From assembly GCA_034670405.1 (NCBI GenBank), contig JAXDDX010000013.1:5110001-5174000 (forward strand): a stretch of DNA of 64,000 nt, in the 5' to 3' direction. Position numbers and translations under genes: made by a program. Origin of the DNA: Hoplostethus atlanticus. Its lineage: Eukaryota > Chordata > Actinopteri > Trachichthyiformes > Trachichthyidae. Every line of letters begins with the position of its first letter. The stretch's first letter is position 1. Shown in pieces: positions 1 to 64,000 of the stretch. The notes under the pieces are model-generated. The model did not search any database. It saw nothing but the letters and a program-made list of their open reading frames with translations, and was not told where the DNA came from.

Positions 1-104
1 ACCCCTCCTCCCTCCGTGCGCTCGCTGCCTTGAGCCCCCTCTGTTTCCACAGCAAACAGGGGAAAACACACACACACGCTTAAGAGTCAAACAAAGAGGG
101 AGAA

Positions 105-106
<2 letters not shown>

Positions 107-141
<35 letters not shown>
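107..141. repeat. (CA)n microsatellite
   Basis: Uninterrupted AC dinucleotide run of about 17 units, preceded by a shorter CA run near 66-77. Confidence 0.95.
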
Positions 142-144
<3 letters not shown>

Positions 145-841
145 ATGGTGCAAGGTTAGTCAGGCAGTCAGGCTCCCCCAGGTATTTCAGTGCGCCTGCT
201 CACCACGGACTCAGGCCTACTGTCAACAGCCTCCCAGCCTTTTTCCCAGCATGGCTCTTTAGAGGCACTAAATCTGAGGCTTTGCTGATACTGTACCCAA
301 CACTCAAAAGAAATAATTCCATATTTGTCAGCCGGCGACACGCAAATCCTGTTTGTTATGGCTTCGGCGTGGCGCGGAGCTTAAATCGACCTTTTCACCT
401 TTTAATGGTGTAGACGACTCGGGGTCGCTTTAACCGGCGCGCTTGTTTAAAGGGCCGGAGATTTCCTCACGGGATAATAGTAACGAGATGACTCCTGTCA
501 GATCGGTGGGCAGTTTCTCGGCTCTTATGGCAGCACGCCATGCCCTCCGATAGCCCACCGTGTTACCTAATGTGTCAGGGTGTCGAGGGCCCTGCCCTGA
601 TCCGACTGCAATAGGTTGCGAAAGGCTTCTCTAGTCTCTAACTGTGCTTGTCAACTGGTTGGTGACAAACTGCATTAATCATTGCCAAAAAAACTGCTAC
701 AAAAAGGCTACAAATAATTAAAAATATGGTTAATTCTTTTTATTTTTTTACTTTTTTCAACATTATTAAAGCAATATAAATCAATGTCCGCTATTCTCTA
801 TCGCTGACAGCCAGTTCATGAAAGCTTTTCCATTTGCTGTT

Positions 842-1127
842 CTAAACACCTGGTGAAAAAAAATCCTCACAGGACGTGATGCGATTACTTTCTGGGTTGT
901 TTGGAAAGAATAGAAGAAGAACTGGGAGGATAGCGTGAACAGTGATAGCCACCATGGCTGGACAGACAAAAAAAAGAGCGCCACCTACAGAAACTTCATC
1001 TATAGAAACTCTGAGGAGAAAGACGTCACAGTACTGGACTGGACTGTTTGATTGACAGGTGATCTCTGGGAAGTGCAGTGCAGAAACACCACAGCGATGA
1101 GGCTGAGCACCAAAGATGGCAAAATCC
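842..1127 (-). repeat. Dispersed repeat family A, copy 1
   Basis: The segment shares long blocks, in reverse orientation, with sequence at 11640-11800 and 16228-16440 and, more weakly, at 56380-56500. Shared landmarks are GCACCAAAGATGG, a block reading CACTTCCCAGAGAT on the opposite strand, and GGTGGCTATCACTG. No terminal inverted repeat or polymerase III boxes were evident, so the class is undetermined: it may be a SINE or a non-autonomous DNA element. The short open frames inside are repeat-derived. Confidence 0.75.
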
Positions 1128-2310
1128 AAAAAGCTGGATCCCGCAGATTTCCCCCTTTAGGACCGACTCCAACTCATTTCTGGTTCCTTGCATTCCTTTC
1201 TGATGCACTGTATGTTGAATGTGCCTCCTATCCTCTGAGTCGTTGCGTCTGAGGTGAACCGGAGGAGGCTGCAGCTGTGACGGTTGTTTTTGTGCTCAGA
1301 AAGCACCGTTGTTATCACCAGCACGCAGCTCAGCTCATTCCAAGCGCTGAATTGTGCCTCTGTAATTAGAGAGCTAATTTGTGAACTGCAGTCATTATGG
1401 ATGCTGGTTGTTAGTGGTTACCTGTTGTTATGGTTACTGTTTCACTCTGTAACAGGCAACAAGACCTGAAGTGCCGAACGGAGAGACTCAGCCCTCCTGC
1501 TCACACACATGCATACATACAGTATATGCACATGCAGTTGTCACACTGTTCCAAATATACACACACACACACAACAAATTGCCACATTATCACATATGGA
1601 AATAGCCATTATACCACACATGTCTGTGTACTGTACTTATGAGGACCTTCCACTGACTGCTCATTCTGCTGATTCTGAGTAAAACTAATTACAATGTGAA
1701 CATTTTCAAACAATAAATGAGTAAATCATTGGTTTACAAGGCAAAGTAGGCATGACAGCCAATCAACCAATCAAAAAACGACATAGCTAATTGGCGCGGC
1801 CCTGGCACATTCAAGCCTGTTTTGACTGGGACTGCGATTGGTGGAAATAATCAAAAAAAAAAATGTTTTTTTTAGGTTTTTAACTGGTTCTCGCAAGAAT
1901 AGAAGTACAAGAACACAAACACACACACAAGCCCCCCACCACACACACATTTAAAGCCATACTGTAGCTAGGATTCGACAGAGCGCTATTTCGAAAATCT
2001 TGCAAAACGCGGAATATTAGAAAACGATTGTAAAAATGCATCCAGTGCATGAAATCACAAAGTTGCCAGTGGCCAATTACACTGAGTTATTTTTCATGGC
2101 TACAGTCTGAGGACAGTGCACTAATCTAGGGGTGGGGAGATGCACATAGTTCTTATCACGATGAGGCTACAGCATTAGATAAGGAGCAGGATAAATATAG
2201 TACTCATGCTTTGTTTTCCTAATCCACCCGCGGGGCTAAGAAACTAACCTTTTAAATAGGTCACCTTCTTTTCTTTTGTAATTGCACTCAGGCTCTCAGT
2301 GTCCACTAGC

Positions 2311-2312
<2 letters not shown>

Positions 2313-2348
<36 letters not shown>

Positions 2349-2600
2349 ATCTTTGTGAGGACATTTTGGCCGGTCGTCACTTCTACAAGGGGCTAATTTA
2401 AGAGCAGGACTTGGTTTTAAGGTTGAGATTAGAATTAGAATGAGGGGTTTATGGTTAGGATAAGGGTTAAGGTTATAGTTGAGGTTAGAATTAGGATTAG
2501 GATTACGTTAGGGGTTAGGGGTTAGGGAATGAATCTTGGAATGCAAGGTCCTCACAAGTACAGTAAGACCAGCAAAATTGTGTGTGTGTGTTTGGAGAAA
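2313..2600. repeat. TG tract plus GTTAGG-like simple-repeat block
   Basis: A (TG)n run at 2313-2346 is followed by CTTTGTGAGGACATTTTGG, a degenerate run of GGTTAGG/GGATTAGG units (about 2410-2530), and then AAGGTCCTCACAAGTACAGT with a short TG run. The two flanking GAGGAC/GTCCTC blocks are in opposite orientation. From memory this arrangement is a common fish interspersed repeat. Despite the TTAGGG-like units it is irregular and internal, so it is not a telomere. Confidence 0.75.
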
Positions 2601-3377
2601 AGAAAGGACCTGTCAGCCAATGTATAGAGGAAACATCCAGATGCCAGCAGAGTGCAGAGCGTAGCCCCCGGGGGCCCGACCCTCCGTCCACCACCACCAC
2701 TACAGCACTTCACGTAGATGAAGAGGACTCGGTCACAATGGCAACAAAAAGGCAGAAATAAAAAAACGTCCACGGCTCCGGTCATGTGGAAATCACGCCT
2801 GTGTGCACAGTCCATAAGGAAACCTGCATTAGGCTGTTGTTGGGGTTTTAATGGCAAAGCGACCAGTCCTGCGCAACTGCTATGCTGCTGCTGAAAACGT
2901 TATTGATCTCATGTTGTCACAGCAGCAAAAGTGATCGGATCAAGTGTAGGATAAGCAATAACGGTAGTAGAAATAATAAATACTGAAATACGGGTTACTA
3001 AACATAAAATATGCTGTGAATTTGTCATGTTCTTAAAAATATGTTTTCATTGCGTTCAAGCAGATTTACATTAATATGAGGCGATAATAAAGATGAGAGT
3101 GGAGCTGTGAAGATTCATCTTCCTCACGTGTTTCATTCAAGTGAGGTTAACCTATTTAAAATCCTCCTCGGGCGCCTAGTGCCATGTGCTTTAATGAGGA
3201 TTGAAGTCACGCCTGTTCTTAACCGTTTCAATAACTGAACATGCTCGCTAAACATGATGTCACTGAACAGTCCCGTAGACAGTGAACGCACCTAGTGAAC
3301 GCACCTGCCGTCGTCCTATGCATCCTATTGCTCCATTAAAGGGTAATTCCGGTATTTTTAAACCTGGGCTCTATTTG

Positions 3378-4819
3378 TAGGGTGGAGTCAGCTAAAATGG
3401 GCCACTTTTTGGTAAATGATTTATAAGACCATCAAATAAGCTATGCAGGAGATCTAATGATATTTTTATAAATTGGCATGGGTCTCTAAAATATTTATTT
3501 GTTAAAAAAATGTGAAAAAGTATAATTGTTTTGGATTTATGAGAGTTAGAGTATCAGCAGGTTCCCTCTTGAGCTACAACACAATGTTCAGGTAAAATGG
3601 GCCAGCTGTTCAGTTAAAATGGGCCAATATAAAGAGAGAACAACACAGTAATTTCAGCTGAAATCATTTTAATTTTAACAGTAAATTGACACTAACTATT
3701 GTCTTTGGTGTACCATAGTAACAACACCGTAAATACATTTCATGCAATAAAAAGTTGAACAAATATTTAATTGAAAAATGCATTTAAAAATTAACTGATC
3801 ATGTTGTATGGGTGTGTGTTTCTGCGCATTAGTGTCTTTGTGTCTGTTTTGTGTGTGTGTGTGTGTGTGTGTGTCTTTCTGGGACTGTGTGTAGCTGTGT
3901 GTGTGTGTAGGTGCATGCTTGTGTCAACATTTGTCAAACATTATGTTAAAAAGCTTTTTTCCCTTTGGTTGTTTTTTGTTAAGATTGTTAAGATTTCGCT
4001 TGGATACATCTAGACCAATGAACCTGTTTTGCGCCCTCAATTTCTGTGTAACGTCTGTGTAAGAGTGTGTGTGTATGTGGCCCATTTTAGCTGAAAATCA
4101 TGGCCTTTAGCTAGCTGGTTAAGCTAAAATGGGCCAATACCTAAAATTGCTTTTTTACCAATAAACCTGTTTTGCGCCCTCAATTTCTGTGTAACTTCTG
4201 TGTAAGAGTGTGTGTGTATGTGACCCATTTTAGCTGAAAATTGTGGCCTTTAGCTAGCTGGTTAAGCTAAAATGGGCCAATACCTAAAATTACTTTTTTA
4301 CCAATAAACCTGTTTTGCGCCCTCAATTTCTGTGTAACTTCTGTGTAAGAGTGTGTGTGTATGTGACCCATTTTAGCTGAAAATCATGGCCCATTTTAGC
4401 TAGCTGGTTAAGCTAAAATGGGCCAATACCTAAAATTACTTTTTTCACAAAAATCTAAGTTTCTTTTTAAATTTCAACTTTTTTATTTGAAAGAGCCTGT
4501 CAAAACATTGTTCATAAACATTTTGCTTTGTTGGTAAGCTTACTTAAAAATGCTTTATCACCCTTATTAGTGATGAGTGAAATTTGCTATGTCATGCTCA
4601 CTTACCATACAATTTCTCTGATGTACTTAATGTAACACTCTGCCCTGTCCACCTTAACAACCTCAGACTAATCAAAACTATTGTTACATGTCAACTAGTG
4701 TTGCAGCAACAATGCAAGATCAGTTATTGTGATTGGCTGTAAAATTTTAAAGGGCTATGAAGCTCCAACCTTATCTGGCCCATTTTACATGATGGCCCAT
4801 TTTAGCTGAGTCCACCCTA
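3378..4819. mobile_element. 1.44-kb terminal-inverted-repeat element full of a repeated GGCCCATTTTA motif
   Basis: The terminal inverted repeats are 27 bp (3378-3404 and 4793-4819) and differ at one position; both begin TAGGGTGG and run into AGCTAAAATGGGCCA. The flanking TA on each side fits a 2-bp target duplication, the element proper then starting GGGTGG. Inside are about twelve copies of TAAAATGGGCC or its complement in both orientations, a TG tract (3850-3874) and three tandem 143-bp units. No transposase frame is present, so it is non-autonomous. Multiple subterminal motifs of this kind usually act as transposase-binding sites; that role here is inferred. I cannot name the superfamily. 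Confidence 0.8.
4014..4442. repeat. Three tandem copies of a 143-bp unit
   Basis: Units begin at 4014, 4157 and 4300, each starting ACCAAT and continuing AACCTGTTTTGCGCCC, and each ending near TACCTAAAATT. They are nearly identical. Each carries one reverse and one forward copy of the TAAAATGGGCC motif, so the array multiplies that motif within the surrounding element. Confidence 0.92.
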
Positions 4820-5900
4820 CATATTAGTCATTTATAGGTACACAAAGTTTTGGAATTGCTCCGGTAGATCGCCTCAGTCAGCAGTCACAAAACGGGCTGC
4901 AATGGCTGCAACGTAATCCGCAGGGGCAAGTGCACCCGATCAAAGTACGTCCACTAAAAGTGCTTGTTTTTGCCACTGACAGGCTCAGATTGTTATTCGA
5001 AGTGGAGTAGGCTCCATGCTAACACTTCAGCTTGCATAGTAGGCTCCATGCTATTACCTTACCATCTTGAGTGACTACAGTTCTTTTAGACTCTAGTATA
5101 AAGGTTAATAAGATCTAACATTATATAGGCATATGTATTTTCCAATGATTGGACTTTTGTGTGGTTTGGTGACTCACAGAGCTTCTGTAGGTTTTGAAGA
5201 GCAAAGCTACCCTGACCGCGGGCATCCTGCCCTGAAACAACAGGATCATGGCCATGATCCCTCATGGCCTCATGGCTTAATGTTTTGGAAATGTAGGCCT
5301 ACACCCTCCATCTCACACAATCCAATCTATGTCATAAAATGGCATTCTCTCTTTACCCTGAAATCTCTGGAATTGCTATAATGGACGTATATCACTTATT
5401 TTAGAATTCATTTGAAATACCAAAAACATTGTTTATTAGACCTAGTTCGACACTGCTCTAAAACCTGGCATACTTTTAATGTAGATGATAAAGCACTTAA
5501 AATTTTAATTCCATGTAAACTGTGTATTTATCTCTTTATCACGAATGAAATGGCAAGTCCCCAAATCTAATATAATATCTTTATCTGCTGCATTTCTGAC
5601 TGATGACTGACAAGATATTATTATTTGGCCAGTGTGGTGAATTAGACATTGGTCACCCAACTATTAGGTAAGAGGGGACATTGGCCCCTAATGCTCATTG
5701 ATGAGAGTTTTAATAGGAGCCAAATTATTTTCTGGCAATTTTGCTTTTCACTTTCCATTATAATAAAAAATATACAGAATCATATTTGGGCTCACCTAAG
5801 CTACATTATGGCCAATGCCATATTCAAACCAATGCAATATAGTGAATAAAATGTAAATTGCAGCCCAGCGCGTCTCCGCCCCCATCTGACACACGGCGGA

Positions 5901-5902
<2 letters not shown>

Positions 5903-5953
<51 letters not shown>

Positions 5954-5968
5954 ACTCACTCTCTCTCT
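5903..5968. repeat. (CT)n tract upstream of kcna5
   Basis: About 23 CT units followed by ACTC and CTCT variants, ending about 350 bp before the kcna5 start codon. It may lie in the promoter or the 5' leader. Its + strand pyrimidine bias (GA on the other strand) could bind GAGA-type factors, but that is speculative. Confidence 0.9.
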
Positions 5969-6152
5969 GAGTTGACGGTGACAGCTTGTCTCACATCCAG
6001 AGACATTTTCAAAGGCAGCAACGGTTGAACAGCACTTTTGACGTCAGGAATAATCATTACTTTCTCATCCGGGTCTTCTCTGCTCTTGTGGTAATATTTA
6101 CTTTATCTAGACCGGAGAGCTCGCTGCGGCTTAAGCCCTTTACAACACATAT

Positions 6153-6245
6153 ATGCATGCGTGTGACGGACGCGGCGGCTGGAACACCGGACTTTATCCA
6201 GCTTCGTCTGGTGCAGATCGCGTTAACTTTTCCTACAAAACGTGA
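6153..6245 (+). promoter_or_regulatory. Upstream ORF 1 in kcna5 leader (30 codons)
   Basis: ATG at 6153 opens a 30-codon frame ending in TGA at 6243-6245, 69 nt before the kcna5 ATG. It would be part of the mRNA only if transcription starts upstream of 6153, which the sequence does not prove. No protein similarity was recognised. Confidence 0.4.
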
Positions 6246-6294
6246 AGGATATTTGTTGTGCAACTTTATAAGTCTTTTTTCTTTTGCTTGGTGA
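6157..6294 (+). promoter_or_regulatory. Upstream ORF 2 in kcna5 leader (45 codons)
   Basis: ATG at 6157 starts only four bases after the ATG of the first upstream ORF, in another frame, and reads 45 codons to a stop at 6292-6294, 20 nt before the kcna5 start. The -3 base is T, so initiation should be weak. It may lower or condition kcna5 translation. Confidence 0.4.
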
Positions 6295-6303
6295 TTTTCT
6301 TTA

Positions 6304-6324
6304 ATGGCTTCGGAATGGAGATAG
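6304..6324 (+). promoter_or_regulatory. Short upstream ORF overlapping the kcna5 start codon
   Basis: ATG at 6304 encodes six residues (MASEWR) and stops with TAG at 6322-6324, so it overlaps the kcna5 ATG at 6315 in a different frame. The -3 base is T (weak), whereas the kcna5 ATG has G at -3 and G at +4. Ribosomes using this ATG would pass over the main start codon. Confidence 0.5.
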
Positions 6325-7991
6325 CCTTGGTGAGTTTTGAGAACGGCGGCGCGAAGGGGAGCGGAGGCAATGCCGACGAAATCTGCCGGAACGCACTGGA
6401 TCTCCCGCAACCTGCTTTGGTCCAAACCGGACTTGGCGAGGACTACAGTAAAGAGCTGAACACCCTCGGCAGTCGCAGGCAAAGCTCGTGGAAAAGCAAC
6501 GACATGAACAACACTTTCAGCTGCAGCGAAAATGCCATGGATGCGCTTTTACGCGCGGACCACAGTCCCCATCTGTTCGACGAGGACATGTTGGACATGG
6601 ACATGGACACGGAGAGCAACGAGAGGGTGCTCATCAACATAGCCGGTCTGAGGTACGAGACGCAGCTGGGGACGCTCAACCAGTTCCCCGATACTTTACT
6701 GGGAGACCCCACTAAAAGAATAAAATACTTTGATCCACTCAGGAACGAGTACTTTTTCGACCGCAACCGGCCAAGTTTTGATGGGATATTATATTTCTAT
6801 CAGTCGGGAGGGAAGATCCGGAGACCTGTCAATGTGTCAATTGACGTGTTTGCGGATGAGATCAGGTTTTATCAGCTAGGGGAGGAGGCCATGGAGAGGT
6901 TTCGTGAAGATGAGGGTTTTATAAAAGAGGAAGAAAAGCCATTGCCTCAGAATGAATTTCAAAAGCAGGTATGGCTCATATTTGAGTACCCGGAGAGCTC
7001 CAGTCCCGCGAGGGGCATCGCTATTGTCTCTGTGATTGTAATCACCATATCCATCATCACATTCTGCCTGGAAACGTTACCAGAGTTCCGGGATGAGAGG
7101 GAGCTCCCGGTGACCAGCCGACCTGACAACAGCACTGCGCCCCGTCCGTCGCTGACCTTCACGGATCCCTTTTTCATCATAGAGACCACTTGTGTGATAT
7201 GGTTCACGTTTGAGCTGTTCGTACGGTTTTTTGCGTGCCCCAGCAAGTCCGAGTTCTCGAAGACCATCATGAACATCATAGACATCATGTCTATCATGCC
7301 TTACTTCATCACAGTGGGCACGGAGCTGGCAGAGCAGCAGGGCCAAGAGCACCAGAACGGCCAGCAGGCCATGTCTCTGGCCATCCTGAGGGTCATCCGC
7401 CTGGTCAGGGTGTTCAGGATCTTCAAGCTGTCCCGGCACTCCAAAGGACTCCAGATTCTGGGACAGACGCTGAAAGCCAGCATGAGAGAGCTCGGCCTCT
7501 TGATCTTCTTCCTCTTCATCGGAGTCATCCTGTTCTCCAGCGCCGTTTTCTTCGCAGAGGCGGACGAGCCCGAGTCTCATTTCTCCAGCATCCCCGATGC
7601 CTTCTGGTGGGCTGTGGTCACCATGACAACTGTTGGCTATGGCGACATGAGGCCGGTGACGGTCGGGGGGAAGATCGTCGGTTCCCTCTGTGCCATCGCC
7701 GGTGTGCTGACCATCGCCCTGCCGGTGCCAGTCATCGTGTCTAACTTCAATTACTTTTATCACAGAGAGACAGACCAGGACCAGTCGTCTCTCAAAGATG
7801 AGCCTAACAGTGGCCGCGCGAGCCCCGAATTGAAACGGAGAGGGAGTAAATCATCAGTCAAATCACAAGACGTGGAAAACAACGACGGGGCCACCTCGGT
7901 GGAAAAGGCAAATATCAAAGCTAACAGCAGCATGGACATCAAAAGATCCCTTTACGCGTTCTGCTTGGACTCACGGGAAACGGACCTGTAG
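6315..7991 (+). CDS. kcna5: Voltage-gated K+ channel Kv1.5 (Shaker subfamily A member 5), single exon
   Basis: Intronless 558-codon gene for a Shaker-type delayed-rectifier K+ channel alpha subunit; four subunits form a plasma-membrane pore. The N-terminus [12 protein letters not shown] matches the known MEIALV start of mammalian Kv1.5, which sets the start at 6315; the frame stays open upstream but has no in-frame ATG. Domains: T1 tetramerisation about 104-205 ([19 protein letters not shown]); S1 about 232-252; S2 about 285-306; S3 about 318-337; S4 about 357-375 with regularly spaced arginines ([19 protein letters not shown]); S5 about 392-413; selectivity filter TVGYGD 439-444; S6 with PVP gating motif 470-472; C-terminal PDZ ligand ETDL. 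An N-glycosylation sequon NST (272-274) lies in the S1-S2 loop. At 558 aa it is shorter than human Kv1.5 (613 aa), mainly because the proline-rich SH3-binding N-terminal segment is missing. All key pore and gating residues are intact. Confidence 0.97.
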
Positions 7992-9200
7992 TCTTGTAGT
8001 CATTCCCTTAAGATACTGCCAAGCCACAATATCTTAAAAACCCATAGTGTCAGTTGTGTAGAATACCCCCATTAATGGGCTCTAAGTCTTTGCACAGTCT
8101 AAGGATCAACACGTTGCAATCCTGAAAAGTTCGAGAGCAACGGGGTTGATTTATAAAAAGCACATTATAATCCCCTCATCTGGTAAGCACATCCGCCAGA
8201 GACTCTGCTCCCCATATGAAAATGGAAGAGTTATGAACAAAACACACGGCATGCAGCGTGTAGTCTGCAGGGATACCTACAATATTTCAGCATCACACCC
8301 ACACCAAGGTCACAGTGAAATCAGTGACAAAAGTAGGCCGTGTGTGCGACAGATAGTGTACTAATCAAGGACTGCGGGACTAGAAATAATTACTTGCGCG
8401 CTTAACGTCACGGAGAGGATTATGTTGTGAGGCCGCGGGCCTTAACGGAGCTCCACAAGCCCACCAGGCTCTTGTAGATACTGTAAGAAGTAGCCAATGT
8501 CCATATATAAAAAAAAAGAAAATAGCCAAATCGGTATTTTATTTTCATATGTTAGTCGTATGTTTACTATAAAAGGTTGCATTTAATGCATCTGCAAATA
8601 TGTACATATTTCATATAGGCCTACTATTTATTAAATGGATTATGGTGTTATTGTAAATCTGGAAAAAATAACAACACTATTTTTAAGATACACTTGTTGA
8701 GCAGACACCTGTTTCCTCCTCTCAGGTTCTGTAAAAGTGAGTTTATTTGCTTTCCCAATGAGAGATGGCTTGTTCTCTATGCTATTGCTGACAGACGGAC
8801 TGAAAAGAGAAGTGTTGGAACTCGATTTTAGACGTCGACCGGCAGCCTTGTTAGCGATCATTTGCAACTGCAAAACATTTCAGTCAAGGACACAACACGG
8901 GAGTACTGAGGGATGAGAGCAAACGCGACCAGAAAGAGGACAGCGCAGAGGCCATCTGGAGAGAGCAAGCGACACAGATATCAGGTCAGTGCGGTAGAGC
9001 AGTGCATTTTAATGACTTGGGTCACAAATAGTTATTTTAGAGTGTGACAACAACCGAGGGAAGATTAGCTTTGTGGTTTCATCTGGAATAAATAACACAA
9101 GTGGACAGCAAGGGGTTTGGGGGCGATTCAGAGCTGTTGGTGCAGGTGAGGAGCTGTTCTTTCAGCACCACACCAGAATGTAGAGAGGCTAAGGTTTACC
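7992..9200 (+). other. Probable kcna5 3' UTR and downstream sequence
   Basis: Unique-looking sequence follows the kcna5 stop codon. Candidate polyadenylation signals on the + strand are an ATTAAA near 8630 and an AATAAA near 9088, but neither has a decisive downstream element visible. No exon is evident. Where the kcna5 transcript ends cannot be fixed from sequence alone. Confidence 0.4.
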
Positions 9201-9209
9201 TCTGGAAGT

Positions 9210-9574
9210 CAGGGGCTTCTCAAACATTTTCATGTCCCAGAACCCCCCAAATAAACCCACATTAGGGGCCCTGGGGGGCCTCAGATTTACTCTCAGGGAA
9301 GCATATGGGAATTTTTTAGTTGTTATTGATTTAGTATTGAATTGTACAACCGTCTATACTCCAGGGAGATAATAGTGGCAAGAGTGGAACCTACGACTAC
9401 AATAATCATTCTGATACGTTCTATATATCCATAATTGGGATAACTTTTAGTGAGTTAAGTTCTAGTGGAATTGAACTATTCCTCTTTTTGCTGGGGACCC
9501 CCTGAAACCCTCTGAAAGAGCCCCGGAACCCCCTCAAGGACTCCTGGGTGCCCCTAGACTTTGAGAACCGGTTG
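9210..9574. mobile_element. hAT-like MITE
   Basis: The left end (9210, CAGGGGCTTCTCAAACATTT) and right end (TTTGAGAACCGGTTG, ending about 9574) form imperfect terminal inverted repeats of the CAGNGGTTCTCAAA type typical of hAT non-autonomous elements. The interior carries several CCCAGAACCCCC/GGGGACCCC blocks in opposed orientation. No coding capacity. Confidence 0.7.
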
Positions 9575-10689
9575 CATGTTTTATTTGCTGTGAAAAATAA
9601 TTATCTCCTGACAATAAAGTACTTAAGTAACTAACTAACTAAGTAACTCCTGTAACTCCTGGGGTAAAACAGCTCTGCAAAGACGAGAGACTTTGCCCTT
9701 GAAACCTTTATTTACCCCACAATGAAAGTCTTCCTCTTATGGCCTACATTTATGAATTCTGGGGTGGATTATTGGCTATCAAACTTGCAGTCTTCAAGCA
9801 AACCCATTTTTACCTCGATACAGTGGAGTAGGTCGGTCTCAGATGGTTCAGTCTTCAGTTTCCATACCCCAGCCCCCCCGTGTTCTAAACTGTGGGAATA
9901 GCCGGCAGGTGTCTCTGTAGAGAAATGTTGAGTTCATGTTTGACATGTTCAAATAGATAACAAGAAAGCACATTAATGGCCTTTGCCTCACACCATCGGA
10001 GAGCCAGGGTCCTGGTACTATGTGTGTATCTCCTTTGCACAGCATGTATGCGTGTGTGGTGAATGAGGGGTCTGGGCAAGGGCTTCTCTCGCACGGCACT
10101 GTCTTTTCTTTTACCATGTCTGTGTCAGCATTAGGACAGCTAATAATACTAATAATAATATTGCTGTTGTTGTTGTCCAGTTGGATGAAAATGAACAGCA
10201 GACATGGGTCTGCTTCTGAAATCAATATTTTCATTTGAATGTTTATTTTTAGCACAAGCCTTTTTCTTTTTTTTTACCAGAGACACAGCATGATGGAAGA
10301 TGCCGCTTAGGGGTGTCCTAGAAGCTCTTAGTATTTTGCAACTCAAAACAGCTTGAGTAAATCTTGCACAGCAAACTTTGCAGATGGACCAAGCAAAGCC
10401 AAAATTCAGTGTGTTCGGTCTCTGTGATTTTGTCAGAATTAGAGGTGCCTATAAGATTACCGCCTCACCCTATGGCATGTGGATGGTGAAAATGAGAACT
10501 TGTTAAAAAGGTCAGTGCAATATTGTGGCCGACGGATGGAGACCACAGGCATGTAGGCCTGTCGGTGGGTGTTGCCTTTCAGCTGTCCCACTGGGTGCTA
10601 TGAGGGTGGCAGGTGCTTCTCGCCTTTTGTCTACATAGAGCTAGGACTAAGAGGACCTGAGACAAACTCATAGTTTAAAAAAAAGATAT

Positions 10690-11060
10690 AGATATATATA
10701 TGTACATTAAGATTTGACCAATATCGCTGTTATTTTGTGCCCATATTCAATATCTTTAAATCTGACCATTTTCATGCCAAAAAACTACAAGAATGTATAA
10801 ATCGTGAGTTAATTTTTCATTTAAAGGCATTTAGGCTATGGGACACTAAAACTCTCCACCCCACCTATTCAATAGTAGGAAAGCTCTGGGATATATTACT
10901 GCCTTTAAATGAAGAATTAATTTATAAAAACACAATTAAATAAATCAAATGTTTTTTTCAGTTTTCAAGTAGTTATGGTCAGGGAGAAACCTTCATCTGA
11001 TCCCATTATTTAATAAAAGGTCAATATCGGCCTCATATATCGGTAAATTGACATTGTGAC
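10690..11060. repeat. Dispersed repeat family B (ATCGG/CAATATCTTTAAAT type), copy 1
   Basis: Contains GATTTGACCAATATCG, then CATATTCAATATCTTTAAAT, CATTTTCATGCCAAAAAA, and near its end GGTCAATATCGGCCTCATAT. The same landmarks in the same order recur near 27120-27470, partly at 25925-26140 and 31826-32480, and in related form at 15190-15560 and 53825-54215. Non-coding; probably an old non-autonomous DNA element. Confidence 0.65.
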
Positions 11061-11639
11061 ATTCCACACAACACATTTCTCTCCTGGTACTCTGTGTTTT
11101 GTTCAGGACTTGCACTTGAAAAAAAGCAACAAAAAAAAAAAAGGCAGAATGAGACATTAGATAACACTTCAGCTCCTGGGCATTTTGTTACTTGGTTGGA
11201 CATACTGAAAGGTTGTGCAAGCTCTTGCTCTCATTGCACAATAGAGTGGAGGTGGGGGAGGGGGGGTGGCTTTGATGTATACCCTCCTTGAGTTTCAAAG
11301 GGTCACGTGGAATTAGCCTGGTGATGTACTGTAGGTTGGAATGTCCAACATTGAACCTAATCCCCGACTAGCCCAATCAGCAGCCCACTGTTTGAAGGAA
11401 TAGCAGGGAGGTTCCCGTTCGAGGTCTGGGAGAAGTATGAATGGCATGAAAGCTCCTATATAGCAGCTAATAGATGCATTGTAACTGTGGACACATGTCG
11501 TAGCCCTCTTCCTCAATAGGTTGCTGAAAGGAAAATATATTCTGACGATAGGTTGCTATGGATTACAGTAAAGTAAAGGTTATTAGGAATCACGATTGCC
11601 TCAGGAATGAAGGTGGTTCAAGAAATTCAAGAGCAAACT

Positions 11640-11800
11640 TAGCACCAAAGATGGAGGCTCAGCGCTCAATGCTGTGGTGTTTCTGCACTGCACAAGTTTC
11701 TGTAGGTGGCGTTCTTTTCTTTATCTGTTCAGCCACGGTGGCTATCACTGCTCATGCTAACTACCCAGTTCTTCTTCTATTCTATTCTACTCTACCCATT
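11640..11800 (+). repeat. Dispersed repeat family A, copy 2
   Basis: Reads GCACCAAAGATGGAGGCTCA, GCTGTGGTGTTTCTGCACTG and GGTGGCTATCACTGCTCATG in the forward orientation, opposite to the copy at 842-1127. The CTTCCCAGAGAT...CAATCAAACAG block present in the other copies is missing here, so this is an internally deleted copy. Confidence 0.75.
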
Positions 11801-12592
11801 CAAAATCTGAAATTCATGGACATGCATCATTTTTGCTGCAGGATTCAATAAGGAAAATTCTGCAGAATAAACACAATGCAATATTCTTTGCATTAGCAGA
11901 ATTGTACTAGTTATGCCCTTTGGTTGGTTTGTAAGTTTGAGCTTCAAATAAATAAAAGTTAAACATTATAACCACATTTTTAGTTTTGCTGTGTTAGAAT
12001 CTGTCTGCATTGCTTTAAGACAACAGACCATCCAACGTGAGTCTAATTACATCTCGGTGAATGACCTGCTGCGGATCACCGCATTTGTATGCAATCTATC
12101 AGCCTAAGGTACCTCAGTTGTAAAGTCAATAATGCACACATCATGGCTATTTAGAGGACGATGATATAAGAAGGTAACCTGGGCCAGACTACCGCACTGA
12201 GGACAGATTATTATATCTGGCTAAGTGGCTGTTGATAATCAGCCATTGAGATCTGACTGGAGAGCTGCCAGCAGAGTCCGAGGCTGCTCTGTCTCTGAGG
12301 AACGAGAGCTTTACAACAGTACACCTTTACTCTGAAAACCATCGGCTGGGAGGAAAAAAAATCACTGAACTCTTACTGAGAAAGAGAGAAAGCCAAGAAA
12401 TGGGAGACAGAAGTAGAGAAGAAAAAGTGGAAGTGCATGATAGAGCATCCAGAAGGTGCAGAGGGAGAGATACAGGTCCAATTCAATCTCTGGCACAACA
12501 CTTGTTTGTACAGGCAAAATGAGGAAGGAAGTTAACACTAGAAAGGCCAAACAGGGTTGTTTTGAATTGTAGAACTGAAATATCATGGCTGT

Positions 12593-12662
12593 AAAATGTC
12601 TCTGTGATTTTTCCTAGACCCAGTAACGATACTGGGTCTAGGAAAAATCACAGAGACATTTT
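12593..12662. repeat. Perfect inverted repeat, 33-bp arms, 4-nt loop
   Basis: The left arm (12593-12625) is the exact reverse complement of the right arm (12630-12662), with ACGA between. Arms start AAAATGTCTCTG and meet at CCAGTA-ACGA-TACTGG. Transcribed either way it would fold into one long hairpin. Short TCTCCTAAGTC direct repeats follow at about 12667-12700. Confidence 0.97.
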
Positions 12663-13494
12663 CCTAAGTCTCCTAAGTCTCCTAACCAGTCTCCTAAGTC
12701 ACGACCAGTGTCCTAAGAAACGATGGCTTGTAGGCCTCTTAGACCCTGAAAATCCACAAGCCTTTCCAGTGTCCACCACCTGAATCTGGTTAGGTTACGT
12801 AAGTGTTTTTTTTTTTTTTCACTTGCTGTTTGGACTTTATAACCATGACAACAGTGTCTTTTGCTTGAAGAGCAGAGAGTAATTAAACATCTCAGTGTTC
12901 AGCTGGTATCAGTAGCCGGAGAGCTGGGGGTGATATCCCTCCTGCAGAGCCACGTGGCTTTACCTACGCTGACATATCGCCAGCAGTGCAACATCTGGAT
13001 GCAGTCATCCGCAGTTCAATTGACGTGCTATCCTGCATCTTTTATTATGTTTATTTGATTTCACTTGGTAATTATAGCTTCCATCACCATCTCTTGGCTG
13101 TGCCGTTGCTGCAGTATCCTGTATAATCGTGGTTCTCTGTGAAGGCCAGACTTTTGTCATAAAAAAGACTTGCAGTGGTGTCTCATAGAGGTCCTTTGAG
13201 GTTGAAAAATCTTTGAACACATCGCTATTGATTTTGTTTTCTACTTCTTTTTTTTTTTTTCAAGAAGTAACGGCAGCAATTTCAACATCACCTACCTTGA
13301 TATGTTTTAGATTTAAACCAGTGTTTCAACCACATTTTCCATTCCTGAAAGTGAATCCTGATAGTGGCTGCACAATATGACAATATGTCAGCTAGGCCAT
13401 ATCACTCTATAGCTGAAGATTATTCTTCACAACAACACATATCATAGTATGTGAAATGACGGTGTGATCTGCAACAGCATAAAATGTGTAGTCA

Positions 13495-13730
13495 TACGGT
13501 GGGGTCCAAACGTTTGAGTGCACGAATGTTTCATCCCAAGAATCATTTCAACGTATCATCATTGATCAAAAACTCATACAAATTTAAGAAATATTTTTCA
13601 AAGTATCAGTTCCAAAAAATGTATTCTTGAATAAGAAGAATCAACTGAGTAAAAAAAAACAATTTGTTTTTGATAAATGATGAAAACAAACAGTTCCTGG
13701 TAGTGGACCCCACTTTTGGACACCACTGTA
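13495..13730. mobile_element. Tc1/mariner-like MITE of about 236 bp
   Basis: The left end TACGGTGGGGTCCAAACGTT and right end (TTTTGGACACCACTGTA) form imperfect inverted repeats, with TA at each outer end fitting the TA target preference of Tc1/mariner elements. The interior is AT-rich and non-coding, including an A-run near 13652. Confidence 0.75.
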
Positions 13731-14408
13731 TGTGTATCGGGACACAATCACACTATATTTCAATACTTTTCCAGACTTCTTGTGCTATTCCCAATCTTTT
13801 CACCAACACCTGGACTTCCAGACCTGTGTAAGACACCTGTTAAAGGATGCTTACATACTTTTTCACTCGATTATTCTCATAAAGTCGCTATTTAATACAA
13901 TCTGTTGCATTGCTATGCCGTGGACGAGGTCATATTTAGGTCCTGATGTAAAACCAGCTGTGACCCAGTGTGGTAGGTCATGCAGCCTCTGTTTGAACCA
14001 GTAGTAGCGGATCTGTTTTACATTGTGCCGGAGCCATTTGCGACAGTCATTCATTAGGAACTGAGCACTGCACAGGCAGCTTTACTGGGGACAGATACTG
14101 ACCTCAAGTGTCCTCTGACGATAACAATGACGAGGAGGTGGAGTGATGGTGGAGGATAGTAGTGATGATTACAGTGATGGAGAGGTGGTTTAATCAGCCG
14201 TGTTAATGGAGATAACAGCCAGGCACAACATCGGGATCCACCTCTATTGCTGTTTGCTTACACTTGGAGGTCAAGAGATCAAGAGTTGAGAAGTAGTGAT
14301 CACAAATAGATTACAGTTTATTGGTTTATTAGCTGGTACACATTTAGCAGCTACTCTTCCCCAACCCCTGCAGTTCACAGAATATACATTCACAGGCATA
14401 TAATATAA

Positions 14409-14767
14409 CAAGGTATCTGCAGGTTTCAAAGCCTTTTAAAGCCTTTTTAACGCTGCTTGGAATTCTATTTAAGACCAAACCAAAATAAAGAAAAAAGAGC
14501 TGACAACACCCGTCTATTTCTGATTGAACATTTTGACAAGGGACATGAAGTCCATCTGTGTTTAATAAAGCTGATTGGATGTTTATCGTAGTACTAACCC
14601 TCCCCTGTATTTATCTAAGAGTTGACATGCTGCACAAAGAAATCTGTCACTGCATGGTGAAAAAATAAATAAGACCTCTGATTACTGTATTTAAGATGTT
14701 TTATTACTTTCTATGGCCTTAAATGTAGATCATTTATTTTAAGACTTAAGGACCCAGAGATACCTTG
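14409..14767. mobile_element. Small inverted-repeat element, dispersed family D, copy 1
   Basis: CAAGGTATCTGCAGGTTTC at the left and GACCCAGAGATACCTTG at the right share the terminal inverted repeat CAAGGTATCT. Internal landmarks AAGCCTTTTAA, TTTAAGACCAAAC and CTTAAGACTT...GGACC recur near 18530-18700, 54490-54740 and 61185-61370. Confidence 0.65.
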
Positions 14768-15106
14768 TACTGACAAAACCCACCAGACCGGCCTTCCTCA
14801 TCCTTCCTGACCCAAAGGTACCACCATGATGCCACTGTCACGTCCCCTTTTGCTTTGTTTCATGAGCCAAAACTGCATTACAGCTCTCGTTATCTGCTGA
14901 GCACACCAATTAGCCGTCCACTAGCGCTATCCACTTCTGCCGGGACATCGTCCAATAGCCATAAATTCTGGCAAACCCATGGCTGCATGTGGTAGTGTGC
15001 CGGGGGCTTCTCCGCAGAACCCAATTAGAGGAAGCCGTCTGCTGCCTAGCGGCTGCTGGCTTAAGCTCAACCTATACAGGCCAAGGAGGCTAAGGAGGAC
15101 TTTCGG

Positions 15107-15133
15107 TCTGTACTTTCGGTCCGAAAGTACAGA
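15107..15133. repeat. Perfect palindrome, 13-bp arms, 1-nt centre
   Basis: TCTGTACTTTCGG (15107-15119), T at the centre, then its exact complement CCGAAAGTACAGA (15121-15133). The sequence just before it (GGACTTTCGGTC) partly repeats the arm. Confidence 0.95.
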
Positions 15134-15189
15134 TTCTGCCTTCACTTACTTTTATTTTGAAAACCCAATCTAATCTTACTGTATATACA

Positions 15190-15560
15190 AACTAGGGTTA
15201 CACTGATAAGGGTTAGACTGGGTTTGCCAATATATCGAGTCGATATTGGGCTTTTATCTTCAATTCATTCATTTATTTTCATTTATTGATTTAATTGTTC
15301 ATTGATATTTAAGTACATTTTAAAAATAAGTAAATTAAATTTAAAGGCAGTAATGGATCCCAGAGGTTCCCTACCTTTGAGCTGCTAAGCCCTAAAATAT
15401 TTGGTCTGATGATGGTCTAAATGCTGTTCTGATTCAGAAACACTGAATATTTGTAATTTTTTTGTAATTGTTATTGAATATTGGCACAGAATATATATTA
15501 TTGACTGCTTCTGTCCAAAAATATCTGTAGTGGTATCGATCTTCAAAACTCTTATCAGTT
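15190..15560. repeat. Dispersed repeat family B, degenerate copy 2
   Basis: Contains a GGGTTACACTGATAAGGGTTAGAC-type start (15193-15216), CAATATATCGAGTCGATATTGG, and GATGGTCTAAATGCTGTTCT, the last shared with 54070-54090. Boundaries are approximate and the copy is diverged. Confidence 0.5.
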
Positions 15561-16227
15561 GAACTCCAATACAAACTATGGTGATGTGCACAATTAAGAT
15601 TGAGTACTTTACTGTACTAGTTAACTGTTCATGAACTAGTCTGAAAATGAAATATTGTCCTAAAGGGGAAATCCACTTTAAACAAATCATATTATTCAAC
15701 TGATATGGACAGTTCAATCAGCATTTGTGAAGATAAGTGACTTTCCTAGAGGAGACTATTTTAGGACACCTACACTTATTTTTTCTTCAATTTAGACTGG
15801 GAACTCATTTTCAAGCTTTCCTTTAACCAGCTTGGGCCATTTGCACTTTCGGAGCACAGTTTTCACAAGCACAGGGGTGAGAGATGACGCTGAAGGTTTA
15901 CACATCACTTTCCGAGAACATTTAACCAAAATGACGAGACCTTGAACCTGTTCAGTTTTAAACCTCGTAGTTTCAGACAGTTTAATGCAAAGAACCCAAA
16001 CTCACTGCGAAGAGCATGACTGTTACAGTGAGGCAATCTCTCCACATGAACATACAGCACATGCACACACATCTATCTTAGTATACTTGTGTACAGATGG
16101 TCACACATTCTAAAATGTTCTTGGAAAGTGACATGAACAATTTCAGACATGCATATCTCTGACCCTCCATGGCTGTATAGCTTAACAGTTATTCATAGAA
16201 TGTTGTTTGAGATTTAAAGTGGTAATC

Positions 16228-16440
16228 TGCAAACGCTCAGTGCTGTGGTGTTTTTTTTTTTTAATTTAGCCTCCATCTTTGGTGCTAAGCACTCATTGCT
16301 GTGGTGTTTCTGCACTGCACTTCCCAGAGATGTCACCTGTCAATCAAACAGTGTGGCCTTGGATTTTCTGTTGGTGAAGTTTGGGTTTCATGGTGGCTAT
16401 CACTGCTCATGGTAGCTACCCAGTTTATTCCAAGCGAGCA
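16228..16440 (+). repeat. Dispersed repeat family A, copy 3
   Basis: Contains two versions of the CTCA(T/G)TGCTGTGGTGTTT block (about 16237 and 16288), then GCACTGCACTTCCCAGAGAT, CACCTGTCAATCAAACAGTG and GGTGGCTATCACTGCTCATG. This copy retains the block deleted from the 11640 copy. Confidence 0.75.
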
Positions 16441-17719
16441 GAGGATTCTTCCTGGGAAATACCTGCAAGGTATGCAGGTAGCAGTGATGGACGACTATGG
16501 ACGTCATGTCAACTTTCATTTTGGAGCTATATTTACACAGGTTTACAACGTTGCTGCAGGCCGTCATATCAGCATCTATTCCACGTCAAAATGTTTGCTG
16601 GGTTGCCTAACGTTGCTTTGAATATTGGTGATTGTCGGAGAGCTTTTTAAGCTGACACACGCCGATAATTGGCATCCAACTTAATATGATTCACCTGTGT
16701 AGCTGCTTTTATAATTGTGATTTAATTACTCCAAAGTGAAAATGTTCTGTTATTTTGTCCATGTGTTGGCATGGTGGTGGCAGTATTTCAGCCCAAGGTT
16801 AAACTAATCCATCTCTTCGCCATTCTAGCTGTCAAACAAATCGTGTAAACAGACTTGGAAGAGATTAGCAAACTTTGCATCATCACTAAAATACTCAATC
16901 TTGGCTGTCAGTGTGATAGGCAACTTATTTTAGTGAAATCTGTAAGATGGTTACAGAGTAAAAATGTGTCTATGACCATGGCTAATCCTAAATACTTGAG
17001 TGTATTTTATGTAATATCGGGCCGATGCGAGTTGCTATTCATATAAATAAACACATGGGATGCACAGTATTTAAACACGATGTATTCTCATGTTTCTATT
17101 TTTATCCCCATAAATGCATTTAATCCTGGGGCGTCTAATGCCCTGCATGACAGGGGAGTAACATGAAAAATGTTGCAAAGAAATTGCTCTGAGACAACTA
17201 GCCACATCGCTGGATGTGACTAGCTGTCTAGATGAACCCATCAACAATGATTGGCACTATTAAAAAAGGGCTGTCAAAAGTGGTCATCTGACACTATGCC
17301 ACAGCTGCAGAAAGATAAGTGATGCTGTAGGTGCAGGGAATGTTATAACCCAGTGATGCTGTAACAGTCGGGTATGAGGGAAGTGTCGTGACCACGTGCC
17401 TAGGGACAACGGTGAGCATTTACTGTAATTTCTGATGTTGTAGATTCGGGTGAGTGTCTTTCTGCAACCTTTGACTCCTACCCCCTGATGCTGCCCTGCT
17501 CTGCATAGAGGAAAGTGCTGGAAGCAGGGGAGACAATGCAGGAGAAAGTTACATAAGCCTCCAGTCCTCAGCTGCAGCCTCCGCCGCTGCCCAAAAAAAG
17601 TTGAAAGGCAGCGAGAGAGGAAAGATGGGGCCACTCATTCTGGCATTCTGTGAATTATAGGGGATGAGTGCCGAGTATATGTAATTTGTTATTTTTGGTA
17701 TTTTTGTTACTTTTTTAAA

Positions 17720-18152
17720 ATTACATTACATTACATTGCATTACAGTCATTTAGCAGACGCTTTTATCCAAAGCGACTTACAATGAGTGCATTCAACATA
17801 GTGCATTTCCTTCCTAAACAAGCATCTCAGAGCAGAACCAGTGCTAAGGTATAAGTGCAATAAGTTAGCTACCTACTTTTTATTTCAACAAATGAGACAA
17901 ATAAGTGAAGCATATAACGAAGTGCTAAGAGGAAGGGTCAGGGTAGTGTTTCTTGAAGAGGTGGGTTTTCAGCCTGCGGCGAAAGATGGGCAGCGACTCT
18001 GCTGTCCTGACATCAGTGGGGAGTTCATTCCACCACTGTGGGGTCAGGACAGAAAAGAGCCGTGACCATGTAGATCGGGCTGCAGGGGCCTCAGAGCGAC
18101 GGGGCAACCAGTCGCCTCGAGGCAGCAGAAAATAATTAACCCCCATCGTCAA
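17720..18152 (-). mobile_element. LINE 3' end (C-terminus of reverse transcriptase ORF plus 3' tail)
   Basis: On the - strand a frame at 18152-17925 reads LFSVLTPQWWNELPTDVRTA then ESLPIFRRRLKTHLFKKH, the characteristic C-terminal tail of fish non-LTR reverse transcriptases (W-N-x-L-P-x-x-V-R...F-R-R-R-L-K-T-H-L-F). After the stop comes about 200 bp of 3' UTR ending in GTCGCTTTGGATAAAAGCGT then CTGCTAAATGACTGTAATG and a short TAATG-type repeat tail (near 17720-17745). This fits a 5'-truncated insertion, most likely L2-like. No N-terminal or polymerase-domain sequence is present, so it is dead. Confidence 0.85.
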
Positions 18153-18529
18153 TCCCTCCCCTAGTCACAGTATTGAACTGTGTATTGAGTATTGAGCCCC
18201 TAGCTACATAACTGACCTGGTGACCCCCTAAGAACGTAACCTAACTTCAGGACGCTTTTGTCTGTTCCTATATCCCGACTAAAGACTGAAGGTTGCCATC
18301 AGGGTCCCTGGTCTTTAAATGATGAAAAGGCTTTTTATTAATATCTGTGTTCATATCTCTGTTTTGTATTGTTCCATTTCGGTTCTTATACTATAAGCAA
18401 GCAATATAAGAAATAGGACACTAGCAAATTAAATGTTAAGGGTTTGGCATATTGTATTAATCCTGCAATGTAATACAGCATAAGAAAATAAAACCAACAC
18501 TGCTGCCGGTTCCATTCACACCTTTTGGT

Positions 18530-18700
18530 GAAACAATTCATGGCATTTACCCCTGTTCTGTATTAATCTAAGACATGCAGCACATCAGTCATTGTACTGT
18601 GAAAAAGACCTGCTAATATTTGGAATTAAGACATTTTAATGCTTTTAAGGCCTTAAATTTTGATTTTAAGACTTTTTCCTGACCCCCTGAATATCCTGAT
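18530..18700. repeat. Dispersed repeat family D, copy 2 (fragment)
   Basis: Shares with 14530-14770 the run CCCCTGT...TATTAATCTAAGACATGCAG (compare TATTTATCTAAGAGTTGACA), CACTGCATGGTGAAAAA-like sequence, and GGCCTTAAAT...TTTTAAGACTT. Terminal repeats are not both present. Confidence 0.55.
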
Positions 18701-19955
18701 TTATCATTTGTAATTTAGCTGCAAAATATTATTTGATTAAAAATATATTTGTGCACATTACAACATCATATGTCACATTTTATGGCCATTTAACATGATT
18801 GTGGTGATGGCGTCCTAAAAATATTGTTGGGGCACAGGATTCCAGTACAACCAGTGTGTCATTTGTTTCATACTGCACATAGTAACCGATATTAAAACCA
18901 TTTCTTTATCTGCCTGGTGTGAAACATCCAACTGTCTAAGAGGTTTTATTTATTCTGGGATACTGTGCTCCGCTTGTCGAGCTGTACACCTTTCCGGAAA
19001 TTCACTTCACTTTACAGATGTAGACTTTATTTAACCAACACACAGGATTTGACGTTATAATCCTTTGTGCCATAATCCGGGGTGAGCATTCACACAGAAG
19101 ACCGATTCAGATGTCAGAAAGAATGATGCACTAACCCACAAATGGAGACTGTAGAGGACGTCAGGCCACACTGTCATAAATCTACAGGGCTATCAGACAG
19201 GCAGCACCATTCACTAGCCACCTAATGTAAATGCTACAGAGAGATATGTACAGATGTGCAGATGTGGAGAACCATAAAAACATCCAATGTTAGTCACAAT
19301 TGCTAGTTACCAGTGTTAAAGGAAAAATCCAGCGTTGGATCCTCTTATGTTAGATGACATCAACGCATTCCAAGAGTTATTGTGGTTATTTTTAAGTGTT
19401 TTGTTAAGTAATTTTACTCTTTTGGTGTATCGGCTTTCCCTCAAACTGCCTCCTGTACTTCTACTTCAGTTAGTAAATTTCCTATGTTTCCCAGAATGCC
19501 TTTCAACAACCCCAGAGAGTGGCGTGAACATGTTACTTTTAATCATAGGTGGGCATTTTGAGGGTTGTCTATGATTGCGGCCACGCCATTGTGGTCTATT
19601 GAGGCTACTGTTGGTAGAGAAATTGGTGTCTCTTCCTCTTCTACAATTGGATTTCTAACAGTTTTCAAGGTACATCGCCAATAACTGGTTTTTAACAGTG
19701 TATACTAAGTGTCAGGCAGACTGGACAGTTTCCAACTTACAAAGTGGTTCGGCCTCTTTGTGGTGTGTCATGAAGTACTCGTCCTTTAAAGCACGAGTTG
19801 ATAGCATGTATGAATGGAAAACTCCAGCGGCATCAAATGTATTTCCCTTGAGTCCAGTGGACGTGGCTCTAAAATGGTGGTGAGTCTATTTTCAATCTCG
19901 TTGCTTGAGAGCAGCAACGACACTTGTCAACAAATGACATTGTCCGGCGAAGCAG

Positions 19956-19956
<1 letters not shown>

Positions 19957-19989
<33 letters not shown>
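19957..19989. repeat. (AC)n microsatellite
   Basis: Uninterrupted AC run of about 16 units. Confidence 0.95.
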
Positions 19990-19991
<2 letters not shown>

Positions 19992-20849
19992 GCCCCCATG
20001 CCTCCATCAGGCTGTGGGTATGAGATGCCCTACTGTCTGGGTCAGGTCAGTGTGGAAATGTTGATGGTATGAGGTGAGGGGTCCTATGGGTGTCTGCTGG
20101 GTGCTGTACGAGAACTGGCAGGCCCCCAATCGCCTGCCTGTCACACTGCTCTACACAAAGCGGTGACACATTTCATTATATCAATTAAGGACACAGACAC
20201 TGGCTATAGAAAATAGTCTGGTTTTGACAGGTTTTTCTTTCTTTCTTCTGGCTGATAAATTGGTCCTAAATCCAAGTTTTTTTTTACTTATGCCAATTTT
20301 AAAAGCCAATGCCAGACCCAAGCATGTCACAACTGGGTAGAGTCATTGCTCTATTAACCTCTGTGGCTTTTGGCTTTATAACCACTTGCCTGTATTCCTT
20401 TATTGTCCAGCTAAATCTGCTATTAAATGCGATACTTCCATTAAACAATATTTACTAAATAACAATATTAATATCGTATAATATAATATGAAAAGGCCAC
20501 AGTGTGCAAACTTCAAGGTCTATTGGAGGGTAATTACTCCAAGAGAAGTGTGACTATGCGTGACTGAAAGCATGCAAGCCAACAAAGCAATTCACATGCA
20601 GCTTCTCAAGACAGTGATGGTTAGCTAACCAGATACTGCTAGCTAGCTAACAAGCTCTCCTCTCGCTTATTCTTTTCATGGCATTTCTCTAGCATTTCTC
20701 TATCTCACATGATCGTTCTAGGGTCACATGAACACACACACATATATATATATATTAGGGCACTGTAACTTCTGACCCTTGACATCCTTACTATTGGGTA
20801 CTTTTGGCGATCTTGAAGATATTAAATCTTATTCTACTGTTGTCCTCAT

Positions 20850-20905
20850 TGTAAGTGGCTCTGGATAAGAACATCAACTAAATGCCTAAAATGTAAATAC
20901 AAAAT
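20850..20905 (+). repeat. SINE/LINE 3' tail fragment
   Basis: GTAAGTGGCTCTGGATAAGA then CATCAACTAAATGCCTAAAATGTAAAT matches, in the + orientation, the 3' tail of the LINE at 17720-18152. It is a short isolated tail with no head recognised upstream. Confidence 0.6.
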
Positions 20906-21224
20906 GTACAAAAGATTGCCTGTATGCGTAGCTTACACTCTGTACTGTACAACAGTAGCAAAGTATCTTCTTTCTCTCTCTCGTTGGCTATACTGTCCCT
21001 ATCAATTTGTCCAGCTAGTTTGCTTTCTTGCCGTCCACTCACTCTAATCTCTCCTGTTGATGTTGAATATGTTCATTCTCGACAAGGATTTAAGCCTCCA
21101 GTTGCATAAGACCCAATCTTCTGTATGAATGTACAACAGTAGGGAGAGGAGCACATCAAAGGTCCACTCACATCAAAGCGCCACTCAATAGGTACAGTCA
21201 TGCTTGAAAGTGTGTGAACTTCAG

Positions 21225-21265
21225 TATGAAATAATGACCACCAAGGGGATGGTCATTATTTCATA
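21225..21265. repeat. Perfect inverted repeat, 16-bp arms, 9-nt loop
   Basis: TATGAAATAATGACCA (21225-21240) and its exact complement TGGTCATTATTTCATA (21250-21265) are separated by CCAAGGGGA. Confidence 0.95.
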
Positions 21266-21275
21266 TCTTATAGAG

Positions 21276-21417
21276 CCGTGGTCCTCAAATGGACCTCTAC
21301 ATCCAGAGTAAAGGTAGTTTCCAGTTTCTAGCTGTCCAATCAGGGATGCCAGGTGAATGCAATTAATAGCCTGGTAGGATAGAAAACCAGCAGTACTCCA
21401 GACCCTGAGGACCACTG
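21276..21417. mobile_element. hAT-like MITE of about 142 bp
   Basis: The left CCGTGGTCCTCA and right TGAGGACCACTG ends form 12-bp terminal inverted repeats with one mismatch, of the CAGTGGTCCTCA type seen in short hAT elements. The interior is non-coding. Confidence 0.7.
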
Positions 21418-24400
21418 TTGAAGAGGAATAATCTAATATTCCTTAACTAAATTTCAAATCTTAATGAAAAGATCCCAAAATAAAGAACGTGCACAAATAA
21501 ATATCATATATTTCCATTGTTTATTTAACAAAACTGGTTTATTCAACAAAAACTCAGTTGTCGCTGTGTGTAAAAAATATGTGTGTTTCGCCCACTTGGC
21601 CAACTCAGTGAGGTTTGAGGCGTCTCACACGAACAGCTGCTTCAGGTCCTGCCACAGCATCTCAGTTGGATTTAGGTCAGGACTTTGACTTGGCCAACCC
21701 AGAACACTAAACTTCTTCTTAAGCCTGACGTTCTCTTTCTAGAATTCTCTGGTGTCAATCAGAATTCATGGTTCCCTTAATGATGTTGACTCGTCCAGGT
21801 CCAGAGGACGAAAAACAGACTCAGACCCAGACCCAGGCTATTTTGGTGAGGGAAAGTTTTGGGTTGTTGCCAAAGCATTTGTGATTGCGACCACAAAGTT
21901 CAATTTTGGACTGATTTGTCCAGAGAACAGACTTCCAGAAACCTTCAGGGTTGTCCAGGTCGTCTCTGGAAAATGTAAGATGGGCACCTTTGCTCTTTTT
22001 AGACAGTAGTAGAGGTTCTTGGAGACTTGTAGATCTCTGGATGTTATTCTTGGCTTGTTATGTACTCCTTGTTTTCCTTGTGGCTCTTGGTGATATTTTA
22101 GAAAGACGTCCACTTCCAGGCAGAGTCTCTGTCATGTTAAGTGTGCTCCATTTCTATATTATTTGTCTCACAGTGGACTGATCTTTTTGATGTGACTTTC
22201 TAACCTTCCCCAGACTGATGCTGACTCACTCCTCTCTTCCTGAGGTCCCCTGAGGTCTCCTTAGATCACAGCATAGTGTTTTTCTTTCCCCTGTATGGTA
22301 ACACCACACTGACCAGGTTTCCCACCTGGATTTATGGTAGCGCCACACTAACTCCTCCCCAAAGACCAGACCTTTGATTTGATAACCTCATACCCAATTA
22401 TTTACCCACCTGATTCTACATACCTATTAATTACCTAATGCAAGAGGAGGTTCACTTGTTTTTGCACCTACGCTAATTCTCTTTAAACTATTTTCATTGT
22501 ACGAAATCAACAATTTCCTCTAAAAAACATGTTAAATTAGTAAATATAGATATTTTATTTCAGTTAAGAATTCAATTTTAATTTTGAGGATTAAATAAGG
22601 AAACTGTCATTGAAACTGACTTTTATTTTAAGTATTTTACTGTTGGGGTCAGATTTGCAGTAGTCTTACAGTGTATATAAGTATTCATAAGCCACTGATA
22701 CAGTACATTTGCGCAACATATTCTGATGTGGCTGTAATCGATACATGTATAACACCATGTAAGCCTTACTGCACAAAAATGGACTGTGCTTTGCATTGCA
22801 GAGGCACACTTTTGGAAAACCAACAATGCATATCTAAAACACACTGTGAGCCAAAGCCCCTAAAATGAGATGAACCAAAATGGTAATAGTAGTGTATTGT
22901 ACTACCTCATATGGCTATTTTAAACCTGGGCTGCACTGGGTCATTAACTACACGCATTTGTGTAGATGTGAGTGAACGGCTAAATAGAAAATGATTGCCT
23001 CATTGCCGTGTGATAATTAAGGGTTTTCAGCCGAGCTGCTCAGCTGGCTTGAGGTCTGTGACATGGAAATGTAAGACTCAGATGAGCTTATGTAACCTAA
23101 TTGTTTAGCCCCGGAGAAGAGTAGTTATCTTAAAAACGGATCGCAACGCAAGGGCTTGAATTAATCAAATATATGTAAACTCTACGGAGTATGCTAATTA
23201 ATCCCTCTCTTTCCATGTAAGCGGATGAGTTCTTCTGCTGTTGTGTTTATGGTAATTGTCAGGCAACCGGAGGGGAGGCTTCACTTCTAATTGGGTTCCT
23301 CCACTTCATGAGATAACATCACCTCTATACGTTGAAGCCATCATGCTGCCACTTGTTTGTTTGAAGCACGCCTCCTTATAACCAATTCATCTAATGCTAA
23401 TAATCAAATCCCTAATTATACTCCATGCAATATGTTGATTGAAAGCTCAAAATACAAAAACCTGTAATATATAAATATCAAAGGAAAGTGCTACTGTCGA
23501 ATGCTGATAAAAGACTTTATGTATATATGAACTATAGCATTAAATATTAATCTGCAGGAAAAGACCACACTGTGCACGGTCATTCAGCTGCTCTCTGTGG
23601 TATAGCACCAACTCAATCTATTGTGTGACTTCATGGTCCCTATGTGATTGTTATTGATGGACAAATGTAGCAAACAGGGATTATTGTGATAGAAAATTGC
23701 ACAAATATTAAGCATGGGAGACTTATGGGTTAAAAAATGCCATGTCAGCATTTTTAGCCCGTACCGTATGAAGGATTCATTTCAGCGGTTCTGGTCAATA
23801 AAGGGCAGCGTCGCTCCTGCAAACGGCATCAAATCAAACGAGTAGAAAACAAGGAAACAATTGAGTGGATCAGGCAAATCCAGCTGTTATCTAACCGGAC
23901 ACGTTTGCGGTGGTTCCGCATGAGCAGACTCTGCCATTACTTCTGCCTCGTGTGCCGTTGTGCCAGGACCGTATCTGTCTGCCGTGGGCACCCACGAGCA
24001 CCTAGGCTGCTGCTGACGTCCCTCCAGGGTGCTACCGCTCGCAGCTAATCGCATGCCCAACCCCACTGAAGCCATAGGGGCATTCTGGACAGCCTGTTAA
24101 AGGTAGCCGACTATTTTTGGCCAATGGCATTCGCATTGCCCTGTGTAACTTTCCCTTTGGAAATGAAAGCTTCTGTTGAGAAAAGATGACAGTGGCTAAA
24201 TACAGCAGCTTGCATGTTAAGGCAATGATATGAGCCGTGAGGATTTCTTGTTGTTTTCCCATAAAGAAGCTCCAAATGATGCTAATCGACGCTGCGTGGT
24301 CACATGGAGCTATTTAGCGCTAAAAACTGACATGTAAACGTGATTCCTTTACATAACGGAGCTTGCCTGCCCGACAGGCTGCTCATGTACTCCAAACAAC

Positions 24401-25490
24401 AGTGGGAGCATAAAGGTCAGTGTGCATGGCTTCACTCTCGCTGCTCTAGAAACATGTCATCCAATGAGGCTTGCGCATCGCCTCAGCCAGCGAGCTACAG
24501 CTGGGCTGTCTGTCTCGGCAGGCTGAAAACGAGAGAGGGAAAGAGAAAAGGAAGAGGGCAGGGAAATCATTTGCTGTCAAGGACTCGGGGACCTTCTGTA
24601 AATGCTACCTCAGCGGTGGGTCAGAGAGGAAGCTGGACGGCAAGGCCTAGGCTCAAACATGACAGATACGTTGGTCCTGAGGCCTGTTCTATGCCCATGG
24701 GAGGGTATGCGGTCTACACAAAAATGTGTGGTTTGGGAAACGCTGGATTGTGCATGCCAGGACGGAGTAATGAATTCACTTTGGCCCAAAGGTCAAATGG
24801 AGGAGGATCTTTTCCAGCTGACAGTCTGTACCGATCAACGTCAAACATCTCAGATCAGAGACGATGCGCCTTGTCTTCATCTTTTTTTTTTGTATAACAT
24901 CATTGCCGGGGCATTAACCGATACTACTGCACTGACTACAGAATGCTTGTTGTTAGATCTAGCTCGTGTGATATTAAAGAGCTTAAATAATCTGATTGAA
25001 AAGTATCACTTCCTTCTTGTTGGGAGTATAATGACACGTAACACAACTGCACAGCGTAAGACCCCGTGACGTAAGGCCCAAAGTCCGCATCCAGTAGCTC
25101 GGTGGATTCGGCCCTCCATTCGACCGAAAAGGATGGCCGGAAAAGGACCCCTGAATTTGGGAAGCTATTTTTAGGGTGCTTAGGGAGGGAAAATCCTGTT
25201 CACGGCATTTCATTACCCACGGACGAGGGGGCACAACTGCGTCACGTAACCCTTTCGGCCAGCCCGGGGCGAGCTGACGCGCTGGCACGTTCGATTCCAT
25301 GTGCCGCATCACTCCGCGCATGAAAACGCTGATTTAATTACTCGGCGATAATATTCACTCGGTGTAACCGAGATGCTGTGTTGTTTGGCGATGTAGTAGA
25401 CATCAGAACAGAGCTACTGTATGTCTGTACTGTCTGTCTGTCTCTCTCTGAGACCAAACCAATTCCTGGTTTGCCACTGCTCAGTTTGCC

Positions 25491-25564
25491 ACAGAATCTA
25501 TAGATGCTGGATGCTGGCGGGCATAAGAGTATGCCCGCCAGCATCCAGCATCTATAGATTCTGT
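25491..25564. repeat. Perfect inverted repeat, 35-bp arms, 4-nt loop
   Basis: The left arm 25491-25525 (ACAGAATCTATAGATGCTGG onward) is the exact reverse complement of the right arm 25530-25564, with AGAG between. Within each arm there is a further GATGCTG/GATGCTG direct repeat. It resembles the 12593 hairpin in arm length and loop size but shares no sequence with it. Confidence 0.97.
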
Positions 25565-25924
25565 TTCTAGATGCATTTCCTCAACGTTGTAGACAAAGCC
25601 GCTCTGTGTCAACGACAGCTCACAGACCCAAGCTGCTGCATAATGAATCTACTACCGTGCGGTCTGTGCTATCTTTAGCATCATAAGACAATAAACGATC
25701 CGTTCCAGCATGTGGGTTTTTTTGCTGACGTGTGGACGTGTTTTACCCCACTAGACGATGACGCAGGTTATTAAACGTCACCATCCTCGTTAGCTGTGAG
25801 GGGGAAGCCATCATTGTATTAAGTGAATGTGGAGGCTAAAAACCTGGGCCTGACGACACTCTGATTTAGACATTAGCATGGATTAGGCCCAGCTGAGGAG
25901 ACATAAGGTGGGTTCACTTGGCTT

Positions 25925-26140
25925 CAGCTGATAGGGGTTTTTGAAGGCCGATACCAATACCAATATTTTTGCATTTGCCGGTACCTGACATTCTGTGCTG
26001 ATATTCAACATCTTTAAATGTGACTAATTTCTGCACAGGCGAATAGGATCCTTCATCACCAATTGCAAGCACGAATAGCTGCTTCAGGTGTAAGACTAAT
26101 CCACCAAGGCGCCCTAAAGCCCCTGTTTTTCAAGGATATA
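25925..26140. repeat. Dispersed repeat family B, copy 3 (partial)
   Basis: GGGTTTTTGAAGGCCGATAC and GTGCTGATATTCAACATCTT then TAAATGTGAC match the corresponding blocks at 27170-27200 and 31840-31870. Confidence 0.6.
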
Positions 26141-26530
26141 TTTTTTTGTGTTTTGATTTAATTTGACAAATTAAGTAACAAAAGAAGAAAGGAAAATGTA
26201 TAACAAAAGAAAAATAATGATTTTTTTGTTCTTTAAATAACTGCTAAACCATGATAGTGAGAGATCTGTGTCCGCAACTGATTGCCATAAGAATATGTTG
26301 TGATCTCTTGGTGACTCTGTTGCACATTATTGTAGTAGTCAGTCTCTGTAGTTCATCTCAATCACACTTCCTTCTCAGTGAAGAGAGGGTGTGAAGCCGT
26401 GGGCTTGTTTAACACAAGCAAGGCTGCATAGTATATCATTCATGTCTAATGATTAAGACCACGGATGTAGTGGAGGGTAAACCCACCAAAACTCAGTTTA
26501 ACACCTTTTTAGAGTTTATTCACCTTTTTA

Positions 26531-26645
26531 GGCTTTTTTATCCAAAGCGATAAAAGCGTCAAGGTACTTGACACTATTTGGGGATCGAATCCACAACCCT
26601 GAGACTGAGAGTCTCATGCTCTACCAACTGAGCAGTCCAGGCCAG
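26531..26645 (-). mobile_element. tRNA-Lys-derived SINE
   Basis: On the - strand the head reads GCTCAGTTGGTAGAGCATGA (A box region), GACTCTCAGTCTCAGGGTTG (anticodon arm) and GTGGATTCGATCCCC (B box), closely following vertebrate tRNA-Lys; the anticodon position reads CTC where Lys has CTT. The tail after about 26560 (CGCTTTTATCGCTTTGGATA) matches the 3' end of the LINE at 17720-18152, as expected for a SINE moved by that LINE's machinery. It lacks a paired acceptor stem, so it is not a functional tRNA. Confidence 0.85.
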
Positions 26646-27119
26646 GCTGAGCTATTTGTGTCCAAAAAGAAAATGCGCATATTTGTGCACATATAAGTGC
26701 TGCAGAGCTCTTCCCTAGTATTTCTCTCTGACACATGTCATATTTCCCATAATTCCCAGACAAGGTGTGGCTAGACATTTGGTGTGAATACAGATTTGGT
26801 CAATTTGTGCATCCAGGTTTTAGATTTTTTCCCCTGCTGAATTCTAAAATGTGTGCGGAGCCTTTTAAAACTGTCACATTTATCTAAAGGTAACAAAACA
26901 CTTTGCCTCATCCTAAATCCTGGCTGCAGCATAGCAACGAGTGCTGAATGATGCTGGAGACAGCCCTGCTGTGGATTTGCGGTGTCTGTTAAGTACATAA
27001 TGCCAAGCACTATGTGATTTGTCGGCCCATTATTACAGCCAGGGGTCAGCGAGGGTCTTGTGTGAAAAACATATCCATGTTATTTTAACCCACTGCAAGA
27101 CAGCCCTGCCACCCTAATC

Positions 27120-27470
27120 AGTGTCTATATCAGGTTTTGACCAATATGGGTTATTAAAGCCTAATACACCCATATTTGGTGCTGATATTCAATATCTCTT
27201 TTTTCAATTTCATGCTAAAAGTATTCCATGTTTCCCCCAGAATTGTATTGTTGTCAAGTTGGAAAAGCCTCTGAAACAGCATGGTACATACATTAATACC
27301 TTTAAATGAAGAATTAATTTTCAAAAAACATTATTGTTGAGCAAATAATGAATACATAGAATGTGCAAAGAAAATAACATTTCATTGCAGGTTTTTATGT
27401 AGCTCTGAATGGCAGATATCTGATATTCATTGAAGGCCCAGTATATTGGTCTAACTCCAGTGTACGTAGA
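27120..27470. repeat. Dispersed repeat family B, copy 4
   Basis: TCAGGTTTTGACCAATATGG, GGTGCTGATATTCAATATCT, CATGTTTCCCCCAGAATTGT and a closing CCCAGTATATTGGTCTAACT. The start and end blocks are inverted relative to each other (GTTTTGACCAATAT at 27132 against ATATTGGTCTAAC at 27443), which suggests terminal inverted repeats. Confidence 0.65.
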
Positions 27471-29067
27471 CCTACATACTGACTGAAGAAGTGATGGGCT
27501 GATCACTGCAAATGGCTTTTGGCAGCCAATTATTATGACTGTAAAAATCTGGGTCTTCTCAATCTTTCTATTTTCACCTCTGCGCTGAATTGAAATAAGG
27601 GGCAAGGTCAGAGAGCTTATCGTAAACCCAGCTCTAGATATGGAAAATTAACGCCGGATGGACGCCGTGGCAATCACAAAATACAGCACAGGATCTCTCT
27701 AATTCTAATTTAGTGGCAGAGCAAATCTTCATATTTTCTACATCAAGCTGTGCAGAAAAACCTCCAGGTTAGCGTGACCCCAGTAATGAATCAAATCTAA
27801 CCAGGGCAAAGACACTCAACATTCCCAGCACCAGCTCCTCATCCTTTATTTGCACTGGGATCATATCCTGTGCAATATAACACCAGACATGCCGGCTACA
27901 TCTTGACTCTTTAAGACGGTAGGATTCCATATCGTCCGTGGAACAAACAACATACATTTAATCTGCTTTGCATCGTCAAATGCATGATACAGCCATGCTT
28001 AAAATAGTCCAGAAGGGAGTCAGTCTGGTCAGGAAAGAGCACCCGAATGTCACAGTTTCATCTTAATATAGATTACAGACATCTCATCTGGGGAGGATGA
28101 GCGACGGGAAGGGGAATCACAGTTTGGGTGACAGACTGTGGTCAACAAGCTTGCTGGATGAAGTCATGTGTAATGTCATTTTTCCTCCCTGTGAAGAAAT
28201 TCATATCTGCCTCCTTGTTTTGCAATAGGCTGCATGCCAGACATCATCGATTCCCACCCCCTTCATCTAGAGCTTTCTACAAAATGCACTAATAGACAGT
28301 CTTAAACCGTCTTCATCATGGTACCGTTTTTCCCCCTCCACTGGAAGCCACACCAAACGGAGTAAACAAACCCAAGCCTTGCTCCTGTGAGACCAAAAAA
28401 AAACAACAACAAAAAAACCACCCTCCCACATAAGAGGGGAAGACATTTTGGGACAATGATGGAGTGCCACCTAGTGGATATTAACGAGACTAGCCAGTAA
28501 AAGCGAAGATGAGTATCATTTATCGGATTACTCTAAATTGCATAATGCAGAATAGCAGAATGGGCCTGCTGTTTGAGGCGGACCAGGAATTGAAGTACTA
28601 TGCAGATGTATTCGAAAATAATACAAATAATTAGCTTTCACAAAGTAGAAAGGGTTTGACATAAAATATCCTAAATGCATCTTCACATTTCATACATCAA
28701 ATTCTACCGTCATTTGTCAGATAACATGAATCTCAGTTTGAGGTTTCATAGCTGCTTCACGGGCCGTCGGATAAGTCATCATTCGACGGTAGATAGATAG
28801 AGCCAACAACCGATGGAGGACAGTGATTACAGACAGACCAGAGGGAGCGAACGCGGGATAATCAATGATTAAGCCATTCAGAAAAATCCAGCAGACATAA
28901 GGCTGGGAGGCCCCGCAAGGTCACAGGAACGTGGCTGATTTCTATACCAGCCAGTCCCCCTGGTATGAATGAAGCTGAACACGTGAGATAAGGAGTCAGT
29001 TATTGAAACGCGCCGAAGAGAAATTAGGAAGGATCTCTTCCTCTGTGTGGAGAAGATTACCCACCAG

Positions 29068-29488
29068 CAGTGTTACTCAAAAGAGTCATATATTCCTCTT
29101 TACTTGTTACTCAGTTGAAAAGCAATAATATTACTAATATTACTCCCTGGGAGATGTAATTCTTTACACTACTCGTTACCCAAATTTTACCCCAAATAAG
29201 AAACTTGAGATTGTTGACTGCCGGCTTAGCATGTAGTTTACAATTCACAATAATATTTTTGTTCTCTTTCTTCTTGACAAAATCAGTGAATGTAAACGTG
29301 ATGTGTTCTTTAATTATGATGGAGGTTGGCTTATTAAACTGAAATGTGATATGAAGGGGTGAAAACGAGGGTAACATTGTAACGATTTGTTTCTCTCATT
29401 GGTAACTGAAATATTATTACTGAAATTGAAATAGTTTGCTGCACTACTGAGGAAAGTAATAAATGTAATGCATTACCTCCCATCACTG
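29068..29488. mobile_element. MITE of the TTACTC...GTAATG type
   Basis: Begins CAGTGTTACTCAAAAGAGTC and ends AATGTAATGCATTACCTCCC then ATCACTG, with CAGTG/CACTG outer ends and internal GTTACTCAG and GAGGAAAGTAATAA blocks. From memory it matches a very common fish non-autonomous element class. Non-coding; a fragment of the same kind lies near 37495-37545. Confidence 0.6.
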
Positions 29489-29650
29489 CCCACCAGTGAC
29501 CGCACCGACAGAAGAATTTAATTTGCGCAAATAGAGTGACTCTATGGGGTGTCAGTTAGTGGGGATGGAGCGCTCTTCTCTGTTACAGCACCTCTTCCTG
29601 TTTTAGTCAGATAAGACAGGCGGGTTTTAACATAAAAATAGTGCAAGTAC

Positions 29651-29652
<2 letters not shown>

Positions 29653-29683
<31 letters not shown>
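29653..29683. repeat. (TG)n microsatellite
   Basis: Uninterrupted TG run of about 15 units. Confidence 0.95.
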
Positions 29684-29684
<1 letters not shown>

Positions 29685-30999
29685 TAGTCAACCACCTCTA
29701 CCATACTCCAGTCCTTAAGGCAGTTAGCCCCTTCAGTCTTACATCTTTTGAGTTCAGCCCTTAAGGCAAGGCCTTTTCGGCTACTCTCTGTCTCTGTCAG
29801 AGAACCTTCACGCTGCAGAAGCAAAATACTCGGATTAAAGAGAGAGAGTATCAAACAGGACGCAAATAATGCAGTAGCAATAAACGGCAGAGAACATGCA
29901 GTCACCTGGAGGGAATCGGTGGAAACTCAAGATGCCATTCCCACGATTTTTAGCCAATTGGCCCATAATGCACTCTGTTTTTAGGTTGTTTTATGCTCTC
30001 CTAGCTTGTACTGTTGACCATTTGGACCAGTTATTGGAGAGACTAAATATTGCGTTAACCCTGCTCTTTCTCCCTCTGGTATAGAGAGATTCTACTGAAG
30101 AGAAAACTTTAGTGGCCGGCATATAACAACGGGTAATGTAATAACTGCCAGATGATGTACTGTAATAATCTGTCAAAATGTGACAACATTGTGACACATC
30201 CCTCTAAATGGGTTGAAAAGATAATTAAACCTTACCAGATAATGCAACGACATGATGAAGTAAAGCTAAAACTGATAAAGTAAAGCTAAAACCCTTATAA
30301 TGTAATCATTGTAGTCATTTATGACATTATCATCATTTAGATGGCCATTTTATCAGTGACTATTTATTATATTCTCGGATAGTTACATTATCAGTTGCTA
30401 TAAGGCTTATGAGAGAGTTCAGTAAGTGTAGTAGTGTATCATTTTTTATACTGAGAGATTTTTTACTAGTTCGCCAGAAAACAAAAGTTGGGTGGAAAAA
30501 CGATGCAAAACATATGTGACATATAAAAGATAACCAGTAGACAGTAAAGGGGAATCAGGCCAGAGTTTCCTGAGCTGTCGACAGTTTCATGTGGTGTGTT
30601 ACGTCATAACATTTCTGAGTGACAGTATAAAAGGATCTCATGGTGGAAATGTGAGTCACCTCTGGTTTCAGTGAGGCAAACATCTTCTCTTTGTACCGAA
30701 GAGGAGGAAGTGTAGTGCAGCATCGGCGAGGGTGCTGGGCTCTCCCGCAGGGAGAGCTAGGGCCACTTAACTTAAGCATGCGGCGGTCCTGACACATCGC
30801 TAGTTTCTTTGTGCAAGACCTGGCCCATAAAAGAGGGGGACATAAAAAAATAACAGGCCGAGGGCACATCCACTAATGTCCAGATCTGTTTTCTTCATGC
30901 CCGCTGACCTGAGAGGGCGGAAATGAGGCAAAGATGCACAGAAAGAGCTCTGAAGGGGAATTGTTTCCAGGACCTCCCATTGGAGTGCCGTGATTATGT

Positions 31000-31130
31000 G
31001 AATACCTTGAGGTTGCATGGTCAAAGGTAAGAGAAAGATCACTGGTTTGAGCCATCAACGACGATGTGTCCTGCCCCAACTCAGTCACTCTGGATAAGGA
31101 AGTCAGAAGCTAAATGCCTGAAATATAAAT
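31000..31130 (+). mobile_element. Degenerate SINE with LINE-like tail
   Basis: A GATCACTGGTTTGAGCCATC stretch (B-box-like) is followed by GTCACTCTGGATAAGGAAGT and AGCTAAATGCCTGAAATATAAATG, the same tail type as at 20850 and 17720. The A box is not convincing, so the head assignment is tentative. Confidence 0.5.
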
Positions 31131-31142
31131 GTAAAATCTGCA

Positions 31143-31330
31143 GCCTGGTCTCATGAAATTCTGTGAAATGAACACGATGTGTTAAAATGTGACATAACGT
31201 GACGAAACAGGCGGTAGTTTGACATTGAAGGAGCGAGGTGGAAATTCAGATACCTTCAACCCCGACGACCATTCCCAGCTCTATATGAGAACTCTGTTCT
31301 GAGGTGTATTTTTAACCTTAGCCTAGAGTA
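31143..31330. repeat. Dispersed repeat family C, copy 1
   Basis: TGGTCTCATGAAATTCTGTG and GGCGGTAGTTTGACATTGAA followed by GGAGCGAGGTGG match blocks in the same order at 33135-33440 and 40270-40450. Confidence 0.65.
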
Positions 31331-31880
31331 TAAAACCCACCTTTGGCATCACACAAGGTCATGGGACGCTAGATCGGAAGAAAGCCGGATCTTAGGCCTT
31401 CAGCTGGCGCGCCGTTGTGGTTTGTTTCTGACAGCATGTTGACGGAAGGGATGTTTTAACACCTCCAGGCACCTCAGAGAGCGATCAGAGAGGGGCAGTG
31501 AAGGGGACGAGGGGCGGGAAAGAAAGTTCTCCATGCATGGTGGATTTGGCCCTGCGGGTTGCTGCATATGCTGCGGTGGATTACACTGATCCAACTTAAT
31601 GCCTAAGACCATGCAATCATTCATAACTACAGGAGCTGTTGAGGGCACAGCCACGGATGCTCCCGGCACCATCTGCCGCTGGCAGATTAACTTCGAGGAA
31701 GATGGGGGGGAAAGGTGGGGTGGGCTCTAATGCTGCAGCTGGACCAGAGGCACATAGACCTTTAGCTGTCCATCCTGCGACACCCACCCACCCAACCACC
31801 CTGCATTCTACCAACACTTCAAGCTAGGGTTTGACCGGTACAGGTTTTTGAAGGCTGATACCAAGACGCTGATCTTTAAA

Positions 31881-32236
31881 GCTGCAGTATGCAACTTTTT
31901 TTTCTCATTAATATAACAAAAAATATATACAGTATGTATTCTACGTCATCAGTCAGTGTCTGTCTGTGACCCTGTGTGTACATGCCTAAATCCCCCTGTT
32001 TGCTTGAAAATGGCTTTTCATTGATGTTGGGGGCATTTTGGGGCGTGTACCATTTGCTGTGGGCGTGTCAAATGGTCAGCCCATAAATGCAGTAAATGCA
32101 GCTGCTTTTACTGTCTGCTTCTTCAAGGTCTGTGGTGAGTGACAAGTGTTGGGGTGGGAGTTGACCAACTGAGGGTGAGGAATGCGGGACTAACAATACA
32201 CTTCCTGTATGGAGGAGAAAAGTTGCATATTGTAGC
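31881..32236. mobile_element. MITE nested in family B repeat
   Basis: The left end GCTGCAGTATGCAACTTTT (31881-31899) and right end (AAAAGTTGCATATTGTAGC, 32218-32236) form 19-bp inverted repeats with two mismatches. The interior is non-coding. A related left end, GCTGCAGTAGGCATTTTT, occurs at about 36520. Confidence 0.75.
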
Positions 32237-32377
32237 AAAGAATCGGACCATTTTCAGGCCAAAAAAATGCAGAAAATTAGGTACACACTTTTCCCTCCGG
32301 AATAGTATTCTTGTCAGGGTGGACAAACCCAAAACAACATTTAGATCATGGGGCACTAAAACACCCCATTTAAACCC

Positions 32378-32407
<30 letters not shown>
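32378..32407. repeat. (AAT)n microsatellite
   Basis: About nine ATA/AAT trinucleotide units in a row. Confidence 0.9.
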
Positions 32408-32409
<2 letters not shown>

Positions 32410-33134
32410 AATAAAACATATTCATGCAATCAATATGTAGGCAAAACACTGCATCATATCCATCATATTTGACTGGCAATTTCAGTGCATGACTGCACAC
32501 AGTTCTACATTAACCTGACCCTGCAGACATACCCTCAGGATTTGGAATCAAGTATCTCTATCTCTGTTAGTTTCATAGTTATGGACAAAAAAAAGAGAAT
32601 TGTCTAATGGCGGAAATCCCAGTATCTGTCCACCAATTTTCATGGAAATCTGTTCTTACGTTTTCTACGTTATAATAATACAATCTACCTTATATAAGTA
32701 ATAATCAATGCTACGTATGAAGGTGTCGTTCATATAATCGAAAGTGCTCAGAGTGGGTGGTGCAGTGGATGAAGATGCACAGCTGGCCCAAGCTATTTGC
32801 AATAAAAATACAGAATTAGAGCCACTCCAAAAATATGTTTATATTTATCTGCCCTACTCAGTATAAATGCAGGAATTTCAAATGGGAACATATGGGCAGA
32901 TATTTCTCTGACTCTATCTGAGCCTGAGCCAATCACTGCTTTCTCTCTCTCTGTGGCATAATCATTACTGACCCTAGAGGATGCAGGGCGCTGAGATGAA
33001 GCCCTGTGGCTAGGGTCAGTTGATAATGACGACCATTGACTTTTCTCACAACAACATCAGCGCATTGGCTGTAAGGCCACATGAAACTTAGGTTAGGCAG
33101 AATTTGAAAAAACAACATATTTGTGATATGTACG

Positions 33135-33440
33135 TGTCTCACGGAATATCATGAAATGAAACGTGAAATGCATAAATGTCTTTAAATGCAAATACCTTGC
33201 AAATATCTTGTTTACTCGCCAGGAAAGGATTAGGTGGAGGAGACACGATTAGAAACAGGAAGTAGCTTGACAGTGAAATAGCGAAGTGGAAAATAAGGGG
33301 GGGATGGAAGGATACATTTACCTTTAACACCGGTGACCTGGGTTCAGTTGAAGTTCTTCTTACTCAACCATGACCAAAACCTTACCTTCCCCGAATTATT
33401 TTAGTCGCCTAAACCTAACTGTAACCTTACTTTACTTGCC
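33135..33440. repeat. Dispersed repeat family C, copy 2
   Basis: GTCTCACGGAATATCATGAA, GGAGACACGATTAGAAACAG, AGCTTGACAGTGAAATAGCG and CATGACCAAAACCTTACC recur in order in the copies at 31143 and 40270. Non-coding. Confidence 0.65.
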
Positions 33441-33539
33441 TAAAGCTAAAGCTAACCTTTTCATGTGGCGGAGGAATGTATCGCTTCCACAACATGTCAT
33501 GGAGGAGAGTTACAGAGTTTAGGTCCATAGTGGCTGAAG

Positions 33540-33960
33540 GATGATTCTCCACTAATCAGACGTGTTTTGGGAATATACAGTAGATTGCTGCTTGCTGACC
33601 TGAGGGATCAATTTGGAGCATATCTGACAATCGTGGCACGAATATAGGCAGGGGCGAGGTTATGAAGGCACTTGAACACTAGAATGAGAATCTTGAAGTA
33701 GATTGTAAAAGGGAAGTGTTTTAACTTGTTTTTCACTTTGGAGATGTTACACAGGTGATAGTACACTGTTTTGCAGATGATACCGATGTGTTCCTTGAGA
33801 CTGAGATCACTATCATTGATGACTCAGAGATTCTTGACATGGTTTTTATATGATTTAGAGACAGAGAGTCAAGATGAACCAATACGCTCTGCCTCCGTGT
33901 TTCATTTCCAATAACCAGAATTTCAGTCTTGTCTTTGTTTAGCTGTAGGAAGCTCTAAGA
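33540..33960. repeat. Possible retroelement-derived repeat
   Basis: Segments such as GCTGACCTGAGGGATCAATT and GAGGTTATGAAGGCACTTGA followed by ACACTAGAATGAGAATCTTGAAG resemble the block at 49440-49600 (GTGGACCTGAGGGATCTAGT...GTAGGGCTTTAACAGTGAGA). They appear to be diverged copies of one dispersed, probably retroelement-derived, family. No intact frame. Confidence 0.35.
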
Positions 33961-34065
33961 CACCCACAGAGTAATTTCATCGTGATTGATTTTCCATGAA
34001 ATTATGTGAAATATGTCCCCTCCCTTCCTTTCTCTGACGTCTTTTCCTGTTGTCGTTCTTTACAG

Positions 34066-35840
34066 AGAGTGAAAAGCAGAGTCCGCCAGTCGACTGGACA
34101 GCAGGAATCCTCCTCCGCCAGGACAGAAACTGCCACTGCATTTCAAAACACCATTATCTACCGCTATTGAACTACGACCCTTTTGGAAATCTGTGCCTTC
34201 AAACAAGTCCACCAGTGATACTTTTGAAGCAGTTGAGCTTTTCTTTTCTTTTTATACATAATTGTAGGGCAGGACTCTGAGAAATTGTTCAACGCAAAGC
34301 ACCATCTGACCAGCCGGAGGATCTGCCTGACTTTCTGGAGGGCCCCAGGCTCGTGCTGCTCTCTTGCTTTCTCTCGCTCTCTGGAGACAAAAAAACAACA
34401 CGGACATGCAACTTTTGATCCCTTTCAACGTCCTAACTTCTGTGTTTTCAATTTCTACGACCTGTGTTAGTGATTTACTTCGTATCAGAAGAAATCCCTC
34501 GCTGTGCAATATCAGTCGATATTTGTGTGAAGTTGTCGTGTGGATGTAGACTTCGGATAACTTTGCTCATTTGGTTTATTTTTGTAAACGACGTTACTCC
34601 TGATTTCTATTTTTCTAAAATTGATAACGGTCTCAGACAGATGGCAAAAAAAAACAAAGATACATCTTCATCTGAACACACAAGGGGGAGGGGACTTTGG
34701 TGGGAAAAGACAATGTGTCGTAGTTTTCAATTTCCTACAACTACAACCCCTCCTGTCCCGATCAGGGCCAAAGCCATAGCCTATCTCAGATACAATGCAC
34801 AAGGAGGGTGTTACACAGCTAGGAAACACTGCAAAGGTGCAATGGTTTCTAGGTCTTGCAGAAGGCACCTCTTGTAGGCTTATGTTAAAACAAGGCATTG
34901 GATTGGAGTGATATTTCGGTTTCTACATCAGGGGATACAATTCTGAAGTAGTTAGTTATTCTCTACCTTTGTGTGGCCTGTTCTTCTTGCTGAACGTCAA
35001 GTTATTTTGTACTTCTTCCTACATATCAAGGAACCAAGTGGCATGAATACATGTGTGCGCGAGTAAGTCGATGAGTGAGTGCGCTGCTTGCCGGAATGGA
35101 GGATCAATAATTCGACTGTTTCCTGTTTCAATCCCGTTTCTGCAAATGTGAATTGTGTTACCTGTATCCTTTTAAGCTGCTATCCCCCCCCCCATACTGT
35201 GTAGATTGAAGATGTCCAGCCTTATCCCTTGAAAGGTCTTCAGCCCTACAAACATCCTCCATTACCTCAGAGACTTTTTTTTTTCAGGTTCATCAGATGC
35301 AGGTCTGGTTGATCCTCGCAGTTGAATGATAAGAAACGGCCACGATGTGCTTGTTTCAAATCAAATCCGCGTCACAGCATTTTTGACAACTGAAATATTT
35401 CTTGAAGAACAACTGTTTGTAGGGGGCACCTGCAAAGTGTAAATAAAATTAAAAAAAATGCATGGTGTTGCCTGAATCCAGCCCTACATTCATGTTCACC
35501 CAGGGATGTTGTGTTTATGCCAACAGTAATTGAGGTAGTTTTTTTCCCTGTGAGAAGTCAGTAGAGTGTGCTGCCTGTGAGTGTGAATCATTTCCGTGAA
35601 GCTGCCTCCATCCATGAAGTACCTTTATTGACACCGTTTCCCGAAAAACAACGCTGCCAAATTGGTCTGAAGCCAAATTTCTGATGTTCTCTGTGTATAA
35701 CTGGTTTAAGTGTTTCACATGTTAAACCTCGTCCCTTTAATGTTACATTGTGTTTTTAACAAAAAATCCTATTTGTTAAATTGTTAATATATGCAGAAGA
35801 ATCATAAGAGTTATCAAATAAACTGAAACAAATCAAAATG
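34066..35840 (+). other. Candidate 3'-terminal exon of an unannotated transcript
   Basis: A strong acceptor (pyrimidine-rich CTTTTCCTGTTGTCGTTCTT then TACAG, AG at 34064-34065) precedes non-repetitive sequence. AATAAA signals lie at 35442-35447 and 35817-35822; the second is followed about 20 nt later by GT-rich TGTGGTTGTTTGCTGTGGG, the classic arrangement of a real polyadenylation site. One frame from the acceptor is open for 34 codons (RVKSRVRQSTGQQESSSART then ETATAFQNTIIYRY) to TGA at 34168-34170; another continues 71 codons to about 34280. I recognise neither protein. It could be the last exon of a long non-coding RNA or of a gene whose other exons I failed to see upstream. kcna5 itself is complete in one exon, so this is not needed for it. 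Confidence 0.35.
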
Positions 35841-36517
35841 TGGTTGTTTGCTGTGGGTTGAGAAGCGGCGTGGGTGAGGATAACACTTCTCTGCCACAAG
35901 ATGGAGCCATAAACCACCTTTTGGCTTTTCTAACAGCAAGACCAAAAAAAGCTTTACACAAGGGCATCAATAGGTAAGGCACTGTCCAAACCTTCATTTT
36001 AATCTTGTGGTTTTTAGCATTAGAATGGACAGCAAAGACCAAGTAGAAATGTATTGAGAAGTCTAAAATAATAACATCAAAGAGCATTCAACACCTACGT
36101 TCCCTCTAAGCTGATAGCTGATAGTAACATCTTGTCAGTCATCGGTCTGAAATATAGTGGCTATAAGCAGGTTTAGAAGTGGCAATTTGATGCTTCTGAT
36201 TAACAGCCAGATTGAATCCACATAGGAATTTGCCTTCCTTTTTGCATTCCTGCATCAGTGGCTTGGCCTTACCTTGTTTACCAGATGAATGATGCCTTCA
36301 AGTGGCAAGGAAATTGAGTTGCAGGTAAAAAGTCACATTGTGTTGCTGTCATACTTTTCTTTATTTCCATTATAGGATCTTGACTGGTGTTGGTAATCAA
36401 TAGGTGGACAAAGAAACTGACCTGAATCTCTATGAAGAACCAACAAACTCAGATACCTTAGTATTTTAGAACTCTCATAGTTGAAATTCTGGATGGTGGT
36501 CAAATGTTTAGTCTTAA

Positions 36518-36700
36518 AGCTGCAGTAGGCATTTTTATGTAAATATCCAGCTGTCTTATCAGCCTAGATCACAAAGTGTGGAACAGAGAAGAGTGTCCAA
36601 TCCCCCCTAACTGAGACCCCGCAGAGTCACCGTATTTGTGCAAATTAAATTCTGATGTTGGGTATGGTCACTGGTGGGATCTTCTACACACAGGAAGTGA
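36518..36700. repeat. Fragment of GCTGCAGTA-type repeat
   Basis: TTAAAGCTGCAGTAGGCATT resembles the left end of the MITE at 31881, and the following TATCAGCCTAGATCACAAAG block looks repeat-like. No matching right end was found. Confidence 0.4.
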
Positions 36701-38975
36701 TGAATTGACTCTAGTGTCTCCTAAACAGCACCGAGCACTTTGTCCAGAGAAAGCTGGACTTACCAAGGATGGCTGAACCTCTTCACCACCTCCACCCCAA
36801 CATTGGGAAGAAGGCATTGGCCTCATGGACTTTGAGGCATGCTCCTGCTAAGTCCGAAAGGGCTTAAGGCTGTCTTAAGGCAAATTTAGCAAGCACTTCA
36901 GGACTTTTGGAGCCTTCCATGATGGCTTTTAGTCTGCAAACCTGCAGAAGTTTCAGAGGGAATTGCCTGTATCTCCAGACAAATGGATTTTGATACGATT
37001 TCCATATCTCGTTTTACCCAATTGATGAAGACAGATGGTCAAGTACATCTGGGTTTTCATCTGGGCTTTCCACATGGACAAAGCCTGTCTTTTTTTTCTC
37101 CATTTCATACAATTTTCAAGAAGTCACACCCTCTTGCACTCAGGCATCAAGACATTTTGTGTACTGACCTTACAGGATTTCTGGGTATTGATGTCCTTAA
37201 AATTCAAACTGTTATCTGTCGGTGCAACTTACTTACCCAGTGCAGCTTTACAGCTAGATTTAGGAATGACTAGAAAGAGGCATTGGAGAGACTTTTGATT
37301 TAGGTATTTAGGTAGGAGTAAAGAGAGTTGCAGTAGTCTAGGTGAGAGGAAATAAAATTGCTGAACAATAAAAACTGCCTAATTTTTGAGATGGTTCCTA
37401 ACTGACTGAAATGCAATTGAGTTACCCACATTTTTGCAGAGAATGCAAGTGCCAATTTGAGGTGTAATTTAACGAATAGTGTAACAGATTATTTTTACAC
37501 TCAGGGAGTAATAAGTTACATTTGGAGTAATCAGCCCAACACTATTCAATTACACTATTCAACTAGCCTGGAATTCTTGTTTTTCTCACAAAATGTATTC
37601 CAACATGAATATCTTAAGATCTTGAGTGTCAAAAAGTTTTAAAAAAAAGAGTCAGTTTGAATCCCCCATGACAACACTTGCAACAAGATCAAACCTCTGT
37701 GTCAACTATAGAGACACAAATAGGCCAATTTACTGAAGAAAAAAATTGCTGTTGCATTGTCAGTTCTTCATGGAGGATTGCTAACAAGCAAAAGTTTTCC
37801 AGTGAGTTTAAGTCACCGCAAGACAGCGTCGTCTTCACAAGCACATTCAGGTCAGTCATGGTGAAGCACATTTCTCCTCTATACCTGCATACTGTCAAAC
37901 TCCATACATTCCGTACACTTTTCTACAAATCATCGGTTTACATGCACTGCTGCCATACAGTGATCCATTCATTTTCTAGCCTGGTTGGAGGAGGGCAAGC
38001 AGAACAGCACCAGACGTCCTTTTTTCCCCACCAACTTCCTCTAGCTCCTCTTGGGGGATCCCCCCCAGGCACTCTCAGGCCTGCTGGGAGATGTAGTCCC
38101 TCCAGCGTGCCCTGGGTCTGAGATTTTGAATATTCATAATCAGTATATCTTTTTTATGTACATAGACCAAGTACAAGTACATGAATACAAACTTGATCTG
38201 ACCCAGCACATCCAAAGTATGGGATAAACTGAAACCTAGTAATATGGTGGTTTGTTTGCTCTGCAAAGTTGAAATGGCAAACCACATCAGTAACTGCTAT
38301 GTGCCAATACCTAACAGAAAAAAACATTATGGATATATATTAAATACACTGAAATGTAGTTTGTTTATAATGACGTATTCCACGTGCTAATTTATGAGAA
38401 TAAACTTTGAAATGTTCAATTGCATTTTAAATTTGGATTAACGGATTAAATGGCAAAATAATAAACAGCCTGACTGATCATAAAAGAAGCATTAGTTGCA
38501 GCTTTAGTGCAAACACTGGCCTCATTGATGACAGATCCTCCTTGAAAATAAATGGCGGGTGAAATATATTGATGCATTCGCCATCTGGTCCCAGTTTCAC
38601 ACATGCACCCACAATAAGTCAGTACCGATGCCCCCTCAGCTGAAAGAAAACAAACATGTATACAAATGATTTCTTGAACTAGTCGATGCTCCACGCCTTT
38701 CTAGTTTTAGTGGAGCTGCAAGCAAATTTGATCCATTACATCGAGCTACGTATAGATTGAGCACAGTAGTGACTCTTGCAGGTAATTGCTTGAATTTTCT
38801 ATGTGCCACACCAGTCTCTCAGAAGTCATGTGATGCCAGAGTAGAAAGTAAAACTTCAATAAGTTATTAATTATTGATAGTGATATTATTCCTAACTTAT
38901 TCTTCCTTTTCTCCCCAAAAAGCGCTACCCCTTCCTTCATATATAATGCAAGAAATTCCATTCAACAAACACAAG

Positions 38976-39147
38976 GTCTCTCTCTCCCTCTCTCTCTCTC
39001 TCTCACCCACCATATTTGGAAGAGACAGAGTGGGAGAGAGAGAGGAAAGGGGGAAGAGAGAACTGAGAGATACTGACCATTATACTTACTATCTACCACT
39101 AGTAGGTCAACCCCCCCCCCCCCCCACCCCCCACCCCCACCCCTCCT

Positions 39148-39179
<32 letters not shown>
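38976..39179. repeat. Cluster of CT, C-rich and CA simple repeats
   Basis: (CT)n at 38976-39004, a GA-rich stretch at about 39018-39070, a C-run at 39111-39125 in a C-rich block to about 39150, and (CA)n at 39151-39179. Strong strand asymmetry makes this a likely site of polymerase slippage. Confidence 0.9.
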
Positions 39180-39183
<4 letters not shown>

Positions 39184-39884
39184 TCCAAACATACATGCAC
39201 TGACACACACAGGGGTATCTTTACACACTGACAATGTAAACACTGGTAAATAGAAACAATTCTTCATTTGGCTCGTCCAAAACAAAAGCGAAAATCATGT
39301 ATGGCAAAAATGCATTTGCTCCAGTGAGATTTCAGATGTTTAAAATGTTAATTCTTGTCATCCAAACAAACGGCCGACGCTCTGTGGAGGATCCTGCATC
39401 GTGCCAAAGCATTCCTCCGTGAGCTGAATGCTCACCTCAGCAGATTGCAGCTTTTAAAACGGTGAGTGTCATTCTCACGGTACATTTAACAGACCCGCGA
39501 TAAAGAAACATAATAACCGCAGAAATTTCATGCCTGGTGTTTTTTTTTTTTTTTAAATGATCCTTAAATCGTTTGTTTATCCCCAATGCCTGCAGACACT
39601 CTTCTTGGCAAACTGTTCTGGGACAAACACCAGTAAATTCAATTTCTACTGCATGTCCATAACCTGCAGGAACAAAATACCGCCACAGGATGGCAGTATC
39701 TACCCTCACGACCGCCCCAGACAAGGAAACGTTGAGCCCATGGTGCCTGGTACCTCACTTGGACATTCAGCATCCGAGCATCTTGGTCTTACCTCAAGTG
39801 ACCTTTATGATGTTATCCCTCCATATACTCAGAAACAAGTCAGACTTGTTTGCATATATCAGATATACTGTATGGATATGGGAA

Positions 39885-40130
39885 GGTTGTGGGTTCGATT
39901 CCCAGTCCTTTCTGTGTGGAGTTTGCACGTTCTCCCTGTATTCTCCTGGGTCTCCCACAATCAGATGGGTTGGAGACTCTAAATCGCCCATAGGTGTAAA
40001 CGTGAGTGTCTGTCTATCTGCGTTAGCCCTGTGATGACCTGTCCAGGGTGTCTCAATGCATGCTGGGATCAACTCCAATTCCCAGCTGCCCTGACAAGGA
40101 TTAAGCATGGTAGAGAAAATGAACAAATGT
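39885..40130 (+). mobile_element. SINE-type repeat with B-box-like head
   Basis: GTGGGTTCGATTCCCAGTCC carries a polymerase III B box. It continues TGTGTGGAGTTTGCACGTTC, GGAGACTCTAAATCGCCCAT, GTGATGACCTGTCCAGGGTG and CATGCTGGGATCAACTCCAA, a sequence order typical of a very common fish repeat with an RTE-type 3' end (CCTGACAAGGATTAAGCATG). Diverged and non-coding. Confidence 0.7.
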
Positions 40131-40269
40131 AGGAAGATTACAGATAAAGATGCTGCGTCACTGCATTGGACTGACTCGTTGCCACCTCGCACATTGGGTT
40201 TTGCAGTATAAAATAAAATGAATGGTATTTTCCATCAGCACCTCCAGCTACAGGAGGTTGGAAGAAAAT

Positions 40270-40450
40270 GGAACACCCAGGTCTCATGAAACTTAGTCAA
40301 ATGAGTCTTAAAATGCATATAATGCACACCAAAAGTTCAAGAAAGTTCCCCCAAGGAGACACGACTGGATCCAGGCAGTAGTTTGACAGTAGTAGTTTCT
40401 TTAGTCATGACCAAAATCCTAACCCTAAGCGTAACTCTAACTTTAACCAA
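40270..40450. repeat. Dispersed repeat family C, copy 3
   Basis: CCCAGGTCTCATGAAACTTA, GGAGACACGACTGGATCCAG, GGCAGTAGTTTGACAGTAG and CATGACCAAAATCCTAACCC repeat the block order of the copies at 31143 and 33135. Confidence 0.65.
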
Positions 40451-42014
40451 ATTTCTTCTCCTAGTCATCCATCAGCTCCCTACCCAACATCCTGGCACTT
40501 GATGGGGGTGCGTATAACGAGTTGCACTCTTTTTCTGCAGGGAACACTAATCATTCATTCCTGAACCTGGATGCTCTGAGCGAGCGGCGGCTCCAGCTTG
40601 CAGTCAGATTTATGTACATTCAGAATAAAAGCTCAGCCTCCAGTTGCGACGCATTTACTCTTTTCTGCTGACCCTCCCCTCTCGTTCATTGTCTTTAAAA
40701 ATTGTCAGCGGTGATTAATGGTCGCCCGGTGACTCTGGCCTGGGCTGCAGGACTCGGCCACGTCTGCTCCCTCGGTATTCAGGGAAGCCGTGACACCGTC
40801 TCGTAGATCTGCAGCCACTCGTTTCCCCCCCCCTTTTACCGTGGAGAGTGATTTAGGTTGTTGTTTAGACGAGTTCATTCATTTCCACAAATGACAAGGT
40901 GGCAACAGATGACGTACGGCGTCGTAAAACGGGCGTGAGAGGAGGCGTTTTGAAATTGACATTTTTCATCTCAGACTTCCCCATTGAAAGGCGAATTGTC
41001 TGCAGTCAGCCATCTCTGTTTGTTGCTTGTCTTTCCGTTTTAATTGAGCTAACCCTGATGAAGGCATCTATGCAAAAATGGGTAGCCATTGAAAAATAAA
41101 TGCTTTTTTTTAAACTTTTGCACACAAAAGAAGAGTGCATTGGCTTCCTTTTTTCTTCACTTACCATTGACTCCTATAAGCATCTATTTTTGCAATCAGA
41201 CTAATGGTTCGCAGAAGCTTAAAGCAAGTATGCACCCTGGTATCCCCTCTCATACTCAAATTTTTCATCTCCCGCTGAAAGCCACACACCGCAATCCGTA
41301 GGAATTGTCCTAATGGTTCGTGCTTTATGTTACTATTCCCACAGCGAAAATGCTCATTGCAGTGAATCAAGCAATTACAAAATCCCTGTTTTTCTGCCCA
41401 GGGGCGACCTTGTAAAAGAGGATCTGCTCTTAATGGGTTTTCCACAATAAAGGAAAGCAATGCAAATGGCAAGAAGCAGATAGGAAAATGGCGAAACACA
41501 TGGCAGGGATGCGCAGCAGTGGAGTTTAAAGCCAAAACTCAATATACCAAAATTTTTATTTGTAGAACCCTTTCAGGCTGACGGTAGTAGCATCAAACTG
41601 ATGTAATTTACACGAAGAGAGGGTCTTTGAAGGCAAAAAAGCATCAATTCATTGATTCCCCCCCCCCCCTTATCGTGCTCACCAACTGGAGTTCAAAGCT
41701 TACCCTCCTTTTTATTTACCACATCGCTGGTCAGACTGGCCTCGCCTTTTTCCAAATCCTGACACCACAGATTAGCAAATTGATTAACTGCGAGAGGGTA
41801 AAAACATGATTTCACGAGGGCGTCTGTCATAGGGCTGCTTCAATTCATTTTTAGTTCCAGTAGTTTTATGGACGTCATTGTTGCTCTGCCATGTTGTGTT
41901 GTTTCTTTTGTTTCTGTTCCATCTAGGTCGTGTTATCCACCAATTTGTCTCGCTCATCACCTTGATTTTTTTGAGATGCAATGGTTTTTTTGTTTTTTTT
42001 ATAAATCTCGTTTA

Positions 42015-42110
42015 TGGTCAGGATCACACCCCTGGAGCTGGTAGCGATTCAGTGCCTTGCTCAAGCACACTTCAGCAGGGCGGATGCTTGCTGAAGTAGG
42101 GTTGAAAATG
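42015..42110. repeat. Common fish repeat fragment
   Basis: CAGTGCCTTGCTCAAGCACA followed by CTTCAGCAGGGCGGATG resembles a widespread fish dispersed-repeat segment. Boundaries uncertain. Confidence 0.4.
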
Positions 42111-42197
42111 GGTTGTCCAGATGATGGGTGATCAGATTACGAGGCCACTCAGCTGCTCACAGTACTATAAATCATGAATTTGCATGTTTATATGTTT

Positions 42198-42392
42198 TAT
42201 ATGTTTTATCACAGTAAACTTAATGTTGACTTGACTCTATTTCTAAATGAAACTGAGGAATTCAGTCCAGGATGCTGCCAGATTGAGGGCATCTCAGACT
42301 TTGCATGCTTTCAAGGACAAACCCTCTTTTTTTTTTTTTTTTTTAAATGACTTATTGGATTCTGGAAAACAAAATAGGTAAAGCCTCGTGAT
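42198..42392 (+). repeat. Inverted duplicate, copy 1
   Basis: About 195 bp that recurs as the reverse complement at 44091-44283. Shared text includes GAGGAATTCAGTCCAGGAT, GATTGAGGGCATCTCAGACT, TTGCATGCTTTCAAGGACAA, a T-run (42327-42344) and AATAGGTAAAGCCTCGTGAT. By eye roughly nine bases in ten agree. Confidence 0.95.
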
Positions 42393-43996
42393 GGCAGGGA
42401 ACTCTCTTTTCAGTTCCACCCATTCTGGGAGCTGATTATCACGGGCTGTCTTGAGGAGTGATGCTTTATCTCACAGCAGCAGACGTCCGAGCTGGTACAG
42501 TAGACTAGTGATTTCCAGCAAGGCTTGTCCGGCTGTATTTTTTCCCGAGGGGGAAAAATAATAGACTTGTGTCCGAGATCCCTCTTACAGAGCTGCATGA
42601 GCATCGCTGTGAGAGCCAGCAGCACTATCTACCCCTGTCTATATGTCCAGCCTCTGCCCCTTGCTATTATTATGCTCGCCGAATGCCACGGGCAGCATTG
42701 TAGTCATGGGAAATACCACATTCCCACAGTGAGGGATTTCCTAAGCTGGAAAGATGTTCCATGGAATGATATTCCCGGGTAAATGCTCATTTTAACAAGC
42801 TGTTTTAATGACAGTACCAGGTAGCAAGCCAGTGGAGGTCCAATGGGGCCGACTAGTTGGACCAACGTTGGGTCAATGTTAGATTTCGGCTTGTAGCCAA
42901 CCACAAATTGGGGTCTGCTAATGATTACTCTTAATTGATAAATTGATGTACTGATGTGTGTTTAGATTTTTAAATTGCTATTTATATACATTTAAAAAGT
43001 GTATGTGGTTTCACAGTGTGGGGAAATTTAAGTAAGGATGAATTTCAATTTCCAAAGTACATTTTTGGAAGGGCACATCTCCAGAGCCTCTGTAGTAGAA
43101 AGAGAAGGAAGAGATGATTAAGTGTGATAAAGTCATATTCAATAGAACTTTATATCTCTTGCACATTTAAGGCAGTGAAGCAGACACAGAGTGAAGGGAG
43201 AAGTTAAGTTTGAGTAGTATAACCATCGAAGCAATACAAAAAAAGATAGAGCAGCGTGAACTTACTTTCATGTTACAGTCTGCACAGTGAGGCGGTCAGA
43301 TACTGCAGAAGGAACAGTTTACTATATACAGTCACATGAAATCAGGATAGGATAACAGGATATTGCAGGGAAAAAGACCAACATATATTAATAATCAATA
43401 ATAATAAAATGAAATAAATAATAAATGCTTATAGCATATAACAGAACAGTAAATAAAACAGTAAAACATCTAATAAAAAACAATAAAGCATTAAAATAGA
43501 ATGTAAAATAGAATGTACGCTGCAGCTGTTGCACACAGATGTTACAGCCTCGACATCTTACTTAAACATGGATTACTACATTAGAAATATGTCCTATATA
43601 GGTAACAATATAATACAATCTAAACACATCAGTATGTATACAGTATGAAATACCATTATGAAAACAGAATATAACAATGACTCGAAATTAAATGACTGTA
43701 ACTGGCACACAGTGGGACGCTGTATGATCAGAATGAGAATGATCTCTGATTCTAATTAAGCTTATTTTAATGATCCATTACAGTTTGTAAAATCTGTGTT
43801 GTGTTTATCAATTTATTATAATCAAGCCATCTAAATACATTTGTTCGCTTAGTGTAAAAGCCTGCCTTATAATGATTAATATTGTTATTATGATATATAT
43901 ATAAAACAGCCTCCCATAGGCTAACTTTCTACTTTTGCTCCTCACATCTAAATTTTAGCTTATTTATTTGAAGGAAATGACAAGTAGGAGAGACCG

Positions 43997-44348
43997 GGGC
44001 ACTGTGGGACAGACTAAAAATAGAATGTTTCCATTGGTGAAACAGGTGATTCACTGCATGTTTCACCAATGGAAACATTCTATTTTTAGAATCACGAGGC
44101 TTTACCTATTTTTTTTCCCCCACAATCCAATAAGTCATTTAAAAAAAAAAAAAAAAAAAAGAGGGTTTGTCCTTGAAAGCATGCAAAGTCTGAGATGCCC
44201 TCAATCTGGCAGAATCCTGGACTGAATTCCTCACTGTTTAGAAATAGAGTCAAGTCAACTTTAACTTTACCGTGATAAAACATAGACATGATTCACAGCA
44301 TGTTTCACCAATGGAAACGTTCTATTTTTAGTCTGTCCCACAGTGCCC
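43997..44348. mobile_element. 352-bp element with 47-bp terminal inverted repeats
   Basis: The left end 43997-44043 (GGGCACTGTGGGACAGACTA onward to GGTGAAAC) and the right end 44302-44348 are reverse complements with one mismatch by eye. Just inside the left terminus a further 30-bp inverted copy of the terminal segment (44060-44089) forms a hairpin with 44014-44043, with 16 nt between the arms. The rest of the interior is the 193-bp segment shared with 42198-42392. No coding capacity; superfamily not identified. Confidence 0.85.
44091..44283 (-). repeat. Inverted duplicate, copy 2 (inside the 352-bp element)
   Basis: Reverse-complement copy of 42198-42392, containing a 20-nt A-run at 44141-44160 corresponding to the T-run of copy 1. 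It lies entirely between the inner hairpin and the right terminal repeat of the 43997-44348 element. Confidence 0.95.
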
Positions 44349-47259
44349 TGGCCTCCCCTAGCGATCGACTCCTATACCTTCAATGCACTAAGTGAAATCA
44401 CCACTAAAGGCGACTGTGTTTTGTTTTCCCCCCCAAATGTCTTATATTCCTATATAAGTCAAAGCGTATTTGACTGTGTAAACTGGTCTCAGGTCATTTT
44501 AACTGGATTAAGGGTTGTTTTGACAGGACTGTCTGGTTTGTCTGGGTCTGGTCAGAGGAGTCGACCGGCTTTGTAAATCTCATCGGACACAAAAAGCCAC
44601 ATACATCCATGTAAATCCCATTTTTTACTACACCTACTAATCCCAGCAGTTAGCTATCATACGAGGTGGATGCATAGTTGTTCTAGATTGAGATAACACC
44701 ATCGAAATGAGAACAGTAACAAAGAAACAACATTGTGGAAAATGGTGGAGTGACAATCAAATCCATAAAACGACTTGAAGCGTTTAATAGGCTGCTGACT
44801 GGGGCGGGCTTCCCTTCCAACAATATCTGATGAGTATTATTTTATGTTGGCGGGTTGTTATCCTCTCTCATGCATTTGATACGAGTGCAACGTTTGGAGG
44901 CAGACGGGGGAAAAAGTGGAAGAGTCGCAAGTTGGATTGCATTTTGGTTACAAAATTTGAAATAGGATCATTTATTGGACTCTTTGTGGGGCATATACTG
45001 TTTATCAGTCAGTAGGCTATATACAACATATAGACATGGTGGAAGTTGATTGTTGTGTGGCCTGACTAAAGTACCTGCCTATCTATGTTAAGAAATCTGG
45101 ATAAGGCATGGTAAATAAAAGATGAGGCCCTGAGATGAGAGCCCTGGGTGCTTTAAAAAAAAAAAAAATCGGCCTTCATCGTTTAAACTTGTGTGATGAA
45201 GGCATCTTGTTAAACGTTTTAGATAAGTGTCTTTTCTATGGGTTGCCTATGGGGATTTTTTTTTCCTGGGCCAAATGAGAAAAGCTGCAATACCAACCTC
45301 AGCCACCAGGCCAAATTGGCAGCTAGGCTGATTTATTGCATTTCGCACTGTATATAAAGTCAAATTTACCTAATTGAAACATCATAGTGTAATAGCCAAC
45401 CATAAAGCCAATGTGCCTTCTGCCAGTCTGGCTGAGCTATTTGCCTCTTACTACCGGGTCAAGCATCATCACAGTTACATGAGCTTGGACCGTGGGCAAT
45501 AAGTTGTCAAAAATGATGTTCCCTGACTCAATCACTGCTTTAAAAGTGTCAGTGGGAGGACGAAGCCTGAGGCTGTGGTGCAAAATGTGTGGACTCCTCA
45601 TTCCCTCGGACCTGTTTCGGATCAGATGGGGTCTGCTACACCCATGTATATTGCTACTGATGCATCAAAGGTCAGTATGAGTCTTTTCCCAGTTGCTTTT
45701 GCTTCTCAGTGTTATGCAGGCAGACCAGTGACTTTTATGATTACAAAGTGACCAGCGCCTTCAGAGAGCTGGATCCGACGCAGGAAATGCCTTAGCGAAG
45801 CCTTCACGGTGGAGTACCAGGAGAAGCGCTTGGATTTCTCCACCTCTGCACTCCTGTCAGCCTGGATACACCTCTGAAGATGGATATATAATTGATCTTG
45901 CCATTCATCTGTGGCTGAAGATGGATTGTGATGCTTTTTTCTGAATCGAAGTTCATCCTCCATTGAAGCACAAATACATACTCCCTTCAGCGGCAGCCTT
46001 ACAACTACAAGAGCTCCCACACCCACTCTGAGGTGTGGGTTCAATCCTTTGAGAAGGCCTGTCAGAGCAGCACATCCTTACTGTTCTTCCTTGCAGGACA
46101 GTCAGTCATTTTGGCAGCTTCAGATGGACACAAATCACAAAATTGCAAGAAAGCTGCTTTAAAGTGGGAGAACATAAAGAACATATGGACAGACGATTAT
46201 GCCCTGAATGAAGAGGTGCTGGGTTTTATCAATAAGCTACAATGCTTCACTGACAATAATAAATTAGGTCATTCAGGATGCAAACGTTAATATAAGATTG
46301 TAATAAATACCACGTAATAGGGCTATAAAAAGTATTGACTATCGACTAAGACTCTTGGTGCTAATGCAGTGTGTCCATATAAAGTGACACTTCTGATCTA
46401 CTGACCTGTGTGCACGTGTGGAAATGGGGTAGAAACTTGGCAGGATACTTTTTGTGACCCAGTTAATATGTACTTTGAGAAGTGGCTATGTTAGGGCGAA
46501 AAAAAAACACAGATTTTTGACACGGATCACTCCCAATTGACTAAACCAAAATGTGGTATTTAAAGCCTAGAGGAAGCAAATCGTAATATATATTATCGCT
46601 GGTTGATGAAGCCAAACCTCCATTGACCAAACGTTTGTCAGCCCTTCATCTGCTGGCCTCTGGCTCGGCTTCAGTGGGGAGATCACAGTCTGTTGCATCA
46701 CCTGGCTGCCTATTGCTTTGAGAGCGATGCTGCTCGCCATGGGACCGTGGTTTTGCCTCGGGTCTGGACTCTAATCGGAAACATGTGACTGAATAAATGA
46801 ATCAGATGCCAAACCCATTACGAGCACAGAAGCAATTAGCGTGCCTCTTAGTGAAGACGAGCCTTAGCTTTCACTCACAGATGCTGTTCTGTCAAACTGA
46901 TCAGAGGTCAGACAGACAGGTAGAGGTAAAACCCCAACAGACAGACCTGTAGCTTTGTGTTTGTGCATCCGGCTCAAAAAGGTAGCCGGCCTTTAGGTCA
47001 TTTTTTAATTTCATTCAGGATACTGGCCTCTTACTGGCCTGTCACCAGAACTTATCACATCTAAACATAGCTTGATAGTGTGCGATGAATCCCAGTCTGA
47101 TCTTTACACAACTGATCCCAAGACATTTCTGTTCTGGATGACACGCTCACCTTTCTCTTACAGGGTTGTCAGTCAAAACTCAAATTTCCCCCGACTGCAG
47201 CTAATTAAAGCGACAGAGTTGTGGCCAATGGGAATAGCTGTGGGTGGTGGTGTCAAGGT

Positions 47260-47600
47260 TGAGGGGGGGGTAGTCGATGCCAGGGTGAGCCCCGCTGGGG
47301 GAGAGAGGAGGAGGACGATCAGAGGCAGCAAGGCGAGCCGGCAGAAGGGAGCGTGTCGGTGCTTGGAGAGCGGCGCTCGGCTCTGAAATGAACAGCTGAG
47401 GGGTTCGGCACCAGCGGTCGCGGCCGGGCAGACCCTCCCAGCATCCCGCTCGCTTGACGAATGTTTACAGATGGCAGGTAGGGCGAAGCTGGTGTTGATG
47501 TCGGGCACCGTCTTCCCCCCGAGGGCCGAGCGCAGTCTCCTCACGTAGAGCCCAAATGGAGATTGTCTGGAGCTCCCCGATTGAAGCAATCAATCACCGT
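47260..47600. promoter_or_regulatory. CpG-rich patch, possible CpG island
   Basis: Against an AT-rich, CpG-poor background this stretch has many CpG dinucleotides (for example GCGGTCGCGGCCGGGCAG and GAGGGCCGAGCGCAG). It could be an unmethylated regulatory element or a promoter or first exon of an unseen transcript. No recognisable protein is encoded in either direction. Confidence 0.35.
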
Positions 47601-49429
47601 CTGCAGGCCTCTCCTTGAGGACAAGCACAGCAAAGCAGAGGCGAGCGGAGCCATGTCCACAGTTTGCCGCCAAACCCAAACACACGCTCTCACATCAGTT
47701 GTTAAAACCCTAGATGCATGCGACTGATATTACCTCTGGACGTCCAGCGATTTGCAATAATGGTGGGATCGACGGCCACATCCCGCGTGAATCTGCCAGA
47801 GCAAAATACCTCCCATCATTTGGTGAAGACAGCAGCGCCCTGATGATACTGACCCTGTGCTGAACTCTGGGTAATTTCCAGCCGTAATCATTTTTTTGCA
47901 GCGGTGCAATCTACAGAGGACGCTTTTGAATGCATTATTTGGTGCCGACTTCAAGTTTTGCTTTGCTCAAGTAGAGATTTGTGAAATTTTAACCTGATAC
48001 AAATGGCAATCGTGGCACCGGTGATTACATGAGGTCCCCACGCAACACAGGGCTACAGCCTCACGCCTCACTGCATCAAATCGCTCAAGCACATGCAACA
48101 ATGTGCAGACAGATACAAACAATTTCATTATCATCTACAGGCATATACATAATGCATAAAGCAGACTAATGATCTATTGAAACTTTCCGAGAACCTTTGA
48201 AAAAAAGACGCTAGACATTGAGCAGCTGTAGGCACCGGTATTATTAAAAGCCTGATTAGGTTTGCTGCTGTAACTGGGTCTTTATTGGGTACGGAAAGCA
48301 TTTGCACTAAGGAAGAGACCTGCCTCTGTATCTTGTATTAAAACCGCCTTCATTGAAACAGCCTGTCCACAACACACACACACAATGCCAAAGGCTTTCA
48401 GTCCATCTCCCCACTCAGTTTCCAGTCTCTTTACTTTGGTCACTGAGGACCAAGGGTGTTCTGCTAATTGGATCCTCTTTGTTGTGAGATACTGTCTGTC
48501 CTCCTCGTGTTGTTTCATGTCTTACTGAACAGAAGTGCATTAAGGTGGTTAAGTCAGACAGGCGGATGTTGCGGCACTGAAACTGCTGCACTCGCTCTTA
48601 TTACAGATTCCCTTTTAATTGGGCTTTGCAAAACACACTTGAGGATTTGGCCGTGACTTCATCTCTACACATACACAAGTTCTGCTACCTCTCCCTTTAG
48701 TTCACATATGCTAATCTAAGCCTGCATTGATTTAGTCCGCAATAGTGAAATTTCCCACAACATCTCCAATTCTGCAAAAAAACAAAAGGCCACTTGGGTG
48801 CATTTCCATTGGCTGGGTCGAAGCGAATTGATTGACTAATCAAGAATTTATTAGTATTGGGCAAGTTGTTATTGTTCTTTAGTGTGAGCTAAACTTTTGA
48901 ACTGCTGTGCAATGAACTTTCCTCATCGTGCCTACACCTTTATTTATTCGACAAATGTGTTTGCACCACTATTCATCGCAGCATTTCTTTACATTTATGG
49001 CTTCATTAGAGTGCAATAATGCTTTTGAGATATTGAGTGATTTTGCTGTTTCCATTCAGCTCATCTAGTTCGATGCATCATAACATCATAACTCCTTGGA
49101 TGGAAACCCAGCTGTTGAGAAACCAGTTCCTGCACTATTTCCTTCAACATCAACTTCCTTTCCCAACAATCAGAAAGCTGCTGGGCACTACTGGAAATAC
49201 TTTAGTGCTCATCCTTTTTGATTTTCAGAACAAAAACATGGGCTCAAGGTTACAACAAAGGAAAATATTGTTCAGTCAGGCCAAGTCCAATTTATTTCTG
49301 GAGCAAACAGAAAGTGCCTTAAAGGGCAGGCGAGAATAAAAGACATCCCAAAGTTCAAGATGTTGATGCTTTGAGGAAGGCTGTTAGTTTTGTGGCCACA
49401 GAAAAAGCACAATCACCTTTTGTTTTACA

Positions 49430-49600
49430 TTTAGTAGGACAGACCGAAGACCTTGGTCGGTGGACCTGAGGGATCTAGTGGGCAAAGAATTTCTTAAATA
49501 TAGAGAGGAAGTGAACCATGTAGGGCTTTAACAGTGAGACCTTGAAATCAACTCGTTAGCGAATGGGGAGCCAGTGTAGAGAGACCAAGACCGGTGTGGG
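49430..49600. repeat. Possible retroelement-derived repeat, second copy
   Basis: GGTGGACCTGAGGGATCTAG, GTGAACCATGTAGGGCTTTA, GGGGAGCCAGTGTAGAGAGA: a block order seen widely in fish dispersed repeats and partly shared with 33590-33730. No intact frame. Confidence 0.4.
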
Positions 49601-50431
49601 TTTAGATAATGATCCTTTTGTACTTGGATTCGAGTCTTTATAAATAAACCTTCAACTCAACATCAGCACCGTAAGGACCCAATACAATTAGTCCGTCTGA
49701 GTATGTTTCATAGGCGACGGCGTGATTAGCATCCATGAATCCAAAAAGCCCTACACTGGGTTTCGACAAACAAATGTTGCTGCACTTAGGAAATATCCAG
49801 ATCAAATTAGGACATTTAGAGTCATTTCCTTAGGGTCTGGACAAGCTCTGTGAACCAATCTTCTGTGTATTTGACACTTCTGTTATTAAATAGATGTATT
49901 TGCGTCATGATTTTTTCGAAGCTACGATAGACGTCTGGCTTTTCAACCACGGGTCTAGAATTGTATCAACACTGCGCCTCCATCAGACTCTTATAACTGT
50001 AATAAAAGAGAATGCAGACAGCGGAATAAGATGATGGGTTTTGTTAGTATGTATGAGAAACGTCAGTCATCTCTATAAATAAAGATCACATGAAGGGTCC
50101 GCTGTGGATGCAGCTTTTTCTCTCTCGCTCCATGTGTTGCATCCCACTTCTTTCTCCCTGGTGATTTGTCCTCAATGGTCCTCGCACCAGCGTAATCCAG
50201 CCTGAGGACACAGAGGAGGGAGGCCACGCTTGTCCAAATGTGTTGTGATCATACTGAAGGGCTCTAGAAATGTCACCAGCCTTGTGTGCACTCTCTGGTG
50301 AGCATTATGGCCGATTTGGAATATCACAGTGTCAGACTTCTGTCGCTACCTTTTCCTTTGACGGATAACAGGTTCCCTTTCATCGCTTGCCACCTCGTGT
50401 TTGATATAAAGCTTTAAGCTGCTGCCTTACT

Positions 50432-50755
50432 TTCAGACCTAAGGGTACATTCACACCAAGCGAGTTTGTAACGGTGGTTGGTTTGTTTGGGCAGGTAAGA
50501 AAAACGCCATTCGGATTCGGGTGGCACCAAATAACCGCACTGAGACGCCTGAAAATGCAGGTCTCGGTCCTCTTCCAAAACAACGTAATCGGAACCAACT
50601 ACAGGAAACAACCCCAAATCACAAGGGTTTATGGGTATAAGGTGACAGATGTTCCAAGCTTTGGTTTGCTTGTAATTGAGCAGTGTGAAACTGAGCGAAG
50701 CAACTACAAAAAAGCTTTCCCACTGTGGTTCAGACCAAAGAAAACCCAACAGTAC
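50432..50755. repeat. Possible dispersed repeat
   Basis: GGGTACATTCACACCAAGCG at the left, with CAGTGTGAAACTGAGCGAAG and TGTGGTTCAGACCAAAGAAA at the right, resembles a fish repeat with 'acattcacacc...agtgtgaa' opposed ends. The frame through it (50474-50761) is probably fortuitous. Confidence 0.35.
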
Positions 50756-51249
50756 GTGTGATTTCTTTTAGGCCCTTTCGGTAGCAGAAGGCCACAGCAC
50801 ATCACTGAGGCTAACGTTCTCCGATTCTCTGAATTTATTATGTGAAAGCTCCACCAAAAATTGATGCATTAAATTTTAAATTTAATTAACGAGCAGCTCC
50901 TCCGAAACTTTTAATAGCCTATCCGATAAGAGAAATGATGTCCTGGGACCTTCATTAGAGGGAAGTTAAGGATGGCTCTGCGGAGGACAGTTTGACACCA
51001 GGGAGCAGATAAACTGGGTGCTTCACTCTGCCTGCTCTAATTTCATTTGGAGTTAGGTCAGCCCACTGGCCCTTCAGTCTGAAACACCATCACCGCTCAC
51101 ATTATATAAACAGGCCAGGAAGAACACTGACGACTTTCTTAGAATATATATAAAACACGAACGCTTCACTTTCATCTTTTTAAACTAATCTATTTTATGA
51201 ATGTGATGAAAGAAAGAGAAAAACGGACACACTGTTTCACTCATTTGCT

Positions 51250-51255
51250 TTTATT
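51250..51255 (-). terminator. large1 polyadenylation signal AATAAA
   Basis: TTTATT on the + strand, about 1.65 kb past the large1 stop codon. It is the first canonical hexamer seen in a position compatible with the 3' end of the gene. Confidence 0.55.
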
Positions 51256-52374
51256 CAGGTAGCAGCATGTCTGTCAGCACTGTCCTAGTTACACACTGTG
51301 TCTCCTTCCCGGTCCCTGTTGGGATTAACATCGCTCGCAAAAGCCACACACACAAATATACATTCACGCAGTCGAGCTACACACACAGCCGCACACTTTA
51401 ACATACAGTCGCACATACGCAGCAACGTTCATCCGCAAAACCCGACCGCGTCAAGCCGCTCTGACGCTCGTCCGACTCGTTTCTGGGACAAGAGTGAGAG
51501 ACCACTATCATGACCACGAGAGAGAGAGAGAGAGAATCTACATGAACATCTCTCCCTCTCACTGTAAGTGGTTGCTTTACACAGAAATGCTGTTCTGGAG
51601 GTTAAAAATCCCTTCTGCAGACGCTCCCCCGTCCGCGAGGGGAGGCGGCGTACTTTTTGACGACACTCCCCTGCATCCACACATCAGGACTGTAAACACA
51701 CCGATAAATAATACTGATTGCTGGAAAGAAAAGTAAATGGCGTGTTGAACGATTTGGCGCCTCGCTTCTTGGTGCACGGTATGGCTTCGCGGAGCAACCG
51801 GAGTTAGGTGTAAGATTTTGTGGTAGCCATTTAAAGTATGCAGGAAAAGTGCATTTCACCCAACGGCTAGACAGAAAAAAGACTAAAACATCCCCTATCA
51901 GCACACTGAGGCTGTTAGGGAGCGACCCTGAATATCAGTTGTTTGTATGACCTCCAGCCATCCCTTGTCGTACGAGGAGTAAGATTCATTTTGATCAGTA
52001 TCGGCTATGAAACAAATGAAGCAATAGCAGATGGCTGGCTGGCTGAATGTCTTCGTATGTGTCACTCATCAAAATTAGATTTTTCGAAATGTGTGTGGAC
52101 GTGTTTACTTGTGGCGCTGCTGCTTTGTCTTATCTCGCCGCTTCGTGACGATTTGTATTTTTCTGTGAAAGTGAATCCGGGTGTGCTGTCAGTCAAACCG
52201 CTGCTGCTTTTTTTTTTTTTTTTGTCATTTCGTGGCACTTGGAAAATGTTCCGATTTGCAGTGCGCGGACATAATGTAAGCCCCACAATGCTTCAAAGCT
52301 TCATTCTTAGCTCTCCCTAAGCTTTTTTGCTAAGCATTGTCCTGGAGGAACACATACATACTAACACTTTCACC

Positions 52375-52410
52375 TACACACACACACACACGCACACACA
52401 CACACACACA
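52375..52410. repeat. (CA)n microsatellite in large1 3' UTR
   Basis: CA dinucleotides with one CG interruption, about 18 units. Confidence 0.9.
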
Positions 52411-52906
52411 ATGTTACACTTAGCCCATAGCTCAGTCTCTGGTCTTACAAATACTGCAAGGCAATGAATGTCTGCTTTCCGAGGCAACAGCCAGTCTGTC
52501 ACTCTGGGTTTTCCTGCTGCGCAGTCCAGTTCTGCTGTTTGTCAGATAGCAGGGCGACCCTAGTGCTGAGCCTCGAGGCCCAAACACTCTAAAAGGAAGC
52601 AGTCACCCCATGTCGTCTTTCACAGCTTTTACACCCAGGCAGAAATGATCTGGTCCTGGATCTAGCATCTCTTCCATCCCCAGCGGAGGGCAAAATTTGG
52701 ACGTGATGACCCTCGGAGTCCCCCCTGGTTTATACTGAGGGTCAAAGGCTGTAAGAGAGCTCGAGGTAGTCCAGCCTCACACTGCAAGTATCTGAAACAC
52801 TCCAGATGGCCAAACGAGAGCTGTCCATTTCCCGGTGCCCTCCCCCTTTCAAAAGCCCACGGGGGGCGTGTTAGTAGTCCAGGGGAGTGAGGGTCTGGAG
52901 TGGTGG

Positions 52907-53131
<225 letters not shown>

Positions 53132-53824
53132 TTACAGTCGAAACTCCCATGTGCCACTACTACTTTACAACCTACTCACTGCTTTGGTGTAAGACCAATG
53201 AAGAAATACATGAACCGTGACTCTAACATTCACAACACTTTGACAGGGTTATGGAGGCTATTTCTAAGAAGGCTAATTCTAGGGCTCTTTCTATAAAAAG
53301 ATGGGATCTTATTGCTAAGCATAGCAGGTCATCCCAAGAGAGATGTGAGTTCTGCAACCAAAGACTTTTGCATCCATAGCAAGACTTTGCTATGGAGGCA
53401 TTAGAGACCAGGGAGATTTAGAAGAGCAGAAGCAAGGTGGAGAAAATTGATTCAATGAGATGTAGTGTGGTTCAGGGGTCATGAAACTTTTATCAGGTCT
53501 CATTAACTAAATGAAACAATTGTAACTTTGTTAGGGACTCTAGGACAAGGACATTTTGGATTCCTTAAATCCCAGTGTAAAAGGGAACACCCACTCAATG
53601 ATTTCCAATGTTTCTCCTAAAGTCTAAGACGGTCCAATCAATACTTGTGAGCATGAAGAACGCTCCCAAAGCCAGAAACCAGACAACTAAGGCACAAACC
53701 TGTGATGTTATCAGCTATGATGTCTGGTCCACAGAGAAAGACAGTAAAGGTGACCCAGTTTTCTGTGGATATGGATATATTTTCTGGTTCATAAAGGATA
53801 ACATTATCATAGAATAAAGTAAGG

Positions 53825-54215
53825 TTAGACCGACATATCGGTTTGGCCTTTCATTATAGTGGCCTTTTATTAAAAATTGGATATTGGCCAGTCAATGTCC
53901 TCCCCCTCTGATATGATGGAGGTTCCGTCCTTTTCTACTCAACAGCTTCAGGGGTGTCGGTCTGTAAAGCCTTAAATGAAACCTGCCTCGCCCTGCCTTA
54001 AAGAGCTGCTAACCCACCTAAAAGCATTCCATTAGTCTGGGTTTGAATGGAACATTTTGGTATGCCACGATGGTCTAAATGCTGTTTCAGAGGCTTTTCC
54101 ACCCCGACAAGAATAAAAATCTGGGGGAAACACGGAATATTTGGAATTTTCTGGAATGACAATGGACAAATTTGAAGATACTGAATCTAGGTATTTGGGT
54201 ATAAAAACACTAACT
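53825..54215. repeat. Dispersed repeat family B, copy 6 (in large1 intron)
   Basis: GGTTAGACCGACATATCGGT, GATGGTCTAAATGCTGTTTC and GGGGGAAACACGGAATATTT; the second block matches the 15.4-kb copy. Confidence 0.55.
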
Positions 54216-54489
54216 AACATTCTGTGAATCAGTCTCCTGTTCACTGGAGCAGCTCTTTACTAAACCGTATACATCACTGAGTCAGAGTTTGTGTCTTCAG
54301 TTTCTGGTTTCTGGCTTTGGGAGACAGTTATTGATGTTCACAAAGAATGATTAGACTGCCCTAGACCATAAGAACACATGCATTCTTACCCTGAGTGGTG
54401 CTAAGCTTTAAAAACACCTGATACGTGGGGGGTAAACAGGATATTGACTACAAGGCAGTAAACAGGATGTCTACAAGGATGTCTACAAG

Positions 54490-56728
<2,239 letters not shown>

Positions 56729-56875
56729 CTGAAGGTGAAGAGCGTGCCCATGTCCAGCTGGGAGAGCAGCTCGGCCTTGGACTTTGGGTAGGACAAGCGA
56801 TATCGCAGTGTCTCAAAGGCTGGAACCACCAGAGCCTTCTTATTGTTGGCCATGTCTAGCTGTACCACTGACTTC
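56729..56875 (-). CDS. large1: LARGE1 glycosyltransferase, coding exon 3 of 5 in window
   Basis: A 147-nt exon that starts with the last base of an arginine codon and reads [20 protein letters not shown] then [20 protein letters not shown] and DMGTLFTF, ending with two bases of the next arginine codon. The acceptor TTCATAG precedes 56875 and the donor GTGAGC follows 56729. It matches the LARGE1 glucuronyltransferase domain just after the DxD motif, with conservative changes typical of a fish orthologue. Confidence 0.97.
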
Positions 56876-57389
<514 letters not shown>

Positions 57390-57830
57390 TTATCTTTCAT
57401 TTTGTCATGCTGCATTTTAATCAATTACTTAATTAATTTTAAGCCTCTAATCTAGCTTTTCTAAAGTTTTAGTCCTGATGTCATTGGTTAATATCATTTG
57501 GCCGGCTTGAAGCTGATTGGCTTTCGTTTTACTGCATCAGACGAACTTCTCGCTTAAGTTGAAAAATCTGAAATTGCGTCCATCTCACTCTGTATGGCTC
57601 CTTCCACTGACTGCATGCATTCACACTGCCTCGACATTTCTTTTCATGCTCTGTCTGGAGGAAGAGTAAGTGCACTGTGCAGTGTAGTGTAGGTCTGATC
57701 AGTACTGACAGCAGGCATAGACGGTTTCGGATCTGTTGCACCTCCAAAAAGCCGCCATGGGCCTAATTTACAAAACCCCAGTGACGTACCCACTCTTACT
57801 GACCGACCTTTACTCTTGTTTTTTTTTTTG

Positions 57831-57990
57831 TAGATTAGATAAAATGAAACTTTAATGATCCCTGTGGGGAAATGGTTGTGTTGCAGCAGCAGAGGAAAAT
57901 ATATAACTAAGAATAAGACAAATAGAATACTGAAGATAAAAAACAAATAATTGCAGCAAAATGTTCGCAACAAGCACAACTTATTTCGAT
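57831..57990 (-). repeat. Common fish dispersed repeat
   Basis: TAGATTAGATAAAATGAAAC then TTTAATGATCCCTGTGGGGA, with GTTGCAGCAGCAGAGGAAAA following. 'TTTAATGATCCCTGTGGGGAAA' is a recurrent signature in fish retroelement-derived repeats. Orientation is uncertain. Confidence 0.5.
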
Positions 57991-60277
57991 GAATACAGCA
58001 AAGACAATATCTTCTTACATCCAAACCAGGTTTCTATGCAGGTGCTCATCCTAATTTAATTGCTCAAAAGATAATTAGATATGATCCTATCCTATAGTAT
58101 GCATTGGTAAATGTATATATAATATGAATATCCCCATCAATTGTGTATTTCCTCCACCTCTATAAACCCGTTTTCCTTTCCAATTCATGCATCAGGGTTA
58201 AATGCAGCACTAAGGAAGTTTGATTGCACCTATTAAAGTGGATTCAGGCGTCATTGGTGAGAAATTGTGGCGGCCAGGGTACAGCATCGGTCACTGTAAT
58301 CCTGCTAAAACCTTGCTATTGTGGCGATGCGCTTTTATTGGCTACAATGAGCTTGGGGTTGGAGCTGTCATTCCAAATATGAAATCGATGCCACCTCTGC
58401 TGGTGTTTCCATCGAGTCAATGACAGTAGCTTGCGAGGCGGTTAGAGACTGCTGTATTTACATTAGAGAGAAAGAGTGTGTGTCAAAGATTCCAATCATC
58501 TTTGAATCCTTCCTCGACTTTCAACACTTTGCCACACATGTAGAGTCGCAAAATCGTGTCGACACAAGCCATCGGCGTTCTGTGTGTTTAAAGCTAATGA
58601 GATGGTTGCTTTGAGGAAAATATGAGTATCCACGGGAAAATATGTAGCCTCAAGCTAACATGGCTGAAGGACTATGCCGCTGCAAGTGTGATGAGTCCAC
58701 AGTATATCGGCGAGAGGCATGGAATAAATGACATAACAGTGAAGTTAAATATATTCAAATGTCCTTCCTGCTTAGGATGAGTCAAAATCCCTTGTTTGAC
58801 TTTAATTTACACATTTATTCAGCCCAATTCAAACACGGCTGCGGTAATAACCTCGAGTCGCTCAAACAAAACAGTGCGATTACGGGGAGGAACGAAGAGA
58901 GGGAAACCTAGAGAGGATGAGGCAGCAGATAGGTTGATGACTAAATAACCTCGGAGACATCGGCTCCTTCCGGATCTCAGAGGAGTTGGGCGTTCACATA
59001 AACACGGTGCTGTAGATGCTCGCTGGAGAAATTTGCTTACAAGCACGCTGAGAAACCACACAGCAAACATTAGCATATAAATGGCAAAGTGATGCATTCC
59101 ACGGTAAAATCCGGAGATTTTCTGTATATTTTCAGAGCTGATGTAATGATCTTTATTAAATCTAACCATATCTGATAACAGCGGGGTGTTTAAAATCCAT
59201 TAAAAGCTCAATTTCGCATAGCTTATCAGGAAAGATTTCTATACGCCCCATTGTCTCTCAACATGGCGGCAGTAGGATACTGACAGCTGCAGACATCTCC
59301 CCACTACTCGCCCAGATAGGGAGCCAAAGTGGAAGTTAACCAGTTTTACTAGCGGCTAGGTGGCTAGCACGATGGCTGAACGAACTCAACAAATCATACA
59401 GTATCGCGCTTGTGCCATGGAGTAGTATGATGTCTGAATGAATGAACGTTTGAGAATTTGTGAGTTTGTAGCGACTGTGGCCACCCAATTATGAGAGATA
59501 CACAACAGTGGCTAGTATTCAGGACACTACAAAGTGAATGCAATAATTCTGAATGTACCAGAAGTCATAAAAAGGCAAAATAATAATTCTAAAGACAACT
59601 TATTTGTTGCCTGTGGTTAGCCGACTGCAAAATTTGAATTAAATGATGATCACAGCTTTTTGTTCTGAGTTTAGCCAGAAGCTTGAATAATCACTGAACC
59701 TGTTAAGAAGAAAAGACTCACTGAAAATGTGCTTAATCCTACTAATTGAGTCACGTTTTCAAAATTCCAGTCCACTCCAAGTGTCTGTATTGCTTTCTCA
59801 AGGCCTTTACTCACAAATCACACACAATTTCCCTAAAGTAGGACTAATTATGTGGGGTTCACAAAATCATTGAGGTATTATCTGCTGTTTTTATATAGCA
59901 GCGTCTTTGGACTACAGTAGACAAAACGCAGACAAGCAGAGGTTAATAACTAGTGTAATCCAGAATCCTCTCCATGTTCAATCAACACTGCGTTCATGAC
60001 TCATGCAGGCAGCTACTCTGCTCATCTTCACTGTATTGAGGTTTAGTTGAGTCGGCTGGAGATAAGAGACTTCCTGGACAGAAACAACACACTCACAAGC
60101 ACACATCGAGACAGATATCTCCAGCAGAAATGGTGATGACATATGAGCAATGGCTTCCCCCTATCTCATGCATCACCGTCTGCCGTCTCTCTGAGTGTTG
60201 CAAACAGATACTGGAGATGCAGCAGCAACAAACCGAGCCAAATTTGTTCTCCAACAGAGCTGTAGTGAAGACCACCT

Positions 60278-60400
60278 TAGTCGAATCGAAGTCAATTCCA
60301 AGACCTGGTTGAGTTTGAGTCTAGGTCCAAAGGGGGTCGAGACCAAGTCAAAACAGAGACCAGAACAAATCGAGCCCCATTCAAGACCAAGATCAAAATA
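60278..60400. repeat. Degenerate GACCAAG-type minisatellite
   Basis: Successive imperfect units: GTCGAATCGAAGTCAATTCC, GGTCGAGACCAAGTC, CAGAGACCAGAACAAATCGAG and CAAGACCAAGATC. Similar low-complexity blocks are common in fish genomes. Confidence 0.5.
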
Positions 60401-61184
60401 GGCAATAAACACTGTACTGTCTTTCAAGTTTCTTAAGGATGAACAGAGATGTAGCTCTATCTGCAGGGACTCTGTACTACACCCTTCAACATCCAACTAA
60501 TCAATGCATAGGATTTGGAAACGCACTAGTTGAATAAATAATGAGGTCTGTAATTTCCGAAATGTCTATAAAATATCTGTAACATGTATAAGTTTCTGTT
60601 GTGATTGTATGACCATTAGTTGGTGCATTAGAAAATCACCAAGTGCATTTTCTTTGCTTTTGCCTTCAGATGAAAGCATGAAATATGGCAACAACAGCTG
60701 TCACTAAAGAACGATGACAACTAGCCCAATACTAATCAGCACTAATGAATACATATCAAAATCAATCATCACTAATCAACCATCACTAATCACTGCAAAA
60801 GACTCTTCATCTTTCTGGTGTTTTTTTTTTTTTTTTTTTACATTCAGCGAGACACAGCTGATGAAAACTCTAATTCACATTTCAGATTTTGCCGCATTAC
60901 AAAAATTGGCTTGACAGTTGGGTGGAAAGATACTGAAGCTAGTGAAACAGTAGCAGTGTTGAGTAACGGATTGGCAAATCAATGTTACAGAAGAAATCAA
61001 ACAATGATGAGAAAATGAAATCTTCAACCACAACCCTGAACTGCAACAAAAACCAAATACTGTAAGTGACTTAACACTATAAGGATATGGGAATAAATAT
61101 GGCAAGCACTTTAATATAGATTCTTACTGCCTACAGGATCCACAATACTATACACAACAGACCTTTTGTCCTATCGCACTTATA

Positions 61185-61370
61185 CAGTGTATCTGCAAGT
61201 TTTATTTATACATTTTTTACTTTTTAAGACCTTTAATGCCAGTTAAAATGAAATACAAGACCAATTTCGGTGATGAAATTAATATAAAAATATCAGAATC
61301 TATGCCTGAAACAGCTCACCAGAGTTTGACTTCTAAAAGTAAATTCAAGACCTTTTACAGCCTTGAGTCA
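61185..61370. repeat. Dispersed repeat family D, copy 4 (in large1 intron)
   Basis: GTGTATCTGCAAGTTTTATT, TTTTTAAGACCTTTAATGCC, AGTTAAAATGAAATACAAGA and TTCAAGACCTTTTACAG follow the block order of the copies near 14.4 and 54.5 kb. Confidence 0.55.
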
Positions 61371-61753
61371 CTCACTGTGAGCTCAGTGCCTATGTACTCA
61401 GTGATGTAGTGGTAAATAAAAAAAAGATGGTAAACTATGACCTCCAGTCGGTGATCATCATCATATTCACTAAAATCATTTGTCAATATGAACAAAACTC
61501 AATTATATTTTGAATTATCTTTTCAGAAGAGTATCAATTTATTCCTTTTCCCTACAGTCATATAACCTGCATCAACTTTCACGACTTACCATGATCGATA
61601 CTATGAATTTACCTCATAAAGATTGATGTTTAGATGGGTTTACTCGCCACTACATCCTTGTATGCAGTGCAGTGTTAATAAATGGAATATTAGACTACCA
61701 ACTGAGCATACTGAGCGACATTGGAGCATCAGGAGTTTTGTGTTGTACAGTAC

Positions 61754-61917
61754 CTGTCCATGGAGAGCTGGGCGACTAAGGTGACGTCTGTGTGGTCAGA
61801 ACTGGGCTCGTACTCGTAGTGGAGGAAGTAGAGGTGCGTTCGGTGGACGGTGAATCGCTCCCGACGAAACTCGTAGCATGGGTCGTCCTCGTCCAGCTCC
61901 GACAGAGTCTTCTGGAG
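61754..61917 (-). CDS. large1: LARGE1 glycosyltransferase, coding exon 1 of 5 in window
   Basis: A 164-nt exon reading [40 protein letters not shown] and [14 protein letters not shown] plus two bases of an arginine codon. The acceptor TCTGCAG precedes 61917 (phase 0) and the donor GTACTG follows 61754. This is the linker and start of the glucuronyltransferase domain; counting back from the C-terminus its first residue corresponds to about 430 of 756 in human LARGE1. All upstream exons (membrane anchor, coiled coil and GT8-type xylosyltransferase domain) lie beyond base 64000. Confidence 0.97.
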
Positions 61918-64000
61918 CTGCAGAGAGAGAGGAGAAATAATAAGGCCCCTATTATTCATGTTTCGCAAATTTGCTTTGAAATGTACTTCTCAGGAAAAAA
62001 ATCATCTGCTTTTTTCAAACAAATAAAGTTTAGTTAATAAGTTCAGCTGAAGATTAATGGTGCTACATGTAGCATTTTTAAATATTATTATATTATTGTT
62101 AAATTCATTACTTTGGTATAAAAGGAGACCACAGTGGTATTGTTAGTGCTAGTGTTTCTCAAAATTAAGACATTTCCCATAAACCCTGTTGCTTCCTGTT
62201 GCAAGGAAGATTTTTGCATATATAACATATTGGAAGTGATTTTTCCATCTGCCCTTCACTCCTGAAAGCTTTAGCTCCTTTTGCCCTGGAACTGGACACT
62301 GTCCTCTCTCTAAATGTGCCGTAAAGCAATCCAGCAGCTTTCCCACCAAATCTGACCCTGTGACACACGATATGAAATGCAGTATAGAGGCTGGTACAGG
62401 CTGCCAATCTTCTCGGTGATGGTCTCGTTTGTTTACAGTAATTATACAAAATTAATGTGGTAATGATTTATTCATGCTAAAATGCTACACAGAGCACCTT
62501 TAAATTCTCACACCCTCATTATATTGCACCCTGCTTGGCTCACTGGAGGCAATTAAACAGTTGTTGAGGGAGGAGTTCCAATCAAAGGCAACTTCTAATG
62601 GTGACGTGCTCAATGTAGAGAATGTAGAGAATCTGAAACTATAAAAAATGTATGTGGAATACATCGAGCTGCTTAAAGTAATCTAGGTTTACCATTGCCT
62701 TCTTAAAGCAACCCTGATCAAATATCAATTCATGAATATTTTAATTGACTATATTAATGAAACTATAAAAAATGCCCTTTTAAAGATGAAAAGATTTGTA
62801 TGAACAGTTTTCACACAACAATGGTCAAAAATCTAAAAATAGCATTTGGCTTACGTTGGCTAGCGCACTGTGTTATTGATGTCCTTCTCCCAGAGGAAGG
62901 CCAGCTATCAAGCTAATGATACTTGATGAGTATTTGGATTCAGCTGTCGAACGCACTGCAGAGTTGTGCATTTATTAATTGGTGCAACTATTAATGCAAA
63001 ATTTGATGCAATTGGATGGGGAGGGAGATATATGGATGAAACACCAGCTCTGTTTCTGTTTCTGAGATGAGGCACAGTTACTAGCGACCCGTCAGCCGAG
63101 ATCTGCACACAAAATCTACTAAAATTGCAGAAGCTTGATAATTCCACATTTTATCGCCTACAGGAAGAGTTAAAAAAAAGCAGTTGTCAGAACCTTAGTG
63201 TCTGTAGTGGCTTTGCTCTACTTTGAACAGTGTGATTAGTGTAGTTTTAGTGAGTGACTGAGCGGCAGTGGCATTGCAGGCTCCTGGAGGACCCCAGGCT
63301 GAAGTGTGCTGCTGGAGCCAATCCCTGAGTGACTTCATTAGGCTAATCATCACTTTAATGGGATTTAAATCGCTGCTCAAACTCTGAAAAATTGAGTGAG
63401 CAAACTATTTCCTGGAGTTAAGGACACATTGGAGTTGAATGGTGGCAAGAAAAGGACTCTGGCATGCCGTGATGGAAAATTATAATGTGATTAATTAACT
63501 GACCTGCAGAGCTGACGCGTTAATAATTCCACCGCATGTGGCGGCCTGTCGCTCTGTAAAAAAGCAGACTTTGGATTGGTGGTGACCTTCAGTGCGTTAG
63601 GAGCCGAGGAGGGGCGAGGGGAGGATCAACTTCTATCTGGCTGATAAAACACTGACAGGCAGTCCATATGCTCCTAGCCCTTCCTCTCACTGATGGAGGG
63701 ATCTAGGACTCCACAGGGCTGCCCGACTGCGTGCCTGAGAGAAAAAGCCACCTCATTATGCGAACCCTGCCCCCCCATTCACCTCCTTGTGCTTGGCCGG
63801 GCTTGAGCGAGATTAAATATCCTGTCGGAGGTCTCTGTGTGACCTGGACCCGAGGGTTGTTTTTCCCCTAGCCAACCTTGTCCTTGTTCTCCTACGGGCA
63901 GAGATAGATGGGAGAGAGTGAATCTGCCTGTTTGGAGTGGCGGGTTCTGCGGTTCGGCCCATTAACCCCCTCACCTCGACACCTTCCTCCCACTGAGACT
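61918..64000 (-). other. large1: large1 intron (partial, continues past the window)
   Basis: No further large1 exon was recognised up to the window edge. It contains a MITE (62054-62503). The last 500 bp are GC-richer and unique-looking, without an open frame matching LARGE1. Confidence 0.85.
62054..62503. mobile_element. MITE with TAAAGGTGCT-type ends (in large1 intron)
   Basis: The left end TTAATGGTGCTACATGTAGC and right end (GCTACACAGAGCACCTTTA) form imperfect inverted repeats around about 450 bp of non-coding sequence. Ends of this type are common among short fish DNA elements. Confidence 0.65.

Follow-up and report, generated by a model that had tools for sequence, protein, structure and literature searches.

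Structure of the element in the window

The window analyzed here was a 64-kb stretch of the Hoplostethus atlanticus genome (contig JAXDDX010000013.1, positions 5,110,001 to 5,174,000). Near its left end, a non-autonomous DNA transposon containing a tandem array interrupted another repeat. The features were assigned as follows; L-numbers denote loci in the same genome.

3339–3379, no strand: left part of the interrupted host repeat (39/41 identical to L036:2013–2053)
3378–3379, no strand: left target duplication, TA (one TA at the paralogous empty site, L036)
3380–4817, no strand: non-autonomous DNA transposon, window copy, 1438 bp (inverted ends, TA on either side, genome-wide repeated family)
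3380–3404, plus: left inverted end, GGGTGGAGTCAGCTAAAATGGGCCA (contains the motif at 3393–3403)
3593–3603, plus: left subterminal motif (motif scan)
3615–3625, plus: left subterminal motif (motif scan)
3954–4013, minus: terminal piece of a transposase-type frame, basic linker (the PHD-like end with which other copies continue is lost by deletion at about 3953/3954)
4014–4445, no strand: tandem array of three units, 4014–4156, 4157–4299, and 4300–4445 (143, 143, and 146 bp; 1–7 units elsewhere)
4079–4089, minus: array motif, unit 1 (motif scan)
4102–4109, minus: array motif with a 3-base deletion, unit 1 (unit comparison)
4125–4135, plus: array motif, unit 1 (motif scan)
4222–4232, minus: array motif with one mismatch, unit 2 (motif scan)
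4245–4252, minus: array motif with a 3-base deletion, unit 2 (unit comparison)
4268–4278, plus: array motif, unit 2 (motif scan)
4365–4375, minus: array motif with one mismatch, unit 3 (motif scan)
4388–4398, minus: array motif, unit 3 (motif scan)
4414–4424, plus: array motif, unit 3 (motif scan)
4777–4787, minus: right subterminal motif (motif scan)
4793–4817, minus: right inverted end (contains the motif at 4794–4804)
4818–4819, no strand: right target duplication, TA (one TA at the paralogous empty site, L036)
4818–5004, no strand: right part of the interrupted host repeat (gapped alignment to L036 up to 2220)

Positions 3378–3404 and 4793–4819 were complementary across 27 bases with one mismatch, in agreement with the original prediction, made from this DNA alone, of 27-bp terminal inverted repeats with a single mismatch and TA on both flanks. 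Since the outermost TA on each side represents the duplicated target, the element proper spanned 3380–4817, with 25-bp ends (one mismatch) and GGGTGG at its termini. An inverted repeat of 27 bp with at most one mismatch within 3 kb was found in none of twenty first-order random 64-kb windows. The real window contained 205 such 27-bp inverted pairs, and the 25 listed were all AC/TG microsatellites, unlike the pair of the element. The predicted 143-bp unit in three tandem copies that multiply the motif was also found, and the element was nested in another repeat, as proposed, an empty copy of the surrounding repeat being present at L036:2013–2220. The window copy had lost approximately 210 bp, between 3953 and 3954, that most copies carry.

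Elsewhere in the window, positions 6246–7991 (plus strand) encoded a 581-aa frame with BTB and ion-channel domains of the voltage-gated potassium channel type, within which the Rfam K_chan_RES editing signal was located at 7632–7745. An Rfam UnaL2 LINE 3' element was present at 17741–17791 (minus strand), and a perfect 35-bp inverted repeat with a 4-base loop at 25491–25564. Long inverted repeats approximately 2 kb apart, with arms of 91 bp (99%) and 48 bp (94%), occupied 42200–44360, together with a further inverted pair at 43985–44360; these are possibly nested fold-back elements.

Distribution of the end motif

The element contained 12 sites for the motif TAAAATGGGCC when one mismatch was allowed, 10 being exact, whereas 100 dinucleotide-preserving shuffles of the window averaged 1.38 and never exceeded 5. 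This count matched the expectation of about twelve copies in either orientation, both termini included. Two further sites with a 3-base deletion each (4102–4109 and 4245–4252) brought the number to 14 in all, and the exact 10-base sequence AAAATGGGCC was not found in the 64-kb window outside the element. The sites were oriented plus, plus, plus at the left, minus, minus, plus in each of the three tandem units, and minus, minus at the right. When eight sites were compared (all five that lie outside the array, plus the three in unit 3), agreement was 98% over 12 core bases, 69% over the preceding five bases, and 25–28% farther out. This confinement of the agreement to the 12-base core suggested that the core was the recognized word and not merely the trace of a longer duplicated block.

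At 4078–4136, in the first unit of the array, motifs of opposite orientation can pair to form a hairpin with a 15-bp stem; the unit folded better than shuffled sequences (z score of -2.5, with 2 of 200 shuffles equally good).

The element was not found in phages or plasmids, nor its right flank in phages. A 20-mer end pattern had no match in a separate collection of genome contigs, and a 23-mer of the outer repeat had none in viral and genome contigs. Eleven stretches of viral contigs had a single exact 16-mer match and a single motif each and were taken for chance. Literature searches with the motif letters returned a paper on a lysosomal protein, judged by its title, and none on transposons; among the matches listed for the end and motif words, there was no transposon title.

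A repeated family in the source genome

A search of the source genome (632.8 Mb, 1161 contigs) for other copies, which the original prediction had proposed, detected at least 91 matching pieces, including the window copy, with the best 40 of 135 candidates scored. The locus was therefore not single-copy, nor were its termini confined to it: both ends were recognized in 31 of the 38 copies fetched, and the other seven were without a recognized left end in the stretch read. These 38 copies, the window copy, and five obtained later (L070, L073, L074, L075, and L077) gave 44 copies, which were grouped by shared flanks into 30 independent insertions. TA was present on both sides in 28 of the 29 complete independent insertions; in the exception, L022, the right tip was one base shorter before TA. 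In 31 complete copies, counted before L031, L034, and L070 were grouped at one common site, TA was preceded by A or G in 26 and followed by C or T in 24. The number of motif copies per complete element ranged from 5 to 19 (37 complete copies).

The TA duplication was also checked at an empty site. At L036:2013–2220, the surrounding repeat was present without the element and had a single TA at the insertion point. Identity of this site with the window flanks was 73% overall with gaps, and 39/41 positions were identical to the left of the junction. The family thus had the inverted ends, target duplication, and many dispersed copies without a transposase that define a non-autonomous DNA transposon, and the description of a repeated, TA-duplicating element with a variable array held across the source genome. 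Copies diverged from the majority sequence by approximately 1% at the left end, versus 2% at the right end. Such values suggest that the family is young, but the best-scored 40 of 135 candidates supplied most of the copies and older ones may be missed.

Twelve of the 44 copies lay at one place inside another transposable element (L023, L025–L028, L033, L046, L052–L056; L058–L065). The host part of this carrier was approximately 1.4 kb (longer in one copy), with inverted ends of approximately 326 bp, the tip TATGGCGGCATATGAG, and 6-bp target duplications, as read, in the four copies examined. The occurrence of the composite on many contigs indicated that one non-autonomous element carries another.

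Unit number and history of the tandem array

Units were counted when more than 115 of 146 positions matched, so that shortened units were left out (L073 and L077 have at least one each), and were 143–146 bp long across copies. Arrays of 1, 2, 3, 4, 5, and 7 units were present in 3, 12, 23, 2, 2, and 2 of the 44 copies, and in 2, 12, 12, 1, 2, and 1 of the 30 independent insertions, respectively. Two groups of copies at single insertion sites were informative. In group A (12 copies), 11 copies had three units and L046 had four. In group B, L031 and L034 had three units each, L049 had seven, and L070 had one, which was degenerate; a left-flank match of 98% placed L031 in this group, with a right flank only 75% like that of L049, and L049 had an extra stretch of approximately 0.6 kb inside the array and no recognized left end. 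As unit number differed among copies of one insertion, it changed after insertion, assembly error aside. The earlier suggestion that the array may be expanding was consequently borne out as to change but not as to direction, contraction being equally possible.

Some deletions were specific to unit position. A 1-base deletion was present in 16 of 28 last units, 2 of 30 first units, and 3 of 25 middle units, and a 3-base deletion in 11 of 30 first units, 11 of 25 middle units, and none of 28 last units. These patterns indicated that transposition had already copied arrays with two or more distinct units by the time later changes arose; judged from them, the array is old.

Conservation of the motif sites

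We compared the 12-base cores with the surrounding sequence in independent copies. The variable-column tests count an inherited change once, and all the tests treat related copies as independent. Variable columns numbered 1/36 in cores versus 93/387 in others at the left end (Fisher p = 0.0014; random 12-column blocks, p = 0.03), 4/24 versus 180/316 at the right end (Fisher p = 0.0002; blocks, p = 0.003), and 5/36 versus 33/110 in the array (Fisher p = 0.08; blocks, p = 0.11). The end-proximal cores thus varied significantly less than their surroundings, and the array cores did so only as a tendency. At the left, substitution cells were 0/336 in the terminal site and 1/600 in the subterminal sites, versus 120/10922 in the surroundings, and at the right they were 4/360 and 2/350, respectively, versus 198/9414; terminal sites are favored in these counts, because the ends served to recognize complete copies.

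Gaps were distributed differently from substitutions. At the left, 96 gap cells fell in 24 subterminal columns versus 301 in 387 others, and in 9 of 29 representatives just one of the two left subterminal sites was exact. In the array, 116 gap cells fell in 36 core columns versus 28 in 110 others. The combination of common deletions and few substitutions in the cores suggested that single sites near the ends or in the array are dispensable, and that the sequence that remains is kept, at least at the ends. We also considered whether the array sites were decaying, as dissent in 87 units was 0.044 in array cores versus 0.0165 elsewhere with gaps counted. This reading was rejected: two widespread deletions made the difference, and with substitutions alone the sign was reversed, weakly by columns.

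The array might itself have been selected, if copies with more transposase-binding sites competed better for a transposase supplied in trans and so spread. An identical 12-base core at the ends and in the array is consistent with such selection, as are the presence of at least two units in 28 of the 30 independent insertions and the lower change of array cores by substitutions only (9/2872 cells versus 96/9102 in the rest of the unit; 83 units from independent insertions). A precedent is given by Galileo, in which internal tandem repeats carry extra transposase-binding sites according to one report (PMC4079207). Set against these points are the mere tendency in variable columns, the excess of deletions in array cores, two of them widespread, the insertion of one-unit copies as well (L074 and L075), and the rarity of arrays of four to seven units (4/30 insertions). 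We regard selection of the array as possible, though on the doubtful side.

Possible transposase remnant and search for an autonomous element

The end of the approximately 210-bp stretch that is absent from the window copy was found in 28 of 30 representatives. Its minus strand encoded a basic linker, a Cys/His finger, and a stop in the eight copies translated, one of which, L023, had a frame shift just before the stop. The stretch reads as a PHD-like C-terminal end, although the fragment of L020 scored below the cut-off as PHD in Pfam (E = 0.014; 15.8 versus 24 bits). A finger of this kind is frequent at the end of fish pogo transposases, and PHD-like fingers also occur in unrelated proteins. 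When the genome was searched with the C-terminal fragment (150 of 232 candidates scored), the longest open frame at the matches was 156 aa, indicating that no intact transposase was attached. A Pfam scan of nine of the 14 window frames of at least 35 aa gave no hit above the cut-off.

In 15 of 30 representative copies, a frame of 108–110 aa began at the motif's ATG and ran into the PHD-like end. The candidate that this frame encodes a small protein of the element was rejected: the last 85 codons were unconstrained, with 25 silent and 111 altering changes where 29.8 silent changes were expected (SD 4.6). This test used 28 representatives, L032 and the window copy being dropped for want of a stop anchor, and five of the 28 were gapped, which may inflate the altering changes.

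All 22 candidates for DDE_1 (PF03184) in the genome were scored and gave 15 matches, at 14 places. The autonomous relative with the same termini that the original prediction had called for was not found among them: neither the motif nor an element end was present at any of the 15 DDE_1 loci, with 3.2–3.5 kb read at each, and the best resemblance to the end, at L080, had 7/25 mismatches. A PHD-like stretch lay downstream on the same strand at four of the 15 matches (L083, L087, L089, and L092). The tblastn E values of these four stretches were 9e-5, 0.004, 0.014, and 0.014, three of them weak, and were obtained with the low-complexity filter off, so that a lysine-rich linker may help the matches. 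In Pfam, the downstream stretch of L087 was above the PHD cut-off (31.7 versus 24 bits), and those of L089 and L083 were below it.

These data bear on whether the family belongs instead to another TA-inserting group of IS630-Tc1-mariner or to an undescribed superfamily, the PHD-like fragment being coincidental or captured. TA alone does not separate these groups, the ends were shared with no DDE_1 locus, and the PHD score of the fragment was below the cut-off. On the other side, the end of the frame, with its basic linker, Cys/His finger, and stop, resembles the layout downstream of the four DDE_1 matches, and we consider an origin outside pogo unlikely. For mobilization, a pogo-type transposase is our best guess from the TA duplication, short ends, and PHD-like remnant.

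Interpretation

Taken together, we consider it fairly probable that the element belongs to a non-autonomous cut-and-paste family of 1.3–2.1 kb that inserts at TA, its likeliest origin being deletion from a pogo-type (DDE_1) element. Transposase provided in trans would bind the putative 12-base site TAAAATGGGCCA at and near both ends and, once bound, would bring the ends together and move the element. The tandem block multiplies the same motif internally and may grow or shrink by unequal exchange or replication slippage; its sites may assist in recruiting transposase or may simply be tolerated. That the motif is instead a site for a host factor (a promoter or insulator element), the copies spreading mainly by riding in other repeats as 12 of 44 do in one transposable element, is very improbable given the motif at both tips and the self-movement evident from 30 independent insertions, 28 of the 29 complete ones with TA on both sides.

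A bolder possibility is that the array is an evolving weapon, in which the tandem-multiplied transposase-binding site of the element, with a unit number that changes in place, would take transposase from the autonomous element and from sister copies, and may have contributed to the disappearance of the autonomous element from this genome. We think this distinctly improbable.

Comparison with known transposons

According to one report (PMC7386202), pogo families have a DDE_1-type transposase, mostly duplicate TA, and in most cases have ends no longer than 40 bp; Passer of three fish has 28-bp ends in a second report (PMC9976928). The element resembles this superfamily (Passer, Tigger, and others; IS630-Tc1-mariner class) in its TA duplication and in its 25-bp ends, which are within the limit of 40 bp. 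It differs in that no transposase was found in the family and in its 5–19 copies of the end motif, many of them in a tandem array. No such motif array was noted in titles and parts of papers on pogo elements, a scope that leaves absence from print unproven.

Galileo and Tetris, foldback elements of Drosophila, likewise have tandem repeats inside, and parts of a report describe the variable number of Tetris repeats beside the extra transposase-binding sites of Galileo (PMC4079207). Their repeats lie within long inverted ends, whereas the array of the element is internal, nearer one end, and the element has 25-bp ends and a TA duplication. Membership of the Galileo/foldback group requires long inverted ends bearing the repeats and was rejected.

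In CACTA (En/Spm) elements, a short motif recurs in either orientation at many subterminal sites, and they resemble the element in this respect; their termini are CACTA or CACTG, and they were ruled out by the GGGTGG termini. ISL2EU, a Harbinger-like group found in several teleosts, also has a 2-bp target duplication, which parts of two reports give as AT (PMC9179366 for the length and hosts; PMC4482050 for the AT). It was ruled out because the element duplicates TA and not AT, as seen in 28 of 29 copies and at the empty site. The target duplication of piggyBac and Kolobok is TTAA; these groups were excluded by the base before TA, which was A, G, or C and never T in the 31 complete copies.

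Compared with these systems, and as far as the portions of the literature covered extend, a motif array in a pogo-type element would appear to be new, whereas internal tandem transposase sites are already known from Galileo. In this family, with 1 to 7 units and 5 to 19 candidate binding sites per complete copy, copies of the same insertion that differ in array length form a natural series. With such a series one could ask if added transposase sites favor or impede transposition, and could follow the birth of a minisatellite within a mobile element.
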